Notes under the pieces: generated by a model | What the model was told of the DNA's origin: nothing | The model's database searches: none | What the model saw: only the letters and a program-made list of their open reading frames with translations | Assembly: GCA_019694335.1 (NCBI GenBank) | Contig: JAIBCD010000008.1 | Location: 1-64,000 of the forward strand | DNA length: 64,000 nt | Direction of reading: 5' to 3' | From: Rhodospirillaceae bacterium | GTDB taxonomy: Bacteria; Pseudomonadota; Alphaproteobacteria; Rhodospirillales; Rhodospirillaceae | Part shown: piece by piece, positions 1 through 64,000 of the stretch | Numbering within the stretch: the stretch's first letter is position 1 | How the letters are laid out: each line of letters begins with the position of its first letter | Translations under genes and position numbers: made by a program

Positions 1-4
1 CACG

Positions 5-811
5 GTGACGGCGCGCATCGTACCGCTGGGGCAGCAGAAGCACCCCGTGAATGCCGATGGGTCCGCGATGGTCTTCTCCCACACCGACGTCGCGCCGCGG
101 ATCGGCGATGCGCCGGTGTGTTTCCTCGGCCTCGCGGACGACACGCCTTGGTTCGCGGTGGGGCTTCCGCCCAGCGAGACTCCGCCGTTGCCCGGTGACT
201 TCCGCGCGCTCAACGAAGTCGTGCTGCTGATGCCGGGAGATCAAGCCGCGATCCTCGCCTATGCCCGCGCGCTGGTGATCTGGCATGAGAACCACAAACA
301 CTGCGGCCGCTGCGGCGCCGCCACGGTCAGCGACGAGGCCGGCCATTGCCGCCGGTGCACCAATGCCGCCTGCGGCCACCGCACGTTCCCGCGCACCGAT
401 CCGGTGGTGATCACGCTGATCATCGACGGCGAGCGCTGCCTGTTGGGCCGCCAGGCGGCCTGGCCGCCCGGCATGTACTCCGCGATCGCCGGTTTCGTCG
501 AACCCGGCGAGACCGTCGAAGCCGCCGTGCGGCGCGAAGCGGAAGAAGAAACCGGCATAACCGTCGGCGACGTGCGCTACCTGGGCTCACAGCCCTGGCC
601 GTTCCCGGCGTCGCTGATGCTGGGCTTTCACGCCGACGCCCTCACCACCGCGATTCGCCGCAAGGACAACGAGCTCGAGGACTGCCGCTGGTTCACCAAG
701 GCCGAGATCCTCGGCTTCACGGAGCGCACCGACCCCGCGCCCGGCCTCAAGCTCCCCAACCGCTACGCCATCGCCCGCGTCCTGCTGGACCGCTGGCTGA
801 ACCCGATATAA
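5..811 (+). CDS. nudC: NADH pyrophosphatase (Nudix hydrolase)
   Basis: The product (268 aa from a GTG) hydrolyses the pyrophosphate bond of NAD(H); the E. coli homologue also removes NAD caps from RNA. A four-cysteine zinc ribbon is visible at about residues 100-123 (C100, C103, C115, and C118 or C123). It is followed by a perfect Nudix box at 163-185 with G163, E169, R177, E178, E181, E182 and G184. The NudC-specific SQPWPFP signature lies at 195-201. Only 4 bp of sequence precede the GTG, so the true start may lie outside the window. The stop codon is embedded in a palindrome shared with the convergent pheA end. The family assignment is secure; the start is not. Confidence 0.9.
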   Translation: MTARIVPLGQQKHPVNADGSAMVFSHTDVAPRIGDAPVCFLGLADDTPWFAVGLPPSETPPLPGDFRALNEVVLLMPGDQAAILAYARALVIWHENHKHCGRCGAATVSDEAGHCRRCTNAACGHRTFPRTDPVVITLIIDGERCLLGRQAAWPPGMYSAIAGFVEPGETVEAAVRREAEEETGITVGDVRYLGSQPWPFPASLMLGFHADALTTAIRRKDNELEDCRWFTKAEILGFTERTDPAPGLKLPNRYAIARVLLDRWLNPI

Positions 812-897
812 TTGTACCAGGTACAATTATATTTTCCATCTTAACTATTTAAATCAACGACTTATTATATAAATAATTGTACCTGGTACAATTATTT
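808..897. repeat. Pair of inverted TGTACC-N-GGTACA palindromes between convergent genes
   Basis: Two perfect palindromes with a single central base lie at 808-830 (23 bp, centre A) and 871-897 (27 bp, centre T), about 40 bp apart. As RNA each could form a 9-11 bp stem with a 5-nt loop (CCAGG or CCTGG). The stop codons of nudC (809-811) and pheA (892-894) both lie inside them, so each gene ends in one palindrome. A role as a bidirectional terminator is inferred. A second pair with the same core occurs at 31965-32004. Confidence 0.8.
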
Positions 898-1755
898 GAG
901 GCGATGGGGGTGGGCCGGATAGGTGCCGAGAATCCGGACTTCCTTGGAGAAGAATCGGAGTTCCTCCAGGGCCAAGGCCAGGCCGCGCTGATCGGGGTGG
1001 CCGTCGACTTCGGCGTAGAACTGGGCGGCCTCGAAATGGCCGTCGAGCATGTAGCTCTCCAGCTTGGTCATGTTGACGCCGTTGGTGGCGAATCCGCCCA
1101 GCGCCTTGTAGAGCGCCGCCGGAACGCTGCGCACGCGGAACACGAACGAGGTCACATGCGGCCCGTCGGCCGCGCGGGTTTTCACCGACGTCTTCGACAT
1201 GATCAGGAAACGCGTGGTGTTGTGTTCGGCGTCCTCGATATTCGCGGCCAAGGTCTTCAGGCCGTAGATCTCGCCTGCGAGCTTGGAAGCAATCGCGGCC
1301 ACGGCCGGGTCGCCGCGCTCCGCCACATCCCGCGCCGAGCCGGCGGTGTCAGCGCCGACGATCGCCTTCAGGCGATGCTTGCGGATGAACTTCCGGCACT
1401 GGCCGAGCGCATGCACATGGCTCTCCACGCGCTTCAGGGTTTCCAGCTTCGCGCCCGGGATCGCCAGCAGGTGATGGTTCACACGCTCGAAGTGTTCGCC
1501 GACGATGAACAGGCCCGAGTGCGGCAATAGGTGGTGAATATCCGCCACGCGCCCCGCCACGGAATTGTCGACCGGGATCATCGCGAGCTTGGCGCGGCCT
1601 TCTTGTACGGCGGCGAAGGCGTCTTCGAACCCCGCGCAAGGCAAGGGCGCCATCTTGGGAAACCGCGTGAGACAGGCGATATGCGAATAGGCCCCGGCAA
1701 AGCCCTGAAATGCGATGTAATTCGCCGGTTTTGGCAACGTCTTGCGCGTCATCAC
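892..1755 (-). CDS. pheA: Prephenate dehydratase
   Basis: This is a monofunctional prephenate dehydratase of 287 aa, which converts prephenate to phenylpyruvate in phenylalanine synthesis. The N-terminal half carries the periplasmic-binding-like catalytic fold (FQGFAGAYSH near residue 16). The catalytic TTRF motif lies in NTTRFLIM, near residue 180. An ACT domain follows, reading SFVFRVRSVPAALYKAL then a LESY element, which in this family binds phenylalanine for feedback control. No chorismate mutase domain is fused, as is usual in alphaproteobacteria. It overlaps the upstream kdsB by 4 bp, so the two are probably co-transcribed and translationally coupled. Confidence 0.93.
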   Translation of the reverse strand: MMTRKTLPKPANYIAFQGFAGAYSHIACLTRFPKMAPLPCAGFEDAFAAVQEGRAKLAMIPVDNSVAGRVADIHHLLPHSGLFIVGEHFERVNHHLLAIPGAKLETLKRVESHVHALGQCRKFIRKHRLKAIVGADTAGSARDVAERGDPAVAAIASKLAGEIYGLKTLAANIEDAEHNTTRFLIMSKTSVKTRAADGPHVTSFVFRVRSVPAALYKALGGFATNGVNMTKLESYMLDGHFEAAQFYAEVDGHPDQRGLALALEELRFFSKEVRILGTYPAHPHRLK

Positions 1756-2489
1756 TTTGCGGGCGCGAGCAGTTTGCGCGCGCGCTCCAGGTCGGCCGGC
1801 GTGTCGACGCCCAGGGGAATCGTGTCCACCAGCGCGGCCGCCATGCGCATGCCGTTCTCGATGGCGCGCAATTGCTCCAGGCGTTCACGCAGCTCAAGGA
1901 CGGTCGGCGTCAAGGTCACGAACTTGCGCAAGGCCGCGCGGCGGAAGGCATAGATGCCGATATGGTGATAGTGATCGCCGGGGCCGGAGGGAATCAGGTT
2001 GCGGCTGAAGTACAAGGCCGGGCCCGTGGTGGCGCCGGGCTGGAACGACACGGCGGCCTTCACCACCGCGATGTCGGAGAGTTCTTCCTCGACCGTGATC
2101 TTCGCGACCACGGTGGCGATATCGATCGCCGGATCGGCCAGCGGCGTCACCGAGGCGGCCACCAGCTTGGGTTCCAACGTCGGCAGGTCGCCCTGCACGT
2201 TCACGACCACATCGAATTTGCCCTGGGGGTCGTGGATTTCCGCCGCCGCATGCACGCGGTCGGAGCCGGAGGGCAGGCCCGGGTCGGTCATCACGGCGGT
2301 ACCGCCCGCTTTCTTGATCACATCGGCGATCTCCTGGTCCCCGGCGGCCACGATCACCGGCCCGGCATTGGCCTGCACCGCCCGGCGCCAGACATGCACG
2401 ATCATGGGCTCGCCGTTGATCAGGGCCAGGGGTTTGTCCGGCAGACGGGTGGCTTTGAGGCGGGCGGGAACGACGATCAGCGCGGGCAT
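1752..2489 (-). CDS. kdsB: 3-deoxy-manno-octulosonate cytidylyltransferase
   Basis: CMP-KDO synthetase (245 aa) activates KDO with CTP for attachment to lipid A. The N terminus has the nucleotide-binding signature VPARLKATRLPDKPL, followed by NGEPMIVHVWRRA. The central VNVQGDLPTLEP stretch matches the family's metal and sugar-nucleotide contacts. The length is typical. It is the first gene of a kdsB-pheA unit and diverges from the cytochrome c gene across a roughly 215-bp intergenic region that should hold both promoters. The LPS function fits the two glycosyltransferase genes at 12.1-14.3 kb. Confidence 0.95.
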   Translation of the reverse strand: MPALIVVPARLKATRLPDKPLALINGEPMIVHVWRRAVQANAGPVIVAAGDQEIADVIKKAGGTAVMTDPGLPSGSDRVHAAAEIHDPQGKFDVVVNVQGDLPTLEPKLVAASVTPLADPAIDIATVVAKITVEEELSDIAVVKAAVSFQPGATTGPALYFSRNLIPSGPGDHYHHIGIYAFRRAALRKFVTLTPTVLELRERLEQLRAIENGMRMAAALVDTIPLGVDTPADLERARKLLAPAK

Positions 2490-2705
2490 TGTTTAATGTC
2501 CTCAGGGGCCTCGGGATGTCCGGACACATACAGGAAGCCCCCCGGCCTTCCAAGGCCTTATGGCCTATGACCCGTGCCGGAAAGCGCTTCCAGGGCCCTT
2601 GATTTATATTGAGATTTGCAACCGGACCCAGTATCAAACCGCGAGCGGCCGATGTCCGGGCTGGGCGTCGTCCGCACCCGAATTTATACGACCATAGGGG
2701 CTGTT

Positions 2706-3311
2706 ATGAGCGACAAGGATAAGCGTCACGGCGAGGCGGCCATTACCCCGTTCTGGGACAAGGCCATCAGCGCCATTTGGATCGCCTTCCTTGCCGTGCT
2801 TGCCGTCAACCTGATCGGCAACAAGGTGTTCCACGGCACGCTCCTCATGGAAGAGCCCGAGCACCATGAAGCCGAAGCCAAGTTCGGCTACCCGATCGAA
2901 GTGGTGGATGAAACCGGCAGTGCGGCCGCGGGCCCCGCGCAGCGCGTCTCGGCGGTGCCGATGATCGCCACCGCCACCGTCGCGGCCGGCGCCGAAGTGT
3001 TCCGCAAGTGCGCCGCCTGCCACACCGCGGAAGCCGGCGGCGCCAACAAGACCGGTCCGAACCTGCACAACATCGTCGGCGACGCCATCGGCGACCGCAA
3101 CGGCTTCAAGACCACCGATTCCCTGAAGGCCATCGCGGCCGGCAAGTGGGATTACGCCACCCTGGATGATTACCTGGAAGACCCGAAGCACCTGGCGCCC
3201 AAGGGCTCCATGTCCTTCGCCGGTCTCAAGAAGCCGGAAGACCGCGCCGCGGTCATCAAGTTCCTGATGTCCAACACCGAGAACCCGCCGCCGCTCCCGG
3301 CCGGCGAGTAA
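2706..3311 (+). CDS. Membrane-anchored cytochrome c (CycM/c552-like)
   Basis: This c-type cytochrome has 201 aa. Residues about 18-38 form one transmembrane anchor (IWIAFLAVLAVNLIGNKVF), followed by an acidic linker and a class I cytochrome domain with the heme motif CAACH (C102, C105, H106). A distal methionine is likely in the PKGSMSFAG segment, and GPNLHNIVGD is typical of the mitochondrial-like c family. Such anchored proteins carry electrons from the bc1 complex to a terminal oxidase on the periplasmic face. The open frame extends upstream, but the ATG at 2706 begins the conserved MSDKDK-type start. A strong hairpin terminator follows the stop. Confidence 0.88.
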   Translation: MSDKDKRHGEAAITPFWDKAISAIWIAFLAVLAVNLIGNKVFHGTLLMEEPEHHEAEAKFGYPIEVVDETGSAAAGPAQRVSAVPMIATATVAAGAEVFRKCAACHTAEAGGANKTGPNLHNIVGDAIGDRNGFKTTDSLKAIAAGKWDYATLDDYLEDPKHLAPKGSMSFAGLKKPEDRAAVIKFLMSNTENPPPLPAGE

Positions 3312-3340
3312 TCCAGGCCTCCGAGCTTTCACATACCTTC

Positions 3341-3380
3341 TTCAGCCCCGCCGGAACCTCCGGCGGGGCTGAAGTGCTTT
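3341..3380 (+). terminator. Intrinsic terminator after the cytochrome c gene
   Basis: A perfect 14-bp stem (3341-3354 with 3360-3373) and a 5-nt loop AACCT are followed by a short T run in GTGCTTTTGG. It lies 30 bp after the cytochrome stop codon. Confidence 0.85.
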
Positions 3381-3388
3381 TGGGGGGA

Positions 3389-3477
3389 GCGTGCCCAGGA
3401 AAAGTGGAAGCCGGCGCCGACCGGGGGTCGGCTGAATAATAATGCGCGCCTTTCGCGCGCGGCCGTCCGGGGCACGC
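3389..3477. repeat. Dispersed palindromic repeat, long form (family 1)
   Basis: The termini read GCGTGCCCAGGAAAAGTGG at the left and CCGTCCGGGGCACGC at the right, so they are inverted copies of each other. Internal hairpins are CGACC/GGTCG and ATGCGCGC/GCGCGCGGC. The same termini recur at 14358-14401, 37914-37957 and 44194-44285. The closest long-form match is the inverted copy at 44194. It fills the yejA upstream region, and no coding potential is seen. Confidence 0.75.
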
Positions 3478-3590
3478 GACCGAACAAATGAAAGTCCATC
3501 ACAGGCACGCGCACTCATGGATCATTGATTGGAAAGGCCGTTGCGAGGCCCTAGAGTTCAATGACTGACGCAACGGCGGAGGAGACGACC

Positions 3591-5453
3591 ATGAGGCGGA
3601 CTGTGTACGCGGCCCTGACCGCGGCTTTGGCATTCACCGCGCTCTCCGCTCCGGCCGATGCCTTTGTCCGCGGCAAGCCGGTTCACGGTCTCGCCATGTA
3701 CGGCGAACCCAAGTTTCCCGCCGACTTCAAGAACTTCGACTATGTGAATCCGACCGCGCCCAAGGGCGGCACGTTGCGCATGTCGGGCTTCGGCACCTTC
3801 GACTCCTTCAACCCGTTCAGCGTCAAGGGCACGCCGGCCGGCCTGCTGCAGTACATGGGCGCGGCCAGCTACATGTATTCGATCGAGAGCCTGTTCGTGC
3901 GTGGCGCCGATGAACCCGGCTCGAGCTATTGCCTGCTGTGCCAGACCGTCGAGGTCGCGCCCGACAACACCTGGGAAGAATTCACGCTGCGCCCCGAAGC
4001 CAGGTTCCACGACGGCACGCCAGTCACCGCCGACGACGTGGTGTTTTCCTTCGAGCAACTGATGGCCAAGGGTGCGCCACTGTTCCAGATGTATTGGGGC
4101 GACGTGGCCAAAGCCGAGAAGACCGGCCCGCTCAAGGTGAAATTCCACTTCAAGAACCCGGGCAATACCGAGCTGCCCACCATCATGGGCGAGTTGCCTG
4201 TGCTCAGCAAAGCCTGGTGGAGCAAACACGATCTCGCCAACTCCACGCTCGACATCCCCAATTTCAGCGGCCCCTATAAAATCGACAAGTTCGAAGCCGG
4301 CCGTTACGTGGTGTTCAAGCGCGATCCGAATTATTGGGGCCGGAACCTCGCCTTGACGAAAGGCGCTTTCAATTTCGACGAAATCCGCATCGACTATTAC
4401 CGTGACGATGATGTGGCCTTCGAAGCTTTCAAGGCCTACCAGTTCGACTATCACGTCGAGAACTCGTCCCTGCGCTGGGCGACGGCCTATGACAAGGCGG
4501 TGGTCGATTCCGGCCTGATGGTGAAGGAAGATGTCCGCGACGGCCTTCCGGACCGCGCCCAGACCTTCACCATGAATCTGCGCAAGCCGATGTTCCAGGA
4601 CAGGCGCGTGCGCGAAGCGCTGGCGCTGGCGTTCGATTTCGACTGGGGCAACAAGACCCTGGCCTTCGGCGTGTTCGCGCCGATGAACAGCTTTTGGTCG
4701 GGCTCGGAGCTGGCCTCCAGCGGGCTGCCCCAAGGCGAGGAGCTCGCGATCCTCGAGAAATACCGGGGCAAGATCCCCGACGAAGTATTCACCAAGCCCT
4801 TCTCGCAACCGCGCACCGACGGCAGCGGCAACAACCGCGAGAACCTCGTGAAGGCCAAGAACCTGCTGACCGCGGCGGGTTGGACCACCAAGAACGGCGC
4901 TTTGGTGAACGCCAGGGGCGAGCCGTTCGAATTCGAATTCCTGCTGGCGCAGCAGGGTCTGGAGAAATGGGTGAACCCCTATTTCCAGAACCTCGCCAAG
5001 CTCGGCATCAAGGGGAAGATCCGGCTGGTGGACACCACCCAATACATCAACCGCCTGACCAACTTCGATTTCGACATGATTGTCGGCGGCATCGGCCAGA
5101 GCATCTCGCCGGGCAATGAGCAGCGCGAAAACTGGGGTTCCGCCGCCGCCGACAAGAAAGGCGGGCGCAACCTGGCCGGCATCAAGAACCCCGTGGTGGA
5201 TGCGATCATCGAGGATCTGATCGTCGCCAAGACCCGCGAATCCCTGATCGCCCACACCCGCGCGCTTGACCGCGTGTTGCTGTGGAACTGGTACTTCGTG
5301 CCCGAGTTCAGCACGCCCGCCGATTGGATCGCCTATTGGAACAAATTCGGCAAACCCGGAAAGGTGCCGATGCAGGGCCCCGACCTTGCCCTGTGGTGGT
5401 ACGACGCCGCCAAGGCCGCCAAGGTGGACGCCGCGCGCGGCGCGAAGAAGTAA
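3591..5453 (+). CDS. yejA: YejA-type periplasmic oligopeptide-binding protein
   Basis: This is a family 5 extracellular solute-binding protein of 620 aa, the substrate-capturing subunit of the Yej ABC importer (microcin C and oligopeptides in E. coli). The signal peptide is MRRTVYAALTAALAFTALSAPADA. Mature features typical of the family include GLAMYGEPKFPADFKNFDYVNP-type spacing, KGGTLRMSGFG, and FHDGTPVTADDVVFSFE. The start at 3591 was chosen because a strong GGAGGAGA site lies 5-12 bp upstream and the signal peptide begins there; the frame extends a further 10 codons upstream. It is the first gene of the yejABEF operon. Confidence 0.92.
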   Translation: MRRTVYAALTAALAFTALSAPADAFVRGKPVHGLAMYGEPKFPADFKNFDYVNPTAPKGGTLRMSGFGTFDSFNPFSVKGTPAGLLQYMGAASYMYSIESLFVRGADEPGSSYCLLCQTVEVAPDNTWEEFTLRPEARFHDGTPVTADDVVFSFEQLMAKGAPLFQMYWGDVAKAEKTGPLKVKFHFKNPGNTELPTIMGELPVLSKAWWSKHDLANSTLDIPNFSGPYKIDKFEAGRYVVFKRDPNYWGRNLALTKGAFNFDEIRIDYYRDDDVAFEAFKAYQFDYHVENSSLRWATAYDKAVVDSGLMVKEDVRDGLPDRAQTFTMNLRKPMFQDRRVREALALAFDFDWGNKTLAFGVFAPMNSFWSGSELASSGLPQGEELAILEKYRGKIPDEVFTKPFSQPRTDGSGNNRENLVKAKNLLTAAGWTTKNGALVNARGEPFEFEFLLAQQGLEKWVNPYFQNLAKLGIKGKIRLVDTTQYINRLTNFDFDMIVGGIGQSISPGNEQRENWGSAAADKKGGRNLAGIKNPVVDAIIEDLIVAKTRESLIAHTRALDRVLLWNWYFVPEFSTPADWIAYWNKFGKPGKVPMQGPDLALWWYDAAKAAKVDAARGAKK

Positions 5454-5461
5454 TCCCATGA

Positions 5462-5519
5462 ATTCATATTTGGCCGCATTCCTGGCGGCCGAACCGGTTC
5501 CCCTTCGGCCTAAAATGCT
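5462..5519. repeat. Dispersed repeat family 2 between yejA and yejB
   Basis: This 58-bp sequence begins ATTCATATTTG, contains the inverted arms GGCCGAA/TTCGGCC, and ends AAAATGCT. A second copy, with the same ends and arms, lies at 29950-30007. As RNA it would form a hairpin inside the yej transcript, where it could attenuate downstream expression or protect the yejA mRNA from decay. Both roles are inference. Confidence 0.7.
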
Positions 5520-5526
5520 CCGCTAG

Positions 5527-6606
5527 ATGTTCGCCTATATCGTCCGCCGTATCGCGCTGATCCCGCTCACGCTGTTCGGGATCATCACGCTCAATTTCGC
5601 GATCGCGCAGATCGCGCCCGGCGGGCCGGTGGAGATCATGCTCGCCCACCTGCAAGGCATAAACACGACCGCCGGGGCCCAGATCGGCGGCGGCAATGCC
5701 GACCGCGTCGCGGGCGGCGGCGACAGCAGGTATCGCGGCGCGCAAGGGTTGGACCCGGAACTCATCAAGCGCATCGAGAAACAGTTCGGCTTCGATAAGC
5801 CCGCGCCCGAACGCTATGTGATGATGATCAAGAACTACCTGGCCTTCGATTTGGGCGAGAGCTACTACAAATCCGAGAAGGTCACGGCGCTGATCTGGGA
5901 CAAACTGCCGGTGTCCATCTCCATAGGACTATGGAGCACCCTGATCATCTACCTGGTCTCGATTCCGCTCGGCATCGCCAAGGCCGTGCGGGACGGATCG
6001 CGGTTCGACGTCTCCACCTCCTATGTCATCTTCATCGGTTATGCGGTGCCGGCCTTCCTGTTCGCGATCTTCCTGATCGTGCTGTTCGCGGGCGGCAGCT
6101 ATTTCAGCTGGTTCCCCCTGCGCGGCCTGACCTCCGACAACTGGGAAGAACTCTCCGCCGTCGGCAAGGTGAAGGACTACTTCTGGCACCTGGTGCTGCC
6201 GGTCACCGCCATGACCATCGGCGGCTTCGCCTCCCTCACCATGCTGACCAAGAACAGCTTCCTGGAGGAGATCAACAAGCAGTACGTGCTGACGGCGCGC
6301 GCCAAGGGCCTGTCGCAAAGCCGCGTGCTCTACGGCCATGTGTTCCGCAACGCCATGCTGCTGGTGATCGCGGGCTTTCCGGCGGCGTTGATCGAGATTC
6401 TGTTCACGTCCTCGGTGCTGATCGAGGTGATCTTCTCGCTCGATGGGCTGGGCCTGCTCGGCTTCGAGTCCACCACCAACCGTGACTATCCGGTGATTTT
6501 CGGCACGCTCTATATCTTCAGCCTGGTGGGCCTCACCCTCAACCTGATCAGCGACCTCGCCTATCACGTGGTCGATCCGCGCATCGATTTCGGGGCGCAG
6601 ACATGA
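5527..6606 (+). CDS. yejB: Microcin C/peptide ABC transporter permease YejB
   Basis: This inner-membrane permease has 359 aa and belongs to the binding-protein-dependent transport family (DppB/OppB fold). It has an N-terminal transmembrane helix ([20 protein letters not shown]), a long periplasmic segment that is typical of YejB, and five further hydrophobic segments. The cytoplasmic EAA loop ([20 protein letters not shown], near residues 257-276) docks on the ATPase. The ATG lies 7 bp after the repeat that separates it from yejA. Its last 4 bp overlap yejE, indicating translational coupling. Confidence 0.93.
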
Positions 6607-7628
6607 AGCTGTCCGCACTCAACCAGCGGCGGCTCGCCAATTTCAAGGCCAATCGCCGCGGCTATTGGTCCTTCTGGATCATGGCGGTGCTGTTCGTGCT
6701 GTCCCTGTGCGCCGAACTCATCGCCAACGACGCGCCGCTGATGGTGTCCTACAAAGGCTCGCTCTATTTCCCGGTGATCAAGGACTACCCCGAGACCACC
6801 TTCGGCGGCGACTTCGACACCCCCGCCGACTATCGCGACGCCACGATCAAGGCGCTGATCGAAAAAGACGGCTCCATCACCTGGCCGCTGATTCCGTTCA
6901 GCTATGCCACCATCAATTTCAACCTGCCGGTCCCAGCGCCCGCACCGCCGTCATCCGTCAATATCTTCGGCACCGACGAACAGGGCCGCGATGTGCTGGC
7001 CCGCCTGATCTACGGCTTCCGGCTGTCGGTGCTGTTCGGTCTGACGCTGGCGATCGTATCGTCGTTCGTGGGCGTGGCCGCCGGCGCGGTGCAAGGCTAC
7101 TTCGGCGGCCTCACCGACCTTCTGTTCCAGCGTTTCATCGAGATCTGGAGCGGCCTGCCGCAGCTGTTCATCCTGATTATCGTCTCGTCGGTGATCGTGC
7201 CGGGATTCTGGACTCTGCTGATCGTGCTGCTGCTGTTCAGCTGGACCGCCCTGGTGGGCGTGGTGCGCGCCGAGTTCTACCGGGCCCGCAACTTCGACTA
7301 TGTGCGCGCCGCCAAGGCGCTGGGCATGAGCGACCGCATGGTGATCGCCAAACACGTTCTGCCCAACGCCATGGTCGCGACCGTTACCTTCCTGCCGTTC
7401 ATCCTTTCCGGCTCGGTGGTGGCGCTGACCTCGCTCGACTTCCTGGGCTTCGGTCTACCGCCCGGCTCGCCCTCGCTCGGCGAGCTTTTGCGTGAAGGCA
7501 AGGAGAACCTCCAGGCCCCCTGGATCGCCATCACCGGCTTCTTCACCGTCGCCATCACCCTGACCCTGATGGTGTTCATCGGCGAAGCCGTGCGCGACGC
7601 CCTCGACCCGCGCAAGACCTTCAAGTGA
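6603..7628 (+). CDS. yejE: Microcin C/peptide ABC transporter permease YejE
   Basis: This is the second permease subunit, 341 aa, with a DppC/OppC-type fold. An N-terminal transmembrane helix precedes a periplasmic stretch carrying the Yej-type [13 protein letters not shown] segment and the [14 protein letters not shown] motif common to OppC proteins. The EAA loop reads [20 protein letters not shown]. It overlaps yejB by 4 bp upstream and yejF by 4 bp downstream, so the three membrane-complex subunits are tightly coupled. The length and order match yejABEF operons of other proteobacteria. Confidence 0.93.
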
Positions 7629-9247
7629 CCACGGATACGCCCCTCCTCGAGGTCAAGAACCTCAGCGTCAATTTCGCCGCCGGCGCGGATACCGTCGCGG
7701 CGGTCAAAAGCGTGTCCTTCACCCTAGGGCGCGGCGAAACCCTAAGCCTGGTGGGCGAGAGCGGCTCGGGCAAAACCGTCACCGCGCTGTCGGTCTTGCA
7801 GCTCCTGCCTTATCCGCGCGCCTCGCATCCCACCGGCAGCATCAAATTCAAGGGCACGGAAGTGGTCGGCGCGCCGGAAGCGGTGATGCGCACCATCCGC
7901 GGCAACCGCGTCGGCATGGTGTTCCAGGAACCCATGACGTCGCTCAATCCGCTGCACAGCATCGAGAAACAGATCGGCGAAGTGCTGGAAATCCATGGTG
8001 GCGTCACCGGCGATGCGCGCAAGGCGCGTATCCTGGAACTCCTCAAGCTGGTCGGCCTGCCGGAGGCCGAGCGCCGCCTGTCCGCCCTGCCCCACGAACT
8101 GTCCGGCGGCCAGCGTCAACGCGTCATGATCGCCATGGCGCTGGCGTTCGAGCCCGACATCCTGATCGCCGACGAACCCACCACCGCGCTCGACGTCACC
8201 ATCCAGGCTCAGATCCTGGCGCTGCTGACCGATCTGCAGACGCGCCTGGGCATGGCCATGCTGTTCATCACCCACGACCTGGCCATCGTGCGGCGGCTGG
8301 GCGGCCGGGTATGCGTGATGAAGGACGGGGCGATCGTCGAACACGGCGACGTGCAGGACGTCTTCACCGCGCCGGCCCATACCTACACCAAGCACCTGAT
8401 GGCGGCGCAGCCGAAAGGCCCGCCGCCGGTGGCCGTCGAAACCGCGCCGGAGATCGTCAGCGCCACCGACCTCAAGGTTTGGTTCCCGATCAAGCGCGGC
8501 CTGATCCGCCGTGTGGTGGGCCATATTAAAGCGGTCGACGGCGTGTCGCTGACAGTGCGCGCGGGCCAAACCCTGGGCGTGGTAGGCGAAAGCGGCTCGG
8601 GCAAGACCACGCTGGGCCTCGCCCTCCTGCGGCTCATCGGCAGCGAGGGCGCGATCGCCTTCCAGGGCAGCCGCATCGACGGTATCCCCACCAAGGAACT
8701 ACGCCCGCTGCGCAAGCATATGCAGGTGGTGTTCCAGGATCCGTTCGGTTCCCTGAGTCCTCGGCTTTCCATCGGCCAGATTATCGGCGAGGGCCTGGCG
8801 GTACACCGCATCGGCACACCGGCCGAACGGGCCGATGCCGTCGCGGCGGCACTCACGGACGTAGGCCTCGATCCTCGCATCCAGGACCGCTACCCCCATG
8901 AGTTCTCCGGCGGCCAACGTCAGCGCGTCGCCATCGCCCGGGCGATGGTGCTGCGCCCGAAATTCATCGTCCTCGACGAACCGACCAGCGCGCTCGACGT
9001 CTCGGTACAGGCGCAGATCGTCGATCTCCTGCGCGCGCTCCAGGAGAAATACGGCCTCGCCTATCTGTTCATCAGCCACGATCTCCGGGTGGTCCGGGCG
9101 CTGGCGGACTCCGTCCTGGTGATGAAGGACGGGGTGGTGAAGGAGAAGGGCGCGACGGCTCAGGTGTTCAGCGACCCGGCCGACCCCTATACCCAGGCCT
9201 TGCTGGCCGCGGCCCTGGAGCTGAAAGCCCTGAAATCCGCCCCCTGA
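7625..9247 (+). CDS. yejF: Peptide ABC transporter ATPase YejF (two ATP-binding domains)
   Basis: A single 540-aa polypeptide carries both ATPase domains of the importer. The first domain has Walker A GESGSGKT and ABC signature LSGGQRQRV. The second has Walker [10 protein letters not shown] and signature FSGGQRQRV. Each has a Walker B DEPT and a switch histidine (TH D and SH D contexts). C-terminal oligopeptide-type extensions follow each domain ([10 protein letters not shown] and [10 protein letters not shown]). The start is GTG, overlapping the yejE stop. All catalytic elements look intact, so the operon encodes a complete importer. Confidence 0.94.
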
Positions 9248-9356
9248 GGCGTTACCCCTCCTTAACTTTTGGCTTTTAGGGTGGGATGGGGTGCTCCGGA
9301 TTGCCGGGATTCCCGGCTTGGCTCATAGTGAATCACCCCTAGCGGATCGGACCCAG

Positions 9357-9632
9357 ATGGCGCGTAGCGACGACGAAGAAGAATCCAAACAGGCGCTCTA
9401 TAACGTCGTCGTCGATATTTCCGTCGTCCTCGGCCAGACCACCATGCCCGTCAACCAGCTCCTGAAACTCGGCCGCGGCGCCGTGGTGGAACTGGAGCAA
9501 AAGACCTCGGACCCCGTGGAGATTTTCGCCAACGAAGTGCTGATCGCGCGCGGCGAAGTCGTGATCACGTCGGGCGATAAAATCGGTGTGACTCTCACCG
9601 AACTTGTCAAATCCATCTATAGCAACGGCTGA
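9357..9632 (+). CDS. fliN: FliN-type flagellar switch (SpoA domain) protein, orphan
   Basis: The 91-aa product consists almost wholly of a SpoA (surface presentation of antigens) domain: LYNVVVDISVVLGQTTMPVNQLLKLGRGAVVEL then PVEIFANEVLIARGEVVI. In flagella, FliN forms the C-ring that sets rotation direction, and HrcQ-type homologues serve type III secretion. No other flagellar or secretion gene lies in the window, so it either belongs to a flagellum encoded elsewhere or has been separated from its cluster. The ATG at 9357 begins after a frame that is open further upstream; the acidic MARSDDEEES start matches short FliN proteins. Confidence 0.85.
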   Translation: MARSDDEEESKQALYNVVVDISVVLGQTTMPVNQLLKLGRGAVVELEQKTSDPVEIFANEVLIARGEVVITSGDKIGVTLTELVKSIYSNG

Positions 9633-9721
9633 CAGCTTTCCTTAGCTTTCACGGGGGAGCCCGTTGAAGATCGCCCGCCGATCTTCTAAACAGGGCCGCG
9701 TTTCCTTCCCTGCGACTGTCC

Positions 9722-10390
9722 ATGCGCCTTTTCTATCACCATCCGCTTGTCGCCTCCGCCCGCAAAGTGCGCCTCGTGCTCCACGAGAAGCGCCTGGCCT
9801 ACGACGAGCGCGTGATCGAACCGTGGCGGGAGAGCGAGGAACTCCTGGGCCTTACGCCCGCCGGCGAATTGCCGGTCCTGGTCGATGAGGACCAGGCCGT
9901 GGTCAGCGATCACGGCGCCATCACCGAGTATCTCGACGAAGTGTACCCCGACGTGCCGCTGATCGGCCGCACACCCGGCGAGCGCGCCGAGGCGCGCCGG
10001 CTCGCCGCCTGGTTCGACGACAAGTTCTATTGGGAAGTCACCCACCAGATCGCGGGCGAGAAACTCATCCGCCGCGTCAGCGCCAACGCCGCGCCGGATT
10101 CACGCGCCCTCCGGGCGGGGCGCGAGAATATCCAGATCCACTTGCAATACCTCACCTGGCTCAAGGAGCGGCGCAGCTGGCTCGCGGGCGACAGCCTTTC
10201 GATCGCGGATCTGTCGGCGGCCGCCAACATCTCGCTGGTGGATTATTCCGGCGACATGCCGTGGGAGCAGTACCCCGAGGTGAAGGAATGGTATGTGCGC
10301 GTGAAGTCGCGCCCGTCGTTCCGGCCCCTGCTCAAGGACACGATCCCCGGGGTTCCCCCCGCGCCGGTCTACACCGACCTCGACTTCTAG
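9722..10390 (+). CDS. fzlA: Glutathione S-transferase homologue of the FzlA type
   Basis: The 222-aa protein has a thioredoxin-like N-terminal domain (MRLFYHHPLVASARKVRLVL, PAGELPVLVDEDQAVVSDHGAI) and an all-helical C-terminal GST domain (SWLAGDSLSIADLSAAANIS). The C-terminal tail, ending in YTDLDF, resembles the conserved tail of FzlA. In Caulobacter, FzlA binds FtsZ and couples constriction to wall synthesis and has no known GST enzyme activity. The assignment to FzlA rather than an ordinary GST rests on the tail and on overall resemblance, so it is likely but not proven. Confidence 0.7.
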   Translation: MRLFYHHPLVASARKVRLVLHEKRLAYDERVIEPWRESEELLGLTPAGELPVLVDEDQAVVSDHGAITEYLDEVYPDVPLIGRTPGERAEARRLAAWFDDKFYWEVTHQIAGEKLIRRVSANAAPDSRALRAGRENIQIHLQYLTWLKERRSWLAGDSLSIADLSAAANISLVDYSGDMPWEQYPEVKEWYVRVKSRPSFRPLLKDTIPGVPPAPVYTDLDF

Positions 10391-10427
10391 ACTCTTTTTA
10401 TCGGCCGCGTTTCCCGCGGAAATACTC

Positions 10428-11216
10428 TCACGGCTTCACGTCCGCGCGTTCCATATCGGCACGCGCGGCTTTGGCGGCGTCGGAGTTCGGCGCGAGCTGC
10501 GGGATCAGCACCCAGTCGCGCCGTGCGTCGTTGAGACGCCCTTGCAGCTTGTAAATATTCGCCCGCTCCAGCCGCGCGTTCACGTTCCTGGGGTCGATCT
10601 TCACCGCCTGTTCCGCATCCGCGAGCGCCAGGTCGATTTCCTTGAGATTGCGGCGGGCGGTCGCACGGAATGCCAGGGCGTCCGCGTTGTCCGGCTGCTG
10701 CTTGAGCGCCGCGTCCAGGTCCACGATCGCTTCCTTGAACTTGGCGCCTTCCGCCAAAGTCGCCGCGCGGTCCACCAATAGCACCACGTATTGCGGCATC
10801 TCGGGCGTCACCAGCTTAAGGCCGGCGGTCTGCGCGTTGTAGGCGCGCGTCAGCTCGCCCTGCAACAGCCAACCCTGGCCCGCCTGGTCGAGCAGATCGG
10901 CGCGCAGGCCCGCGGCACCCTTGGACTTCTGCGCCAGCTCCTCCAGTTCCTTGGCCCCCTGGCCGTAATCCTGAAGGCCGATCAACGCCAGCGCCCGGCA
11001 ATGTTGCGCGCCCTCGCCGCCGCCGAGCGCATTCCATTTGCTCGCCAGTTCCAGGGCCTGGTCCGGATGGCTGCGGGAGAGATCCATGCAGGCGTCATAG
11101 GTCTTGGCCGGGTTGGCGAGATCGGGTTCGGGACTGAGCTGCCCCGTGCCTTGCGGCTCGGCCGCGACCGCGGCGCCCGAGAGCGCGGCAATCAGCGCCA
11201 GGCTTGAATATTTCAT
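10428..11216 (-). CDS. Secreted tetratricopeptide-repeat protein
   Basis: This 262-aa protein has a clear Sec signal peptide (MKYSSLALIAALSGAAVAAEP). The mature part carries helical repeats, the last of which are canonical TPRs: DLDAALKQQPDNADALAFRATARRNLKEIDLALADAEQAVKIDPRNVNARLERANIYKL, near residues 165-230. TPR proteins act as scaffolds, here in the periplasm. It begins within the last 4 bp of the upstream hydrolase gene and so is probably its operon partner. The specific role is unknown. Confidence 0.75.
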   Translation of the reverse strand: MKYSSLALIAALSGAAVAAEPQGTGQLSPEPDLANPAKTYDACMDLSRSHPDQALELASKWNALGGGEGAQHCRALALIGLQDYGQGAKELEELAQKSKGAAGLRADLLDQAGQGWLLQGELTRAYNAQTAGLKLVTPEMPQYVVLLVDRAATLAEGAKFKEAIVDLDAALKQQPDNADALAFRATARRNLKEIDLALADAEQAVKIDPRNVNARLERANIYKLQGRLNDARRDWVLIPQLAPNSDAAKAARADMERADVKP

Positions 11217-11977
11217 GACGCGGTCCTTCGGCTCAACGCCACCAGCTCATCGACCATGGCGCAGATACGCGCGAGCTCGTGCGGCAATGACAGGCGGTGG
11301 TCTCCGTCCTTGATGAAATGAAGTTCCACATCCTTGCCGGCGATCTTGTCGGCGAGCAGCACGGAGCGTTCCCACGGCACCGCGGTATCGCGCTGACCGT
11401 GGAGCAGGCGCACGGGGCATGCGATCGGGATCGCGGACCGCAGCACCAAGTGTCTACGCCCATCCTCGATCAGGTGGCGGCTGATGCGGTAAGGGCCGTC
11501 GTTGTAGTCGCTGGGGATTTCGACCACCCCGTCGCGCATGATCTTGTCGCGCTGCGCGGGCGAGAGACCCGGCCACATCTGGTCCTCGGTGAAATCCGGC
11601 GCGGGCGCGATGCCCAACACGCCCGCGATGCGGTTTGGCCGCGCCACCGCCGCGCGCACGGTCACCCACCCGCCCATGCTCGACCCCACCAGGATCTGCG
11701 GGCCCTCGGTGACATGGTCCAGAATCGCGAGCGCGTCCTCGGTCCAGCGGCCGATGCCGCCGTCCTCGAACCGCCCGGAGGAATCGCCATGGCCGAACAT
11801 GTCGAAGCGCACGTAAGCGTAACCTTTCGCCGCGCAATGCGCCGCGAGCGTGCGCGCCTTGGTGCCGCCACGGTCGGACATCAGCCCATGCAGGAAGATC
11901 ACGCCGGGGCTTGCGCCGTCCTGCCGCTCATAGGCGATGGTCGCGCCGTCGGGGTGGGAAAGTGTTTTGTAGTCCAT
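11213..11977 (-). CDS. Alpha/beta hydrolase (ABHD10-like esterase)
   Basis: This cytoplasmic serine hydrolase has 254 aa. The nucleophile elbow is GSSMG at 98-102 (Ser100), the oxyanion region is FLHGLMSDRGGTKA, and the acid and histidine are likely in GQRDTAVPW and KDGDHRLS. The HGLMSDRGGTKA and RFDMFGHGDSSG elements resemble the ABHD10/mycophenolic acid glucuronide esterase group. The start at 11977 (MDYKTLSHPDG) fits the homologous N terminus better than the upstream MRRTWFF codons. It overlaps the TPR gene by 4 bp. The substrate is unknown. Confidence 0.8.
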   Translation of the reverse strand: MDYKTLSHPDGATIAYERQDGASPGVIFLHGLMSDRGGTKARTLAAHCAAKGYAYVRFDMFGHGDSSGRFEDGGIGRWTEDALAILDHVTEGPQILVGSSMGGWVTVRAAVARPNRIAGVLGIAPAPDFTEDQMWPGLSPAQRDKIMRDGVVEIPSDYNDGPYRISRHLIEDGRRHLVLRSAIPIACPVRLLHGQRDTAVPWERSVLLADKIAGKDVELHFIKDGDHRLSLPHELARICAMVDELVALSRRTAS

Positions 11978-12109
11978 GCGAGTTAGAAAGAACCAGGTCC
12001 GGCGCAAAATATAGGCTGGAGCGACACGGGAGCGTGTTACAAAGCCCTCATCGTTCCCAACGTAAAAATCGTTGAGACACCTAGATAGCCCGCGCAGCCT
12101 GGCGAATCC

Positions 12110-13285
12110 ATGACTAGCCCCGAGATATCACCGCACCGGAAGACCTGCCTGCAGGTGGTGCCGTCACTGGTCACCGGCGGCGTCGAACGCGGCACCGTGG
12201 ACGTGGCCCAGGCCTTGGCGCAGGCCGGGTGGCGCGCGTTGGTGGTCTCGAGCGGCGGACCCATGGTGCGCGAGTTGGAGCGCGTTGGCGCGGAACACAT
12301 CACCTTGCCGCTCGACACCAAGAATCCCCGCGCCATCCGCCGCAACGCCGACGCTCTCGCCGCCCTGATCCGCGATCACGGTATCGACATCGTGCACGCC
12401 CGTTCGCGCGCGCCCGCCTGGAGCGCCAAGGAGGCCTGCGCTAAGACCGGCGCGCATTTCGTCACGACCTTCCACGGTGCTTACGGCCTCGGCCCCTTCG
12501 GCCTCAAGAAGCTCTACAACCGCGTGATGGCTCAGGGCGAGATCGTGATCGCGATCTCCGATTTCATCCGCGACCATCTCATCACCGAATACAAGGTCGA
12601 TCCGGCGCGCATCCGCGTCATCCATCGCGGCGTCGACGTGAAGCTGCTCGACCCCAACGGCGTCTCGCCCACGCGCCTGATCCAGGTCACGGCCAAGTGG
12701 CATCTGCCGGAGTCCGCGCCGGTGGTGATGCTGCCGGGCAGGCTCACCGCCTGGAAGGGCCACGATCTGCTGATCGATGCCATGGTGGAACTCAAGCGGC
12801 GCCAGGGCGGCGCCACCGATATCCGCTGCCTGATGGTCGGTCAGGACCAGGGGCGCGTCGCCTATCGCGCGCATATCGAACGCTACGCCGCATCCCAAGG
12901 CGTCGCGGTGCAGATCATCGACGACTGCGGCGACCTGCCCGCCGCCTACATGGCTACCGACGTGGTGGTGTCAGCCTCGACCAAGCCCGAAGCCTTCGGC
13001 CGCGTGGTCGCCGAGGCCATGGCCATGGGCCGCCCGGTGGTGGCGCCGTCGCATGGCGCCGCGGGCGAGATCATCATCCCCGGCGTCACCGGCTGGCTGT
13101 TCACGCCGGGCGACGCGGTGTCCATGGCCGATGCGTTGGAACGCGCCCTTGCCCTCAACCAGGCCGAACGCGTGCGCCTCGCCGATGTCGCCATCGCCCG
13201 CGCGCGCGAACTGTTCTCCAAGGCCGACATGTGCGCCAAGACCTTGGCCGTCTACGACGAGGTTCTGGCGTCCACGCCGTCATGA
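12110..13285 (+). CDS. Family 4 glycosyltransferase
   Basis: The 391-aa product has a GT-B fold. The N-terminal half begins CLQVVPSLVTGGVERGTVDVAQAL, a typical acceptor-side glycine-rich loop. The C-terminal half has PGRLTAWKGHDLLIDA and the EX7E donor-site signature in PEAFGRVVAEAMAMGRPVVAP. Such enzymes add sugars from nucleotide donors to lipopolysaccharide core or exopolysaccharide. It overlaps the following family 9 glycosyltransferase by 4 bp, pointing to a shared role in the LPS core; donor and acceptor cannot be read from the sequence. Confidence 0.88.
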   Translation: MTSPEISPHRKTCLQVVPSLVTGGVERGTVDVAQALAQAGWRALVVSSGGPMVRELERVGAEHITLPLDTKNPRAIRRNADALAALIRDHGIDIVHARSRAPAWSAKEACAKTGAHFVTTFHGAYGLGPFGLKKLYNRVMAQGEIVIAISDFIRDHLITEYKVDPARIRVIHRGVDVKLLDPNGVSPTRLIQVTAKWHLPESAPVVMLPGRLTAWKGHDLLIDAMVELKRRQGGATDIRCLMVGQDQGRVAYRAHIERYAASQGVAVQIIDDCGDLPAAYMATDVVVSASTKPEAFGRVVAEAMAMGRPVVAPSHGAAGEIIIPGVTGWLFTPGDAVSMADALERALALNQAERVRLADVAIARARELFSKADMCAKTLAVYDEVLASTPS

Positions 13286-14250
13286 CGGCGCCGCGCATCC
13301 TGGTGATCTCCACCAGCGGCCTGGCCCGCTTTGTCCCGGCCCTGGGCGCGATGGCCTCGATCCGCGCGTCGCATCAAGGCGCCGCCCTCACCCTGCTCAC
13401 CGGCCCCGAGACCGCGGCGTTCGCCTCCACGGTTCCCTATTTCGACGAGGTCTGGACCGACGACACCGCCGCCGGCTGGGATCTCCCGCATCTCCTCAAT
13501 CTGCGCCGGCGCCTGCGCGCCGCGCCCTTCGACCGTGTCTACGATCTGGATTGCGACCGCCACAGCGCCTTTCTGTTCCGCCTGATGCACGGCCTGCTGC
13601 GCCAGGACCGCGGCGCGATTTCCTGGTCCGGAACCATCCCCGGCACGCAGCTCGCTCACATCGATCCGCGCCGCGCCGCCATGCACCTCGCCGACTGCTG
13701 GGCGGCGCAGCTGAAGGTGGCGGGAATTCCCGCCACCTTGCGCCCCGACCTGTCATGGGTGGCGCGCTACGTGAAATCCTTCACCCTGCCGTTCCGCATG
13801 ACCGAGCCTTTTGTCATAGTCGCCGCCACCCCGGGGGCCGGCACGCCGTGGACGCCGGCACAGTACGGCGCGCTGGCGGCGGCGCTGGCGGCGGAAGGCC
13901 AGCGCCCGGTGCTGGTGGACCTGAAACCCCGGCCCGAGGTGGCCGAGGCCATGGCCGACCACAACCCGGCCTGCATCGACCTCTCGGGCAAGGGTTCGCT
14001 GAACGAACTCATCCTGTTGGCATGGGCAGCCACGGCCGCCGTGGGCCCCGACAACGGCATCATGCACTTGACGTCGGTGGCCGGTTGCCGGTCGGTCGTG
14101 CTCTATGACCAGGCGTCCGACCCGGCCCTGGTCGGGCAACGCGGCACGACCGTTACGATTCTCCGGCGCCCGCGCCTGGCCGACATCCCCGCCGCGGAAA
14201 TCATCGCGGCGATCAAGGGCCAACCCGCGGGCGGAAGGCCCGCAATCTGA
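13282..14250 (+). CDS. Family 9 glycosyltransferase (heptosyltransferase-like)
   Basis: This 322-aa protein resembles ADP-heptose:LPS heptosyltransferases. It starts ILVISTSGLARFVPALGAMASIRA, where WaaC/WaaF proteins bind donor, and contains GPDNGIMHLTSVAGCRSVVLYD, equivalent to the GPDTGxxHxAAAxG donor-site motif. The open frame reaches further upstream, but the ATG at 13282 overlaps the stop of the preceding glycosyltransferase and begins the conserved Rossmann strand. Together the two genes probably build part of the LPS core; KDO activation by KdsB is encoded 11 kb away. Confidence 0.85.
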   Translation: MTAPRILVISTSGLARFVPALGAMASIRASHQGAALTLLTGPETAAFASTVPYFDEVWTDDTAAGWDLPHLLNLRRRLRAAPFDRVYDLDCDRHSAFLFRLMHGLLRQDRGAISWSGTIPGTQLAHIDPRRAAMHLADCWAAQLKVAGIPATLRPDLSWVARYVKSFTLPFRMTEPFVIVAATPGAGTPWTPAQYGALAAALAAEGQRPVLVDLKPRPEVAEAMADHNPACIDLSGKGSLNELILLAWAATAAVGPDNGIMHLTSVAGCRSVVLYDQASDPALVGQRGTTVTILRRPRLADIPAAEIIAAIKGQPAGGRPAI

Positions 14251-14299
14251 AGGTGCTCGGGTTCCGCGCGTCCCAAGAGCCTTCTTTGACGCGGTTTAC

Positions 14300-14327
14300 T
14301 TGACTTAAGCGGCAATCTCCCTAGATT
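14300..14327 (+). promoter_or_regulatory. Candidate housekeeping promoter for thrS
   Basis: A TTGACT -35 element (14300-14305) and a TAGATT -10 element (14322-14327) are 16 bp apart, about 95 bp before the thrS start. The transcript leader would include the palindromic repeat at 14358-14401. Confidence 0.45.
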
Positions 14328-14357
14328 CCGCGGGCTTTTTGCGTTTTTTGGTTGGTC

Positions 14358-14401
14358 GCGTGTCCGGACGGAAAACCGGTCTCCGCTTTTCCTGGGCACG
14401 C
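14358..14401. repeat. Dispersed palindromic repeat, short form (family 1)
   Basis: This 44-bp palindrome has GCGTGTCC/GGGCACGC ends and GGAAAACCGG/CCGCTTTTCC inner arms. It matches the reverse orientation of the 37914-37957 copy. It lies in the thrS leader, ending about 20 bp before the start codon. Confidence 0.75.
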
Positions 14402-14421
14402 TTTTTCTTGTGAGCTTCGAG

Positions 14422-16341
14422 ATGGTCGCCATCACCCTTCCCGACGGCAGCGTTCGCCGTTTTGACCGCGCCATCACCGGCGCGGATCTGGCCGCCGATA
14501 TCGGCCCCGGTCTCGCCAAGGCCGCGCTTGCCATTCGCATCGACGGCAAGATGATGGATCTGCTGACCCCGCTCACGACCGACGCAAACGTTTCGATCGT
14601 CACCAAGAAGGATGAGGACGCCCTCGAGCTCCTGCGGCACGACGCTGCCCACGTCATGGCGGAAGCGGTGCAGGAACTGTTCCCCGGCACCCAGGTCACC
14701 ATCGGCCCGGCGATCGAGAACGGCTTCTATTACGACTTCGCCCGCGACCAGCCGTTCACCCTGGACGACCTGCCCAAGATCGAAGCCAAGATGCGCGAGA
14801 TCGTCGACCGCGACGAACCGATCCGCCGCGAGGTCTGGGACCGCGAAAAGGCCATCACTTATTTTGAATCCATCGGCGAGAAATACAAAGCCGAGCTGAT
14901 CCGCGGCCTGCCGGCGGACGAACCCATCGGCGTCTACACCCAGGGCGACAAGTGGCTCGACCTGTGCCGCGGCCCGCACCTGCCGTCCACCGGCAAACTG
15001 GGCAAGGCGTTCAAACTGATGAAGCTCGCGGGCGCCTATTGGCGCGGCGATTCCAACAACCCGATGCTCCACCGCATCTATGGCACCGCCTGGGCCGACG
15101 AGAAGCAGCTCCAGGCGCATATCACGATGCTGGAGGAAGCCGAGAAGCGCGATCACCGCAAGATCGGCCAGGAAATGAACCTGTTCCATCTGCAGGAAGA
15201 AGCGCGCGGCGCGGTGTTCTGGCACCCCAAGGGCTGGACCCTCTACCGCACCCTGCAGAGTTACATCCGCCGCCGGCTGGAAGCCGCCGACTATGTCGAG
15301 GTGAACACCCCGCTGCTGATGGACAAGGTGCTGTGGGAGCGCTCGGGCCACTGGGACAAGTTCGGCGCCAAGAACATGTTCACCTCGGAGTCCGAGGAAC
15401 GCCACCTGGCCGTGAAGCCCATGAACTGCCCAGGCCATGTGCAGATCTTCAACCAGGGCATCCGCAGCTACCGCGAGCTGCCCTTGCGCATGGCCGAATT
15501 CGGCTGCTGCCACCGCAACGAACCCTCGGGCGCCTTGCACGGCCTGATGCGCGTGCGCGCCTTCACCCAGGACGATGCCCATATCTTCTGCACCGAGGAC
15601 CAGGTGCGAGCCGAGACCAAGAAATTCATCGACCTGCTGCGCGTCGTTTATGCCGATCTGGGCTTTGACGAAATCCGGGTGAAGTTCTCGGACCGCCCGC
15701 CCACCCGCGCCGGTTCCGACGCCACCTGGGACAAGGCGGAAGCCGCGCTCCGTGAGGCCACCGAGGCTGCGGGCCTGGAGTGGACCCTCAACCCCGGCGA
15801 AGGCGCGTTCTATGGCCCCAAGCTGGAATTCGTGCTGAAGGACGCCATCGGCCGCGACTGGCAGTGCGGCACCTTGCAGGCGGATTTCGTGCTGCCGGAA
15901 CGCCTTGGCGCCCATTATGTCGGCGAGGACGGAGCCAAGCACGTGCCGGTCATGCTGCACCGGGCGATCCTGGGTTCGTTCGAGCGCTTCATCGGCATGC
16001 TTGTGGAAAACTACGCCGGCAAGTTCCCGCTGTGGCTGGCGCCGCTCCAGGCGGTGGTCTGCACCATCACCGACGAGGCTAAAGGCTATGCCGAAGAAGT
16101 CGCCGCCACCATGAAGGCGGCTGGCCTCCGGGTGGAAACCGATCTGCGTAACGAAAAAATCAACTACAAGGTGCGGGAACACTCCCTCGCCAAGGTGCCA
16201 GTGCTTGTGGTGGTCGGCAAAAAAGAAGCCGAAACCAAGGGCGTGGCCTTGCGCCGTTTAGGTGGCCAAAACCAGGAAATTCTTGCGCTTACAGAGGCAA
16301 CCGATAGACTTGTAAAAGAAGCCGCGGTTCCCGGAACTTAG
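14422..16341 (+). CDS. thrS: Threonyl-tRNA synthetase
   Basis: This class II aminoacyl-tRNA synthetase has 639 aa. Domains in order are TGS ([13 protein letters not shown]), the second-additional editing domain ([11 protein letters not shown] and the [12 protein letters not shown] segment that holds editing residues), the catalytic core with motif 2 and family signature [14 protein letters not shown], and a C-terminal anticodon-binding domain ([24 protein letters not shown]). The ATG at 14422 gives the usual [10 protein letters not shown] start; a GTG four codons upstream is possible. infC follows, as in many proteobacteria, after a hairpin at the stop codon. Confidence 0.95.
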
Positions 16342-16361
16342 GTTCCGAGCCGTGGTTTTTG
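16322..16361 (+). terminator. Candidate terminator overlapping the thrS stop
   Basis: An imperfect hairpin has inner stem CGGAAC/GTTCCG and outer CCGCGG/CCGTGG and is followed by TTTTTGTTT. The thrS stop codon lies in the loop region, so thrS and infC may be only partly co-transcribed. Confidence 0.5.
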
Positions 16362-16435
16362 TTTGAGGGCCCGCGCGCGGAAGCGCGCATCCCTTTGGGG
16401 TTCTACCCGGACCAACAACAACAGGAGAGTGTTAC

Positions 16436-16972
16436 ATAGCTAGATTCGACCAACCGGCGCCCGCGTCCAAGGATGGGCCGCGCGTCAATCATCAGATCGA
16501 TAACAAGACCGTGCGTCTGATCGGTGCTGATGGCGACAATTTTGGAGTGGTGGACCGCGCGTTCGCCCTCAGCAAAGCCGACGAAGCGGGCCTGGATCTC
16601 GTCGAGATCTCTCCGAATGCAGACCCGCCGGTGTGCAAGATCCTCGATATCGGCAAATACAAATACGAGGAACAGAAGCGCAAGAACGAGGCGCGCAAGA
16701 AGCAGAAGGTGATCGAGGTCAAGGAGATCAAGCTCCGCCCGAACATCGACGACCACGATTACGACGTGAAGATGCGCGCCACCAAGCGGTTCCTGGAAGA
16801 AGGCGACAAGGTGAAAGTCACGCTGCGATTCCGCGGCCGTGAAATGGCCCACGTTGAACTGGGCCACCAGTTGCTGAACCGCGTGAAGGGCGACTTCGAC
16901 GGTCAGGCCAAGGTGGAATCGGAGCCGCGCTCCGAAGGCCGGCAGATCGTGATGGTGCTGGCGCCCAAATAG
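16436..16972 (+). CDS. infC: Translation initiation factor IF-3, ATA start
   Basis: IF-3 (178 aa) binds the 30S subunit and checks the start codon. In frame from the ATA at 16436 the protein begins [22 protein letters not shown], the expected alphaproteobacterial N terminus. A strong AGGAGAG site (16423-16429) lies 6 nt upstream of the ATA, and there is no in-frame ATG until 16511, which would cut off 25 conserved residues. Known IF-3 genes use AUU, AUC or AUA starts, which IF-3 itself discriminates against, giving negative autoregulation. The NIF3 domain ([13 protein letters not shown]) and C-terminal domain ([17 protein letters not shown]) are complete. Confidence 0.93.
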
Positions 16973-16994
16973 CCCGCACCGGGAAGATCAAAGC

Positions 16995-17026
16995 AAAACG
17001 GCGCCGGATCACCCGGCGCCGTTTTT
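16995..17026 (+). terminator. Intrinsic terminator after infC
   Basis: A perfect 13-bp stem AAAACGGCGCCGG/CCGGCGCCGTTTT with 5-nt loop ATCAC ends in a T run, 23 bp after the infC stop. The flanking A and T runs could also end leftward transcription from the convergent gene. Confidence 0.92.
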
Positions 17027-17031
17027 ATTTG

Positions 17032-17589
17032 TTATTCCGCTGGAGCCAATTGCATCCGCTTCAGCCGGGAGCGCTTGCGCGCCACACCGCCCACGAACCA
17101 AACGATCATCGCCAGCGCAACCATCATCGCCGCACCCTGGGCCATGCCCAGCATTTTGGTCTGCGCGATGTTGGTGGCCCAGGGCGAGCCCGCCATCGCG
17201 GCATTACGCAAGCCCCCGATGCGCGAGAACGCCTCGTTCACCGCGCCGCCGATGAGCAGGTAGAAGCTCAAGATCATCATCACCGGATGGCCATAGGCGC
17301 CCACCCGGGCGCGCTGATTTCGCGCGGCCCAAACGCCCAGGCCGACGAACAGCAAGGTCACGATGGCCATCCAATGGAACATGTTGAAGGCCGGCAGTCC
17401 CGCAATCGGCGCGAACAACCCGAGCGCCGTGAGATTGGCGATCACCATCGAACCTACGTACCAATAGCCCGCCCTGCGGTGGAAGCGCGTGCCCTTGCGC
17501 AGCGCGAACACCAGTGGCCCCGCGAACAGCGCGACCATGCAAGCCGCGGAGTGCAGCCAGCCCAGGAGGGAAATATCGTCGAGTCTCAT
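17032..17589 (-). CDS. DUF2306-type integral membrane protein
   Basis: This 185-aa protein has five or six hydrophobic helices and a cytoplasmic HRRAGYWYVGSM motif after the second helix, which is typical of the DUF2306 family. The start has a good AAGGGGGA ribosome site. It is the third gene of an apparent operon with a membrane protein and a winged-helix regulator (18475 to 17032). The function of the family is not established. Confidence 0.7.
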   Translation of the reverse strand: MRLDDISLLGWLHSAACMVALFAGPLVFALRKGTRFHRRAGYWYVGSMVIANLTALGLFAPIAGLPAFNMFHWMAIVTLLFVGLGVWAARNQRARVGAYGHPVMMILSFYLLIGGAVNEAFSRIGGLRNAAMAGSPWATNIAQTKMLGMAQGAAMMVALAMIVWFVGGVARKRSRLKRMQLAPAE

Positions 17590-17606
17590 ATGTGTCCCCC
17601 TTCTTT

Positions 17607-17906
17607 TTAGGTCGAGCCCGCGCTGTCGAGTACATCGCGCAGGTAGGCGACGTGACGGGCAAAGGCCTTGCGGCCGTCTTTGGTCATGGTGATGCGCGTA
17701 CGCGGCTTCTTGCCGACGAAGTCCTTATCGATCTTCACGTAGCCCGCGTTCTCGAGAGTCGCGATGTGGGCGCCGAGGTTACCGTCGGTGGCGCCGGCGA
17801 TCACCTTGAGGCGCGTGAAATCGATGGCCTCCAGGTCGGCGAGGGCGTTGAGCGCGGACATGATCTTCAGGCGCACCGACTGGTGGATGATTTCATCCGG
17901 CTCCAT
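17607..17906 (-). CDS. Winged-helix transcriptional regulator
   Basis: This short regulator (99 aa) is made of one winged-helix domain: RLKIMSALNALADLEAIDFTRLKVIAGATDGNLGAHIATLENAGYVKIDK carries the helix-turn-helix, with a GNLGAHIATLE recognition helix and a basic wing (GKKPRTRITMTKDGR). It matches the small MarR/PadR-like HTH_27 group that usually sits next to membrane protein genes. Its ATG overlaps the stop of the upstream membrane protein gene by 1 bp (TGATG). The repeated CAGAGAACTCTG sequences before the operon are candidate binding sites. Confidence 0.82.
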   Translation of the reverse strand: MEPDEIIHQSVRLKIMSALNALADLEAIDFTRLKVIAGATDGNLGAHIATLENAGYVKIDKDFVGKKPRTRITMTKDGRKAFARHVAYLRDVLDSAGST

Positions 17907-18475
17907 CAGGCGTTCCTCATCCAGAAGCCGGTCAGGATCAGCCCGCCGCCGCCAACAGCCGCCATCCAGAATGCGAACCACGGCGCGAGATAGACGAAGC
18001 CGAGCATGGTGGCCGCGATGATCGCGGCGCCCAGCCACAAATAGCGCCGCGACGACCAGATGCCGGCAATCGCATAGGTCATGCCGGTCAGGAGTGCCGG
18101 GAAGGCGTTCATCTGGTTCACGTCGTGCGGCGGAAGAATCGCGTAGGTGGCGGCGATGAAAACGGCGAAGGCGATGAACATCATCCACATGCGTTGGCCG
18201 TAGGCCTTGGCCGCCGCGCTCCGGCCGCGCCCTACTTGCGTGCGTGATCGCCAGCCGATGTAGGCGCTGGCCGCCATGCCGACGACGGTGAGCGGCAACC
18301 ACACCACGCCGTAGCGCGGCGACAGGCCGGTGGCGCCATAGCCAATGATCCAGATCGCCCCCCACAGAAAGAAGTAGGGCGCGGCGATTCGGTAGCTTTT
18401 GAACTCGCGGGAGCGCTGTGCGGTGGCGTCGATGTCGCGCAGGGCATCGGCGGCTTCGGTCGGGGTTATGTTCAT
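17906..18475 (-). CDS. Small integral membrane protein in a regulator operon
   Basis: This 189-aa protein begins with a soluble stretch (MNITPTEAADALRDIDATAQRSREFKSYRIAAPYFFLWG). Five hydrophobic segments follow, roughly at residues 32-50, 58-75, 98-118, 126-143 and 148-185. It is the first gene of an operon with the winged-helix regulator and the DUF2306 protein. Proteins of this shape are common partners of such regulators, but no function is known. The assignment as a real gene rests on its overlaps and the hydrophobic pattern. Confidence 0.7.
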   Translation of the reverse strand: MNITPTEAADALRDIDATAQRSREFKSYRIAAPYFFLWGAIWIIGYGATGLSPRYGVVWLPLTVVGMAASAYIGWRSRTQVGRGRSAAAKAYGQRMWMMFIAFAVFIAATYAILPPHDVNQMNAFPALLTGMTYAIAGIWSSRRYLWLGAAIIAATMLGFVYLAPWFAFWMAAVGGGGLILTGFWMRNA

Positions 18476-18486
18476 CTATGTCCTCT

Positions 18487-18540
18487 CAGAGAACTCTGAA
18501 TGGCAGAGTTGTCGATTTATGGAATCTCCAGAGAACTCTG
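18487..18540. promoter_or_regulatory. Repeated CAGAGAACTCTG operator-like sites
   Basis: Identical 12-mers lie at 18487-18498 and 18529-18540, 42 bp apart (about four helical turns). Extra CAGAG half-sites occur at 18504-18508 and 18546-18550. They lie just upstream of the membrane protein-regulator-DUF2306 operon and within about 70 bp of the divergent doxX gene. Binding by the winged-helix regulator is inference. Confidence 0.55.
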
Positions 18541-18611
18541 TCAAGCAGAGCCGATACGTAAATCCGGGCCCGGCGTTACATTTGCCGGGAAGCTAGGTCG
18601 GGGAAACCGAC

Positions 18612-19016
18612 ATGAACCGTCTCGCCGCCTTTGCCCCGCAAATCCTCGCCCTTCAGCGCATTATCGTGGGCCTGCTGTTCCTGGAACACGGCACCAGCAA
18701 GCTGTTCGGCTTCCCCGAGTCCCCGATGCCGATGCCTGACCCCCTGCCGCCCATGCTGCTGGCCAGCGCGGTTCTGGAGCTGGTCGGCGGCGCCTTGCTG
18801 GCCGTGGGCCTGTTCACCCGGATCACCGCCTTCATCGTCCCGGGCGAGATGGCCGTGGCCTATTTCATGGCCCACGCGCCCCGGGGCTTCTTCCCCCTGG
18901 TCAACATGGGGGAGCCGGCGATTCTCTACTGCTTCATCTTCCTGTACCTGGCCGCCGCCGGCGGCGGGGCCTGGAGCCTCGATTCGCTCCGGTCAAAAGC
19001 CACCCCAGCCCCTTAA
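18612..19016 (+). CDS. DoxX family membrane protein
   Basis: This 134-aa protein has four transmembrane helices. The N-terminal QRIIVGLLFLEHGTSKLFGFP motif and central ELVGGALLAVGLFTRITAFIVPGEMAVAYFMAHAPRGFFPLVNMGEPAILY are hallmarks of DoxX/YphA proteins. Related proteins are implicated in redox homeostasis or are subunits of quinol oxidases in archaea; in bacteria the role is mostly unknown. It diverges from the regulator operon across the CAGAGAACTCTG sites and could be a further target of that regulator. Confidence 0.85.
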   Translation: MNRLAAFAPQILALQRIIVGLLFLEHGTSKLFGFPESPMPMPDPLPPMLLASAVLELVGGALLAVGLFTRITAFIVPGEMAVAYFMAHAPRGFFPLVNMGEPAILYCFIFLYLAAAGGGAWSLDSLRSKATPAP

Positions 19017-19233
19017 ACCGGGGCTTTCTTGCTTTCCTAAGGAACGGCGGGTATAAGCCTCGCCTTCCCGCCGGGAGCGTTTCCGGCGTGGAATCATATT
19101 GGGGCCGGAGATCATCTCCGGGTCCACCGGCCAAAGGGCGAAAAGCCAACGCTATCAGGCTTTTAGGGCATGCCTCCGGCCGGGATAACGAACGCTCCGA
19201 GTCAATCGGGGCCCACGCACGAAAGGATAGAAA

Positions 19234-19434
19234 ATGCCCAAGATGAAGACCAAGAGCGCCGCCAAGAAGCGGTTCAAGGTTACCGGTACCGGCAAAGTGA
19301 AGGCGGGCAACGCCTTCAAGCGCCACTGCATGGGCGTGAAGCCGCAGAAGATGAAGCGCACGTCGCGCGGCACCATGGTGCTCGCGAAGCCCGACGGCAT
19401 CATCGTGAAGCGCAACTTCCTCCCCTACGGCTAG
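19234..19434 (+). CDS. rpmI: Ribosomal protein L35
   Basis: This 66-aa basic protein of the large subunit begins [23 protein letters not shown], the bL35 signature, and is of normal length. It is followed 33 bp later by rplT. In many bacteria infC, rpmI and rplT form one operon; here infC is 2.3 kb upstream, beyond a strong terminator and four other genes, so rpmI-rplT must have their own promoter. A clear GAAAGGAT ribosome site precedes the start. Confidence 0.97.
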
Positions 19435-19467
19435 ACCTAGACCTCGAATCCCTGACGGAGCAAACAC

Positions 19468-19824
19468 ATGTCACGCGTCAAACGCGGCGTAACCAAGCAC
19501 GCCCGCCACAAAAAAGTTCTCGAGCAGACCAAAGGCTTCCGCGGCCGTCATTCGAAGGCCTACAAGCCCGCGAAGAATCGCCTGGAAAAGGCGATGCGCT
19601 ATGCCTATCGCGACCGCCGCCAGAAGAAGCGCGATTACCGCGCCCTGTGGATCCAGCGTATCAACGCCGGCGTCCGCGCTTTTGGGCTTACCTACTCGCG
19701 ATTTATCAACGGGCTCAAGAAGGCCGGGATCGAACTGGACCGCAAGGTTCTCGCCGATATCGCTCTGCGTGAGCCGGCGACCTTCGAGACCCTGGTGAAG
19801 CAGGCTCAAGCCGCTCTCGCTTAA
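19468..19824 (+). CDS. rplT: Ribosomal protein L20
   Basis: This 118-aa protein binds 23S rRNA early in 50S assembly. It has the bL20 pattern [33 protein letters not shown] followed by [24 protein letters not shown], and is of normal length. In E. coli L20 represses rpmI-rplT translation through its leader; no comparable leader could be recognised here. A strong intrinsic terminator lies 25 bp after the stop. Confidence 0.97.
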
Positions 19825-19846
19825 CATCACTGCCAACCGTGATGCG

Positions 19847-19887
19847 TGAAGGGGCCGCCTGCACAAGGCAGGCCCCTTCATTTTTTT
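19847..19887 (+). terminator. Intrinsic terminator after rplT
   Basis: The stem TGAAGGGGCC/GGCCCCTTCA is extended by GCCT/AGGC with one bulge, the loop is GCACA, and seven Ts follow. It separates rpmI-rplT from pheS. Confidence 0.9.
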
Positions 19888-19905
19888 GCTCTTCCGGAAG
19901 TTCCT

Positions 19906-20988
19906 ATGGCCAACGAAAAGATCGAACAGCTGCGCGGCGAGATCCTCGGCGCCTGTAACGCCGCCGCCGACATGACCGCGCTGGAGGCCGTGCGCGTCGC
20001 GGCACTCGGCAAGAAAGGCAGCGTCACGGGCCTGATGAAGGATCTCTCGGCGCTGCCGCCCGAGGAACGCAAGGCCTTCGGTCAGCAGGTCAACACCCTG
20101 CGCGACGAAGTGACCGCGGCGCTGGACGCCAAGAAGGCAGCCCTCGGCGACGCCGAGCTGGACGCCAAGCTTGCCAAGGAACGCATCGACATCTCGCTGC
20201 CGGTGCGGCCCGAAGCCAAGGGCAGCATCCATCCCATCAGCCAGACCATGGACGAGATCGCCGCGATCTTCGGCCAGATGGGATTCGAGATCGCCGACGG
20301 CCCGGACATCGAGGACGATTTCCACAATTTCACCGCGCTGAATTTCCCACCCGGCCATCCGGCACGCGAGATGCACGACACGTTCTTCCTGCCCGAGAAC
20401 GAAAAGGGCGAGCGCTACCTGCTGCGCACCCACACCTCGCCGGTGCAGATCCGCACCATGATGAGCCAGAAGCCGCCAATCCGCGTGATCATTCCGGGCC
20501 GCACCTACCGCTGCGACTACGACATGACCCACACGCCCATGTTCCACCAGGTCGAGCTGCTGGTAATCGACACCGAGACCAACATGAGCCACCTGCGCGG
20601 CTGCCTGCAGGAATTCGTGCGCACCTATTTCGGTGTGGACGACCTGACCACCCGCTTCCGCCCGTCGTTCTTCCCGTTCACCGAGCCGTCGGCGGAAATG
20701 GACATCGGCTGTTCGCGCAAGGGCGGCGAGCTCAAGATCGGCAACCACGGCGACTGGCTCGAGATCCTGGGCTGCGGCATGGTGCACCCGAATGTCATCA
20801 AGGCCTGCGGCCTCGATCCCAACATCTATCAGGGCTTCGCCGCCGGCATGGGCATCGAGCGTATCGCCATGCTCAAGTACGGCATCCCCGACCTGCGCAC
20901 ATTCTTCGAGTCCGACCTGCGCTGGCTGCGCCACTACGGTTTCGCCGCCTTGGATGTACCCTCGGTGACGGGAGGGCTGTCGCGATGA
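19906..20988 (+). CDS. pheS: Phenylalanyl-tRNA synthetase alpha subunit
   Basis: PheS (360 aa) holds the class II catalytic site of the alpha2-beta2 enzyme. An N-terminal coiled-coil (about residues 1-85) contacts tRNA. The core contains [20 protein letters not shown] (motif 2), a GCGMVHPNV element and the motif 3 [14 protein letters not shown]. The ATG at 19906 begins the normal coiled-coil; the frame is open upstream across the rplT terminator. The stop overlaps the start of an ASCH-domain gene by 4 bp, and pheT follows. Confidence 0.95.
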
Positions 20989-21410
20989 AGCAAGCACCGG
21001 TCCCCGAGGCCTACGAACACCTGCCGCAGTGGGCGTTCGGCGATTCCAAGGAGATGGCCAACGAACTTTGCGCCTTGATCCTCGCTGGCAAGAAGACCGC
21101 CACCTGTACGGCGCTCTATTCCTTCGAGCTGGATGACCAGCCGGTGCCGGAACCCGGCAACCGCAGCGTCATCCTGGACGGCAGCGGCAACGCCCGCTGC
21201 GTGATCGAATGCGTCGAGGCCGAAGCCGTGCCGTTCGACGAAGTGGACGAAGCCTTCGCCAAGGATGAAGGCGAAGGCGACCTCACGCTTAAATATTGGC
21301 GCAAGGCGCATCAGAAATTCTTCGAGCGCCAGGGCTATTTCGCGCCCGACATGCTGCTGATCTGCGAACGCTTCCGTGTGATCGAGAAGCTCACGGGAGG
21401 CGCCCAATGA
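20985..21410 (+). CDS. ASCH domain protein between pheS and pheT
   Basis: This 141-aa protein has the ASCH beta-barrel pattern: [31 protein letters not shown] with the conserved GKKTAT, then [45 protein letters not shown] proteins are PUA-like RNA- or nucleotide-binding domains; E. coli YqfB of this superfamily hydrolyses N4-acetylcytidine, so a modified-nucleoside amidohydrolase role is possible. It overlaps pheS by 4 bp and pheT by 4 bp, so all three should be translated together. Confidence 0.85.
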
Positions 21411-23803
21411 AGTTCACCCTGTCGTGGCTCAAGGACCACCTGGACACCCAGGCCGGCCTTGACGAGATCACCGCCAAGCTCACCGCCGTGGGCCTGGAAG
21501 TGGAAGGCGTCGAGAATCCCGCCAAGGGCCTCGAAGGCTTCATCGTCGCCCATGTGACCGAGGCCAAGCAGCACCCGAACGCCGACCGCCTGCGCCTGTG
21601 CACCGTCGATACCGGCACGGAAGTGCTGCAAGTGGTGTGCGGTGCGCCCAACGCCCGCAGCGACCTCAAGGTGGTGCTGGCGCGGCCCGGCGTGGTGATT
21701 CCCATCAGCGGCGAAGTGCTCAAGAAGGGCAGCATCCGCGGTGTGGAAAGCCAGGGCATGCTGTGCTCCTACCGCGAACTGAAGCTGGGCGAAGACCACG
21801 ACGGCATCATCGAGCTGCCGGCGGACGCCAAGATCGGCTCGCCGGTGACCCTGGTGCTGAACCTGGATCCGGTGATCGAGATCAACCTGACGCCCAACCG
21901 CGTCGATGCGCTGGGCGTACGCGGGATCGCGCGCGACCTCGCCGCCGCCGGTCTCGGCAAACTGAAGCCGCTCAACGACGCGCCGGTCGCCGGCAAACTT
22001 CCGACCTCGCGCAAGATCAAGATGGGACTGCCGGCGGGCGACGCCCATAAGTGTCCGCAGTTCGCCGGGCGCCTGATCCGCGGCGTGAAGAACGGCGAAA
22101 GCCCGCGTTGGCTCAAGGACCGCCTGACCGCCATCGGACTGCGCGCGGTCTCGGTGCTGGTGGACGTGACCCAGTACCTGACCATCGATCTCGGCCGCCC
22201 GCTGCACGCCTTCGACGACGCCAAGCTCACGGGCGATATCGGCGCGCGCCTGGCCAAGAGCGGCGAGCAGGTGGCCGCGCTCAACGGCAAGACCTACACC
22301 CTCGACGAAACCATGGTCGTGATCGCCGACGAGGCGGCGGCACTCGGTATCGGCGGCATCATGGGCGGCGAACCGTCCAGCGTCACGGAGGGCACGGCCG
22401 CCGTGTTCCTCGAATCGGCGCTGTTCGATCCGCGCAATATCGGCGCGACCGGGCGCAAGCTCACGCTCAATACCGACGCCCGCTACGCCTTCGAACGCGG
22501 CGTCGACCCGGCCTCGGCCGTGTGGGGCATCGAGGTCGCCACCCGCATGATCCTCGATCTGTGCGGCGGGGAAGCCGGCGAAATCGTCGTTGGCGGGGCC
22601 GCGCCCGAATACAAACGCACCATCGCCTTCGATCCCGCGCGCGTGAAGTCTCTGGGCGGCATCGAGATCGCGGAAGACGAGACCAAAGGCATCCTCGAAC
22701 GCCTCGGCTTCCAGATTTCCGGCGCGGGCTCCAATTGGTCGGTCGTGCCGCCCTCGTGGCGCTCGGACGTCGAGGCCTGGCAAGACCTGGTGGAGGAAGT
22801 CCTCCGGGTGCACGGCTACGACAACATCCCGGCGACGCCGCTGCCGCGCGCGCCGATGCCCAAGGCCGTGCTGTCGCCCGAGCAGCGCAAGGTCGCCTTC
22901 ACCCGCCGCGTGCTCGCGGGACGTGGCCTGAACGAGACCGTCACCTGGGCGTTCCTGCCGAGCGCCCAGGCGAATCTGTTCCGCGGCGAACTGCCGCTGG
23001 TCACGCTGGCCAATCCGATCAGCGCGGATCTCGACGCCATGCGTCCGTCGCTGCTGCCGAACCTGATCACCGCCGCCGGCCGCAACGCCGCGCGCGGCAT
23101 GGCCGACGGCGCATTGTTCGAAGTGGGCCCGCGTTTCGAAGGCGGCGCGCCTGGCCAGCAGGTGAACATGGCCGCCACTTTACGCGCCGGCCACACCACC
23201 GCGCGCCATTGGGCCGGCACCCGCCGCCCGGTGGATGCCATGGACGCCAAGGCCGACGCCATCGCCGTGCTGGAAGCCGCCGGGCTCAACCCGATCGGGT
23301 TGCAAGCCGTCGCTGCCGCACCCGGTTGGTATCATCCCGGCCTTTCTGGCGTGCTGAAGCTCGGCAACCAGATCGTGGCCGCGTTCGGCGTGATCCATCC
23401 GCGGATCGCCAAGGCGCTGGATGTGGACGGCCCGCTGGTGGCCTGCGAAGTGTTCCTGGAGCGCATTCCTCTGCCCAAGAAGAAAGCCGGCGCCGCGCGG
23501 CCGCTGCTCAAGGCTTCGGCCTTGCAGCCGGTGGAACGCGACTTTGCCTTCGTGGTCGATGCCACGGTTGCGGCCGATGCCGTCGCAAAAGTCGCACGCG
23601 GCGCCGAGCGCGACCTGATCACCGATGTCGGCGTGTTCGATGTCTATCAGGGCGTGCACCTGGGCGAAGGCCAGAAGTCGGTGGCGATCTCGGTCACCCT
23701 GCAGCCCAAGGACGCCACCTTGACCGACGCCGAGATCGAAGGCGTGGCGCGGAAGATCGTGGCCGCCGTGGAAAAATCCTGCGGTGGCAAGCTGCGCGCC
23801 TGA
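21407..23803 (+). CDS. pheT: Phenylalanyl-tRNA synthetase beta subunit
   Basis: The beta subunit (798 aa) has the usual order. First comes an EMAP-like tRNA-binding domain (VAHVTEAKQHPNADRLRLCTVDTG, residues about 40-150), then B3/B4 editing domains, B5 (DNA-binding-like), a catalytic-like core without catalysis, and a C-terminal ferredoxin-fold anticodon-binding domain (FAFVVDATVAADAVAKV). The N terminus [14 protein letters not shown] is canonical. The ATG overlaps the ASCH stop. No internal break is seen. lepA follows after a 34-bp gap. Confidence 0.95.
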   Translation: MKFTLSWLKDHLDTQAGLDEITAKLTAVGLEVEGVENPAKGLEGFIVAHVTEAKQHPNADRLRLCTVDTGTEVLQVVCGAPNARSDLKVVLARPGVVIPISGEVLKKGSIRGVESQGMLCSYRELKLGEDHDGIIELPADAKIGSPVTLVLNLDPVIEINLTPNRVDALGVRGIARDLAAAGLGKLKPLNDAPVAGKLPTSRKIKMGLPAGDAHKCPQFAGRLIRGVKNGESPRWLKDRLTAIGLRAVSVLVDVTQYLTIDLGRPLHAFDDAKLTGDIGARLAKSGEQVAALNGKTYTLDETMVVIADEAAALGIGGIMGGEPSSVTEGTAAVFLESALFDPRNIGATGRKLTLNTDARYAFERGVDPASAVWGIEVATRMILDLCGGEAGEIVVGGAAPEYKRTIAFDPARVKSLGGIEIAEDETKGILERLGFQISGAGSNWSVVPPSWRSDVEAWQDLVEEVLRVHGYDNIPATPLPRAPMPKAVLSPEQRKVAFTRRVLAGRGLNETVTWAFLPSAQANLFRGELPLVTLANPISADLDAMRPSLLPNLITAAGRNAARGMADGALFEVGPRFEGGAPGQQVNMAATLRAGHTTARHWAGTRRPVDAMDAKADAIAVLEAAGLNPIGLQAVAAAPGWYHPGLSGVLKLGNQIVAAFGVIHPRIAKALDVDGPLVACEVFLERIPLPKKKAGAARPLLKASALQPVERDFAFVVDATVAADAVAKVARGAERDLITDVGVFDVYQGVHLGEGQKSVAISVTLQPKDATLTDAEIEGVARKIVAAVEKSCGGKLRA

Positions 23804-23837
23804 GACAGTCAGAGTTATGTATTGAAGTGATGCCTCT

Positions 23838-25640
23838 ATGACCGACCTCTCAAAGATCCGTAACTTCGCGATCATCGCCCATATCGACCACGGCAAATCG
23901 ACCCTGGCCGACCGGCTGATCCAGTTCTGCGGTGGCCTGCAGGCGCGCGAGATGACCGAACAGGTGCTCGATTCCATGGATATCGAGCGCGAGCGCGGCA
24001 TCACCATCAAGGCGCAGACCGTGCGCCTCACCTATCCCGCCAACGACGGCAACACCTACCAGCTCAACCTTGTGGACACGCCCGGCCACGTCGACTTCGC
24101 CTATGAAGTCAGCCGTTCGCTGGCGGCCTGTGAAGGTTCGATTCTGGTGGTCGACGCCTCGCAGGGGGTGGAAGCCCAGACCCTGGCCAACGTCTACCAG
24201 GCGATCAATTCCAACCACGAGATCGTGCCGGTCCTGAACAAAGTGGACTTGCCGGCGGCCGAGCCGGAGCGCGTGCGCACCCAGATCGAGGACGTGATCG
24301 GCCTCGATGCTTCCGACGCCGTTCTGACCTCGGCCAAGACCGGTATCGGCATCAAGGACGTGCTGGAAGCCATCGTCACCCGCCTGCCCGCGCCGACCGG
24401 CGACGCCGCCGCACCCTTGAAGGCGCTGCTGGTGGATTCCTGGTACGACTCCTACCTCGGCGTCGTCATCCTGGTGCGGGTGAAGGACGGCGTGATCCGC
24501 AAAGGCACACAGATCAAGTTCATGTCGACCGGAACCGCCTATCAGGTGGAGCGGGTCGGCGTGTTCACGCCCAAGCGCCTGGAAGTCGCGGCCCTCAACC
24601 CGGGCGAGCTCGGCTTCCTCACCGCGAGTATCAAGGCCGTCGCCGATACCTCGGTCGGCGACACGGTCACCGAGGAAAACCGCCCGGCGGCCGAACCCCT
24701 GCCCGGTTTCAAGCCCAGCGTTCCGGTGGTGTGGTGCGGCCTGTTCCCGACCGACGCCGCTCAGTTCGAAGTGCTGCGCGAAAGCCTCGGCAAACTGCGG
24801 CTCAATGACGCGAGTTTCCACTTCCAGATGGAAAGCTCGGCGGCGCTGGGTTTCGGTTTCCGCTGCGGCTTCCTCGGCCTCTTGCACATGGAGATCATCC
24901 AGGAGCGGTTGGAACGCGAATTCGACCTGGACCTGATCACGACCGCGCCGTCGGTGGTCTACCGCATCTACGGCACCGACGACACGATGAAGGAGCTGCA
25001 CAATCCCGCCGACATGCCGGATGTGACGCGCATTCGCATGATCGAGGAACCGTGGGTGAAAGCCACGATCCTGGTGCCCGACGAATACCTGGGCCCGGTG
25101 CTCAAGCTGTGCACAGACCGGCGCGGCGACCAGAAAGACCTGACCTATGTCGGCAACCGGGCCATGGTGGTCTACGAGCTGCCGCTCAATGAGATCGTGT
25201 TCGATTTCTACGACCGCCTCAAATCCATCTCACGCGGCTACGCCAGTTTCGATTACGAGGTCGCGGACTACCGCGAATCGGACCTGGTGAAGGTCAACAT
25301 CCTGGTGAACAACGAGCCGGTCGATGCGCTGGCCTTCATGGCGCACCGCACCCAGGTCGAAGGGCGCGCGCGGCAAATCTGCGAACGCCTGAAAGAACTG
25401 ATCCCGCGGCATTTGTTCAAGATCCCGATCCAGGCCGCGATCGGCGCCAAGGTGATCGCGCGCGAAACCATCAGCGCGCTGCGCAAGGACGTGACCGCGA
25501 AATGCTACGGCGGCGACGTCTCGCGCAAACGCAAACTGCTCGACAAGCAGAAAGAAGGCAAAAAGCGCATGCGCCAATTCGGCAGCGTCGACATTCCGCA
25601 AAGCGCGTTCATCAACGCGCTCAAGATGGCGGACGAGTAA
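23838..25640 (+). CDS. lepA: Elongation factor 4 (LepA) GTPase
   Basis: EF4 (600 aa) is a ribosome-associated GTPase related to EF-G that assists initiation and 30S maturation. G motifs are G1 [15 protein letters not shown]3 DTPGHVDF, G4 NKVDLP and G5 SAKTG. Domains II, III and V follow, and the unique C-terminal domain ends [27 protein letters not shown]. The last codons (ALKMADE plus stop) have been duplicated twice downstream in a 61-bp tandem array. Length and sequence are normal. Confidence 0.97.
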
Positions 25641-25761
25641 TCCGTAGCTTGTTTGATGCGCGCGTTTCCCGCGCGCGGCGCTCAAGATGGCGGACGAGTA
25701 ATCCGCAGCTTGTTTGATGCGCGTGTTTCCCGCGCGCGGCGCTCAAGATGGCGGACGAGTA
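25617..25761 (+). repeat. 61-bp tandem repeat copying the lepA 3' end and a hairpin
   Basis: Units start at 25617, 25678 and 25739, with a 61-bp period; the third is cut after 23 bp. Each full unit holds the lepA tail (ALKMADE and stop), a spacer, and the palindrome ATGCGCGCG-TTTC-CCGCGCGC. The two full units differ at only two positions. The palindrome matches the internal hairpin of the family 1 long repeats, so the array probably arose by duplication of a terminator-like repeat with its flank. Confidence 0.9.
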
Positions 25762-25786
25762 GCCTGAATTTTTGACGGATGCGCTG

Positions 25787-26101
25787 TTAGTAAGAGCGCG
25801 TGCTGCTGAAGATTCTGCGGCGATGCGGGCGCTTGCGGCAGACGTGAGCGAGGAATACGCCGATCGAGCCGAACACGGCCCAGGCCGGCATCTGCATCAC
25901 CACGGCGCCGGCGGCGGCGAGCACTTCAGGGGCGCTGGTATTGCCATCGAAGGACGGCGATTGCCCAACCAGCAGCGTCCAGACATCGGCGGTCGCGAGG
26001 CCGTTATAGGTGCCGATTCCCAAGGCCATCACGGCTTCCGCGGAAGCCATAATGATGGCCAGGATGACCAGCAACCAGCCGGTGGCCCTCCCGAATATCA
26101 T
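25787..26101 (-). CDS. Small two-helix membrane protein, unknown
   Basis: This 104-aa protein has two hydrophobic segments: residues about 8-28 (GWLLVILAIIMASAEAVMALG) and about 60-85 (VLAAAGAVVMQMPAWAVFGSIGVFLAHV). A basic cytoplasmic tail (CRKRPHRRR) follows. No family is recognised. The regular hydrophobic pattern and the absence of a better frame on the other strand support it as a gene. It converges with lepA across the tandem repeat. Confidence 0.6.
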   Translation of the reverse strand: MIFGRATGWLLVILAIIMASAEAVMALGIGTYNGLATADVWTLLVGQSPSFDGNTSAPEVLAAAGAVVMQMPAWAVFGSIGVFLAHVCRKRPHRRRIFSSTRSY

Positions 26102-26492
26102 TGGAACCCCATGCCCCTCGAGTCGTGTCTTACCCCACGGGCTGAGCTATACCGGATAACATCCTTACATTACAGGATAATTTTTGGTCATTTCGAGTGT
26201 GAACCGTTAACCCTCCGGTTGCAAAACCCATAATCGAGGCTAAGCCTGTGGAAAATGTGGATAATCTATCGCTGTGCGATTGCCCTTTTGGGATGAGGTA
26301 CTTGGCGGTTGGCTGGGCTGTTCGGCACCCGTGTTAACCTTCAACCACCGCGATTCTTGCGCGACTCGGAGATGCGGGACTTCCGAAATGACAAAATTTG
26401 GCCTGTCAGGGACGGGTCGGCGTTGCCGGGAGGGGGGCGGTCGGTTAGGTTCCCGCCTCCAAATTCCGGGCATTTTCCGAAATGTACCGAAC
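26102..26492. other. Intergenic region before tRNA-Ser, no gene seen
   Basis: No credible coding sequence was found. The region holds a DnaA-box-like TGTGGATAA at 26256-26264, but no cluster of such boxes, and presumably the tRNA-Ser promoter. Confidence 0.5.
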
Positions 26493-26583
26493 GGAGGGGT
26501 GGCCGAGTGGTTGAAGGCGCACGCCTGGAAAGTGTGTATACCCCAAAAGGGTATCGCGGGTTCGAATCCCGCCCCCTCCGCCA
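26493..26583 (+). tRNA. tRNA-Ser (anticodon GGA)
   Basis: The 91-nt gene includes an encoded CCA end. The acceptor stem pairs GGAGGGG with CCCCTCC. The D arm starts TGGCCGAGTGG, the anticodon loop CTGGAAA gives GGA (26527-26529, reading UCC/UCU), a long variable arm is typical of tRNA-Ser, and the T loop is GGTTCGAATCC. Confidence 0.96.
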
Positions 26584-26673
26584 GCCACACGCTCCGAATC
26601 TACCGGTGCTTCCTGTGAACCGGTGTCGAGCCCGCTCCTTTTTTTATTGTCGCCGGCCCGCTTCGCGGGCGGC

Positions 26674-26697
26674 TTGGGGGGTTCGAATCCCGCCACG
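26674..26697 (+). pseudogene. tRNA 3'-end fragment downstream of tRNA-Ser
   Basis: The sequence GGGGGGTTCGAATCCCGCC (about 26675-26693) repeats the T-arm of the tRNA-Ser gene, sharing the 16-mer GGGTTCGAATCCCGCC, about 110 bp downstream. No 5' half of a tRNA precedes it. It is likely a remnant of a second tRNA gene or of an old attachment site. Confidence 0.5.
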
Positions 26698-26709
26698 TGC
26701 CGAACACTG

Positions 26710-27612
26710 ATGCCGCCCTACGTATACGGATCCCCACTGACTGAGCTTGCCGCTGTGGCCGCCGATGCGGTTCAGGTATCTCCGCTCGTTCCCGGTTCCG
26801 CAGCGCTGGAGAGCGTTTCTGACGCAGATGATTTTCTGATCGCGGCGCCGGCGGGAACGCTGGAGCGGCGCTATGTGCTGGCGCTTGCGCTGCGCGCGCT
26901 CAAAGCCGGGGCGCCGCTCACGGTCCTCGCGCCGAATGAAAAGGGCGGGACGCGGCTGGCCAAGGAGCTGTCGGCGTTCGGATGCACGGTGTCGGCGGAG
27001 AGCAAGCGGCATCATCGCATTTGCCGCACCACCAGGCCGCGCGTTTTGAACGAGGCGACCATCACCGATGCCATCGCCGGCGGGCAGCCGCGCTTTGCCG
27101 AAGATCTTGGGCAATGGACCCAGCCGGGGGTGTTCAGCTGGGATGCGCACGACGCGGGCACTTTGCTGCTGATGTCGGTGTTGCCGGCATTGAAGGGGCG
27201 CGGTGCGGATTTGGGGTGCGGCATCGGGTTGCTCGCCGCGGCGGTGTTGGCCAATCCCGATGTGACGCATCTCGATCTTGTCGATATCGACCAGCGTGCC
27301 ATTGCGGCGGCGCGGCGCAACATCGCCGACAAGCGCGCGGCGTTTCATTGGGCGGATGCGCGGATCGCGCCCGCGCTAACGGATCTGGATTTCGTGGTGA
27401 TGAATCCGCCGTTCCACGACGCCGGCGTCGAGGACAAGGCCCTGGGCCAGGCCTTCGTGCGGCGCGCGCGCCATGTGCTGCGTCCGGGCGGCACACTATG
27501 GGTGGTCGCCAACCGGCACCTGCCGTATGAAGGCGTGATGTCACCTCTGTTCACGGATGTCGATCTGCGCGCCGAAGGCCAAGGCTTCAAGGTCTATGAG
27601 GCGCAGGCATGA
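26710..27612 (+). CDS. RsmC/RlmG-like rRNA guanine-N2 methyltransferase
   Basis: This 300-aa class I SAM-dependent methyltransferase has motif I GADLGCGIGLLAAAVL (near residue 165), an acidic DIDQRAIAAARRNI loop and the N2-methylation motif NPPFHDAG, characteristic of RsmC and RlmG, which methylate guanines in 16S or 23S rRNA. The degenerate N-terminal half resembles the inactive duplicated domain of RsmC. The ATG at 26710 follows the tRNA fragment. It overlaps the pseudouridine synthase gene by 4 bp, linking two rRNA modification enzymes. Confidence 0.8.
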   Translation: MPPYVYGSPLTELAAVAADAVQVSPLVPGSAALESVSDADDFLIAAPAGTLERRYVLALALRALKAGAPLTVLAPNEKGGTRLAKELSAFGCTVSAESKRHHRICRTTRPRVLNEATITDAIAGGQPRFAEDLGQWTQPGVFSWDAHDAGTLLLMSVLPALKGRGADLGCGIGLLAAAVLANPDVTHLDLVDIDQRAIAAARRNIADKRAAFHWADARIAPALTDLDFVVMNPPFHDAGVEDKALGQAFVRRARHVLRPGGTLWVVANRHLPYEGVMSPLFTDVDLRAEGQGFKVYEAQA

Positions 27613-28334
27613 GCGCCTTGCGCCTCGACCGCCTGCTCGCGAACCTGGGCTATGGCAGCCGCCGCGAGGTTCAGTCGCTGGTGCGCGCGGGCGCGGTGGT
27701 TCTGGATGGCACGACGCTAACCGACTCCGACATGAAGATCGCGCTCGCGCCCGACCTGCCGGCGCGGCTTTCGGTCGATGGCATGCCACTCGATCCGCTG
27801 CCGGGCCTGACGCTGATGTTGCACAAGCCTCTGGGCATGACCTGCTCGCACAAGGAAGCCGGGCCGCTGGTCTACGACGCACTGCCGGAGCGCTGGCGCA
27901 GGCGCGAGCCCGCCATCTCTACCGTCGGCCGCCTGGACAAGGAAACCTCGGGCCTGCTGCTGATGACCGACGATGGCGATTTGCTGCACCGGATCATTTC
28001 GCCCAAACGCCACGTGGCCAAGCGCTATGTCGCCACTCTCGCCAGGCCTTTGCGCGGCGACGAGGGTGCGCTGTTTGCCGCCGGAACGTTGATGCTCGAG
28101 GGCGAGAACAAGCCGCTGGCGCCGGCGGTTCTGGAACCGCTGTCGGCCACGGCCGCCCGGCTCATCATCACCGAGGGCCGTTATCACCAGGTACGGCGCA
28201 TGTTCGCCGCCGTGGGCAATCATGTCGACGCCTTGCACCGGGACCGGATCGGCGGACTGGAGTTGCCGGCCGGTCTCGCGCCCGGCGGCACCCGCATCAT
28301 GACCGCCGCCGAGATCGCGGCGATCTTTGCCTAG
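27609..28334 (+). CDS. RsuA/RluB-family pseudouridine synthase
   Basis: The 241-aa enzyme has an N-terminal S4 RNA-binding domain (LRLDRLLANLGYGSRREVQSLVRAGAVVLDG). The catalytic domain carries the family signature GRLDKETSGLLLMTDDG, where the aspartate of GRLD is the nucleophile, and a later EGRYHQVRRMFAAVGNHV. The length and architecture fit RsuA (16S rRNA position 516). It overlaps the rsmC-like gene upstream and shares its last 4 bp with the convergent deacylase gene. Confidence 0.86.
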   Translation: MSALRLDRLLANLGYGSRREVQSLVRAGAVVLDGTTLTDSDMKIALAPDLPARLSVDGMPLDPLPGLTLMLHKPLGMTCSHKEAGPLVYDALPERWRRREPAISTVGRLDKETSGLLLMTDDGDLLHRIISPKRHVAKRYVATLARPLRGDEGALFAAGTLMLEGENKPLAPAVLEPLSATAARLIITEGRYHQVRRMFAAVGNHVDALHRDRIGGLELPAGLAPGGTRIMTAAEIAAIFA

Positions 28335-28837
28335 GGCGTGCCGCCCAGGTTTACCAGGCGCGGCTGATGGCCGGTGGCCGCGAAGAACTTCATCAGGTCG
28401 GCACTCTTCAGCGACGTGGTCATGCAGTTGACCAGCGGGTGAGCGTTGATGACCTCCTGCGCCATCATCCAGGCATCCAGGATCACTTGCACCTGATGTG
28501 TGGTGTCGTTGATGGCCGCGAACGGCGTCACCGACCCCGGCTCCACGCCGAGCACGCGTTTCAGCCGTTCGGCCGAGCCGAACGACAGCCGCGCTGCGCC
28601 GATCAATCCCGGAAGCTTCTTCAGATCGACCTGCCGGTTCCACGGGACGGTCACCAGCCACATGGCCTTCTTGGCGTCGCACAAGAATAGATTCTTGATG
28701 TGCACGCCCGGCAGATGGCCCATTACCTCCTCGCCGTCATGAACGGTGAACGCGGGGGCATGCTCGATGGTGCTGGAGGCGATTCCCAGTTCATCGAGCC
28801 GCGCGAGGAGTTCGCACGGCGAGAGAGGTTCAGACAT
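28331..28837 (-). CDS. Prolyl-tRNA deacylase (ProX/PrdX-type editing protein)
   Basis: This 168-aa YbaK/ProX-fold protein has KNLFLCDAKKAMWLVTVPWNRQVDLKKL, with the substrate-contacting lysine in IKNLFL. It also has SFGSAERLKRVLGVEPGSVTPFAAIND, the signature of free-standing INS-like domains. Such proteins hydrolyse Ala-tRNA(Pro) or Cys-tRNA(Pro). The C-terminal region is complete. Its start lies within the last 8 bp of the upstream AI-2E transporter gene. Confidence 0.88.
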   Translation of the reverse strand: MSEPLSPCELLARLDELGIASSTIEHAPAFTVHDGEEVMGHLPGVHIKNLFLCDAKKAMWLVTVPWNRQVDLKKLPGLIGAARLSFGSAERLKRVLGVEPGSVTPFAAINDTTHQVQVILDAWMMAQEVINAHPLVNCMTTSLKSADLMKFFAATGHQPRLVNLGGTP

Positions 28838-29891
28838 GCTGCGTCATGGGACGCTTGACCGGCCACGCGGTCATTACCGCCTTCACCAGCACCGCCAGCG
28901 GAATGGCGAAGAACACACCCCACACGCCCCAAATGCCGCCGAAGAACAGGATCGCGACGATGATGGCCACGGGATGAATCGCGACGGCCTCGGAGAACAG
29001 CAGCGGCACCAGCACGTTGCCGTCGAGTGCGTGGATCACAAGGTATGAACCCACGGCCAGGGCGGCGTCGAAACTGACACCCCACTGCAGCAGCGCCACG
29101 CCCGCCACGGGTACCGTGGCGGCGGCCGCGCCGATATAGGGAATCATCACCGCCACGGCGACGATCACCGCCAGCAGCGGTGCGTAGTTCAGGTGGATGA
29201 GCGCGAACACGATGTAGGTGACAATACCGACGATCACCATCTGCACCACTTTGCCGCCGACGAAACTTTGCAGCTGGCGGTTCACATCGCGCCAAACACT
29301 GCCGGCGAGTTCATGATGCTCGGGCAGGAACGACGCGAGCCAGGCGATGATGCGTTCCTTGTCCTTGAGCAGGAAAAAGATCATCACCGGCACGATGATC
29401 AAGTACACCAGCGTGGTGACCAGCCCGATCACCGTGCCGCGCAGGTACGGCGCGAGATGTTGACCCATGCCCAACATCTCGCTGCGCAGCTCGTCGAGGC
29501 CGTCGTCCAGCTGCTCCGCCGTCACCAAGGTCGGATAGCGGTCGGGCAAATGGTGAACGATGTCCTGGAACTTGGCGATAAACTGGGGAAACTGCGATAC
29601 CAGTTGCGCCAGTTGGCGTCCCAACACCGGCACTAGCCCGACCAGAGCCAGGATCGCCGCCACGAACAGGCCGTAAATGACAGCGAGCGACGCATTGCGC
29701 GACATGTTGCGGCGTTGCAGGCCGCGCATGGCCACATCCATCACATAGGCGATGGTGAGCGCGCCGTAGAACGGCGCCAGCATCTCGGCCGTCAGGGCCA
29801 CGAAGGCCGTGCCGGTGACCAGCAGCACCAGCAACATTGCAAGCTGGTTGTTGCGGGCGATGATATTGTACCAGTCGCGTAAGAGATCCAT
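28830..29891 (-). CDS. AI-2E family transporter (PerM-like)
   Basis: The product is an integral membrane protein of 353 aa with eight predicted helices. It has the family's central periplasmic region and the C-terminal pattern PYIGAAAATVPVAGVALLQWG then VLVPLLFSEAVAIHPVAIIVAILFFGGIWGVWGVFFAIPLAVLVKAV. Homologues export autoinducer-2 or act in Na+/H+ exchange. The frame extends to 29942, but those extra codons are encoded by a palindromic repeat; the ATG at 29891 (MDLLRDWYNI) gives a normal N terminus. Confidence 0.85.
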   Translation of the reverse strand: MDLLRDWYNIIARNNQLAMLLVLLVTGTAFVALTAEMLAPFYGALTIAYVMDVAMRGLQRRNMSRNASLAVIYGLFVAAILALVGLVPVLGRQLAQLVSQFPQFIAKFQDIVHHLPDRYPTLVTAEQLDDGLDELRSEMLGMGQHLAPYLRGTVIGLVTTLVYLIIVPVMIFFLLKDKERIIAWLASFLPEHHELAGSVWRDVNRQLQSFVGGKVVQMVIVGIVTYIVFALIHLNYAPLLAVIVAVAVMIPYIGAAAATVPVAGVALLQWGVSFDAALAVGSYLVIHALDGNVLVPLLFSEAVAIHPVAIIVAILFFGGIWGVWGVFFAIPLAVLVKAVMTAWPVKRPMTQHV

Positions 29892-29907
29892 GTCGAACCC
29901 AGCCCCC

Positions 29908-29947
29908 GGAGCGCGATTGCGTTTCTTCTGAAACGCAATCACGCTCC
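29908..29947. repeat. REP-like palindrome in the AI-2E/mnmC divergent region
   Basis: An 18-bp stem GGAGCGCGATTGCGTTTC/GAAACGCAATCACGCTCC, with one mismatch and loop TTCT, is typical of alphaproteobacterial REP elements. It occupies the region directly upstream of the AI-2E gene start. Confidence 0.8.
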
Positions 29948-29949
29948 AG

Positions 29950-30007
29950 ATTCATATTTGTCGCTTTTTTGCCGGCCGAACTGGTGTCCACTTCGGCCGA
30001 AAATGCT
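29950..30007. repeat. Dispersed repeat family 2, second copy
   Basis: It has the same ends (ATTCATATTTG and AAAATGCT) and the same GGCCGAA/TTCGGCC arms as 5462-5519. It adjoins the REP palindrome and fills the region before mnmC. Confidence 0.7.
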
Positions 30008-30031
30008 TTGTATTGGCGCGGAGAATAGCGG

Positions 30032-31966
30032 GTGAACCCTTCAGGCGCAAAGCGGGGCGTCACGCCGGCCGGCCTTACGTGGGACCAGGGCACGCCGGCG
30101 TCATTGCGCTTTGGTGACGTCTATTACAGCCGTGGCGAGGGGCTCGCGGAGAAGCGCCATGTGTTCCTGGCGGGCTGCGGCCTGCCCGGGGCTTGGCGCG
30201 GCCTGGAAGCGTTCACCATCTGCGAGCTAGGGTTCGGCTCGGGGCTCAGCTTCCTCGCGACCGTGCGGCTGTGGGTTGAGACCGCCGCGCCCCACGCCCG
30301 GTTGAACTACCTGGCGGTGGAAGCCCACCCCCTCACCCCGGACGAACTCCAGCGCAGCCTGGCGCCCTGGACGGAACTCGCGCGGGAGGCCGATGCCTTG
30401 CTGGGGATTTACCCCGCGCCGTCACCCGGCTTCCACCGGCTTCATCTCGGCGGCGGGATCTCTCTGACGCTTCTCTACGGTGACGCCGCCGCCATGCTGT
30501 CCCAGACCCGCGCGCGGGTGGATGCCTGGTACCTGGACGGCTTCGCGCCCAGTAGGAACCCGGAGATGTGGTCGGTGAATGTGTTCCAAGAGATGGCGCG
30601 GCTGTCGCGACCGGGAGCGCACCTCGCCACTTACAGCGCCGCCGGCCAGGTACGCCGGGGCCTGCAAGACGCCGGCTTCACCGTGGAATTGGCCGCGGGG
30701 TTCGGGCGCAAGCGCGACATGGTCCGCGCGCGCTACACCGGCGGCGCGCGGACGGCACCGGCGCCCTGGTTCGCACCGGCGGCGCCAAGCGCCAGAGGGC
30801 GCGCGGCGATCGTCGGTGGCGGGATCGCGGGGACCGCGGTCGCGGCTGCGCTGGCACGCCGGGGGTGGGCCTGCACGCTGGTCGAGCGACGCGCGACACT
30901 CGCTGGCGCGGCCTCGGGGACACCCGCCGCCGTGGCGATGCCGCGGCTGACCGCGGGACATGCCATCGACGGCCGGATCCATGCGGCGGCCTGGCGATAT
31001 GCCGCGCGAAGCTGGAACGACCGGACGTTTTATACGCCCTGCGGCGTGCTCCAACTGGCCACCGATGCCGCCGAAGCGGAACGGCTGGGCCTCATCGCCG
31101 ATAGCGGCCCACTGCCGGCCTTGGAGTTTTTGTCGCGGGACGCGGCTTCCACGGCGGCCGGATGCGCGTTGCCGGTTCCTGCGCTGCTGTTTCCCAACGG
31201 CGGCCGGATCGATGCGCGCGCTTTGTGCGCGGCCGAGGCGCGCGGCGCGGATGTTCTTCTCGGCCGCGATGCGGCGGCGCTCGAACGCACCGGGAGTGGA
31301 TGGCGTCTCTCGGACAACGGCGGCGCCATCTGCGATGCCGATGTAGTGGTGCTCGCCAACGCCGGCGCCGCCCGCGCGTTTTCAAGGAGCGCCTGGCTGC
31401 CGCTGGCAGCGCGTCACGGCCAGATCACCGCCGCGGCGCCATCCCTGGAAAGCGCGAAGCTGCGCTGCGTGCTGGCCTACGGCGGAACGCTCACGCCGGC
31501 GCGGGACGGTCTGCACCATGTCGGCGCGACCTTCAGCGCACCCGCGCCGGGCGCGGCGGAGGATGCGGTCAGCGGCGCGGACGATGCGCGCAATCTCGCG
31601 CAACTTGCTCAGGTGTTGCCGGGTCTGGCGCGGGGTCTGACGCCGTCCGCGTCCTGGGCCGGGGTCCGCTGGACCACATCCGATCATCTTCCGCTGGTGG
31701 GCCCGCTGGCCGACGCGGCGGCCTTCGCGCGCGATTACGCCCCGCTGCGGCACGGGCAGCATTGGGTGGACTATCCGCCGGCGGCCTATGAACCCGGGCT
31801 TTACGTCATGGCCGGCTTCGGCTCCCACGGCCTGGCCTTGGCGCCCCTCTGCGCCGAACTGCTCGCCAGCCACGTCACCGGGGAGCCTTGGCCCTTGGAA
31901 CAGGATCTTGTGGCGGCCCTACACCCCAGCCGCTTCCTGCTCCGCGACCTCAAGCGCCCAAAATAA
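30032..31966 (+). CDS. mnmC: Bifunctional tRNA mnm5s2U34 biosynthesis protein
   Basis: This 644-aa fusion catalyses the last two steps of mnm5s2U synthesis at the tRNA wobble position. The N-terminal MnmD-like methyltransferase has ELGFGSGLSFLAT and WYLDGFAPSRNPEMW. The C-terminal FAD-dependent MnmC oxidoreductase has the dinucleotide fold RAAIVGGGIAGTAVAAALARRGW near residue 260 and ends with VMAGFGSHGLALAPLCAELLA. The start is GTG in a repeat-rich divergent region. The stop lies in a palindrome pair. Confidence 0.92.
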   Translation: MNPSGAKRGVTPAGLTWDQGTPASLRFGDVYYSRGEGLAEKRHVFLAGCGLPGAWRGLEAFTICELGFGSGLSFLATVRLWVETAAPHARLNYLAVEAHPLTPDELQRSLAPWTELAREADALLGIYPAPSPGFHRLHLGGGISLTLLYGDAAAMLSQTRARVDAWYLDGFAPSRNPEMWSVNVFQEMARLSRPGAHLATYSAAGQVRRGLQDAGFTVELAAGFGRKRDMVRARYTGGARTAPAPWFAPAAPSARGRAAIVGGGIAGTAVAAALARRGWACTLVERRATLAGAASGTPAAVAMPRLTAGHAIDGRIHAAAWRYAARSWNDRTFYTPCGVLQLATDAAEAERLGLIADSGPLPALEFLSRDAASTAAGCALPVPALLFPNGGRIDARALCAAEARGADVLLGRDAAALERTGSGWRLSDNGGAICDADVVVLANAGAARAFSRSAWLPLAARHGQITAAAPSLESAKLRCVLAYGGTLTPARDGLHHVGATFSAPAPGAAEDAVSGADDARNLAQLAQVLPGLARGLTPSASWAGVRWTTSDHLPLVGPLADAAAFARDYAPLRHGQHWVDYPPAAYEPGLYVMAGFGSHGLALAPLCAELLASHVTGEPWPLEQDLVAALHPSRFLLRDLKRPK

Positions 31967-32004
31967 ATGTACCCGGTACATTTTAAATTGTACCAGGTAC
32001 ATTT
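31965..32004. repeat. Second pair of TGTACC-N-GGTACA palindromes at the mnmC 3' end
   Basis: The palindromes lie at 31965-31983 (AAATGTACC-C-GGTACATTT) and about 31989-32001 (TGTACC-A-GGTACA). They have the same core as the pair at 808-897 and are again placed exactly at a stop codon. Confidence 0.8.
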
Positions 32005-32006
32005 AT

Positions 32007-32331
32007 CGGCGGGGGAAGGGAATTTAGGGCCAGAGCCGAATTTCAAGCTTCCATCTACGCTTGACGGGCATAATTGATGGTCGAAAGCTCGACCCTGACC
32101 TCAAATTCCCGAGACTTATCAGCTTTTTAGAAGAAAAGTCTTCTCCCATCCTTTCCGGGGCCGCCCTTTGGCGGTTTAGCCGTACGGGACGGGAGAAGAA
32201 AAAGCCTCAGCTGTCATCGGGGTAGGATCTGACTCGTGGACAACGACGAGCGAGGCCGGATCACAAAGTCTTCCTGAACACGGTCTCGAGGTTGGCATGT
32301 GCCTGTAAGGTTGCTACGCTCCTAAAAATGC
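32007..32331. other. Non-coding region between mnmC and the DUF6502 gene
   Basis: No gene is supported. There is a structured stretch near 32135-32200: CTTCTCCCATC with GACGGGAGAAG as inverted arms around GGGGCCGCCCTTTGGCGG, followed by AAAAAG. This could be a small RNA hairpin or a leftward terminator. Confidence 0.4.
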
Positions 32332-32413
32332 GTGGGAAAAATTCCCACTAACAAGGTGAAGCCTAATGTAGCAATAGGGGCTTCGTCAATAAAAAAGTGG
32401 GAAAAATTCCCAC
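32332..32413. promoter_or_regulatory. Two identical GTGGGAAAAATTCCCAC palindromes
   Basis: Identical 17-mers (7-bp arms, 3-nt centre) lie at 32332-32348 and 32397-32413, 65 bp apart. The second ends 19 bp before the DUF6502 start codon. The placement suggests operators for a dimeric repressor controlling the DUF6502-DUF5666 operon, possibly by looping; no regulator gene is adjacent. Confidence 0.6.
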
Positions 32414-32432
32414 AATCACCTATACCGTTGAT

Positions 32433-33323
32433 ATGCCGTCGTCAGAACCTGTCGCCGCGCCTCCCAAGACGCTTGTCGCCGCCGTCCGCGCGCTGCTGCG
32501 TCCGCTGGTGCGTTTGCTCATTTCAAAGGGAGTCGGCCTGCCCGCCTTCGTCGAGCTGGTGAAGGACGCTTATGTCGATGTGGCGGTGAACGAGTTTCCG
32601 GTCGGCAAGAAAAAACAGACCGACAGCCGCATCAGCCTGCTCACCGGCGTGCATCGCAAGGACGTCAAACGCCTGCGCACGCAGAAACGCCGCCCGATCA
32701 CCGCGCCCAAGACCATCGGACTTGGCGCGCAGCTGGTGGCGCGCTGGGTGGGGTCAAAGGAAACCACTGATTCCAGCGGTCTTCCGCTGCCCCTGCCACG
32801 CCAGGCTTTGAGGCCCGGCCAACCGTCGTTCGATGCGCTGGTGGAGCAGGTGTCGAAGGATGTGCGCCCGCGCGCGGTGCTCGACGAGTGGATTCGCCTC
32901 GGAGTCGCGCGCCTGGATGACGACGGCAACGTGGTGCTCAACCAGCTCGCGTTCGTGCCGGAGAAGGGTTTCCAGGAAAAGGCGTTCTATTTCGGCCGCA
33001 ACGTTCACGATCATTTAGCCGCCGGCGCCCACAATCTGCTCGGCGACGGACAACCCTTGCTCGACCGAAGCGTTCATTACAGCAACCTGACCCCCGAATC
33101 GGCGGACGCCCTCGCGGCGGCGGCGGAACGGAACGGGATGCAGGCCCTCCTGGCCTTGAACCGCATGGCGCTGGAGTTGTCCGCGAAAGATAAAGATCGC
33201 GCGGATGCGAACAAAAGGGTTAATTTCGGCTTGTACTTCTTCAAGGGTTCTACCCGTTTCAATGACTTAAGGCTCGACGGGGATACCTCTGAAGGCGACG
33301 CGGACGAGCAGTCTGAGGAGTAG
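32433..33323 (+). CDS. DUF6502 family protein
   Basis: This 296-aa protein appears cytoplasmic. An N-terminal helical region (LVAAVRALLRPLVRLLISKGVGLPAFVELVKDAYVDVAVNEF) is followed by RISLLTGVHRKDVKRLRTQKRR, which looks like a DNA-binding helix-turn-helix with a basic extension, and a C-terminal part of unknown fold. The pattern matches DUF6502 proteins, which commonly precede DUF5666 genes, as here. The HTH-like segment suggests a regulator, perhaps acting on the palindromes just upstream; this is inference. The ATG at 32433 avoids translating the operator palindrome. Confidence 0.7.
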   Translation: MPSSEPVAAPPKTLVAAVRALLRPLVRLLISKGVGLPAFVELVKDAYVDVAVNEFPVGKKKQTDSRISLLTGVHRKDVKRLRTQKRRPITAPKTIGLGAQLVARWVGSKETTDSSGLPLPLPRQALRPGQPSFDALVEQVSKDVRPRAVLDEWIRLGVARLDDDGNVVLNQLAFVPEKGFQEKAFYFGRNVHDHLAAGAHNLLGDGQPLLDRSVHYSNLTPESADALAAAAERNGMQALLALNRMALELSAKDKDRADANKRVNFGLYFFKGSTRFNDLRLDGDTSEGDADEQSEE

Positions 33324-33362
33324 GCCGGGCCGCAATCGTGCGGGCCGGTGGCAGGGGTTTCG

Positions 33363-34547
33363 ATGAACGGGGCTGACGCCAAGCCGTTTGGGCTGAGCAC
33401 GCTGCGGGCGACCGCGGCGGCGCTGACGCTCGCCCTGCTCGGGGCTTGCGCCGCGGCGCCGCAACAGGCGGCGCTGGACCCGAAGAACGGCGACGGCCTC
33501 GGCGGCACCGGAATTTCAAGCGGGGGCATTAAAACCGCGCAGGTCAACACGCGCGGCGACGGCATCGGCGGCACCGGCATTGGTACTGGTATCGTCGGCA
33601 CGATCACCGGCTTCGGTTCGATCATCGTCAACGGCCTCGAACTCGAATTCAACACCTCGACCGCCGTGGTGTCCGACGGCCGCCCGGCGTCGCTGCAGGA
33701 TCTGCGCATCGGCCAAGTGGTGCAGGGCATCGCGCGTACACGCGAGGGCAAACTCACCCTCGACACCCTCGATATCCAGCACGCCGTTACCGGCCCGATC
33801 TCGGCGATCGACCAGGCCACCCAGACCATGACGGTGCTCGGCCAGCGCGTGCGCCTGAACCTGGGCGGCGACAAGGCCGCGGCCGACGCCTTCAAGACCC
33901 TCCAGGCGGGCGACGTGGTCAGCGTCTCCGGCCAGCGCCTGGCCGACGGCACCATCATCGCCACCCGCGTCGACCAGAAGCATGACGACGGCCGCGTGAT
34001 CGTGCGCGGCAATGTCGGCGCCCTCACCGCCACCTCGGTGCGCGTCGGCGAACTCGATGTGGCGCTTTCGCCCGACACGACGGTCTCGGCGCCGAAGGCT
34101 GGCGGCCGCGTGGTGATCTCGGGCCGCATGATCAACGGCCAGTTCGCGCCAGACGTGATCAACGGCGGCGACATGCTGCCGTTCGGCGCCACGGTCGCCG
34201 ACGTATCGTTGGAAGCCTATGCCCCCGCCAACGCCGGCGGCAGCGGGCCCCTCAATGTCCATGGCGTGACCATCACCGGCGCTGCGTTGCCGCCCGGCAC
34301 CGTCACCAACGACCGCATCATCGTCACCGGCAAGATCGACGGCCCGGACAAGATCGCCGCCGCCGCCATCGCCAAGGTGCGCACCCTGGTGACCGTGCTG
34401 CAGGCACAGGGCTCCGCGCGCCCCGCCGCCGTGCGCCCCGACACGCCGCGCTTCGAGCGCGTCAACCCGCCGCAGCGCCCCGAGCGCCCGCAGTCGGTCA
34501 CGCCGCCGGTCATCGAACGGCCAGTGATCGAACGGCCGACCGCATAA
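33363..34547 (+). CDS. DUF5666 domain lipoprotein
   Basis: This 394-aa protein has a lipoprotein signal sequence (hydrophobic stretch then LLGACAAA, lipobox cysteine near residue 27). The mature part has glycine-rich GDGIGGTGIGTGIVGTITGF repeats and several OB-like DUF5666 units (VGTITGFGSIIVNGLELEF, VTGPISAIDQATQTMTVLGQRV, VRGNVGALTATSVRVGEL). A proline-rich, low-complexity tail follows. The function is unknown; it is exported and lies 39 bp after its DUF6502 partner. The ATG at 33363 has an AGGGG site nearby; a GTG at 33348 is the alternative. Confidence 0.75.
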   Translation: MNGADAKPFGLSTLRATAAALTLALLGACAAAPQQAALDPKNGDGLGGTGISSGGIKTAQVNTRGDGIGGTGIGTGIVGTITGFGSIIVNGLELEFNTSTAVVSDGRPASLQDLRIGQVVQGIARTREGKLTLDTLDIQHAVTGPISAIDQATQTMTVLGQRVRLNLGGDKAAADAFKTLQAGDVVSVSGQRLADGTIIATRVDQKHDDGRVIVRGNVGALTATSVRVGELDVALSPDTTVSAPKAGGRVVISGRMINGQFAPDVINGGDMLPFGATVADVSLEAYAPANAGGSGPLNVHGVTITGAALPPGTVTNDRIIVTGKIDGPDKIAAAAIAKVRTLVTVLQAQGSARPAAVRPDTPRFERVNPPQRPERPQSVTPPVIERPVIERPTA

Positions 34548-34565
34548 AAGCGGGCCGCCTAACTT

Positions 34566-35345
34566 TTAGAAACCGCGAAACGTGATCGCGACACCGCCTC
34601 CGGCTGACGGGCTGTTGGGCGAGAATCCAGCCGTGCCGTAAACATTCGCCGACCAGCGGTCGGAGAACTTGTAGTTCAGATAGGCGGTGCCTTCCTGGGG
34701 CGTTTTAGCGCTGACCAGGGCCGCTTGCCGGATGTCGTAGGACACGCCGGCGGTGACGCGTTCATTCCAGGTGTACTGGGCGCCGACGCTGCCGTAGAGC
34801 ACGTTGCGCAGCACATAGCCCACCGGGCTTCCGCTGAAGCGGTAACCAACCTGCATGAACGGGATCAGGTTGCCGATGGTCTTGGCGATATCCACCTGCC
34901 CGCCGCCGTCCCAGGCACCGGTGCCGAGACCCTTGGCGAAACTCGCGGTCGGCGCCTTCACGCGCGCCGTCAGGTCGACGAACCAGCCGCTCGCCCACAA
35001 GCTTTCGACCGAATAGGTGCCGAACAGGTGGAGATCGCCGATCCCGGACGCATGGCCCGAAGTGCGGATCCCGGCCGCGCCACCGGCGCCACCGGCGTCG
35101 AGCAGGATCGCTGGGCCGCTGATGCGCAGCCAGGACGCATCCGCGCGCAGGGTCCACGGGCCTTTGACCGCCTTGATGGAGAGCGGCAGGGAGAGGATTT
35201 CCGTCGGCTTGGCCGCGCCGTAAAGGCCCGAAGAGAAATCGAACCCGCTGCGGACGCTCAAGTCCCAGAAGGCGTCGGCGAAGGAATCCTGGGCAACGGC
35301 AGACCCGGGACTCAGCAACGCCAGCGCGACAACGGTTCTCCGCAT
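34566..35345 (-). CDS. Outer-membrane beta-barrel protein, unknown
   Basis: This 259-aa protein has a signal peptide (MRRTVVALALLSPGSAVAQ). Alternating hydrophobic/polar strands are separated by short turns, for example DLHLFGTYSVESLWASGWFVDLTARVKAPT and VTAGVSYDIRQAALVSAKTPQEGTAYLNYKFSDRW, and the protein ends in a terminal phenylalanine (ITFRGF), the usual barrel sorting signal. It resembles phenol-degradation MetA-like and transporter barrels. Its ATG overlaps the stop of the patatin gene by 1 bp, so the lipase and barrel are co-expressed. Confidence 0.72.
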   Translation of the reverse strand: MRRTVVALALLSPGSAVAQDSFADAFWDLSVRSGFDFSSGLYGAAKPTEILSLPLSIKAVKGPWTLRADASWLRISGPAILLDAGGAGGAAGIRTSGHASGIGDLHLFGTYSVESLWASGWFVDLTARVKAPTASFAKGLGTGAWDGGGQVDIAKTIGNLIPFMQVGYRFSGSPVGYVLRNVLYGSVGAQYTWNERVTAGVSYDIRQAALVSAKTPQEGTAYLNYKFSDRWSANVYGTAGFSPNSPSAGGGVAITFRGF

Positions 35346-37864
35346 TACGCCGCCGCACGCAAGGCGGCGACTTCCTCGCGCAACTGCTTGATCAGATCCT
35401 TGCACGCGGTGAGTTCTTTCTCTTCCTCGTCGAGCACCGCGTTGAAGGCCTGGATCTTGAGCGCGAGCGCGTCGATATCGTGACCGGCGCCTTCGATGCG
35501 GGCGGCATCGAGCACGATGTCGATCAGGCGCTCGGCCGCGTGCAGGCGGCCCCACAGGTAGTCGTTCTGCCGGTATTCAAGCGAGAAGAACGCGCCGAAA
35601 TGATAAAACTTCACCCCGCGCAGGGTGGTGGCGGCGTCGCCCTTGCGCAGGGTCTGGGCATCTTCGGGGCTCAGACGATCGACGCGAATCTCGTCGAACT
35701 CGTCCAGGTCGCGCCAGTTGGTGATGGAGAACGTCAGAACGTCCCACACCGCGAAACCGATGTAGTGCTCGATCAACTCGCGGCGCGCGGGCCGGGGCAA
35801 TGGGCCGCCGGTTCCCGGACCGTCGGTGCCGTCCACCAGGGCCACCAGCAAGGCATCGGTGCGCGGATTGTCGGCTTCCAGCGCGAGATCCTCGCTCAAC
35901 AGCGCAAGCGCGTCGCCAATGGGTTTGACGAATTGCTGCGCGACCGCGTCCGGGTCGGCGGCCAGCGCCACGTCGGCGGTGATGGCTTCGGCGATGTTGC
36001 GCACGACGGTTTTGACCGCATCGATGGTGACCGAGGACAAGCCCGTGACCCCATTGGCCGCGGCGGCGCGGGCGGTCATCGGCTGCAACAGGCCGAGCGC
36101 GTCGTAGAGGCCGGCCTTGATCCGGTCCAGCCGTTCGGCCTTCAGCCCGGCAAAGGCCGGTTCGGCCAGGCGCGTATAAAGCTGGTTGACCGCGCGCACC
36201 ACGAACCGGATGCGGCGCTGGCGGTAGCGCACGTCGAATCTGAGCAGGAATTTCACCCACGGCGGCGGCGCCTTGTTGAGGTCGGCGTCGGCGCCGTTGA
36301 GTTCGTCGTGCGACGGCGTGACGCCGGTCAACGCCGCCCAACGCTGGATGATGTTGATGATGCGCTGGGCTTCGATGCTGTCACGCCCGTAGCCGCAGAT
36401 TTCCGCCACCACGGCCGCCACGTCCTCGATCACCGCGGTCAGTTTCAGGCGCAGGTAGCCCTCGTAGGCGAATCCGGTCTGGGCGCGGGCGCTGTTGTTG
36501 GCGAGTTGACGGAATTCGCCGATGCGCGCGCCGTCCAGCGGACCGTCGAGGGCGTTCCCCGCGACCGCCTCCGCGATGGCGCGAATATGCGTGCGCGCGC
36601 CCTCGACAACCATCTGCAGGCGGCGCACCTCGGAATTATGGGTGTTCACCCAGGCGAGGTCGTCGTGGATCGGCTCGTTGCGCGGGATGTCGGAGAGCGC
36701 ACCCTTGAGCGTGGAGAAGAATCCGGGAGCGCCGCGGTTGGCGCGGTCGGCGGTGGTCTGCGGGTGCGGGTCGATATAGAGCAGGCGCCGGTCGACATGG
36801 CGATAAGCGGGACGCCCGCGGATGGCCTCGATGGCCTGGGCGAAGGGCTTGTTGTTGAGCACGCTGCCGTCGATGAAGGAGGCATCGGCCGGATTGGCGC
36901 GCGCGGTGAAATAGGCGCGGAAATTGCGGTACAGGAAATCCACGCGCGAACGCCACGACAAACCCTTCTCGGCGATAAGCTTGTCGATCTCGCGGAACTG
37001 CATCGGCGGGAACGCGCCGGGGAAGGACGATGTGGCGCGCGCGGCGAACACCAGCGCCGGCAGGCTTTCCCGGTCGAAATTCGTGGTCTCCTGCCCCTTC
37101 GGCCAGTGCCGGTAGGACATGCGCAAGACCTGGCGATGCTCGCGGTCGCTGATCAGCGGCGGGTCGTGGATGGGCGTGGCGGTGACATAGCCGTGGAAAT
37201 CCGTGACGGTCACGAACAGGTCGAGGCGCAGGCCCGCGGGCAACAGCGAGCTTCCCGGCTCGATTGGATCGCCCATGGCGGCGAAGGCTTCATAGAAGAC
37301 CTTGGTAAGGCCGTAGCCATCGAACGGCGGCTTGAACCAGCGCGAGCGCAGGAACATGGAGAGCTTCTGCTTCAGCTCGGCGTTGTCGTCGAGGTTCTTG
37401 CGGAAGCGCCATAAAATCGTCCAGACCACCGGCAGGAAGTACCACTTCCGCCACGGCCCGGCCTTGACGTAGTCGGGCATGAGCTGGGCGACATCGGAGT
37501 GTTTCAGCCAGAAATCGCGCAAGGGCTTGATGTCGAGGTCATGCGCCAGCGCGCGCGCCAGGATCACGCCGTTGATACCCCCGGCCGAGGCCCCGGCGAT
37601 GATGTCCACCACCACGCGCAGGTCCAGCGTGCGCCCGATCAGGCGCAGCAGTTCGAAATACACGCGCTCCGTATCCACGGGGTCGCCGCGCTTGGCCGCG
37701 ACGTCGTCATAGGTGGTGGAGGGGTGCTGGCGGTTGGTGAAGGTGTGGAAGTCGCGGGAAGCGCGGCTGAGTTTCAGGATTTCCTTGGTGATCCCGTGCA
37801 TATAGACCGCCAGGGACACCCCGCCGTAACACACCAGCGCGAAGCGTAGCTCTTTCTCCTTCAC
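35345..37864 (-). CDS. Patatin-like protein with DUF3376 region
   Basis: This large 839-aa protein has an N-terminal patatin-type lipid acyl hydrolase domain. CYGGVSLAVYMHGITKEIL forms the oxyanion loop, GASAGGING carries nucleophile Ser93 in GxSxG, and FIDGSVLNNKPFAQAI supplies the catalytic aspartate. A long helical C-terminal region of the DUF3376 type follows. Most patatin homologues cleave phospholipids. It is the first gene of an operon with the outer-membrane protein. A role in lipid turnover or envelope remodelling is plausible but not shown. Confidence 0.85.
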   Translation of the reverse strand: MKEKELRFALVCYGGVSLAVYMHGITKEILKLSRASRDFHTFTNRQHPSTTYDDVAAKRGDPVDTERVYFELLRLIGRTLDLRVVVDIIAGASAGGINGVILARALAHDLDIKPLRDFWLKHSDVAQLMPDYVKAGPWRKWYFLPVVWTILWRFRKNLDDNAELKQKLSMFLRSRWFKPPFDGYGLTKVFYEAFAAMGDPIEPGSSLLPAGLRLDLFVTVTDFHGYVTATPIHDPPLISDREHRQVLRMSYRHWPKGQETTNFDRESLPALVFAARATSSFPGAFPPMQFREIDKLIAEKGLSWRSRVDFLYRNFRAYFTARANPADASFIDGSVLNNKPFAQAIEAIRGRPAYRHVDRRLLYIDPHPQTTADRANRGAPGFFSTLKGALSDIPRNEPIHDDLAWVNTHNSEVRRLQMVVEGARTHIRAIAEAVAGNALDGPLDGARIGEFRQLANNSARAQTGFAYEGYLRLKLTAVIEDVAAVVAEICGYGRDSIEAQRIINIIQRWAALTGVTPSHDELNGADADLNKAPPPWVKFLLRFDVRYRQRRIRFVVRAVNQLYTRLAEPAFAGLKAERLDRIKAGLYDALGLLQPMTARAAAANGVTGLSSVTIDAVKTVVRNIAEAITADVALAADPDAVAQQFVKPIGDALALLSEDLALEADNPRTDALLVALVDGTDGPGTGGPLPRPARRELIEHYIGFAVWDVLTFSITNWRDLDEFDEIRVDRLSPEDAQTLRKGDAATTLRGVKFYHFGAFFSLEYRQNDYLWGRLHAAERLIDIVLDAARIEGAGHDIDALALKIQAFNAVLDEEEKELTACKDLIKQLREEVAALRAAA

Positions 37865-37913
37865 GCGCGCTCCCCTTAGGATGGGCCCGGTTCCGAGCCG
37901 ACGTTACCTTAGA

Positions 37914-37957
37914 GCGTGTCCAGGAAAAGCGGACGCCGGTTTTCCGGCCAGACACGC
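37914..37957. repeat. Dispersed palindromic repeat, short form (family 1)
   Basis: The 44-bp palindrome has ends GCGTGTC/GACACGC and inner arms GGAAAA/TTTTCC. It lies between the patatin gene start and the end of the RND gene. Confidence 0.8.
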
Positions 37958-38065
37958 GGCAAAACAATACGCTAGGGCAGGACGATGAATAGTCGTCCCG
38001 CCCTAGGATACGTACCCGCGTGTAGCGGTCAAAAGACTAATTTGCGGCAGGCAGCTTGCCGAAGG

Positions 38066-41000
38066 CTATTCGGCCGGCTGGTGCCCGTGGTCCGTGGAGT
38101 GACCGCCGCTGCCTTTCGGGAACTGGGCTTCCTGGTCGGCGAGTTCGGCCGCGATGCGGCCGGGCGAACCGGTGCGCCGCGCCATCAGCATGTAGAAGGT
38201 CGGCACCACGAACAGGGTGATCAGGGTGGCGAAAGACACACCGGTGGCGATCACCACGCCGATGGGACGGCGGCTTTCGGCGCCGGCGCCATGGGCGAAC
38301 ACCAGGGGCATGGCGCCCATGACGGTCGCGAGCGCGGTCATGACGATGGGACGGAATCGGGTCAGCGCCGCCTCGACCACCGCCGCGCGGAACTGGCGGC
38401 CCTGGTCGCGCAACTGGTTGGTGAATTCGACGATCAGAATCCCGTTTTTGGCGGCCAATCCCACCAGCACGATGATCCCGATCTGCGAATACAGGTTCAT
38501 ACTCTGGCCGAACAGCAATAACCCGGCCAATGCCCCTGTCATCGCCAACGGCACCGTCATCATGATGACCACGGGATGCAGGAAACTCTCGAACTGCGCC
38601 GCCAACACCAGGAACACCACCACGAGGGCCAAGGCGAAGCTGAAATAGATCGCGGTCGAGTTGTCCTTGAAGTCGCCGGCTTCGCCGCGCCACACCAGCA
38701 CGGCTTCGGGCGGCAGCTTTTCCGCGGCGACCCTCTCGACTTCCTTGATCACGTCGCCGAGCAGGGTTTCCGGCTTCGGGAACATGAACAGCTGGATGTT
38801 GCGGCGACGGTTCAAGCGGTTGAGGCCGTTGACGTAGGAGCCTTCCTCCATGGTCACGACGCTCGACAGCGGGATCAGCTGGCGGGTGGTGTCCGAGCGC
38901 ACGTAGATGTTGGAGACGTCGGTGGGCGTACGGCGGTCGTCGATCTGGCCTTGCAGGATAACGTCGTACTGCTCGCCTTTGTCGACGAAGGTGGTGACCT
39001 TGCGCGAGCCCAGCATGGCGGCCAGGGTCTGGCCGATCGTGTTGATGGAAACACCCAGATCGCCCGCGCGGTTGCGGTCGATGCGAATCAGCACCTGGGG
39101 CGTGGTCTCAACGAAATTGTTGCGCACCTGGTTGAACATCGGATTGCCGGTCAGCGAATCCATCATGATGTCGCGCCATTTGCGCAGCTGGTCGTAGTCC
39201 TGGCCGGCGATCGAGACGTTGATGGAACCGCCGCCGCCACCGCCGCCGCCGCCACCGCCACCGGTGCGCCCCAAGCCTTGCGGGAACGACGCCGCCACCT
39301 GCGCGCCCGCGATCTGCGACAGCTTCGGGCCGAGCTCGCGGATGATATCCGCGACCGGACGGTGCTTGGGGTCGCTCCAGTCGGGCGTGATGACCGTGAT
39401 GAAACCGCCGCCGTTGCGGCCGCCTTCGAGCACCTTGGTGACCTCGCCCGAGGCGCGATAGGGCGCCAGGATCGCAGCCGCCTGGCGCATCATGCGGTCG
39501 CCGTAGTCGGTGGTGGCGCCTTCGGGCCCGCGGACGCCGACGTTGAAATAGCCGCGGTCTTCACGCGGCGTGAATTCCTGCGGAATGAAGCCGAACATCA
39601 TTCCCGCCGCGAGGACGACGGCGCCGAACACGCCAACCACGAACCAGGGGCGATCCAGCGCGCGGTTCAGGGTCCGGGCGTAAGCCGCCTTGAGGCGTTC
39701 GAACAGCGCATAGGCGATTTTCGACAGCCGGCTTTCGTCCAGCGCCGGCGTGAGGATCTTGCTGCACATCACCGGCGTGAGCGTCAGCGAGACGAACATC
39801 GAGAACAGCACCGCGACCGCCATGGCCACGGCGAATTCCTTGAACAGGGCGCCGGCCGAGCCCTTGAGCAGGGCGATCGGAACGAAGGTCGCGGCCAGGA
39901 CCGTGCTGGTGGCCACCACGGCGGCGCCGACCTGGCTCGCGCCGCGTTGCGCGGCCAGCAGCGGCGGCTCGCCCTCGTGCATGCGGCGATGGATGTTTTC
40001 GAGCATGATGATGGCGTCGTCGACCACCAGGCCGATCGCGAGCACCATCGCGAGCAGGGTCAGGATGTTGATGGAGAAGCCCACCGGCCACAGGATGATG
40101 GCGGACGCCACCAGCGAAATAGGCACGGTCACGGCCGGAATCACCGCGGCGCGTACCGTGCCCAGGAACAGGTAGATCACGATCATCACCAGCGCCGCCG
40201 CCACGAGCATGGCGATGGTCACTTCCTTGAGCGCGACCTCGATGTAGGTCGAGGTGTCCTGGGTGATCTCGAACTTCACGTCCTGCGGCAGGATGCCGCG
40301 GATCGACTCCACTTCGGCGCGCAGCTGCTTGGCGACGTCGAGGGTCGAGGCGCCGGGCTGCTTGATGACTTCCATGCGGATGCCGTATTCGCCGTTGGCG
40401 CGGGAGATCGAATTGACGTCAACCGGCCCCAGCTCCACCGTGGCAACCTCACCCAGGCGGATCAGGTAGTTGTTGGGGCCGCGCCCCACCACCATGTTGG
40501 CGAAATCGTCCGAGGTCTGGAATGCGCGGATCGTGCGCATCGTGAAGTTGCGGTCCTTGGACTCGATCTGCCCGGCGCCGAGCTCGACGTTCTCGCGGCG
40601 GATCGCGGTCTCGATATCGGCCTCGGTCAATCCGCGCGCCGCCATGGCGCGGCGGTCGAGCCACACACGCATCGCCTTCTTGCGGTCGCCCTGCAGGTTG
40701 ATCAGCGCGACCCCATCCAGCGAGGTCAGGCGCGGCTGGATGGTGAGCACCGCGTAGTCGGTCAGTTCCAGGGCGCTGCGGGTGGGCGACGCCAGGGTGA
40801 TGAACATCATCGGGTCGGAGTCGGAATCCGCCTTGGCGATCACCGGCGGCTGGGCATCGACCGGCAGGCGGTTGAGAACCTTGCTGACCTGGTCGCGGAT
40901 GTCGTTGGTTGCGTCCTCGATCTTGCGCGTCTCGACGAATTCGAGATTGACGTTCCCGAAGTTGTCGCGGGACATGGAGTTGATGGTCTTGATGCCCGAG

Positions 41001-41221
41001 ATGCCGCTGATCTGGTCCTCGATGATCTTCACGACCTTCGATTCCATGACCTCGGCGGCCGCGCCCGGATAGAACACGCTGACCGAGACGTTGGGGCGGT
41101 CGATGTTCGGGCTCTCGCGCACCGGCATCTCGAATACCGCATAGACACCGAACACGACCAGCAGGATGGACGCGACGATGGCGACGACGGGACGGCGGAC
41201 GGAAAAATCGGAGATGACCAT
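38066..41221 (-). CDS. RND efflux transporter permease (HAE1 type)
   Basis: This inner-membrane proton-driven pump has 1051 aa and the AcrB/MexB fold: 12 helices in two repeats of six, with two large porter loops. The N terminus MVISDFSVRRPVVAIVASILLVVFGVYAVFEMPVRESPNID is typical. Proton-relay residues lie in the fourth helix (VVDDAIIMLENIHRRMHEG follows it). A run of 12 glycines at residues 654-665 (39227-39262) in the second porter loop is unusual. It is encoded 26 bp after the adaptor gene. Substrates cannot be read from the sequence; no outer-membrane channel gene adjoins. Confidence 0.93.
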   Translation of the reverse strand: MVISDFSVRRPVVAIVASILLVVFGVYAVFEMPVRESPNIDRPNVSVSVFYPGAAAEVMESKVVKIIEDQISGISGIKTINSMSRDNFGNVNLEFVETRKIEDATNDIRDQVSKVLNRLPVDAQPPVIAKADSDSDPMMFITLASPTRSALELTDYAVLTIQPRLTSLDGVALINLQGDRKKAMRVWLDRRAMAARGLTEADIETAIRRENVELGAGQIESKDRNFTMRTIRAFQTSDDFANMVVGRGPNNYLIRLGEVATVELGPVDVNSISRANGEYGIRMEVIKQPGASTLDVAKQLRAEVESIRGILPQDVKFEITQDTSTYIEVALKEVTIAMLVAAALVMIVIYLFLGTVRAAVIPAVTVPISLVASAIILWPVGFSINILTLLAMVLAIGLVVDDAIIMLENIHRRMHEGEPPLLAAQRGASQVGAAVVATSTVLAATFVPIALLKGSAGALFKEFAVAMAVAVLFSMFVSLTLTPVMCSKILTPALDESRLSKIAYALFERLKAAYARTLNRALDRPWFVVGVFGAVVLAAGMMFGFIPQEFTPREDRGYFNVGVRGPEGATTDYGDRMMRQAAAILAPYRASGEVTKVLEGGRNGGGFITVITPDWSDPKHRPVADIIRELGPKLSQIAGAQVAASFPQGLGRTGGGGGGGGGGGGSINVSIAGQDYDQLRKWRDIMMDSLTGNPMFNQVRNNFVETTPQVLIRIDRNRAGDLGVSINTIGQTLAAMLGSRKVTTFVDKGEQYDVILQGQIDDRRTPTDVSNIYVRSDTTRQLIPLSSVVTMEEGSYVNGLNRLNRRRNIQLFMFPKPETLLGDVIKEVERVAAEKLPPEAVLVWRGEAGDFKDNSTAIYFSFALALVVVFLVLAAQFESFLHPVVIMMTVPLAMTGALAGLLLFGQSMNLYSQIGIIVLVGLAAKNGILIVEFTNQLRDQGRQFRAAVVEAALTRFRPIVMTALATVMGAMPLVFAHGAGAESRRPIGVVIATGVSFATLITLFVVPTFYMLMARRTGSPGRIAAELADQEAQFPKGSGGHSTDHGHQPAE

Positions 41222-41247
41222 GGCGGCCTTCTACTCCGTATTTGGCG

Positions 41248-42447
41248 TTAGCTCGGGCTCGGACGCGCCATGCTCTGGCGTGCGGCCTCGGAGGCGGGAT
41301 CGGCCTCGCCCTTGAGCTCATTCGCGTTGATGATATTGACCTTGGTGCCGTTGCGCATGTCCTGCATGCCTTCCTTCAGCACCAGGTCGCCTTCCTTGAC
41401 GCCCTTGACGATCTCGACCGCGCCGTTGCGGCGCGTGCCGATGGTCACGGCAACGCGCGACGCGACGCTGTCGGGACCGACCACGTACAGGTACTGCATG
41501 CCGTTTTCCGGCACCACGGACGCCTCGGACACCATCAGCGCCTCGCGCGGAGAACTGACCAGGTCGACGATCATCAGCATGCCTGGACGCAGGCGCAGGT
41601 CGTCGTTCTGCACCAGCGCGCGCACGTTGACCGAACGGGTGACGGGATCGACGCGGGCGTCGACCGAGACCACCTTGCCCTTGAACACCGCGCCCCGGTA
41701 GGCGCTGGCGCTGGCGTCGACCTCGAGGCCGGGATGCAGCGAAGCGAGGAAGGTCTCGGGGATGGCGAAGTCGAGCTTCACCACCGAGATGTCGTCGAGC
41801 GTCGCGACCGCGGTGCCGGGCGTCACCAGGGCGCCGACCGAAATGCGCCGGGTGCCGACGATGCCGGAGAACGGCGCGATGATGCGCCGGTCGGTGGCGC
41901 GGGCGCGCGCCGAGGCGACATTGGCTTCGGCCTTTTTGACCGCGGCGGTCTGGTCGTCGAGCTTTGACAGCGCGATGTTGTTGCTGGTGGCCAGCGACTG
42001 AATGCGCGTGAGTTCTTTCTTCTGCTGTTCGAGGTTGGCGAGCTCGACGTTGAGCGCGGAATCCTCGATGCCGGAATCGATCGCGGCCATCTCCTCGCCC
42101 TTCTTGACGGTCTGGCCGTCGTCGAAGGCGATGACGCGCATAATGCCCTGGGTCTTGGCGGTGACGGTCACCGACTCATTGGCGTAGATGGTGCCGATGG
42201 CCTCGATGCGGTCGCCGATGGCTTCACGGTAAACTTTTTCCGCGATCACGGTGCGCGCGCCGCCACCCGGGCCGCGGCCGCCGGGACCACGCACCTGGCC
42301 GCCGCCCGGACCACCGGATTGACCGCTCCCTTGGGCTTGCGGTGCGCCGTCGGGCTTGTGCGCGAGCAACCGCCAACCGCCGAACGCCACGGCAAGCACC
42401 GCGACACCGGCAATCACAAATTTGATTTGAGACGTCGTCATCCCCAT
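41248..42447 (-). CDS. RND efflux periplasmic adaptor (membrane fusion protein)
   Basis: The 399-aa adaptor links the RND pump to an outer-membrane channel. It has an N-terminal membrane anchor (IKFVIAGVAVLAVAFGGWRLLA), a low-complexity Gly/Pro/Arg linker, and a split lipoyl domain (VTVTAKTQGIMRVIAFDDGQTVKKGEEMAAID and APFSGIVGTRRISVGALVTPG). Between the halves is a helical hairpin (DSALNVELANLEQQKKELTRIQSL...); beta-barrel and membrane-proximal domains follow. The ATG at 42447 or 42441 fits; the frame is open far upstream but without similarity. Confidence 0.9.
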   Translation of the reverse strand: MGMTTSQIKFVIAGVAVLAVAFGGWRLLAHKPDGAPQAQGSGQSGGPGGGQVRGPGGRGPGGGARTVIAEKVYREAIGDRIEAIGTIYANESVTVTAKTQGIMRVIAFDDGQTVKKGEEMAAIDSGIEDSALNVELANLEQQKKELTRIQSLATSNNIALSKLDDQTAAVKKAEANVASARARATDRRIIAPFSGIVGTRRISVGALVTPGTAVATLDDISVVKLDFAIPETFLASLHPGLEVDASASAYRGAVFKGKVVSVDARVDPVTRSVNVRALVQNDDLRLRPGMLMIVDLVSSPREALMVSEASVVPENGMQYLYVVGPDSVASRVAVTIGTRRNGAVEIVKGVKEGDLVLKEGMQDMRNGTKVNIINANELKGEADPASEAARQSMARPSPS

Positions 42448-43050
42448 CCGGCCACAAAATCGTTCCGTGCCGGTGGTAAGATACCCGCTACAACGCATCC
42501 TCGTGGTTGCGGCGCAAGGTATCTGTCGGCAGGGCGTTATACACAGGGCCCAAAATCGAAGCCACAAACATCCGTGTAACCTTCTGCAACACTTTAGCAG
42601 TTTGGCTTTCAATCCGCTCTGAATCGCCACCCGTGGGCGGCCCAAACACCTCACATTGTGGCGCAACTTCAGGTGGTAAGCTTTCAGGCGGTGGTTACCG
42701 CCGGGACAAACTGCCGTAAGTAACGGGAAAGCTTGTGTTTTCGGGCTTTTATACGCCGGATACGGGTGTCTCCGGCCGGCGGGGCCAGGGGTACGCGGGA
42801 TCTGATGCAAACGCCTGTCCGGAATTTTTCCCAAAAGCAGCGGCCGGGCGGCATTTGGCGCAAAAAAATACCCCGCCCTCTTGGCAGGGGCGGGGCATCG
42901 AGTTGTGGGTAATGGAACTTGTCTGTGCCGTCCGTCGCAGGTCCGGCACGGCGCTGTTTGTGCCACGGCCCTCCCGCCCTGCGACCTGCGAGAATTGACA
43001 GGTCGAGGCCAAAACCACCCTGTCAATTCAGACAGGGCGGCGCGGTCAAC
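42448..43050. other. Intergenic region with inverted repeats, no gene seen
   Basis: This 600-bp stretch has no credible coding sequence. It contains an 11-bp inverted repeat GAATTGACAGG/CCTGTCAATTC (42992-43002 and 43019-43029, 16-nt spacer) just after the iminopeptidase stop and a CGCAGGTC/GACCTGCG inverted pair. The promoter of the efflux operon should lie at its left end. Confidence 0.5.
42862..42898 (-). terminator. Intrinsic terminator for the iminopeptidase gene
   Basis: On the minus strand the stem GCCCCGCCCC/GGGCGGGG is followed by TATTTTTTTG, about 150 bp downstream of the iminopeptidase stop. Confidence 0.75.
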
Positions 43051-44070
43051 TCACGCGAACAGTTTGAAGTCCTCGGTGGCCTTTACCAAGGCGGCGCGGA
43101 TGCCGGGTTCCATCGAGGAGTGCCCGGCGTCGGCCACGATGCGGTACTGCGCGCCGGGCCAGGCACGCGCGAGCCGGTCCGCCGCGGCGATCGGACACAC
43201 CATGTCGTAGCGCCCCTGCACGATCACCGCCGGATGCTTGGCCAGCCTGTCCATGCCCGCGAGCAGCGCGCCCGGCGCGAGGAAACCGCGATTGACCATG
43301 TAGTGCGCCTCGATCCGCGCCATGGCCAGAGCGCCGCTGTAGAACGGATCGCTGGCGTCGCCGCGCGCGCGGCCCGGCGGAATCAGCCGCGAGCAGGCGT
43401 TCTCGTAAGCGCACCAAGCCGCCGCCGCGGGTTTGTGAACGGCGGGATCGGCATCGATCAGGCGGCGATAATAGGCCTGAAGCATGTTGCCGTGCTCGGC
43501 GGCCGGAATGGCGGCCGCGAACGCCCGGTAGGCTTCGGGGAAGAACCGCCCCATGCCCTGGCCGGGCGCGCCGATGAACCAATCGACCTCGTCATCGCTG
43601 AACAGAAAGACACCACGCAGGATAAAGCCCGTGCAGCGCTCGGGGTGCGCCTGGCCATAGGCGAGCGCCAGGGTCGAACCCCAGGAGCCGCCGAACACGG
43701 TCCAGCGCTCGATGGCGAGATGGACGCGCAAGGCTTCCATGTCGGCGATCAGATGTTGGGTGGTGTTGTCGGTGACGCAGGCCTCGGGCGTGGAGCGGCC
43801 CGCGCCGCGCTGGTCGAACAGGATGATGCGGTAGCACGCGGGATCGAAGAACCGCCGGTACGCCGGCGCGGTGCCGGCGCCGGGCCCGCCGTGCAGGAAC
43901 ACCACCGGCGTGCCCTTGGGGTTGCCCGACTGTTCCCAATAGATCCGGTGCGGCGCCCCGACGTCGATCATCCCCGTCGCATAGGCATCGAGCGGCGCGA
44001 ACAACGGGTGATCGTCGCTCCGCGCTTCACCGCGCGTTTGGGGCCGTGTCGCGCTTCCGGGATGTTCCAA
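43051..44070 (-). CDS. pip: Proline iminopeptidase
   Basis: This 339-aa alpha/beta hydrolase of peptidase family S33 removes N-terminal proline from peptides. The oxyanion motif is HGGPG (60-64), the family signature is DQRGAGRS (86-93), and the nucleophile is Ser129 in GGSWGS. The acid and histidine are likely in VQGRYDMVCP and DAGHSSMEPGI. The length is typical. Together with the Yej peptide importer it would help use peptides. It diverges from the MFS transporter gene. Confidence 0.92.
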   Translation of the reverse strand: MEHPGSATRPQTRGEARSDDHPLFAPLDAYATGMIDVGAPHRIYWEQSGNPKGTPVVFLHGGPGAGTAPAYRRFFDPACYRIILFDQRGAGRSTPEACVTDNTTQHLIADMEALRVHLAIERWTVFGGSWGSTLALAYGQAHPERCTGFILRGVFLFSDDEVDWFIGAPGQGMGRFFPEAYRAFAAAIPAAEHGNMLQAYYRRLIDADPAVHKPAAAAWCAYENACSRLIPPGRARGDASDPFYSGALAMARIEAHYMVNRGFLAPGALLAGMDRLAKHPAVIVQGRYDMVCPIAAADRLARAWPGAQYRIVADAGHSSMEPGIRAALVKATEDFKLFA

Positions 44071-44193
44071 GGCGGCGATGACTCTGTCTCCTGCGTTCCG
44101 GCGTTGAATTTAACCGCGACAGGGGCCGGATATCGACTTGAATTTGGCCCCTCGCTCCCATGACTTTTGCGCCTTGCACTTTAAAGGATCGGC

Positions 44194-44285
44194 GCGTGTC
44201 CGGACGGCCCGCGCGCGAATGCGCGCTTCCATTTAGGTTGCCGGCCATTGGCCGGCGGGCGGGTTGCCACTTTTCCTGGACACGC
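44194..44285. repeat. Dispersed palindromic repeat, long form (family 1)
   Basis: The 92-bp element has ends GCGTGTCCGGACGG and CCTGGACACGC, an internal hairpin GCGCGCGAATGCGCGC and a GCCGGCCATTGGCCGGC palindrome. It is an inverted relative of the element at 3389-3477. It lies between the iminopeptidase and MFS genes. Confidence 0.78.
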
Positions 44286-44325
44286 TTTATGGTGCCTCGC
44301 GTTTTGGCCGCTTCCGGCCGCACGA

Positions 44326-45492
44326 ATGGACTTCATGGCGATTCTTTTCCTGATCGTGTTCCTGGACCTGGTGGGCTTCGGCCTCGTGATCCCGCTGCTG
44401 CCGTTCTATGTGCAGCGGGTGGGCGAAGGGCCCGAGGTCATCACGGCCGTCCTCGGCCTTTATTCCCTGGCGCAGTTCGTGGCGGCGCCGGTTTGGGGCC
44501 GCCTCAGCGACACCTATGGCCGCAAGCCGATCCTGGTGGCCACCAGTTTCGGTTACGCCGGCTCCTTCCTGTTACTGGCCGCGGCGGACACGCTGCCGCT
44601 GCTGATCGCCGCGCGTGCCTTCGGCGGACTGATGGCCGGCAACCTTGCCGCCGCGCAAGCCTATGTCAGCGACGTCACCACGCCCGAAAACCGCGCCAAG
44701 GGCATGGGGCTGATCGGCGCGGCCTTCGGGCTCGGCTTTGTGTTCGGCCCCGCCATCGGCGGCATCCTCGGCGGCGACGATCCCACCACCGCCAACTACG
44801 TCACGCCCGCGCTCGCCGCCGCCGCCCTCACCGTCATCGCCGCCGTCGGCGCCATGCTGTTCCTGAAGGAGAGCCTGGATCCCGCGCGGCGCGGAGCCAC
44901 CGTCGCGCGCGGCTATCTGCGCTTCGACCTGATGACCGTGCCGCTGGCGATGTTGATCGCCAGCGGATTCCTGGTGATCGGCGGCTGGGCGCAGTTCGAA
45001 ACCATCTTCGGCCTGTGGGCCAACGCGGTGATGGATTACGGCCCGCGCCGCGTGGGCTTCGTGATGACCTTCATGGCGGTGGTCAGCGCGATCATCCAGG
45101 CCGGGCTGATCGGCCCCCTCACGCGCCGCGTCGCGGAAGCCCGCATCGCGGGGGCAAGCCTGGTGATCCTGGCGGGCGGCTACCTGCTGCTGGCCGGCGC
45201 GGATCGCCTGCCGCTTCTGCTCGCGGCCGCTACCTTGCTCGCCATCGGCACGGCGTTGTTCACGCCGACGCTCTCCAGCCTGATTTCCAAACAGGCCGGC
45301 GCCGGCGATCAGGGCGCGGTGCTGGGCGCATATCAAAGCGCCACCGCGTTGGCGCGCTTCGCCGGACCGGCCGTGGCGGGCTCGGTTTATGCCGGCTTCA
45401 GCCGGTCCGCGCCGTTCGTGCTGGCGGCGATCCTGGCGATTCCCGCCGCCGGGCTGCTGGCCGGCACGGCCCAATCACGGTTTTCCAAGTAA
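44326..45492 (+). CDS. MFS transporter, TCR/Tet-like
   Basis: This 388-aa protein has 12 predicted helices. Motif A lies between helices 2 and 3 (GRLSDTYGRKPILVATS), and motif C-like glycine-rich elements in helix 5 (GAAFGLGFVFGPAIGG) are typical of drug:H+ antiporters. The helix 1 sequence LIVFLDLVGFGLVIPLLPFYV matches the TetA/TCR family. The drug specificity is unknown; sequence alone does not show tetracycline resistance. The ATG at 44326 or 44335 is suitable; the frame is open into the repeat upstream. Confidence 0.86.
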   Translation: MDFMAILFLIVFLDLVGFGLVIPLLPFYVQRVGEGPEVITAVLGLYSLAQFVAAPVWGRLSDTYGRKPILVATSFGYAGSFLLLAAADTLPLLIAARAFGGLMAGNLAAAQAYVSDVTTPENRAKGMGLIGAAFGLGFVFGPAIGGILGGDDPTTANYVTPALAAAALTVIAAVGAMLFLKESLDPARRGATVARGYLRFDLMTVPLAMLIASGFLVIGGWAQFETIFGLWANAVMDYGPRRVGFVMTFMAVVSAIIQAGLIGPLTRRVAEARIAGASLVILAGGYLLLAGADRLPLLLAAATLLAIGTALFTPTLSSLISKQAGAGDQGAVLGAYQSATALARFAGPAVAGSVYAGFSRSAPFVLAAILAIPAAGLLAGTAQSRFSK

Positions 45493-45531
45493 TTCCATGG
45501 CCTTATCCCCCACCCACTGCACGCCAAGGCC

Positions 45532-45560
45532 CTTGACGGCGGGCTTCGCACACCCGAAAT
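45532..45560 (+). promoter_or_regulatory. Candidate heat-shock (RpoH) promoter before hsp20
   Basis: CTTGAC at 45532-45537 and CCCGAAAT at 45553-45560, separated by 15 bp, loosely fit the RpoH consensus. They lie about 65 bp before the hsp20 start. Confidence 0.35.
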
Positions 45561-45623
45561 AGAAGGGGTCATGCGCCGATCACGGGCATGGCGGACGTTC
45601 TCGCTCTCGGAGGAGACACGAAG

Positions 45624-46085
45624 GTGACCAGGGTATCCGTTTTCTCGAGCCCGCTTCTGCTGGGCTTCGATCACATTGAGCGCGTGCTCGATCGCGTCAA
45701 TAAGACCGCCGCCGAAGGCTATCCGCCCTACAACATCGAACAGACCGGTGAGCACCGCCTGCGCATCACGCTGGCTGTGGCCGGATTCTCGGAAGAAGAC
45801 CTCGGCGTCAGCGTCGAGGACAACCAGCTCGTCATCCGCGGCAAGCAGCAGGACGACAGCGCCAACCGTGTGTACCTGCACCGCGGCATCGCCGCCCGGC
45901 AGTTCACCCGCAGCTTCGTGCTGGCCGAGGGCATCGAGGTGCGCGGTGCCGAGATCGTGAACGGGCTTTTGCATGTGGACCTTGAACGCCCGGTCCCGCA
46001 ACCCAAAGTGACTCAGATCGAAATCAAGAGTGCCGCCAAGAAGAAGCCTGCTTTGCGCACAATTGACGTGGATCCACATCGTTAG
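45624..46085 (+). CDS. Hsp20 family small heat-shock protein (IbpA-like)
   Basis: This 153-aa holding chaperone has a short N-terminal arm and an alpha-crystallin domain (YNIEQTGEHRLRITLAVAGFSEEDLGVSVEDNQLVIRGK, ending NGLLHVDLERPVP). The GTG at 45624 is preceded by a strong GGAGGAG with 8-nt spacing, a better start than the ATG at 45588, which has no ribosome site. The following DUF1150 gene is the usual alphaproteobacterial partner. Confidence 0.9.
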   Translation: MTRVSVFSSPLLLGFDHIERVLDRVNKTAAEGYPPYNIEQTGEHRLRITLAVAGFSEEDLGVSVEDNQLVIRGKQQDDSANRVYLHRGIAARQFTRSFVLAEGIEVRGAEIVNGLLHVDLERPVPQPKVTQIEIKSAAKKKPALRTIDVDPHR

Positions 46086-46206
46086 CCTGCGGTGCTCCGC
46101 ACCGGCGCCAATTGTGGCAGCTAAAAGACCCTGAAAAAGACACAAGAAAGCCCTGGGCAGTCGCCATATTGGGACTGTCCGATACGATCGCTCATAGGAG
46201 GATCAG

Positions 46207-46512
46207 ATGATCGACAGAAAGAACGACACGGATTTTGACGAGCTCGAAGAGATCGCGTCGGATGACACCGACGAGGAAGAAGCCGGGCCGGACGTGCAGA
46301 CCGCACTGACCAACGCCGTCGCTTCCACCCCGGTCGATTTCGCCCGCCTCGGCATCACCCAGATGGCCTACATCCGCGAGACGGTGGTGAACGACATGCC
46401 CATGTGGGGCATCTTCTCTGCCGCCGGCGACCCCCTGGGCGCCGCGACGAGCTTCGACCAGGCCTGGGCCGCCGTGCAGCAGCACGACCTGAGACCGATG
46501 CGCGTGCACTAA
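46207..46512 (+). CDS. DUF1150 family protein
   Basis: This 101-aa acidic protein has a conserved central part ITQMAYIRETVVNDMPMWGIFSAAGDPLGAATSFDQAWAAV, matching DUF1150. Members sit downstream of small heat-shock genes in many alphaproteobacteria, as here. A good AGGAGG site precedes the ATG. The function is unknown; the context suggests the stress response. Confidence 0.88.
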   Translation: MIDRKNDTDFDELEEIASDDTDEEEAGPDVQTALTNAVASTPVDFARLGITQMAYIRETVVNDMPMWGIFSAAGDPLGAATSFDQAWAAVQQHDLRPMRVH

Positions 46513-46630
46513 ACGCCCCGCGCAGCCTCTAAACGAGCTGGCGCCTCCGGTGCGAAAGCATCGGAGGCGTTTTGCTGTGCGCGGCACGGCTGTGTTATAA
46601 GTCCCGCGCCTGCACTTTATGTCTGGGCAA

Positions 46631-46707
46631 GTCCCCGTAGCTCAGCTGGATAGAGCACCAGATTCCTAATCTGGGGGTCGTGCGTTCAAATCGCGCCGGG
46701 GACGCCA
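46631..46707 (+). tRNA. tRNA-Arg (anticodon CCT)
   Basis: The 77-nt gene has an encoded CCA end. The acceptor stem is GTCCCCG/CGGGGAC, the D arm TAGCTCAGCTGGATAGAGC, the anticodon stem CCAGA/TCTGG and the loop TTCCTAA (anticodon at 46665-46667), reading AGG. A serine recombinase gene runs antisense into its 3' half. Confidence 0.96.
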
Positions 46708-48288
46708 ATCCTGCATATAAACGGGAACCGTATTGCTTGGCTTTTTGGCGGTCCCTTCGACGGCTTTAGCCGCCGCCCGCTTAGAGCCGGTGATAATGAT
46801 CTCCCCGTCGGTCACCTCGACGGCATCTATGAACATCTGCAGATAAACCTTCCTTAGCTGGAATTCCCCGTGACGCAGGAGGTTCGATAAGTACTCGGTA
46901 GTCTTGACTATTTCCTGTGACGACACCGGGCGGTCATTGGCGGCGGCACGCTTTTGCAGGCTGCGCTTTGTGTCCCTAGCTTCCCCAAGGCTCATCTCAA
47001 GTGAATGGATACGTTCGCGCACTCTGTTGGGCGCGACCCCTTCTTCGATCGCTTTGACTAATCTATCGAGGCTGGACGTTAGCTCTCGTTCCCGAGCGAC
47101 GACCTCGCGCAACTGGGTTGAAAGTCCGCCGTGCGCTTGCTTCTCGTCCCGACGTACTTCCCGCACGAGTTCAGCCACCCTATCCGGTGCCAGCACTCGT
47201 GCGAGAAGCGTGTCGGTCACGAGATCATCAAGCTTAGGCATGGGTAGGACATTGCCCTTGCACCTTACCGCACCAACGCGCGCTCGCCCGCTACAGGCGT
47301 AATACCGGTAACGCCCGCTCTTGCCAGCGCGAAGCGTCATAGTGGAGCCGCACGATCCGCACTTAACCAACCCTTGGAGAAGAATTGCATTGGTAACAGT
47401 CCGAGAAGGGTTCTTCCTCGGATTACGGTCGGTAAGACGTTTCTGCACTGCCTGAAAGGCGGCGCGATCAATCAAGGTCGGGCATGAGAGCCCTATCCAC
47501 TTGTCGCGCGCTTTCTGGATTTTGCCTTTACTGTCTTTGCGATTGAAGTAGTGGGTTCCGATATATGCCGTGTTCCGCAGAACCTTATGGACGAACTGAA
47601 TGTTGAACGGTTTACCATTGCGCTGCCGCCGGGCCCTTCCATTGAGGTGGTTGACAATGTGCTTTATCCCCATCGGCCCGCTGCGGCCCGTGCCGCTGAG
47701 ATACAGCCTGAAGACATCACGCACGGTAGCAGCCTCGCCGTTGTGAACTGCCAGCTTCTTCTTGGTCTTATGCCCACGCTTCTCGGCGTCCACCACCTTG
47801 TAGCCGAATGGCGGGTGCGAGCCATTCCAGAAGCCTTGGCGAGCGTTCTCTTCCATTGCCCGCAATGTGTGCTTGGCGATCTCCTTGCTTTGGTACTCAT
47901 CCATCATCTGCATTACCTGGCGCATGAACTCGCCTTGTGGTCCGTCATTGACCTCCTGCGTCATCGATACGACCTTCACGCCCTGCTTTGCCAACTGGTG
48001 TATTACCAATTCACTTCCTAAAAGATCGCGGGCAAAGCGCGAGTAACTGTGGATGACAATGATCTCAAACGGGAGAGGACGCTTGCGCGCGTCCGAGAGC
48101 ATTTTCTGAAAGATGGGACGATCAGTGGTCGTAGCGCTGGCTCCCGGCTCCACATATTCCTCGACCACTTGCCAACCCTTGGCTTTGCAGTGTGCCCGAA
48201 GCTGACTTCTCTGGTCTGGGATAGATAAGTCCTGCTCGGCCTGCTTCTTAGTGCTGACCCGCAAATACAGTGCTGCTCTCGTGCTCAT
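46666..48288 (-). CDS. Large serine recombinase (integrase)
   Basis: This 540-aa protein has an N-terminal resolvase domain (YLRVSTKKQAEQDLS, nucleophile Ser12 in RVST), a recombinase domain (PPFGYKVVDA ... VHKVLRNTAYIGTHYFNRKD), and a zinc ribbon (CGSCGSTMT, and further cysteines near YYACSGRARVGAVRCKG). A C-terminal coiled-coil follows (REVVARERELTSSLDRLVKAI). Such enzymes integrate and excise elements. Its last codons (RRDLNARPPD) are the antisense of the tRNA-Arg gene, so insertion beside the tRNA supplied the stop. It overlaps the upstream small gene by 4 bp. Confidence 0.93.
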   Translation of the reverse strand: MSTRAALYLRVSTKKQAEQDLSIPDQRSQLRAHCKAKGWQVVEEYVEPGASATTTDRPIFQKMLSDARKRPLPFEIIVIHSYSRFARDLLGSELVIHQLAKQGVKVVSMTQEVNDGPQGEFMRQVMQMMDEYQSKEIAKHTLRAMEENARQGFWNGSHPPFGYKVVDAEKRGHKTKKKLAVHNGEAATVRDVFRLYLSGTGRSGPMGIKHIVNHLNGRARRQRNGKPFNIQFVHKVLRNTAYIGTHYFNRKDSKGKIQKARDKWIGLSCPTLIDRAAFQAVQKRLTDRNPRKNPSRTVTNAILLQGLVKCGSCGSTMTLRAGKSGRYRYYACSGRARVGAVRCKGNVLPMPKLDDLVTDTLLARVLAPDRVAELVREVRRDEKQAHGGLSTQLREVVARERELTSSLDRLVKAIEEGVAPNRVRERIHSLEMSLGEARDTKRSLQKRAAANDRPVSSQEIVKTTEYLSNLLRHGEFQLRKVYLQMFIDAVEVTDGEIIITGSKRAAAKAVEGTAKKPSNTVPVYMQDWRPRRDLNARPPD

Positions 48289-48680
48289 AGCGCTGCTCTC
48301 CCATCGTTATCGATCGCGGTATCGTTGGAGAGAAATTCTGACAAACCCGGCCCAAGGAGAGCAATTTCATTGTCGAGAATTGGAACTGGATTTGGCATGG
48401 AGATGTTCACGCGCATTTCAATTTCGACTTGGGAAAAGGGTTGCGGGACAAACGGCTGAGACGGCCAGCGGCGTCGAAGTCCACCGACGTGAACTGTGGA
48501 TGAGGGGGCAACCGATCCAGTTGGGGCATTTTCATGCACCAAATTCGTTGCGGCCTCGTTTGGGCTACCAGATAGCAGCAGACGGTGAGTTGCGCTTTTA
48601 CGGTCCTGATTTGTGCCACCTAGCGGGGCTTCAGCGGCAACCAGCGACTTGGGATGAGAGAACCTGATACGGAGCGGCAT
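48285..48680 (-). CDS. Unknown protein co-transcribed with the recombinase
   Basis: This 131-aa product begins MPLRIRFSHPKSLVAAEAPLGG. It is rich in Ser/Pro/Arg in the middle (VHVGGLRRRWPSQPFVPQPF) and ends acidic (SEFLSNDTAIDNDGRAAL). No family is recognised. It overlaps the recombinase start by 4 bp (ATGA) and starts 10 bp after the preceding gene, so it is part of a three-gene operon ending in the recombinase. It could be a recombination directionality factor or accessory protein, but nothing in the sequence proves this. Confidence 0.6.
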   Translation of the reverse strand: MPLRIRFSHPKSLVAAEAPLGGTNQDRKSATHRLLLSGSPNEAATNLVHENAPTGSVAPSSTVHVGGLRRRWPSQPFVPQPFSQVEIEMRVNISMPNPVPILDNEIALLGPGLSEFLSNDTAIDNDGRAAL

Positions 48681-48690
48681 GGCACAACCC

Positions 48691-49857
48691 TCATAGAGCC
48701 GAGAAGAAGTCGAGGTGCCGCGCAAGCCATAACGCGGCATTGCGATAGCGGTGTGTGGTTGCGCTTCGACCGCGCCCTTGAAATTGAAGCACACCTCTTG
48801 CGCGCAAACGATCAAGAACATCGGCTGCCTGGTTGTTTAGTATCGCGTCATTTCGAGCAATGATTTCAAGCAGCTCCAATGCGAGGTGAATGTCTCTGGT
48901 CGCGCTTGCAAATTGTGCAAACATCTCCGCAGGCGTCTCTCGTAGTACCGCCAACGCGGAACTATGCCTGACCGACCGAGGAAGGAGTTGGAGAGCATCG
49001 TTGACCTGCGACGCCGCAACTAGCGCAATTGGATGAAAAAGATCTGCGAAACTTTCGCCGCCTTCAAAGAGACGCCGAGACGCTGACCTCCGTTCTGAAT
49101 GGCGGAGGACGGCACGCAATCCATCTTCATGGAATTGCGCTTCTATACGTACTCGTCGGTTTGTTTTCGGATATGCCTTATAGCGTTCTCCCTCACGCCG
49201 ATACCCCGACACCATCGTCACGTCTTCATGTGTCTCGACAGTTTGCACGGTGCTGGCATATGCGCTTTCGATCTGATGCTGAAAGAGGCGCCTAAATGGA
49301 CGCTTGAGGCTATCGACAACCGCTCGCGGGCATTCGGAAGCCATGTCGAAGGCAACCTCAAGGCCACAGAGTGTTGTTTCTTGAGGAAGCGCAAGGCTGG
49401 GTTGATCCATGTTTTCGGCGATCGCCGTGACAAGAGAGGCGATCTGCTGTTGTATCCGTTGAATTAGGCCATCTACCGTATAAACGACGCCGGTATTATC
49501 GCGCGATGCGACGTTATCCGGCAGGAAGTTTGTTCGCTCACGCAGAGGGCGCTCCCGAGTGCTAAATCGGCGCGCGTTCCAAAGATTGGCGAGAGGATTA
49601 AGTGTAACGCGACACCGAATAACTCCCCTTGCTGTGCCCGTTATGACGAAGTTTGCGGGGGCCGTATCGCCTTGAAGCAGCCCTTGGAGGCCCCAGGGCT
49701 TTCTAAGACGGCGCAAGCCTATCTCGGCGGATGAGCCAGCCGCCCTGAACATGCGGAAGGGACGTGGCGGCGTTAAAGCAAAGGTGCAATTGATAATGAC
49801 GCCATCTGGGACCGCATCTAGGTGTGTGAGTGGCAGCATTAGGTTCGGCAACGGCAT
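48691..49857 (-). CDS. Unknown island protein with a C-terminal winged-helix-like segment
   Basis: This 388-aa protein is not assigned to a family. The ATG at 49857 has an AAGGAGGG site directly upstream. A middle section with GYRREGERYKAYPKTNRRVRIEAQFHEDG has a charged YxKTxxRxRxE pattern reminiscent of replication initiators of single-stranded DNA elements. The last 60 residues (LNNQAADVLDRLRARGVLQFQGRGRSATTHRYRNAALWL) look like a winged-helix domain with a basic wing. It is the first gene of the recombinase operon. A DNA-binding or replication role for the element is inference. Confidence 0.65.
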   Translation of the reverse strand: MPLPNLMLPLTHLDAVPDGVIINCTFALTPPRPFRMFRAAGSSAEIGLRRLRKPWGLQGLLQGDTAPANFVITGTARGVIRCRVTLNPLANLWNARRFSTRERPLRERTNFLPDNVASRDNTGVVYTVDGLIQRIQQQIASLVTAIAENMDQPSLALPQETTLCGLEVAFDMASECPRAVVDSLKRPFRRLFQHQIESAYASTVQTVETHEDVTMVSGYRREGERYKAYPKTNRRVRIEAQFHEDGLRAVLRHSERRSASRRLFEGGESFADLFHPIALVAASQVNDALQLLPRSVRHSSALAVLRETPAEMFAQFASATRDIHLALELLEIIARNDAILNNQAADVLDRLRARGVLQFQGRGRSATTHRYRNAALWLARHLDFFSAL

Positions 49858-49965
49858 ATGACCCTCCTTATCCAATAAAGGCGTCGTCCGGTGCAGACGT
49901 GCTGCTACATGGCCGACGCAGAGGGCCGCATAGGAAACTGTTCGATGCCGTAAATCGTGTACGTG

Positions 49966-50619
49966 TTATTGCAGGTGATACTGCAAAGCTTTGTCCACTT
50001 CGCTGAAAATGCGGCGGGGGCTTAGAACGGGTAGTGTGCCGCCACTTATTTCTTTGAGATACCGCACACGCCGTCGAAGCGTTCCCAAGAGCAGCATTAG
50101 CCGTCCATCTTCGTCGCGCGATGGTTCGTATCCTTCATCAGGATTGTCGGCGCGGCTACCAAGCCGGAAGTAGTTCTCGACCAATGGCAGCAGCGGCCTC
50201 CAAGTGCGCTTATGTACTTTTCCGTCGCCGATCTTGAGCATGAAGCCGACGACAAGCATTGTTTTCAATCTTTCAATGCCGTCTTCCGTATTGGTTTCAT
50301 TGCGAAGGTCCTCCGGCGTGGTCGCGTTATGAGCAATTTGGGCCGCAACGCGATAAGCTCGACTGAATTTCATGTTTCGCCGAACGCGCCGGGCTGCGAT
50401 CAAGGATTGTTCCCGCGTCTTGTTTGCGCGATACGACTGAAGTATGCGTAGACCGATAATCAGTGCGGCGATGTCAATGGGCCTCACGCCCCGCGCGGAC
50501 AACTCTACCGAGGCGTCGTGAAATAGGCGACGTACGCCCGAATGCGTTTGGAGGTCACTCCAAAAGACCCCGCAGAACTTCAGCAATCCTTTCGGGAACG
50601 AGGAGGGGCTACTTGCCAT
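49966..50619 (-). CDS. Unknown island protein
   Basis: The 217-aa product is mostly helical and basic, with RANKTREQSLIAARRVRRNMKFSRAYRVAAQIAHNATTPEDLRNETNTEDGIERLKTMLVVGFMLKIGDGKVHKRTWRPLLPLVENYFRLG. There is no signal peptide or clear membrane helix. It lies about 110 bp upstream of the recombinase operon on the same strand. No domain is recognised. It is supported as a gene by its ATG start, length and the absence of a competing frame. Confidence 0.55.
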   Translation of the reverse strand: MASSPSSFPKGLLKFCGVFWSDLQTHSGVRRLFHDASVELSARGVRPIDIAALIIGLRILQSYRANKTREQSLIAARRVRRNMKFSRAYRVAAQIAHNATTPEDLRNETNTEDGIERLKTMLVVGFMLKIGDGKVHKRTWRPLLPLVENYFRLGSRADNPDEGYEPSRDEDGRLMLLLGTLRRRVRYLKEISGGTLPVLSPRRIFSEVDKALQYHLQ

Positions 50620-51004
50620 TGGGCGATCATTGAAAAGTTGCCCGCCATTTATATGACTTGGGCTATGAGTGGGGGTCTAGGGCCTGCTCTCAGTTTTCCG
50701 AAAACGGATATACCGCAATAGTGATTGGTTCGTCCGCCCCAATGTACGGTGCCTATTGCGGCGGTGAGTTGGTTTGCAGACGTTTGCAAAGGCGTATGCC
50801 GTCCGATTTCACCTGGGATGATCATGAGCCATTTCTAACGCCTTTGACCGCAGTCCGAACGGCGGTGATTTCGAAGCTGTGATAGCGACTTACCGAATAC
50901 CTGCGTGCGCTATTTCTTACGCCTAAAGGGGCGGGAAAGCATGGTGATCAGATGAATAGTACAAATCTGATAGAGGCCGTGCGCCCCCATATTCCGCTCC
51001 TAGC
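50620..51004. other. Island intergenic region with a semi-palindromic repeat
   Basis: No convincing gene was found. It contains TTTGCAGACGTTTGCAAAGG at 50773-50792, the most diverged of three copies of a semi-palindrome (the others at 52407 and 56976). Confidence 0.5.
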
Positions 51005-51688
51005 CTAGACGGCCTCGATATCAATCCTATGCAGTACTCTAGCGACCGTGGACGCATGCCACATGCCGCCCCGAGCAGTAGCAATTCCACGAGCGTTGAG
51101 GGCTTCGGCAAGACCGATATGGGTACCGATGCCCGCGCGCTGTAGCTCCTGGATTACAGGGGCTAACGTCAGCGCGCGTTCAGTTGCGTCGCCCCGTTGC
51201 GCATCACGTCCGCGCGCTTGCGCGCTCGCGAGGTTAGTCCTGTTACCCAGGACGGCTCCGCGTGATCGCTTAGCCCGCAAGGCCGATCTAGTTCTCTCCG
51301 AAATTAAGTTGCGTTCTTTCTCCGCAAGTGCGGCGTAGAGGTGGAGCATGAATGCATCCACATCCGGCCCGAGTTCGGCGACGATGAAGGGAACCTTTCG
51401 AACCATCAGGCCGGATATGAATGCGACATCGCGGGATAGCCGGTCCAGCTTGGCAACGACTATGGCGCAGCCTCGGCGCTTGGCGTCGGAAAGTGCGTCG
51501 CGAAGCTGGGGACGGGCTTCAATTGCATCACTGCCCGCTCCTGTTTCGACCTCTTCGTAGGTCTTGCATACGTCGAAGCCGAATTGTTCGCAGAAGGACT
51601 TTATACGCTCTCGCTGAGCCTCAATTCCAAGGCCCGATTGGCCCTGGCGACGTGTTGAGACGCGGACGTATCCGACAATGGGTTTCAT
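51005..51688 (-). CDS. Small serine recombinase (resolvase/invertase)
   Basis: The 227-aa enzyme has the catalytic N-terminal domain [16 protein letters not shown] (Ser11 nucleophile), [18 protein letters not shown], the arm helix [16 protein letters not shown], and a C-terminal DNA-binding segment ([28 protein letters not shown]). It resembles the resolvases of Tn3-like and plasmid resolution systems. An inverted repeat lies 3 bp upstream of its start and could be its own site. It is separate from the large recombinase operon. Confidence 0.92.
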
Positions 51689-51690
51689 GC

Positions 51691-51724
51691 TTACCAACCG
51701 AAAACGTTCGTTTAGGGTTGGTAA
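51691..51724. promoter_or_regulatory. Inverted repeat upstream of the resolvase
   Basis: TTACCAACC (51691-51699) and GGTTGGTAA (51716-51724) form 9-bp inverted arms with a 16-bp spacer containing AACGTT. It is placed where a resolvase binding subsite or autoregulatory operator would be expected. Confidence 0.5.
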
Positions 51725-52029
51725 TCCTGTTCTGGGTGCTTCTCCCCAAGCAATCCAAACCGATAGGCCGGGCTTACATGGCTGCTATACAGCGGCCACA
51801 TAAACCCAAATTGCATCCGAACATTGTCAATCGGGGAAATGCCTCGGCATTAGCCGACCATATACTGTTTTGTAGAACTAGGTTCCCGAACGATTGCACG
51901 GTCGGCCTTCAACGAGGCTCTAACCGTGGCACGCCCTTACCAGCAGGACCAAGAATACCATTAGCCAAACTAGCCCAGCCAAATTTGGCAATCGAGTTTG
52001 ACTATACTGCCTGTGTGCCATGTAGGCCC
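51725..52029. other. Island intergenic region, nothing recognised
   Basis: About 300 bp between the resolvase and the secreted protein gene. No coding frame with a credible start, no strong hairpin and no repeat was seen. Confidence 0.4.
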
Positions 52030-52356
52030 TCACTTGCGTGCAGGCGGTGCGTCTCGTTGAAGCCACGCGAAGATAACTTGATTGACATCGTGGACTGCGA
52101 TCAAGCGCCAGCCCTTCGCGTAAAGCTCCTGAAGACCGCCGACATAGTTAGTTATGTGTTCTCCGGTCGGGCCTGTTGGACCGACCCCGTCATAGCACAT
52201 CAGTGGGCCATCAGCAGTTGTCGGCCCAAGTATCTTGTTGGGCGGATAATCAGCCGGCAAGTCGGACTTAAGTGCGATACCTCGACATACACTAATTTCG
52301 GCCGCTTGAGCCGAGAGTGAAACAAGAAGAGATAGAACGACCGTCAGACCACGCAT
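52030..52356 (-). CDS. Small secreted protein, unknown
   Basis: This 108-aa protein has a signal peptide (MRGLTVVLSLLVSLSAQAAE) and a strong AAGGAGAAA site before the ATG at 52356. The mature part contains two cysteines (VCRGIALK and LMCYDGVG), which may form a disulphide, and a C-terminal ELYAKGWRLIAVHDVNQVIFAWLQR that resembles the conserved part of DUF4177-like small proteins. The function is unknown. It may be a passenger gene of the island. Confidence 0.6.
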   Translation of the reverse strand: MRGLTVVLSLLVSLSAQAAEISVCRGIALKSDLPADYPPNKILGPTTADGPLMCYDGVGPTGPTGEHITNYVGGLQELYAKGWRLIAVHDVNQVIFAWLQRDAPPARK

Positions 52357-52406
52357 GACATTTTCTCCTTCCAACACTGTAGGGCATTCGCAAAGCGGGG
52401 TTCCTC

Positions 52407-52426
52407 TTTGCAAATGTTTGCAAGCG
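52407..52426 (+). repeat. Semi-palindromic repeat, left copy
   Basis: TTTGCAAATGTTTGCAAGCG, with TTGCAAA.../...TTTGCAA arms. It matches 56976-56995 at 18 of 20 positions in the same orientation and lies just beyond the exonuclease gene. Confidence 0.7.
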
Positions 52427-52478
52427 GAGCCGCAACTGCACTTTGTTGAGTATATCGAGTAGGCGGCGATCCTAAGGC

Positions 52479-53228
52479 TCAGGCGGCGGATTGAATTTCC
52501 GAAAAGCCCTTAAGATGGGGCTTTGAACTTGCGTGGGCTAGGACGAAATCTTTCAAGTTGCTCTCGCTTGCTTTGAATTCGGTATCCGTAAGCCGGCCCC
52601 GAAATAATTCGTACCGCAGCCAAATTTGATAGGTATTCAACACATCTGTTTCGCAATAGTCGGCGATCTCTTTGATCCGGCCATTCTGAAAATAGGTCGC
52701 CACCTCGCTTCCATCTATCTCTGCCGGTTTACCGGAGAGCCCGAGCGCAATGCTAATCTCGTGCATTGTGGCCTTGCCGTTGGGCGTGAACGATGCCAGA
52801 GCATCACAAAGGTCGAGCGCGTCATCGGAATAGCGATTGAAGTAAGGCCTGGCCGACAAACCTGGCGCAGAAACCCCATTAATCATTGCGCGATACCTAA
52901 TAACCGGAAGATCAAAGCTGTGACCGTTAAAGGTCACCAGTTGAGGATGCAGCTGAGCAATACGGTCAACGAAAGCGGTGATAAGCGCTTTTTCTGTGCG
53001 CTCGCCGATATGCGGGGCACCGATAGCATCCACCGTCCAGACATCGGTTTCTCTGTGCGCGATAAGCGCTCCAATGCACACGATGGAATGATACGGAAGC
53101 TTTGGAAATTTCGCCCCTAATGCTTCTCGAATTGTTTGATCATCCTTGCCCGCGAGATCGTTTGCAGCGCCCCAACGGGCGAGATCCGGAACGGTCTCGA
53201 TATCCCAAACGATCACATACTGAACCAT
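52479..53228 (-). CDS. Predicted 3'-5' exonuclease, PolB-exonuclease-like
   Basis: This 249-aa DEDD-superfamily nuclease matches the family of predicted exonucleases related to the proofreading domain of DNA polymerase B. Exo I is WDIETVPDL (D9, E11), Exo II is VTFNGHSFDLPVI (D106), and Exo III is DYCETDVLNTY (D195). It would degrade DNA or RNA from 3' ends. It starts 15 bp after the XRE regulator gene with a strong AGGGGG site, so both are co-transcribed away from CBASS. Whether it takes part in defence is unknown. Confidence 0.85.
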   Translation of the reverse strand: MVQYVIVWDIETVPDLARWGAANDLAGKDDQTIREALGAKFPKLPYHSIVCIGALIAHRETDVWTVDAIGAPHIGERTEKALITAFVDRIAQLHPQLVTFNGHSFDLPVIRYRAMINGVSAPGLSARPYFNRYSDDALDLCDALASFTPNGKATMHEISIALGLSGKPAEIDGSEVATYFQNGRIKEIADYCETDVLNTYQIWLRYELFRGRLTDTEFKASESNLKDFVLAHASSKPHLKGFSEIQSAA

Positions 53229-53243
53229 TATCGCCCCCTAGTT

Positions 53244-54032
53244 TCAAAAAGGGATCACGTCGTCATACCATTCCAACCAACTGTCATCGACTTTTTCACC
53301 AACCTCCTTGCGTCGTTTTAGAAAGTTGATGGCCTCTGGTATGGACAGGCCTTCATTTATTGGCCATGCAATATCTCTTTGATCACTCTTGGAAAAAACG
53401 ACGAGCAAGATCATATCGGTCTCGATAAACCACACTTCGCGCATTTCGCCGTATGGATCAGGATGGCGAAAATCAGAGCGGCGCCTGGGGTAAAGTCCGG
53501 CAAAAATGTGAATGCCGCTCGCCGCCAACGTCGAAAACCGCTCGCCGATCTTGCCCATCATCTTCACTCGACCGGACGCGAGGCGAATATCTGACAAGTT
53601 GTCTTCGTCCCGTTTCGACTGGCGCACCTCTCCCACGCTTTCGATGAGCTCTGAAATTTCATTTGCGGTTTTTTCATTCAGGTCGAAATCACATTCGACT
53701 TCTATTCGAGGCAAGGTGGCCTCAGTAGCGCGATCAATGAGCATTGCAGCGCGCGGTATAGCCACCAGACGGAGCACCTTGGAAGGCGCAGGAACTCGAC
53801 CCTCGCTTTCGTGCGATCCACCTGCCGGAAGCGTTACTTCAGCTTCCGGCACTTTTAGCGCCTGAGCGATTGCGTTCAGGGAGCGGGCACGAATTGGTTC
53901 CCCCCGCTCGGCGCGCTCCAATGTCCGGAGGGCGATTTCGGGGTTGCGGGCCAACAGCTCTTTTCTCGTGGAAAATCCCTTCCGATTTCGAAGTTCGATC
54001 AGTTTCTTGCCGTCTGGTTTCACGGTGCCCAT
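53244..54032 (-). CDS. XRE-type transcriptional regulator with an unknown C-terminal domain
   Basis: This 262-aa protein has an N-terminal Cro/C1-type helix-turn-helix (KLIELRNRKGFSTRKELLARNPEIALRTLERAERGEPIRARSLNAIAQAL, residues about 10-58). A linker and a C-terminal alpha/beta region without recognised family follow (VECDFDLNEKTANEISELIESVGEVRQ ... EVWFIETDMILLVVFSKSDQRDI). The C-terminal part could sense a ligand. It diverges from the CBASS cyclase gene and is followed by the exonuclease gene. Five phased CCGCCA-type repeats lie 44-92 bp upstream of its start and are candidate binding sites. Confidence 0.82.
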   Translation of the reverse strand: MGTVKPDGKKLIELRNRKGFSTRKELLARNPEIALRTLERAERGEPIRARSLNAIAQALKVPEAEVTLPAGGSHESEGRVPAPSKVLRLVAIPRAAMLIDRATEATLPRIEVECDFDLNEKTANEISELIESVGEVRQSKRDEDNLSDIRLASGRVKMMGKIGERFSTLAASGIHIFAGLYPRRRSDFRHPDPYGEMREVWFIETDMILLVVFSKSDQRDIAWPINEGLSIPEAINFLKRRKEVGEKVDDSWLEWYDDVIPF

Positions 54033-54075
54033 GGCGTTGCTCCAGTTGAATGTTGGGGGTTATACAGGGCGCAAA

Positions 54076-54124
54076 CCGCCAACGCACCGCCAATAATCCG
54101 CGATTAACCGCCAGACCACCGCCA
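54076..54124. promoter_or_regulatory. Five phased CCGCCA repeats in the regulator/CBASS divergent region
   Basis: CCGCCA occurs at 54076, 54087, 54108 and 54119, and CCGCGA at 54098. The steps are 11, 11, 10 and 11 bp, about one helical turn each, with A/T-rich 4-5 bp spacers. The array lies between the divergent starts of the XRE gene (54032) and the CD-NTase gene (54366). A cooperative operator for the XRE protein is inferred. Confidence 0.6.
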
Positions 54125-54365
54125 GTTCTTCTGACCCGACTTGGAGCTGCTGAGCGCGGGACGTATCACTGATAGCTTGCAACTCGCGGTAGGGCACACC
54201 ATATGCGGGTGGATACGGCCTCTCGGACAGATCGCGTAGTCGGTCATCTTGGCGTGCTGTTTCGAACGGCGCGCCCCACCCCGCTCGGGCCGCACGACTT
54301 TCAGGGGCGGATCACCGAGCGCGCGGCGTCCACCGCCGACAGCTCCAACACAGCAGTGCTGAGCG
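54125..54365. other. Leader region of the CBASS operon
   Basis: There are 240 bp between the phased repeats and the cyclase start. It is G/C-rich and without a supported gene. No clear -35/-10 pair or strong ribosome site before 54366 was recognised. Confidence 0.4.
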
Positions 54366-55802
54366 ATGAAACTGACCGCACATTTCGAAAAGTTCCTTGA
54401 AGAAGAAGTGAACCTGAACAAGTCGCGGATAAAAACGCTCGTTGATAAGACGAACACGATTTCCGAATTCATCTCAAATAGCGACTGGGGCCCGAAGCAG
54501 CTGGGATTTTCGGCGCAAGGTTCATGGGCGCACAAGACGATCATCAAGCCGCCGGGTTCGGCGGGGTACGATGCCGATCTTCTCGCGTATGTAAGCCCGG
54601 TAATTGGTTGGACGCCGAAGGACTACGTATTGAACCTGCGTCGCGTCTTCCTAGCATCAAAGACTTATGAGGACAAAGTTTCCTTAGGAAACAGATGCGT
54701 AATCATTAGCTATCCGAACGATTTCAGTCTCGACCTGGTCCCATGCGTCGTTGACCGCGTGGCAAGACCTTCGCGGTTCGAGGTCTGTAACCGCACTGAC
54801 GAAAAATTCGAACCTACCAATTCTGAGATGTTCACCCGATGGCTTGAACAGCGCAATGCTTGGTGCGGTAACAACCGATTGCGCGAGGTGTTACGACTTC
54901 TCAAGTATCTCCGGGACGTCAAGACAACATTCAGCTGTAAATCTGTCCTGCTAACGACTTTGGTCGCAGGGACCGTTACAGCCAACGACGCCATGTCTCC
55001 GGCATTCGCCGACCCAGCGACCAGCTTGAAAACTTTGGTCAACAGGCTCGATCAATACCTTCAGGCCCGTCCGCGATTACACAAGGTAACAAACCCCGTT
55101 TTGCCCTGTGAGGATTTCGTTCGACATTGGGATGACGAGAAGTACGAAAACTTCCGCGACATGGTCCACAAATACAGTGGCTGGATAGATGATGCGTTCA
55201 ACGACGGCGTTGAAAGCTCCAGCATAACAAAATGGCGCCGCTTGTTCGGCGATGAGTTTGCGCGCGGCACGGATATTGCCGAAGCCGCCATCTCCGAAGC
55301 CACTCTGCCCGCTATTACGAAAAGTTTCACAGCCCGAGATGCTGTAGATGCTGTGATAACAATGGGCCGAGCAATACTCGCCCAAGTGCCGCGCACACTC
55401 CCGTGGGTAAAGCCAGCGCCTTTTAAAATTGTCACTCAGCAGCTGGCCGGCGTCTCGATCCGCGCGACGCGGTATGATCGACGCGACGGGAACCCACTGG
55501 GGGCTATCACTTCTGGGTCTGTTGTTCCAAAGCACACGCAAATATTATTCGAAGCGTTGGCATCGAACGGTGTTCCGTTAATTGCCCGGGACTTTGTCGT
55601 ACAATGGCGCGTCGTAAATACTGACCGGGACGCGCTTACAGCCCACGCGCTTCGGGGTGGTTTTTACTCCTCACACAAGCCCGGCCGACGATGGGAAACT
55701 GCGGAATATCGCGGCGTCCATTGGATAGAAGCGTTCGTATTGCGAAAGCGTGACAATATGTGCGTCGGGTACAGTGATCGCTTCTTCGTCATAATCGAGT
55801 GA
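54366..55802 (+). CDS. CBASS nucleotidyltransferase (CD-NTase) with AGS-C-like sensor domain
   Basis: This 478-aa cGAS/DncV-like enzyme should make a cyclic oligonucleotide signal on phage infection. The Pol-beta-type active site is complete: QGSWAHKT (G52, S53), YDADLLAYV (D69, D71) and FSLDLVPCV (D123). A helical OAS1-C-like part follows at about 140-320. The C-terminal 95 residues (PKHTQILFEALASNGVPLIARDFVVQWRVVNTD ... RWETAEYRGVHWIEAFVLRKRDNMCVGYSDRFFV) match the AGS-C sensor domain linked to SMODS cyclases. The gene is followed 6 bp later by the effector. The clade and nucleotide product cannot be assigned by eye. Confidence 0.88.
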   Translation: MKLTAHFEKFLEEEVNLNKSRIKTLVDKTNTISEFISNSDWGPKQLGFSAQGSWAHKTIIKPPGSAGYDADLLAYVSPVIGWTPKDYVLNLRRVFLASKTYEDKVSLGNRCVIISYPNDFSLDLVPCVVDRVARPSRFEVCNRTDEKFEPTNSEMFTRWLEQRNAWCGNNRLREVLRLLKYLRDVKTTFSCKSVLLTTLVAGTVTANDAMSPAFADPATSLKTLVNRLDQYLQARPRLHKVTNPVLPCEDFVRHWDDEKYENFRDMVHKYSGWIDDAFNDGVESSSITKWRRLFGDEFARGTDIAEAAISEATLPAITKSFTARDAVDAVITMGRAILAQVPRTLPWVKPAPFKIVTQQLAGVSIRATRYDRRDGNPLGAITSGSVVPKHTQILFEALASNGVPLIARDFVVQWRVVNTDRDALTAHALRGGFYSSHKPGRRWETAEYRGVHWIEAFVLRKRDNMCVGYSDRFFVIIE

Positions 55803-55808
55803 AACAAG

Positions 55809-56915
55809 ATGGTATCGGTGAAAACTAGGGCCGTCCTATGGGCGCGGGGCGCTGGACGCTGCTACTATTGCAACCGTTCGCTCATTGGCGACTATGAAAG
55901 CGGAAATGAGGACGGGAATTTCGGCTTCGTTGCGCACATTGTCGCCGATACGCCAGGCGGCCCGCGCGGCGACCGCGTCAGATCTTCGCTGTTAAGCGAC
56001 AGCGCAGCGAACCTGATGCTCTTATGTTACCCGCACCATAAGCTGGTCGATGTAGACGAACTCGCAAATTATCCAGAAGCGCGGCTATTAGAGATGAAGA
56101 CCGCGCACGAGGATCGCGTGCGCATTGTCACCGACTTGGCACCAGATCGAGCATCTCACGTCCTGCGTTATGGCGCGAAAGTTGGTGATCACAATTCTCT
56201 CGTTGCCTATGGCCGCGTTAAGGATGCCATGATGCCACGCCGGTATCCGGCCAACGGTTCATCAATTGGGATTGAGATTATCGGCAGCGTCCTGACGGAT
56301 GGGGAAGACCAATTTTGGAGTGTCGAGCCCACTAATCTTAGTCGTCAGTTTAACACCTTGGTTAAGTCGCGCATCGAAGCTCGCGATATCGCTCACCTCT
56401 CTGTATTCGCTTTAGCGCCGATCCCGCTCTTGGTTCAGCTAGGGGCACTGTTGGGCGACATTACGCCAGCCGACATCTACCAGCTGCATAGAGAGCCAGC
56501 AGGGTGGAATTGGGCAGAAGATGGAAATCGGATCGAGTTTTTACTGCGCCGCCCGACGGCAATTCATAAAAATGTTGCGTTGAAACTGGCCATCAGCGCT
56601 GACATTACCGATCGACGCGTCGTGGAGGTGATGGGCGAGGACGTATCGATCTGGGGGCTCGGAGTGAAATGTCCAGGTAATGACGTAATGCGCAACTCGG
56701 CCGATTTGGTCGAATTTCGGCGGCTGATACGCTCGATTTATAACGATATTAAGACCACCCATGGCGAAGACGCGCTTATACACGTTTTTCCGGCGATACC
56801 CGTATCGTGTGCTGTGGAATTAGGCCGCGTTCGAATGCCTAAAGCGGATTTGCCCTTAAGAGTTTACGACCAGACAGCTGGAGCTGGGTTCAGACCGCGA
56901 TTGACCGTACCGTAA
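55809..56915 (+). CDS. cap5: Cap5-like HNH-SAVED CBASS effector nuclease
   Basis: This 368-aa effector has an N-terminal HNH endonuclease: CYYCNRSL (C18, C21), FVAHIVADTPGGPRGD (H43), and NLMLLCYPHHKLVD (N68, C73, H76, H77). The rest, from about residue 135, forms a SAVED domain (IGIEIIGSVLTDGEDQFWSV, FALAPIPLLVQLGALLGDITPADIYQLHREP, VFPAIPVSCAVELGRVRMP), which binds cyclic oligonucleotides in Cap5. Known Cap5 proteins degrade double-stranded DNA once the SAVED domain binds its ligand. It is directly downstream of the cyclase, and no Cap2/Cap3 or HORMA/TRIP13 genes are present. Confidence 0.88.
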   Translation: MVSVKTRAVLWARGAGRCYYCNRSLIGDYESGNEDGNFGFVAHIVADTPGGPRGDRVRSSLLSDSAANLMLLCYPHHKLVDVDELANYPEARLLEMKTAHEDRVRIVTDLAPDRASHVLRYGAKVGDHNSLVAYGRVKDAMMPRRYPANGSSIGIEIIGSVLTDGEDQFWSVEPTNLSRQFNTLVKSRIEARDIAHLSVFALAPIPLLVQLGALLGDITPADIYQLHREPAGWNWAEDGNRIEFLLRRPTAIHKNVALKLAISADITDRRVVEVMGEDVSIWGLGVKCPGNDVMRNSADLVEFRRLIRSIYNDIKTTHGEDALIHVFPAIPVSCAVELGRVRMPKADLPLRVYDQTAGAGFRPRLTVP

Positions 56916-56975
56916 GCCCATCCCGCGAAGGGCGAGAACGCTAAACGCATTTTTTTCCGATGCATGACGTGTGGA

Positions 56976-56995
56976 TTTGCAAACGATTGCAAGCG
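56976..56995 (+). repeat. Semi-palindromic repeat, right copy
   Basis: TTTGCAAACGATTGCAAGCG is a direct repeat of 52407-52426 with two mismatches. It lies 60 bp after the cap5 stop and is the last island-like feature. Confidence 0.7.
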
Positions 56996-57058
56996 CCGGA
57001 GGGCTTGGCGATATCTTTCCTCCCACGCATAATGATTACGCGCGTTTTAGCGTGATCC

Positions 57059-57103
57059 GCCAGCGGTTCTCTTTTCCGCCTCTGCTGGCACGCCCTTTTT
57101 TTT
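57059..57103 (+). terminator. Possible terminator at the island right end
   Basis: GCCAGC/GCTGGC outer arms and GCGG/CCGC inner arms are followed by CCCTTTTTTTTG. It could end CBASS transcription about 150 bp after cap5. Confidence 0.45.
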
Positions 57104-57120
57104 GCGAGCGAGGCGAGGTG

Positions 57121-58737
57121 CTAGCTTGCCCGCCGCAGCGCCTGGCACACCGTGTCCATCACTTTGATGCGAGCGAATTTCTTGTCGTTGCCTTCGACCA
57201 AGGTCCACGGGGCTAATTCCGTGCTTGTCCTGGCCACCATTTCGTCGACCGCAACCGAATACTCGTTCCATTTCTCGCGGTTGCGCCAATCCTCGGCGGT
57301 CAGCTTCCACTTCTTATAGGATATGGTTTCGCGCTCCTTAAACCGCCGGAATTGCTCGTCTTTTGAAATGTGTATCCAGAACTTCACGACCACGAGCCCG
57401 CGCGAAGTCAGCTGGCGCTCGAAATCGACGATTTCGTCGTAAGCCCGCATCCACTCACCGGGCTGCGCAAAGCCCTCCACGCGCTCGACGAGAACGCGCC
57501 CATACCAACTGCGGTCGAAGATCGTAAGTCTTCCGGCTTGGGGAAGATGTTTCCAAAAGCGCCAAAGGTAATGTTGTGCCCGCTCCTCCTCCGATGGCGC
57601 AGCCACTTGAATTACGCGGTAGTCGCGCGCGTCCATGGAGGCCGTGAGGCGCCGGATGGCGCCGCCCTTCCCGGCCGCGTCCGGTCCTTCAAAAAGTATG
57701 ATGGCCGATTTTCCGGCGAAGTGCTGCCGCCGGAATCTCATCCCCAGATCGGCGCGGCGTTCTTTCAGTTCGCGTTGATACTCCTCGGTTCCAAGATGCA
57801 ATGAAAGGTCAAGCCGATCCAGTATCAGTCCGCTCCCGGCGCCGGTTTGCGCGCCCGGTGACGACGGCTTTTTCGCCGCTGCCGCTTGCGACTGCCTTTC
57901 CAGCTTTTTCAAGTTGGCGGAAATATCGGTAAGGCGGTCGCGCCTGATCCGATCCATGATTTGCGCGGCTTTCAAGACCTGCCGGCGCCTCTTGCGCCGA
58001 GCTTTGATATGGGCCGTCAGCGCGTCCCGAACTGTCTTCAATATGGTCAATGCACGGCGGCGCGGGTCGTTGCCATCCACGCGAATCCACCGTCCGTCGC
58101 CTGCGTCTGTGTAGTTCGCCGCGCGCTCGTGTGCCTTCCGCAGCTTACTGTGCTGTTTGAGGTGCTGCCAATCGAGGTCGCCGACGCGCCAGGAATTGGC
58201 ATTGTCCTTTTCAAGCGCCTTCATGCGCTTTTTCAGCGCGGCCTTGTCCATGTGCAGCCAGAATTTCAATATTAAGGTGCCGTCGGCCGCGAGCGTTCTT
58301 TCAAACGCACGCACCTCGTCGAGGGCGCGGAAAAATTTCCGCCTGCCGATCTCGCCGTTGGCAAGGTCGTGAACCGGTTTGTGATACCAACTGCCGGCGA
58401 AAAGTCCGATCTGCCCCTTCGGCGGCAGGTCGCGCCAATAACGCCAGTACTCGGGCCGCTGCGACTCCTCGGCCGTTGGCGGCCCATATGCGCGCGTAAT
58501 GATCCACCTGGGATCCAGCCACTCGGCGATGAGGTTCAGGGATTCGTTCTTGCCCGCCATCGCCGAACCCACGAACAGGAGCAGGACGGAAAAATCTTCC
58601 GCCTTCAATTGATCCTGTAGGCCGAGTAATTGCGTACGCAACGGCTTGGCCAGCTTGTCGAAGCGTGCGCGAGTTAGATCCTGCGTGAGTTGCACCGGAC
58701 GGCGGCGGGCGGTCTTCTTCGGGCTGGTCTTCGGCAT
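57121..58737 (-). CDS. Polyphosphate kinase 2, two-domain (polyphosphate:AMP phosphotransferase type)
   Basis: The 538-aa protein has two fused PPK2 domains. The C-terminal one is canonical, with Walker A EGPDAAGKGG (350-359) and the FDRSWYGR lid/Walker B motif. The N-terminal one is degenerate: GSAMAGKNE at 57-65, and FAGSWYHK in place of FDRSWYGR, so the key aspartate is missing. Two-domain (class II) PPK2 proteins phosphorylate AMP to ADP with polyphosphate, using the C-terminal site. It is the first core-like gene after the island. Confidence 0.88.
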   Translation of the reverse strand: MPKTSPKKTARRRPVQLTQDLTRARFDKLAKPLRTQLLGLQDQLKAEDFSVLLLFVGSAMAGKNESLNLIAEWLDPRWIITRAYGPPTAEESQRPEYWRYWRDLPPKGQIGLFAGSWYHKPVHDLANGEIGRRKFFRALDEVRAFERTLAADGTLILKFWLHMDKAALKKRMKALEKDNANSWRVGDLDWQHLKQHSKLRKAHERAANYTDAGDGRWIRVDGNDPRRRALTILKTVRDALTAHIKARRKRRRQVLKAAQIMDRIRRDRLTDISANLKKLERQSQAAAAKKPSSPGAQTGAGSGLILDRLDLSLHLGTEEYQRELKERRADLGMRFRRQHFAGKSAIILFEGPDAAGKGGAIRRLTASMDARDYRVIQVAAPSEEERAQHYLWRFWKHLPQAGRLTIFDRSWYGRVLVERVEGFAQPGEWMRAYDEIVDFERQLTSRGLVVVKFWIHISKDEQFRRFKERETISYKKWKLTAEDWRNREKWNEYSVAVDEMVARTSTELAPWTLVEGNDKKFARIKVMDTVCQALRRAS

Positions 58738-58812
58738 TGTGCGTCGTTAAATCCCGCATGAGAATTTCGTTTAACAACCGGTCACAACTTCGACCGCCCT
58801 CGGAAATTGCAA

Positions 58813-59061
58813 TCAAAGGAACATATTCCGCGGCTTCCAACCGCCCTCGTGCTTGGTGAACTCATCCTGCATCAAACGGTGCGCTTTCTGAATTGAGTGC
58901 AACAGGTCGTCGAGGTGAGCGGCGGGAAACTTGGGACCAAAGTTGATCCAGTCCTCTCGCGCCTTGATGGTGATTTGAACCGTGACCTGGTTGGCGTCGG
59001 AGGAATCGCCGGTTCCGGGTTCAATTTTCCACCCGAACCAATTGCTGGTGCTCTGGAACAT
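58813..59061 (-). CDS. Small unknown protein
   Basis: This 82-aa acidic-to-neutral protein has MFQSTSNWFGWKIEPGTGDSSDANQVTVQITIKAREDWINFGPKFPAAHLDDLLHSIQKAHRLMQDEF. A beta-strand region followed by an amphipathic helix suggests a small alpha/beta fold. No family is recognised. It is 75 bp upstream of the PPK2 gene on the same strand, so they could be co-transcribed. Confidence 0.5.
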   Translation of the reverse strand: MFQSTSNWFGWKIEPGTGDSSDANQVTVQITIKAREDWINFGPKFPAAHLDDLLHSIQKAHRLMQDEFTKHEGGWKPRNMFL

Positions 59062-59396
59062 CGTTCAGACCCCCCATTTTCCAGGGCAAATTACTGCCGG
59101 GCCAAGGTCTCGACCTTGATTCCAATCAAGAGTCATGCGATGCCGGCGAAGCATCACAGGAAGCCATGGGCCGAAGCTTCCCAGGTCACACCTGAGCGAA
59201 ATCATGAGGCGATGGTCGCCGGGACACTGATCTCGACTGACGCCAGTCCTTCAACGCAATTCGTAGTGTCCAAGCGTCCATGCTGTCGTCACGCAAGGCA
59301 CGCCTCTTTTCATCACGGGCGACGAAACGGAGAACCGGATTGTTTGGCCCCAATGTTGGGCTAGTTCGTCTTTCCAACGCGAACAAGGCAGCTTAG
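59062..59396. other. Intergenic region, nothing recognised
   Basis: There are 335 bp between divergent genes. Short open frames exist on both strands, but none has a recognisable product or convincing start. The promoters of both neighbours should be here. Confidence 0.4.
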
Positions 59397-60287
59397 ATGA
59401 GGATAGTCGTAACCGGCAGCTCTGGCCGTGTTGGCCGGGCCATCTCCAGCGCACTCCATGGGCAGCACGAGGTCGTGGGCATCGACCGTACCGTCTTCTC
59501 GACCACGAAGCTCGTCGGTGATTTCGTGGACAGGGCTTTTCTGGAACGAGCGCTGGATGGCGTTGACGCTGTCATTCACACGGCGGCACTCCACTCGCCG
59601 CACGTGAGCGTAATATCCGATGAGGAATTCAAACGCATCAATGTTGACGGAACCCGCCTGCTTGCCGAGACCGCCAAAAACCTGGGTATTCGCCGGTTCG
59701 TCTTTACGAGCACGACCGCGCTCTACGGCAAGGCGATTGCGGAAGGCGCCTGCACTTGGGTCGACGAACGAACCTTGCCCCAACCCAAGTCCATCTATCA
59801 TCGCACAAAGCTTGCGGCGGAAAGCTTCCTGACGGAAGTGGCGGGCGATGACTTTGTCGTTCGCATACTGCGGATGTCGCGATGTTTCCCAGAGCCCGCG
59901 CACGAAATGGCGGCCTATCGCCTTCATCGAGGCATCGATGTGCGCGATGTTGCCGACGCTCACGTTCTTGCGCTTTACGGCGGCGTGTCCAAACTCGAAA
60001 CCTACGTGATTTCGGGCACCACCCCTTTTGAGCCCGGGGATTGTCCCGACCTGGCGCAGAACCTGGAGCGCGTGCTCAACCGTCGCGCGCCCGAGGCGCT
60101 CGAGATGTTTCGACGCCGGGGCTGGAAACTTCCGGGTTCTATAGATCGCGTCTACTCGCCCAAAAAGGCCGAACGCGATTTGGGGTGGAAAAGTCGATAT
60201 GGCAGCAGCGAGGTAGCGGCTCAACTGGATCGGCGAAGTCTGGAAGTTTTGCCGGTCGATGCTCGCATGACTATGCGCCCCGAATAA
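59397..60287 (+). CDS. NAD-dependent epimerase/dehydratase (extended SDR)
   Basis: This 296-aa extended short-chain dehydrogenase has a cofactor loop GSSGRVGRAI (GxxGxxG, residue 7 on) and HTAALHSPH in the expected place after strand 4. The catalytic region has TSTTALYGKAI, and the active-site YHRTK supplies tyrosine and lysine. The DVRDVADAHVLAL segment is typical of sugar-nucleotide epimerases. The substrate is unknown. The gene stands alone. Confidence 0.82.
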   Translation: MRIVVTGSSGRVGRAISSALHGQHEVVGIDRTVFSTTKLVGDFVDRAFLERALDGVDAVIHTAALHSPHVSVISDEEFKRINVDGTRLLAETAKNLGIRRFVFTSTTALYGKAIAEGACTWVDERTLPQPKSIYHRTKLAAESFLTEVAGDDFVVRILRMSRCFPEPAHEMAAYRLHRGIDVRDVADAHVLALYGGVSKLETYVISGTTPFEPGDCPDLAQNLERVLNRRAPEALEMFRRRGWKLPGSIDRVYSPKKAERDLGWKSRYGSSEVAAQLDRRSLEVLPVDARMTMRPE

Positions 60288-60508
60288 ATCTGGCCGGCCA
60301 CGGGAAATCGGGGGCGCGCCGCGTATTGCATCGTATTTGATTTCAGCATGTGCAAGCCGCCCATCATTGAATCTCTTTTCGGTCTGGTGGAACGCCGCAT
60401 CTAGTACTATTGAACTTCCACGATTTTGATCGCCAGACCCCTAGGAGATAGCGAACACCAGCAATGGATGGGGGACTGGCGTAGCACCGTATGAACTGAG
60501 GTAGACCT

Positions 60509-61048
60509 TTGCGTATAGAGTTGATCCCGGTCGGAGACGACCCACCCCATAGCATCAACGTCATTATCGAAGTGCCGGTCGGCGGCGAGCCGGTGAAATA
60601 CGAATTCGACAAGGCCTCGGGCGCTTTGTTCGTGGACCGCATTCTGCACACACCGATGCGCTATCCCGCCAATTACGGTTTCGTGCCCCATACGCTGTCG
60701 CCGGACGGCGATCCGTTGGACGCCCTGGTCATCACGCGCTCGCCGTTCGTGCCCGGCTGCGTCGTCCGCGCCCGTCCCATCGGTGTTCTAAAACTCGAGG
60801 ACGAAGCCGGCGGCGACGAGAAGCTGATATGCGTGCCCGTGGACACCACCTTCCCCTATTATTCGGATGTTCTGCAGCGCCAGGATCTGCCCTCGATCGT
60901 GCTCCAGCAGATCGAGCACTTCTTCAAACATTATAAGGATCTCGAATCCGAGAAGTGGGTGCGCATCGGTCAATGGGGCGATGCGGAGGAAGCACGGCGG
61001 ATCGTGATGGAGGCGATCGAAGCGGCGAAGAAGGTGAAAGCCCAGTAG
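60509..61048 (+). CDS. ppa: Inorganic pyrophosphatase, TTG start
   Basis: This family I pyrophosphatase (179 aa) hydrolyses pyrophosphate to phosphate. The signature DGDPLDALVI carries metal-binding aspartates; other active-site segments are KYEFDKASGALFVDR, RYPANYGFVPHT and EHFFKHYKDLE. In frame, the only start that keeps the conserved N terminus (MRIELIPVGDDPP) is the TTG at 60509, with GAGGT 6 nt upstream, so a weak start is likely. The length is normal. Confidence 0.94.
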   Translation: MRIELIPVGDDPPHSINVIIEVPVGGEPVKYEFDKASGALFVDRILHTPMRYPANYGFVPHTLSPDGDPLDALVITRSPFVPGCVVRARPIGVLKLEDEAGGDEKLICVPVDTTFPYYSDVLQRQDLPSIVLQQIEHFFKHYKDLESEKWVRIGQWGDAEEARRIVMEAIEAAKKVKAQ

Positions 61049-61153
61049 CAGCCCGGCGCTTGTGAGATCAATCGCGGGGCGGAACCGGCGACCAGGAGGG
61101 ACATCCTACAGTAGTTCCCTTTTCCGCTCCTGGCCGCAAACCAACCAGCGTGC

Positions 61154-61656
61154 TTAGTTTTGCAGGCTCGCGAGGTGAGCCTCCAGCTTTGCCAGGGAGC
61201 CGGCGAAACCGCCTTCCATGCTGCTCCGGGCGCCGTCGAAGGCCGCGATACCGGCGTCGTCGGAATTGTAGGGCACCCAGGAAATGGTGATGCGCGTTTT
61301 GCCCTCGCCGGCATCCTCGAACGTGGTCGTGGAGATCATCTCCAGCGGCCAGTCCGGCGACATCGGATGGCGCGTCAGGCCCCGGTCTTTGTCGGAGAAT
61401 GACTGGATGAGGACGACCTTCTCGTTGGGAACGATTTCCCGGAACGTCTGCAGCCCCCACATCTGCATCCCACCCGGCCCCTCCGGCCGTAGTGATACGT
61501 GCCGCCCACCCTGAAATCCATGTTCGCCTGGATGGTCTTGAAACCTGCCGGGCTCAACCACTTTTCCAAATGGGCGGCTTCGGTTTGGGCCTTGTACACC
61601 AGCGCGCGGGGAGCGTTGAGGACGCGCGAGGTCGTGAACGGCGCCACCTTTTTCAT
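61154..61656 (-). pseudogene. SRPBCC (AHSA1-like) protein gene with a frameshift
   Basis: Two frames together give one AHSA1/SRPBCC protein. The first reads MKKVAPFTTSRVLNAPRALVYKAQTEAAHLEKWLSP up to GGTYHYG. The second continues PEGPGGMQMWGLQTFREIVPNEKVVLIQSFSDKDRG to the stop at 61154. One base is missing near 61492-61496. The start at 61656 has AAGGAAG upstream and lies just after the ArsR gene, the usual pairing. It could be a true mutation or a sequence error; if functional it would be about 167 aa. Confidence 0.75.
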
Positions 61657-61658
61657 GA

Positions 61659-62027
61659 TCATCTTCCTTTTCGCTTGGGGGTCGCGGCGCCGGCCGCGTC
61701 TTGCCCCGCTTGAATCGTTTGCAGATAGGCTTCGAGGCGATCGAGGTGCTGTTCGGTCATGGCCTGGATCTCCTCGATCCAGCTGGCGACCTTCTTCATC
61801 GGCGCGACCTCGAGCTGACAGGGGCGCCACTGCGCATTCCGGGTGCGGCGGATCAGCCCGCCGCGCTCCAGGCTCTTGAGATGCTTGGTCATGGCCGGCG
61901 CACTGATCTTGAGCGGCTTCGCGAGATCCCGCACCGACATCTGGCCGCGGCTGAGGCGCGCCAGGATGGCCCGGCGCGCGGGATGCGCGAGCGCCGCGAA
62001 CGTCAGGCTCAACGGGTCGGCTGCCAT
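61659..62027 (-). CDS. ArsR-family transcriptional regulator
   Basis: This 122-aa winged-helix repressor has FAALAHPARRAILARLSRGQMSVRDLAKPLKISAPAMTKHLKSLERGGLIRRTRNAQWRPCQL, with the recognition helix SAPAMTKHLKSLE, and a helical C-terminal part (MKKVASWIEEIQAMTEQHLDRLEAYL). No metal-binding cysteine pair is seen. It belongs to the group paired with SRPBCC genes, as here, and its stop lies at the SRPBCC start. A perfect inverted repeat upstream is its likely operator. Confidence 0.9.
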   Translation of the reverse strand: MAADPLSLTFAALAHPARRAILARLSRGQMSVRDLAKPLKISAPAMTKHLKSLERGGLIRRTRNAQWRPCQLEVAPMKKVASWIEEIQAMTEQHLDRLEAYLQTIQAGQDAAGAATPKRKGR

Positions 62028-62030
62028 TCT

Positions 62031-62068
62031 TAATACACCAGATAGATAATTAACTAACTGGTGTATTA
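62031..62068. promoter_or_regulatory. Inverted repeat operator of the ArsR regulator
   Basis: Perfect 11-bp arms TAATACACCAG (62031-62041) and CTGGTGTATTA (62058-62068) are separated by 16 A/T-rich bases. They lie directly upstream of the arsR-type start codon at 62027. Confidence 0.7.
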
Positions 62069-62214
62069 TAGCTGCAACACAGCTTTGTCAACGATTCGCG
62101 ATCGGCTTGGAGAAGCGAGCCTCAATGGCGCCGGGGGGCCATGCACGAATCGGATTTGACGATCGGGTGATCGCGCCATAGCAATTGCGACCCTAATTCC
62201 TGATTGCATCACCC

Positions 62215-63087
62215 GTGAACACAGCACACGCGGACAATCTTCGTGGAGCGGCCTGGATGCTGGCCGCATCGGTCGGCTATGCCGCCGTCAGCGCCATGGT
62301 GAAGGAACTCGGCGGCGACCTGCCTCCGGTGGTGATCACCTTCGCGCGGGCGGCCTTCGGCGTGGCCGCGCTGCTTCCCGTGTTCCTGCTGCGCGGCTTC
62401 GGAATTTTCCGCACCAGCCGGCCCGGCCTGCATATGCTGCGTGTCTGCGGCAGCTTCGGCAATCTGACGCTCGGCTTCTACGCGCTTTCGCATCTGCCGC
62501 TCGCGACCGCGACGGCGCTATCCTTCACCCAGCCCCTGTTCATGATTTTGCTCGCGGCGTTTGTGCTGGGAGAAGCGGTGCGCTGGCGCCGCGGCCTCGC
62601 CACACTGGTCGGCTTTTTCGGCGTGGTCGTCATGCTGGGGCCGAGCGGCCTCGCGCTCAATCTTGCCGCCCTGGCCGGACTTGGCGCCGCGGCATCGCAG
62701 GCCGTTGCCTACGGCGTGATCCGGAACCGGAGCGCGGAGGACGGCGCACTCACCATCCTCGCGTGGTTCACCGCCGGGTTGCTCGTTCTTTCGACACCGC
62801 TTGCGATCGTGTTCTGGAAAATGCCGCACGGGGTACAGTGGCTCTATCTCATTTTCATCGGGCTAACGCTCACCGCCGTGCAGTTCTGCATCATCAACGC
62901 TTTCCGGCTCGCCGAGGCGACCGTCGTGAACCCGGTCGACTACGTCCGGCTGATCTTCACCGCGATCCTTGGGTATCTCCTGTTCGAGGAGGTTCCCACG
63001 GTCTGGACGATCGTGGGGGCGGCGACAATCGTTGCCGCGACGTTCTACATTCTCTTCCGCGAGGCCCAGCTATCAAAGAAGGCGTGA
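62215..63087 (+). CDS. DMT family transporter (EamA repeats)
   Basis: The 290-aa protein has ten predicted helices in two EamA repeats: AWMLAASVGYAAVSAMVKELGGDLPPVVITFARAAFGVAALLPVF, and AYGVIRNRSAEDGALTILAWFTAGLLVLS. The end is LRLIFTAILGYLLFEEVPTVWTIVGAATIVAATFYIL-like, typical of the 10-TMS drug/metabolite exporters. The start is a GTG at 62215 without a clear alternative ATG. It is followed 4 bp later by the Rossmann oxidoreductase gene and probably forms an operon with it. Confidence 0.88.
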   Translation: MNTAHADNLRGAAWMLAASVGYAAVSAMVKELGGDLPPVVITFARAAFGVAALLPVFLLRGFGIFRTSRPGLHMLRVCGSFGNLTLGFYALSHLPLATATALSFTQPLFMILLAAFVLGEAVRWRRGLATLVGFFGVVVMLGPSGLALNLAALAGLGAAASQAVAYGVIRNRSAEDGALTILAWFTAGLLVLSTPLAIVFWKMPHGVQWLYLIFIGLTLTAVQFCIINAFRLAEATVVNPVDYVRLIFTAILGYLLFEEVPTVWTIVGAATIVAATFYILFREAQLSKKA

Positions 63088-63091
63088 ACGC

Positions 63092-63730
63092 ATGAGATTG
63101 CTGATCGTCGGCGCGACGGGGCTGGTCGGAAACCTGGTGCTGAATCTCGCGCAGGCCGATGACCGCGTCGCGGAAATCATCGCGCCAACCCGGCGGGGAC
63201 TCGCGCCCCGGCCCAAGCTCGATGCACCGATCGTGAATTTCGACGCGCTTCCCGAGGATGCCGCGTGGTGGCGGGCGGACGCCGTGATCTGCGCCCTCGG
63301 CACGACCATGCGGATCGCGGGCTCCAAACCGGCGTTTCGCCGCGTGGACCATGAATACCCGCTGGCCATCGCGCGTCTCGCCAGGAGCCACGGCGCGCGT
63401 GCTTATGTGCTCAATTCCGCGCTCGGTGCAAACCCTGCCGCGAGTTCCTCCTATCTGCAGGTGAAGGGTGAAATAGAGCGCGATCTGGCGCCGCTCGGCT
63501 TCGCGTCCTTGACCTATGTGCGCCCCGGCCTGATCGGCGGCGCGCGCCAGGAGGTCCGCCCCGCCGAGCAAATCATGATGCCCGTTTTGGCCATGTTGGC
63601 GCCGCTGATCCCAAAGAAGTGGCGGATAAATCCGGCTCCCATCATCGCAAGCGCTTTGCTTGAGGCGGCAATCGCGGCCAAGCCGGGACAGCATGTCGTC
63701 GCATCCGATCAATTGACCGGGGCTCCATAA
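63092..63730 (+). CDS. NAD(P)-binding oxidoreductase (HTATIP2/YwnB-like)
   Basis: This 212-aa Rossmann protein has GATGLVGNLVLNLA (GxTGxxG) at its N terminus. It then has DAVICALGTTMRIAGSKPAFRRVDHEYPLAIARLARSHGARAYVLNSALGANPASSS and YLQVKGEIERDL, where the tyrosine and lysine are placed as in atypical SDRs. It resembles the NAD(P)H-binding HTATIP2-like group, often annotated as nucleoside-diphosphate-sugar epimerases. The ATG at 63092 starts the Rossmann fold. The substrate is unknown. Confidence 0.82.
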   Translation: MRLLIVGATGLVGNLVLNLAQADDRVAEIIAPTRRGLAPRPKLDAPIVNFDALPEDAAWWRADAVICALGTTMRIAGSKPAFRRVDHEYPLAIARLARSHGARAYVLNSALGANPAASSSYLQVKGEIERDLAPLGFASLTYVRPGLIGGARQEVRPAEQIMMPVLAMLAPLIPKKWRINPAPIIASALLEAAIAAKPGQHVVASDQLTGAP

Positions 63731-63788
63731 CGCCACGAGGCCATTCGAGGTTCTCCGTGCCGCGTGAGTGGAGAACGCTGGACAGCTA

Positions 63789-64000
63789 CTATCCCACATA
63801 TGCACCGGGTGCAGCGGGCAGCGCATCGCGTTGGTCGAACTGCTCGCGGCATCCGCCCGTGCTGCCGGAGGCGATGACGGTGTCGAGCGCCTTCTTCGAG
63901 GGACAGAGGTCGCGCATCATCACCAGCGTGACACCGTTTTTTCCGCGAAAGTCACGGAGGTGACGGCGCCGTCGTCGCTTTATTGTGCTGTGATTTTGGC
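63789..64000 (-). pseudogene. Degraded C-terminal part of a second SRPBCC-like gene
   Basis: On the minus strand, from the window edge, the reading AKITAQ-stop-SDDGAVTSVTFAEK changes frame at a run of six As. It continues NGVTLVMMRDLCPSKKALDTVIASGSTGGCREQF to a stop at 63789-63791. The pattern fits the end of an AHSA1/SRPBCC domain. An in-frame TAA (63980-63982) and a one-base frameshift break it, so it is likely a remnant. The 5' part lies outside the window. Confidence 0.4.

Follow-up and report, generated by a model that had tools for sequence, protein, structure and literature searches.

A probable type I CBASS pair, an AGS-C-bearing cyclase and a Cap5 nuclease, carried on a tRNA-Arg element

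Pycsar cyclases, among them EcPycC, have a catalytic fold other than that of CD-NTases and make cCMP or cUMP. To our knowledge, how type I CBASS, which has no helper genes, notices a phage is poorly known. Other CBASS systems join an AGS-C-bearing CD-NTase of the kind modelled by PADLOC PDLC00793 to a 4TM effector. CdnG–Cap5 systems (PDB 7rwk) are three-gene operons classed as type II (short) in PMC8568899, where DNA degradation is shown for Cap5 homologues and AsCap5 and LlCap5 are described. Here we compare with these systems a gene pair found in a 64-kb stretch of DNA, called the window below. Its effector belongs to the same Cap5 family as that of CdnG–Cap5 systems and has the same key pocket residues, whereas its cyclase carries an AGS-C domain, has a core nearer to CdnD and stands without a third, E2-like gene. 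The cyclase belongs over its full length to the family found in AGS-C–4TM systems, but its partner is Cap5 rather than a membrane protein. The predicted Ig-like AGS-C fold of this cyclase resembles that of Pycsar EcPycC, whereas their catalytic folds differ. We put the probability at roughly 85% that the pair, cargo of a tRNA-Arg element, is a two-gene CBASS defence of type I in which a signal made by the cyclase acts on the Cap5 nuclease. We read it as two-gene CBASS because of full-length profile matches, homology to 7rwk, invariant catalytic residues, matching pocket residues, retention of the pair at two related loci (L008 and L010) and the absence of Cap2, Cap3 and E2 relatives from the window.

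Table 1. Positions of the gene pair, its domains and the surrounding island features in the window.
Feature	Position	Strand	Evidence
tRNA-Arg (CCT), island insertion site	46631..46707	+	ARAGORN
Large serine recombinase (integrase), 3' end overlapping the tRNA	46666..48288	-	Pfam Resolvase, Recombinase, Zn_ribbon_recom
Island gene with a relative in G002	48691..49875		24% identity
Predicted exonuclease gene	52479..53228	-	PF10108
HTH-like protein gene	53244..54032	-	By eye
CD-NTase (oligonucleotide cyclase), NTase core plus AGS-C, 478 aa	54366..55802	+	Pfam SMODS and AGS_C, PADLOC
AGS-C domain, residues 363–478, predicted Ig-like beta sandwich	55452..55799	+	Pfam AGS_C
Cap5 effector, HNH endonuclease fused to SAVED, 368 aa	55809..56915	+	PADLOC PDLC00739, SAVED_HNH; 7rwk_A 2.3e-103
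SAVED ligand-sensing domain, residues 177–366	56337..56906	+	Pfam SAVED; pocket residues R228, S263, R270
Palindrome-like motif, three copies	50773..50792, 52407..52426, 56976..56995

The two genes are tandem open frames separated by 6 bp, at the positions given in a preliminary description of this DNA (Table 1). That description had claimed an intact CD-NTase with an AGS-C-like C-terminal domain, followed 6 bp on by a gene of Cap5 architecture, and the profile searches that it proposed bore it out, placing the first protein among CD-NTases and finding SAVED similarity in the second. The cyclase matched Pfam SMODS (1.5e-34) and, over its full length, PADLOC PDLC00793 (4.8e-160). Its G52-S53, D69-x-D71 and D123 motifs are present, and G52, S53, D69, D71 and D123 are invariant in 36 aligned cyclases, the window's included. 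Three NCBIfam CBASS cyclase models matched below their cut-offs only (best, 55.5 bits against 150), so the protein is not among NCBI's named equivalogs; queried against its own genome, it matched nothing but itself. Cap5 matched Pfam SAVED (1.4e-47) and, end to end, the PADLOC models CBASS endonuclease effector (8.3e-144) and SAVED_HNH (4.2e-134), and phmmer aligned its residues 2–360 with 7rwk (2.3e-103). Pfam HNH gave no match in Cap5; we accept the HNH half because the SAVED_HNH and 7rwk alignments are full-length and the motifs can be read by eye. The absence of Cap2 and Cap3, also claimed beforehand, held up: seven tblastn queries for Cap2, Cap3 and E2 (E 1e-3) found no relative in the window. 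For HORMA and TRIP13, the coverage was a PADLOC run on six island proteins, the pair among them, which matched the pair only. With an intact CD-NTase, a CBASS effector gene directly adjacent and no Cap2, Cap3 or E2 relative, the pair is by sequence most probably a type I CBASS. As a system it is of a known kind, and it is rare in its lineage.

The C-terminal domain of the cyclase was recognized both by Pfam AGS_C, above the curated cut-off (5.5e-16 at residues 363–478), and by its predicted Ig-like fold. No PDB chain matched the AGS-C part of the cyclase by sequence. As modelled, this part is folded like the Ig-like AGS-C of Pycsar EcPycC. Foldseek gave 9ard an E value of only 1.3e-3, level with unrelated proteins; VIA-align 2 singled 9ard out, and the list for the whole cyclase is no test of AGS-C. 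In PMC7288161, the name 'AGS-C' is given to the C-terminal helical portion of DncV, which differs from the Ig-like domain of Pfam AGS_C discussed here. The core of the window cyclase is most like CdnD by structure comparison.

We next considered the ligand pocket of Cap5. We take 7rwk to be AsCap5 and 7rwm to be LlCap5, because R231 and R234 of PMC8568899 then share one alignment column. L202, R228, S263 and R270 of the window Cap5 align with LlCap5 I208, R234, S274 and R281, and N291 stands at the position of LlCap5 F304, as in AsCap5. Reading the alignment by hand, we matched D217, R308, K345 and D347 to AsCap5 D220, R310, K347 and D349, whose mutation lowers activity according to PMC8568899. 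The Cap5 pocket residues fit 3',2'-cGAMP. In place of the guanine-reading Arg, the Cap5s of L072 and L078 have E and Q, so these actinobacterial Cap5s may use another ligand.

To see which effectors accompany related cyclases, we scanned GTDB contigs with the cyclase, obtaining 94 relatives and keeping 80; these, six plasmid records (opened out of 20 with a cyclase match) and the window made up 87 neighbourhoods. Judged by the best-scoring tblastn match within 2.5 kb, a 4TM effector relative is present in 61 of them (32 of one kind, 29 of another), a CapV-type phospholipase in 16, a Cap5 in six (L007, L008, L010, L072, L078 and the window) and none of these in four. PADLOC confirmed representatives, calling 4TM effectors in L002, L003 and L038 and a phospholipase in L009. 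The preliminary description had suggested that an AGS-C cyclase paired with Cap5 in a tRNA island of this lineage may be new. The pairing is rare in this lineage, but in general it is uncommon rather than new: it also occurs in L007, L008, L010 and L072 and in the viral contig L163, with the plasmid L007 and L163 lying outside the main clade. The two nearest cyclase relatives keep the pair, in the same order in L008, a metagenome bin, and divergently in L010. A quick 85-cyclase tree, supported by SH-aLRT alone and subject to long-branch warnings, omitted L042, L066, L073, L074 and L077 because of stops or shortness. In it the window grouped with L008 (99) and then with L010 (95), all three with Cap5, and the Cap5 label needed four changes, at least three by starred branches. 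The tree of Cap5 proteins paired the window with L008 (91/98) and placed L010 with Cap5s from systems whose cyclase lacks AGS-C (94/97, then 81/71). Because the Cap5 of L010 stands apart, the cyclase family may have acquired Cap5 more than once.

The partners of Cap5 elsewhere bear on how the pair arose. Of the 200 Cap5-matching plasmid records, we opened 12. Eleven have a cyclase without AGS_C in the same cluster (Pfam was run on all 11), provisionally called CdnG-like by analogy with PMC8568899, and L094 shows no cyclase; a Cap2 or E2 relative is present in 10 of the 11 clusters, the exception, L096, having an unassigned 233-aa ORF. Since Cap5 accompanies an AGS-C-less cyclase and Cap2 or E2 in 10 of the 12 opened records, an effector swap is likely to have produced the window pair. 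As a chimera, the pair could have a cyclase that yields something other than a cGAMP, such as the kind of cyclic trinucleotide made by CdnD, with the Cap5 lineage having shifted its ligand to match; the CdnD-like core, the predominance of 4TM and CapV effectors beside related cyclases and the lack of AGS_C in the 11 plasmid cyclases beside Cap5 all lean that way. We nevertheless rate this as less likely than a cGAMP signal, as the window Cap5 retains the residues with which LlCap5 recognizes the guanine and the 2'-5' linkage.

The tRNA-island setting that had been proposed was recovered as a tRNA-Arg (CCT) overlapped by a serine integrase. This tRNA follows an HSP20 gene in nine of the ten congeners looked at (the contig of G006 ends before it), with about 5 kb extra between the two in G003. 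G004, whose HSP20 is 95% identical, has the tRNA and lacks the island. A 44-bp stretch of G004 matches window positions 57055–57098, which is a weak anchor for the island end because similar stretches occur twice in G007; the right end lies past 56915, perhaps before 57055. A search for island ends found no direct repeat of the tRNA end, and the PPK2 neighbourhoods of five congeners and one family member contain no tRNA-Arg. G002 has a 54% identical integrase at the same tRNA-Arg, together with relatives of two other island genes, the resolvase (68%) and the gene at 48691..49875 (24%); this sister integrative element, with its related integrase and resolvase, lies at L150:2263-8031.

Across 297 genomes of the order, seven had any cyclase match (E 0.001), and in three the match spans the full length with at least 42% identity: the window's own genome, G158, with a CapV relative beside the cyclase, and G180, with a 4TM relative; G139 has a distant match, at about 25%. 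Cap5 matched in 20 of the 297, and only the window's own match extends beyond about residue 160. Given this rarity, the best reading is that the pair arrived by horizontal transfer, as cargo of an integrative element at tRNA-Arg. Being the sole full-length Cap5 among these 297 genomes would also suit a silent remnant of an island, its genes intact but either unexpressed or without function in this host, as would the lack of a promoter-like site upstream of the cyclase in a search covering one promoter type. We consider this improbable, since neither reading frame is interrupted, the catalytic residues are in place, and L008 and L010 have kept the pair. The HTH-like gene, which has no Pfam match, and the PF10108 gene that it adjoins lie next to the cyclase and are divergent from it, and could be taken for working parts of the system, the former as a regulator. 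We give this little credence, because neither has a relative in the 86 other cyclase loci (E 1e-4).

On the type I CBASS reading, phage infection would switch on the CD-NTase, most likely through the cyclase's own C-terminal Ig-like AGS-C domain rather than through Cap2 or HORMA helpers. The product of the cyclase would be a cyclic oligonucleotide; a cGAMP is most likely and, judging from Cap5, 3',2'-cGAMP is the best guess. Binding of this signal to the SAVED domain would activate the HNH nuclease, and Cap5, if it behaves as its homologues do (PMC8568899), would degrade DNA, so that the cell is killed or arrested and the phage stopped.

A comparison of cyclases within the clade bears on the proposed role of AGS-C. 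Ten main-clade cyclases are short (328–331 aa), and Pfam found AGS_C in none of the seven scanned (L078, L079, L080, L081, L082, L086 and L087). A Cap2 relative lies within 2.5 kb of all ten short cyclases, whereas none of the 70 full-length ones has such a neighbour, a count that sets apart seven broken or contig-end fragments (L042, L066, L073, L074, L077, L060 and L070). All 36 full-length members that were scanned as one set carry AGS_C, as do L006 and L007, scanned separately; for the remaining full-length cyclases it was judged by length and alignment. The association has a Fisher p of 6e-13, but it amounts to one or two evolutionary events, because apart from L078 the short cyclases all belong to a single tight clade. 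L006 and L007, which carry AGS_C outside the clade, gave no Cap2, Cap3 or E2 match. An E2 relative lies near nine of the 70 full-length cyclases and three fragments; all 12 of these loci also carry a second, CdnG-like cyclase, and that of L038, the one scanned, lacks AGS_C. L056 has a Cap3-like match within 2.5 kb and a Cap2-like match about 3 kb off on the opposite strand.

From these patterns we tentatively suggest a possible role for AGS-C as a sensor or activator within the cyclase itself, standing in for Cap2 in CBASS and forming a module that Pycsar cyclases also have. Cyclases of one clade would then have an AGS-C tail or a Cap2 partner but never the two together, and the window pair would be a natural chimera of a self-sensing cyclase and the effector of Cap2- or E2-dependent systems. 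We found no published account of the AGS-C and Cap2 pattern in the open-licence literature searched; this pattern is the part of the work that deserves specialist attention. Should AGS-C and Cap2 prove to be alternatives, whatever triggers AGS-C systems could be looked for in a single domain, about 115 residues long, that Pycsar has as well. As the ligands of Cap5 homologues are known, Cap5 could also be used to report what is made by a cyclase family whose usual effectors are 4TM proteins.

Several neighbourhoods showed further arrangements. At 12 of the 87 loci (L016, L017, L024, L038, L041, L042, L046, L047, L050, L051, L066 and L070), the second, CdnG-like cyclase and the E2 relative stand beside an AGS-C cyclase and a 4TM effector, possibly as composite two-cyclase CBASS; the order in L038 is CdnG-like cyclase, E2, 4TM and AGS-C cyclase, each called by PADLOC. 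On a Roseovarius plasmid (L093:439-7941), cyclase, Cap2, Cap3 and Cap5 genes form an operon of their own, and an AGS-C cyclase and a SAVED-2TM effector come directly after it. A gene family read by eye as DUF2235-like accompanies AGS-C cyclases in L044, L055, L067, L076 and L077, and its member in L055 had no PADLOC match. On the viral contig (L163:242-5903), the AGS-C cyclase and Cap5 lie between genes read by eye as restriction–modification genes, namely type I M and S subunits. In the window itself, a palindrome-like motif (about TTTGCAAACGTTTGCAA) recurs in the island and just past Cap5 (Table 1), a possible site for a regulator or recombinase.
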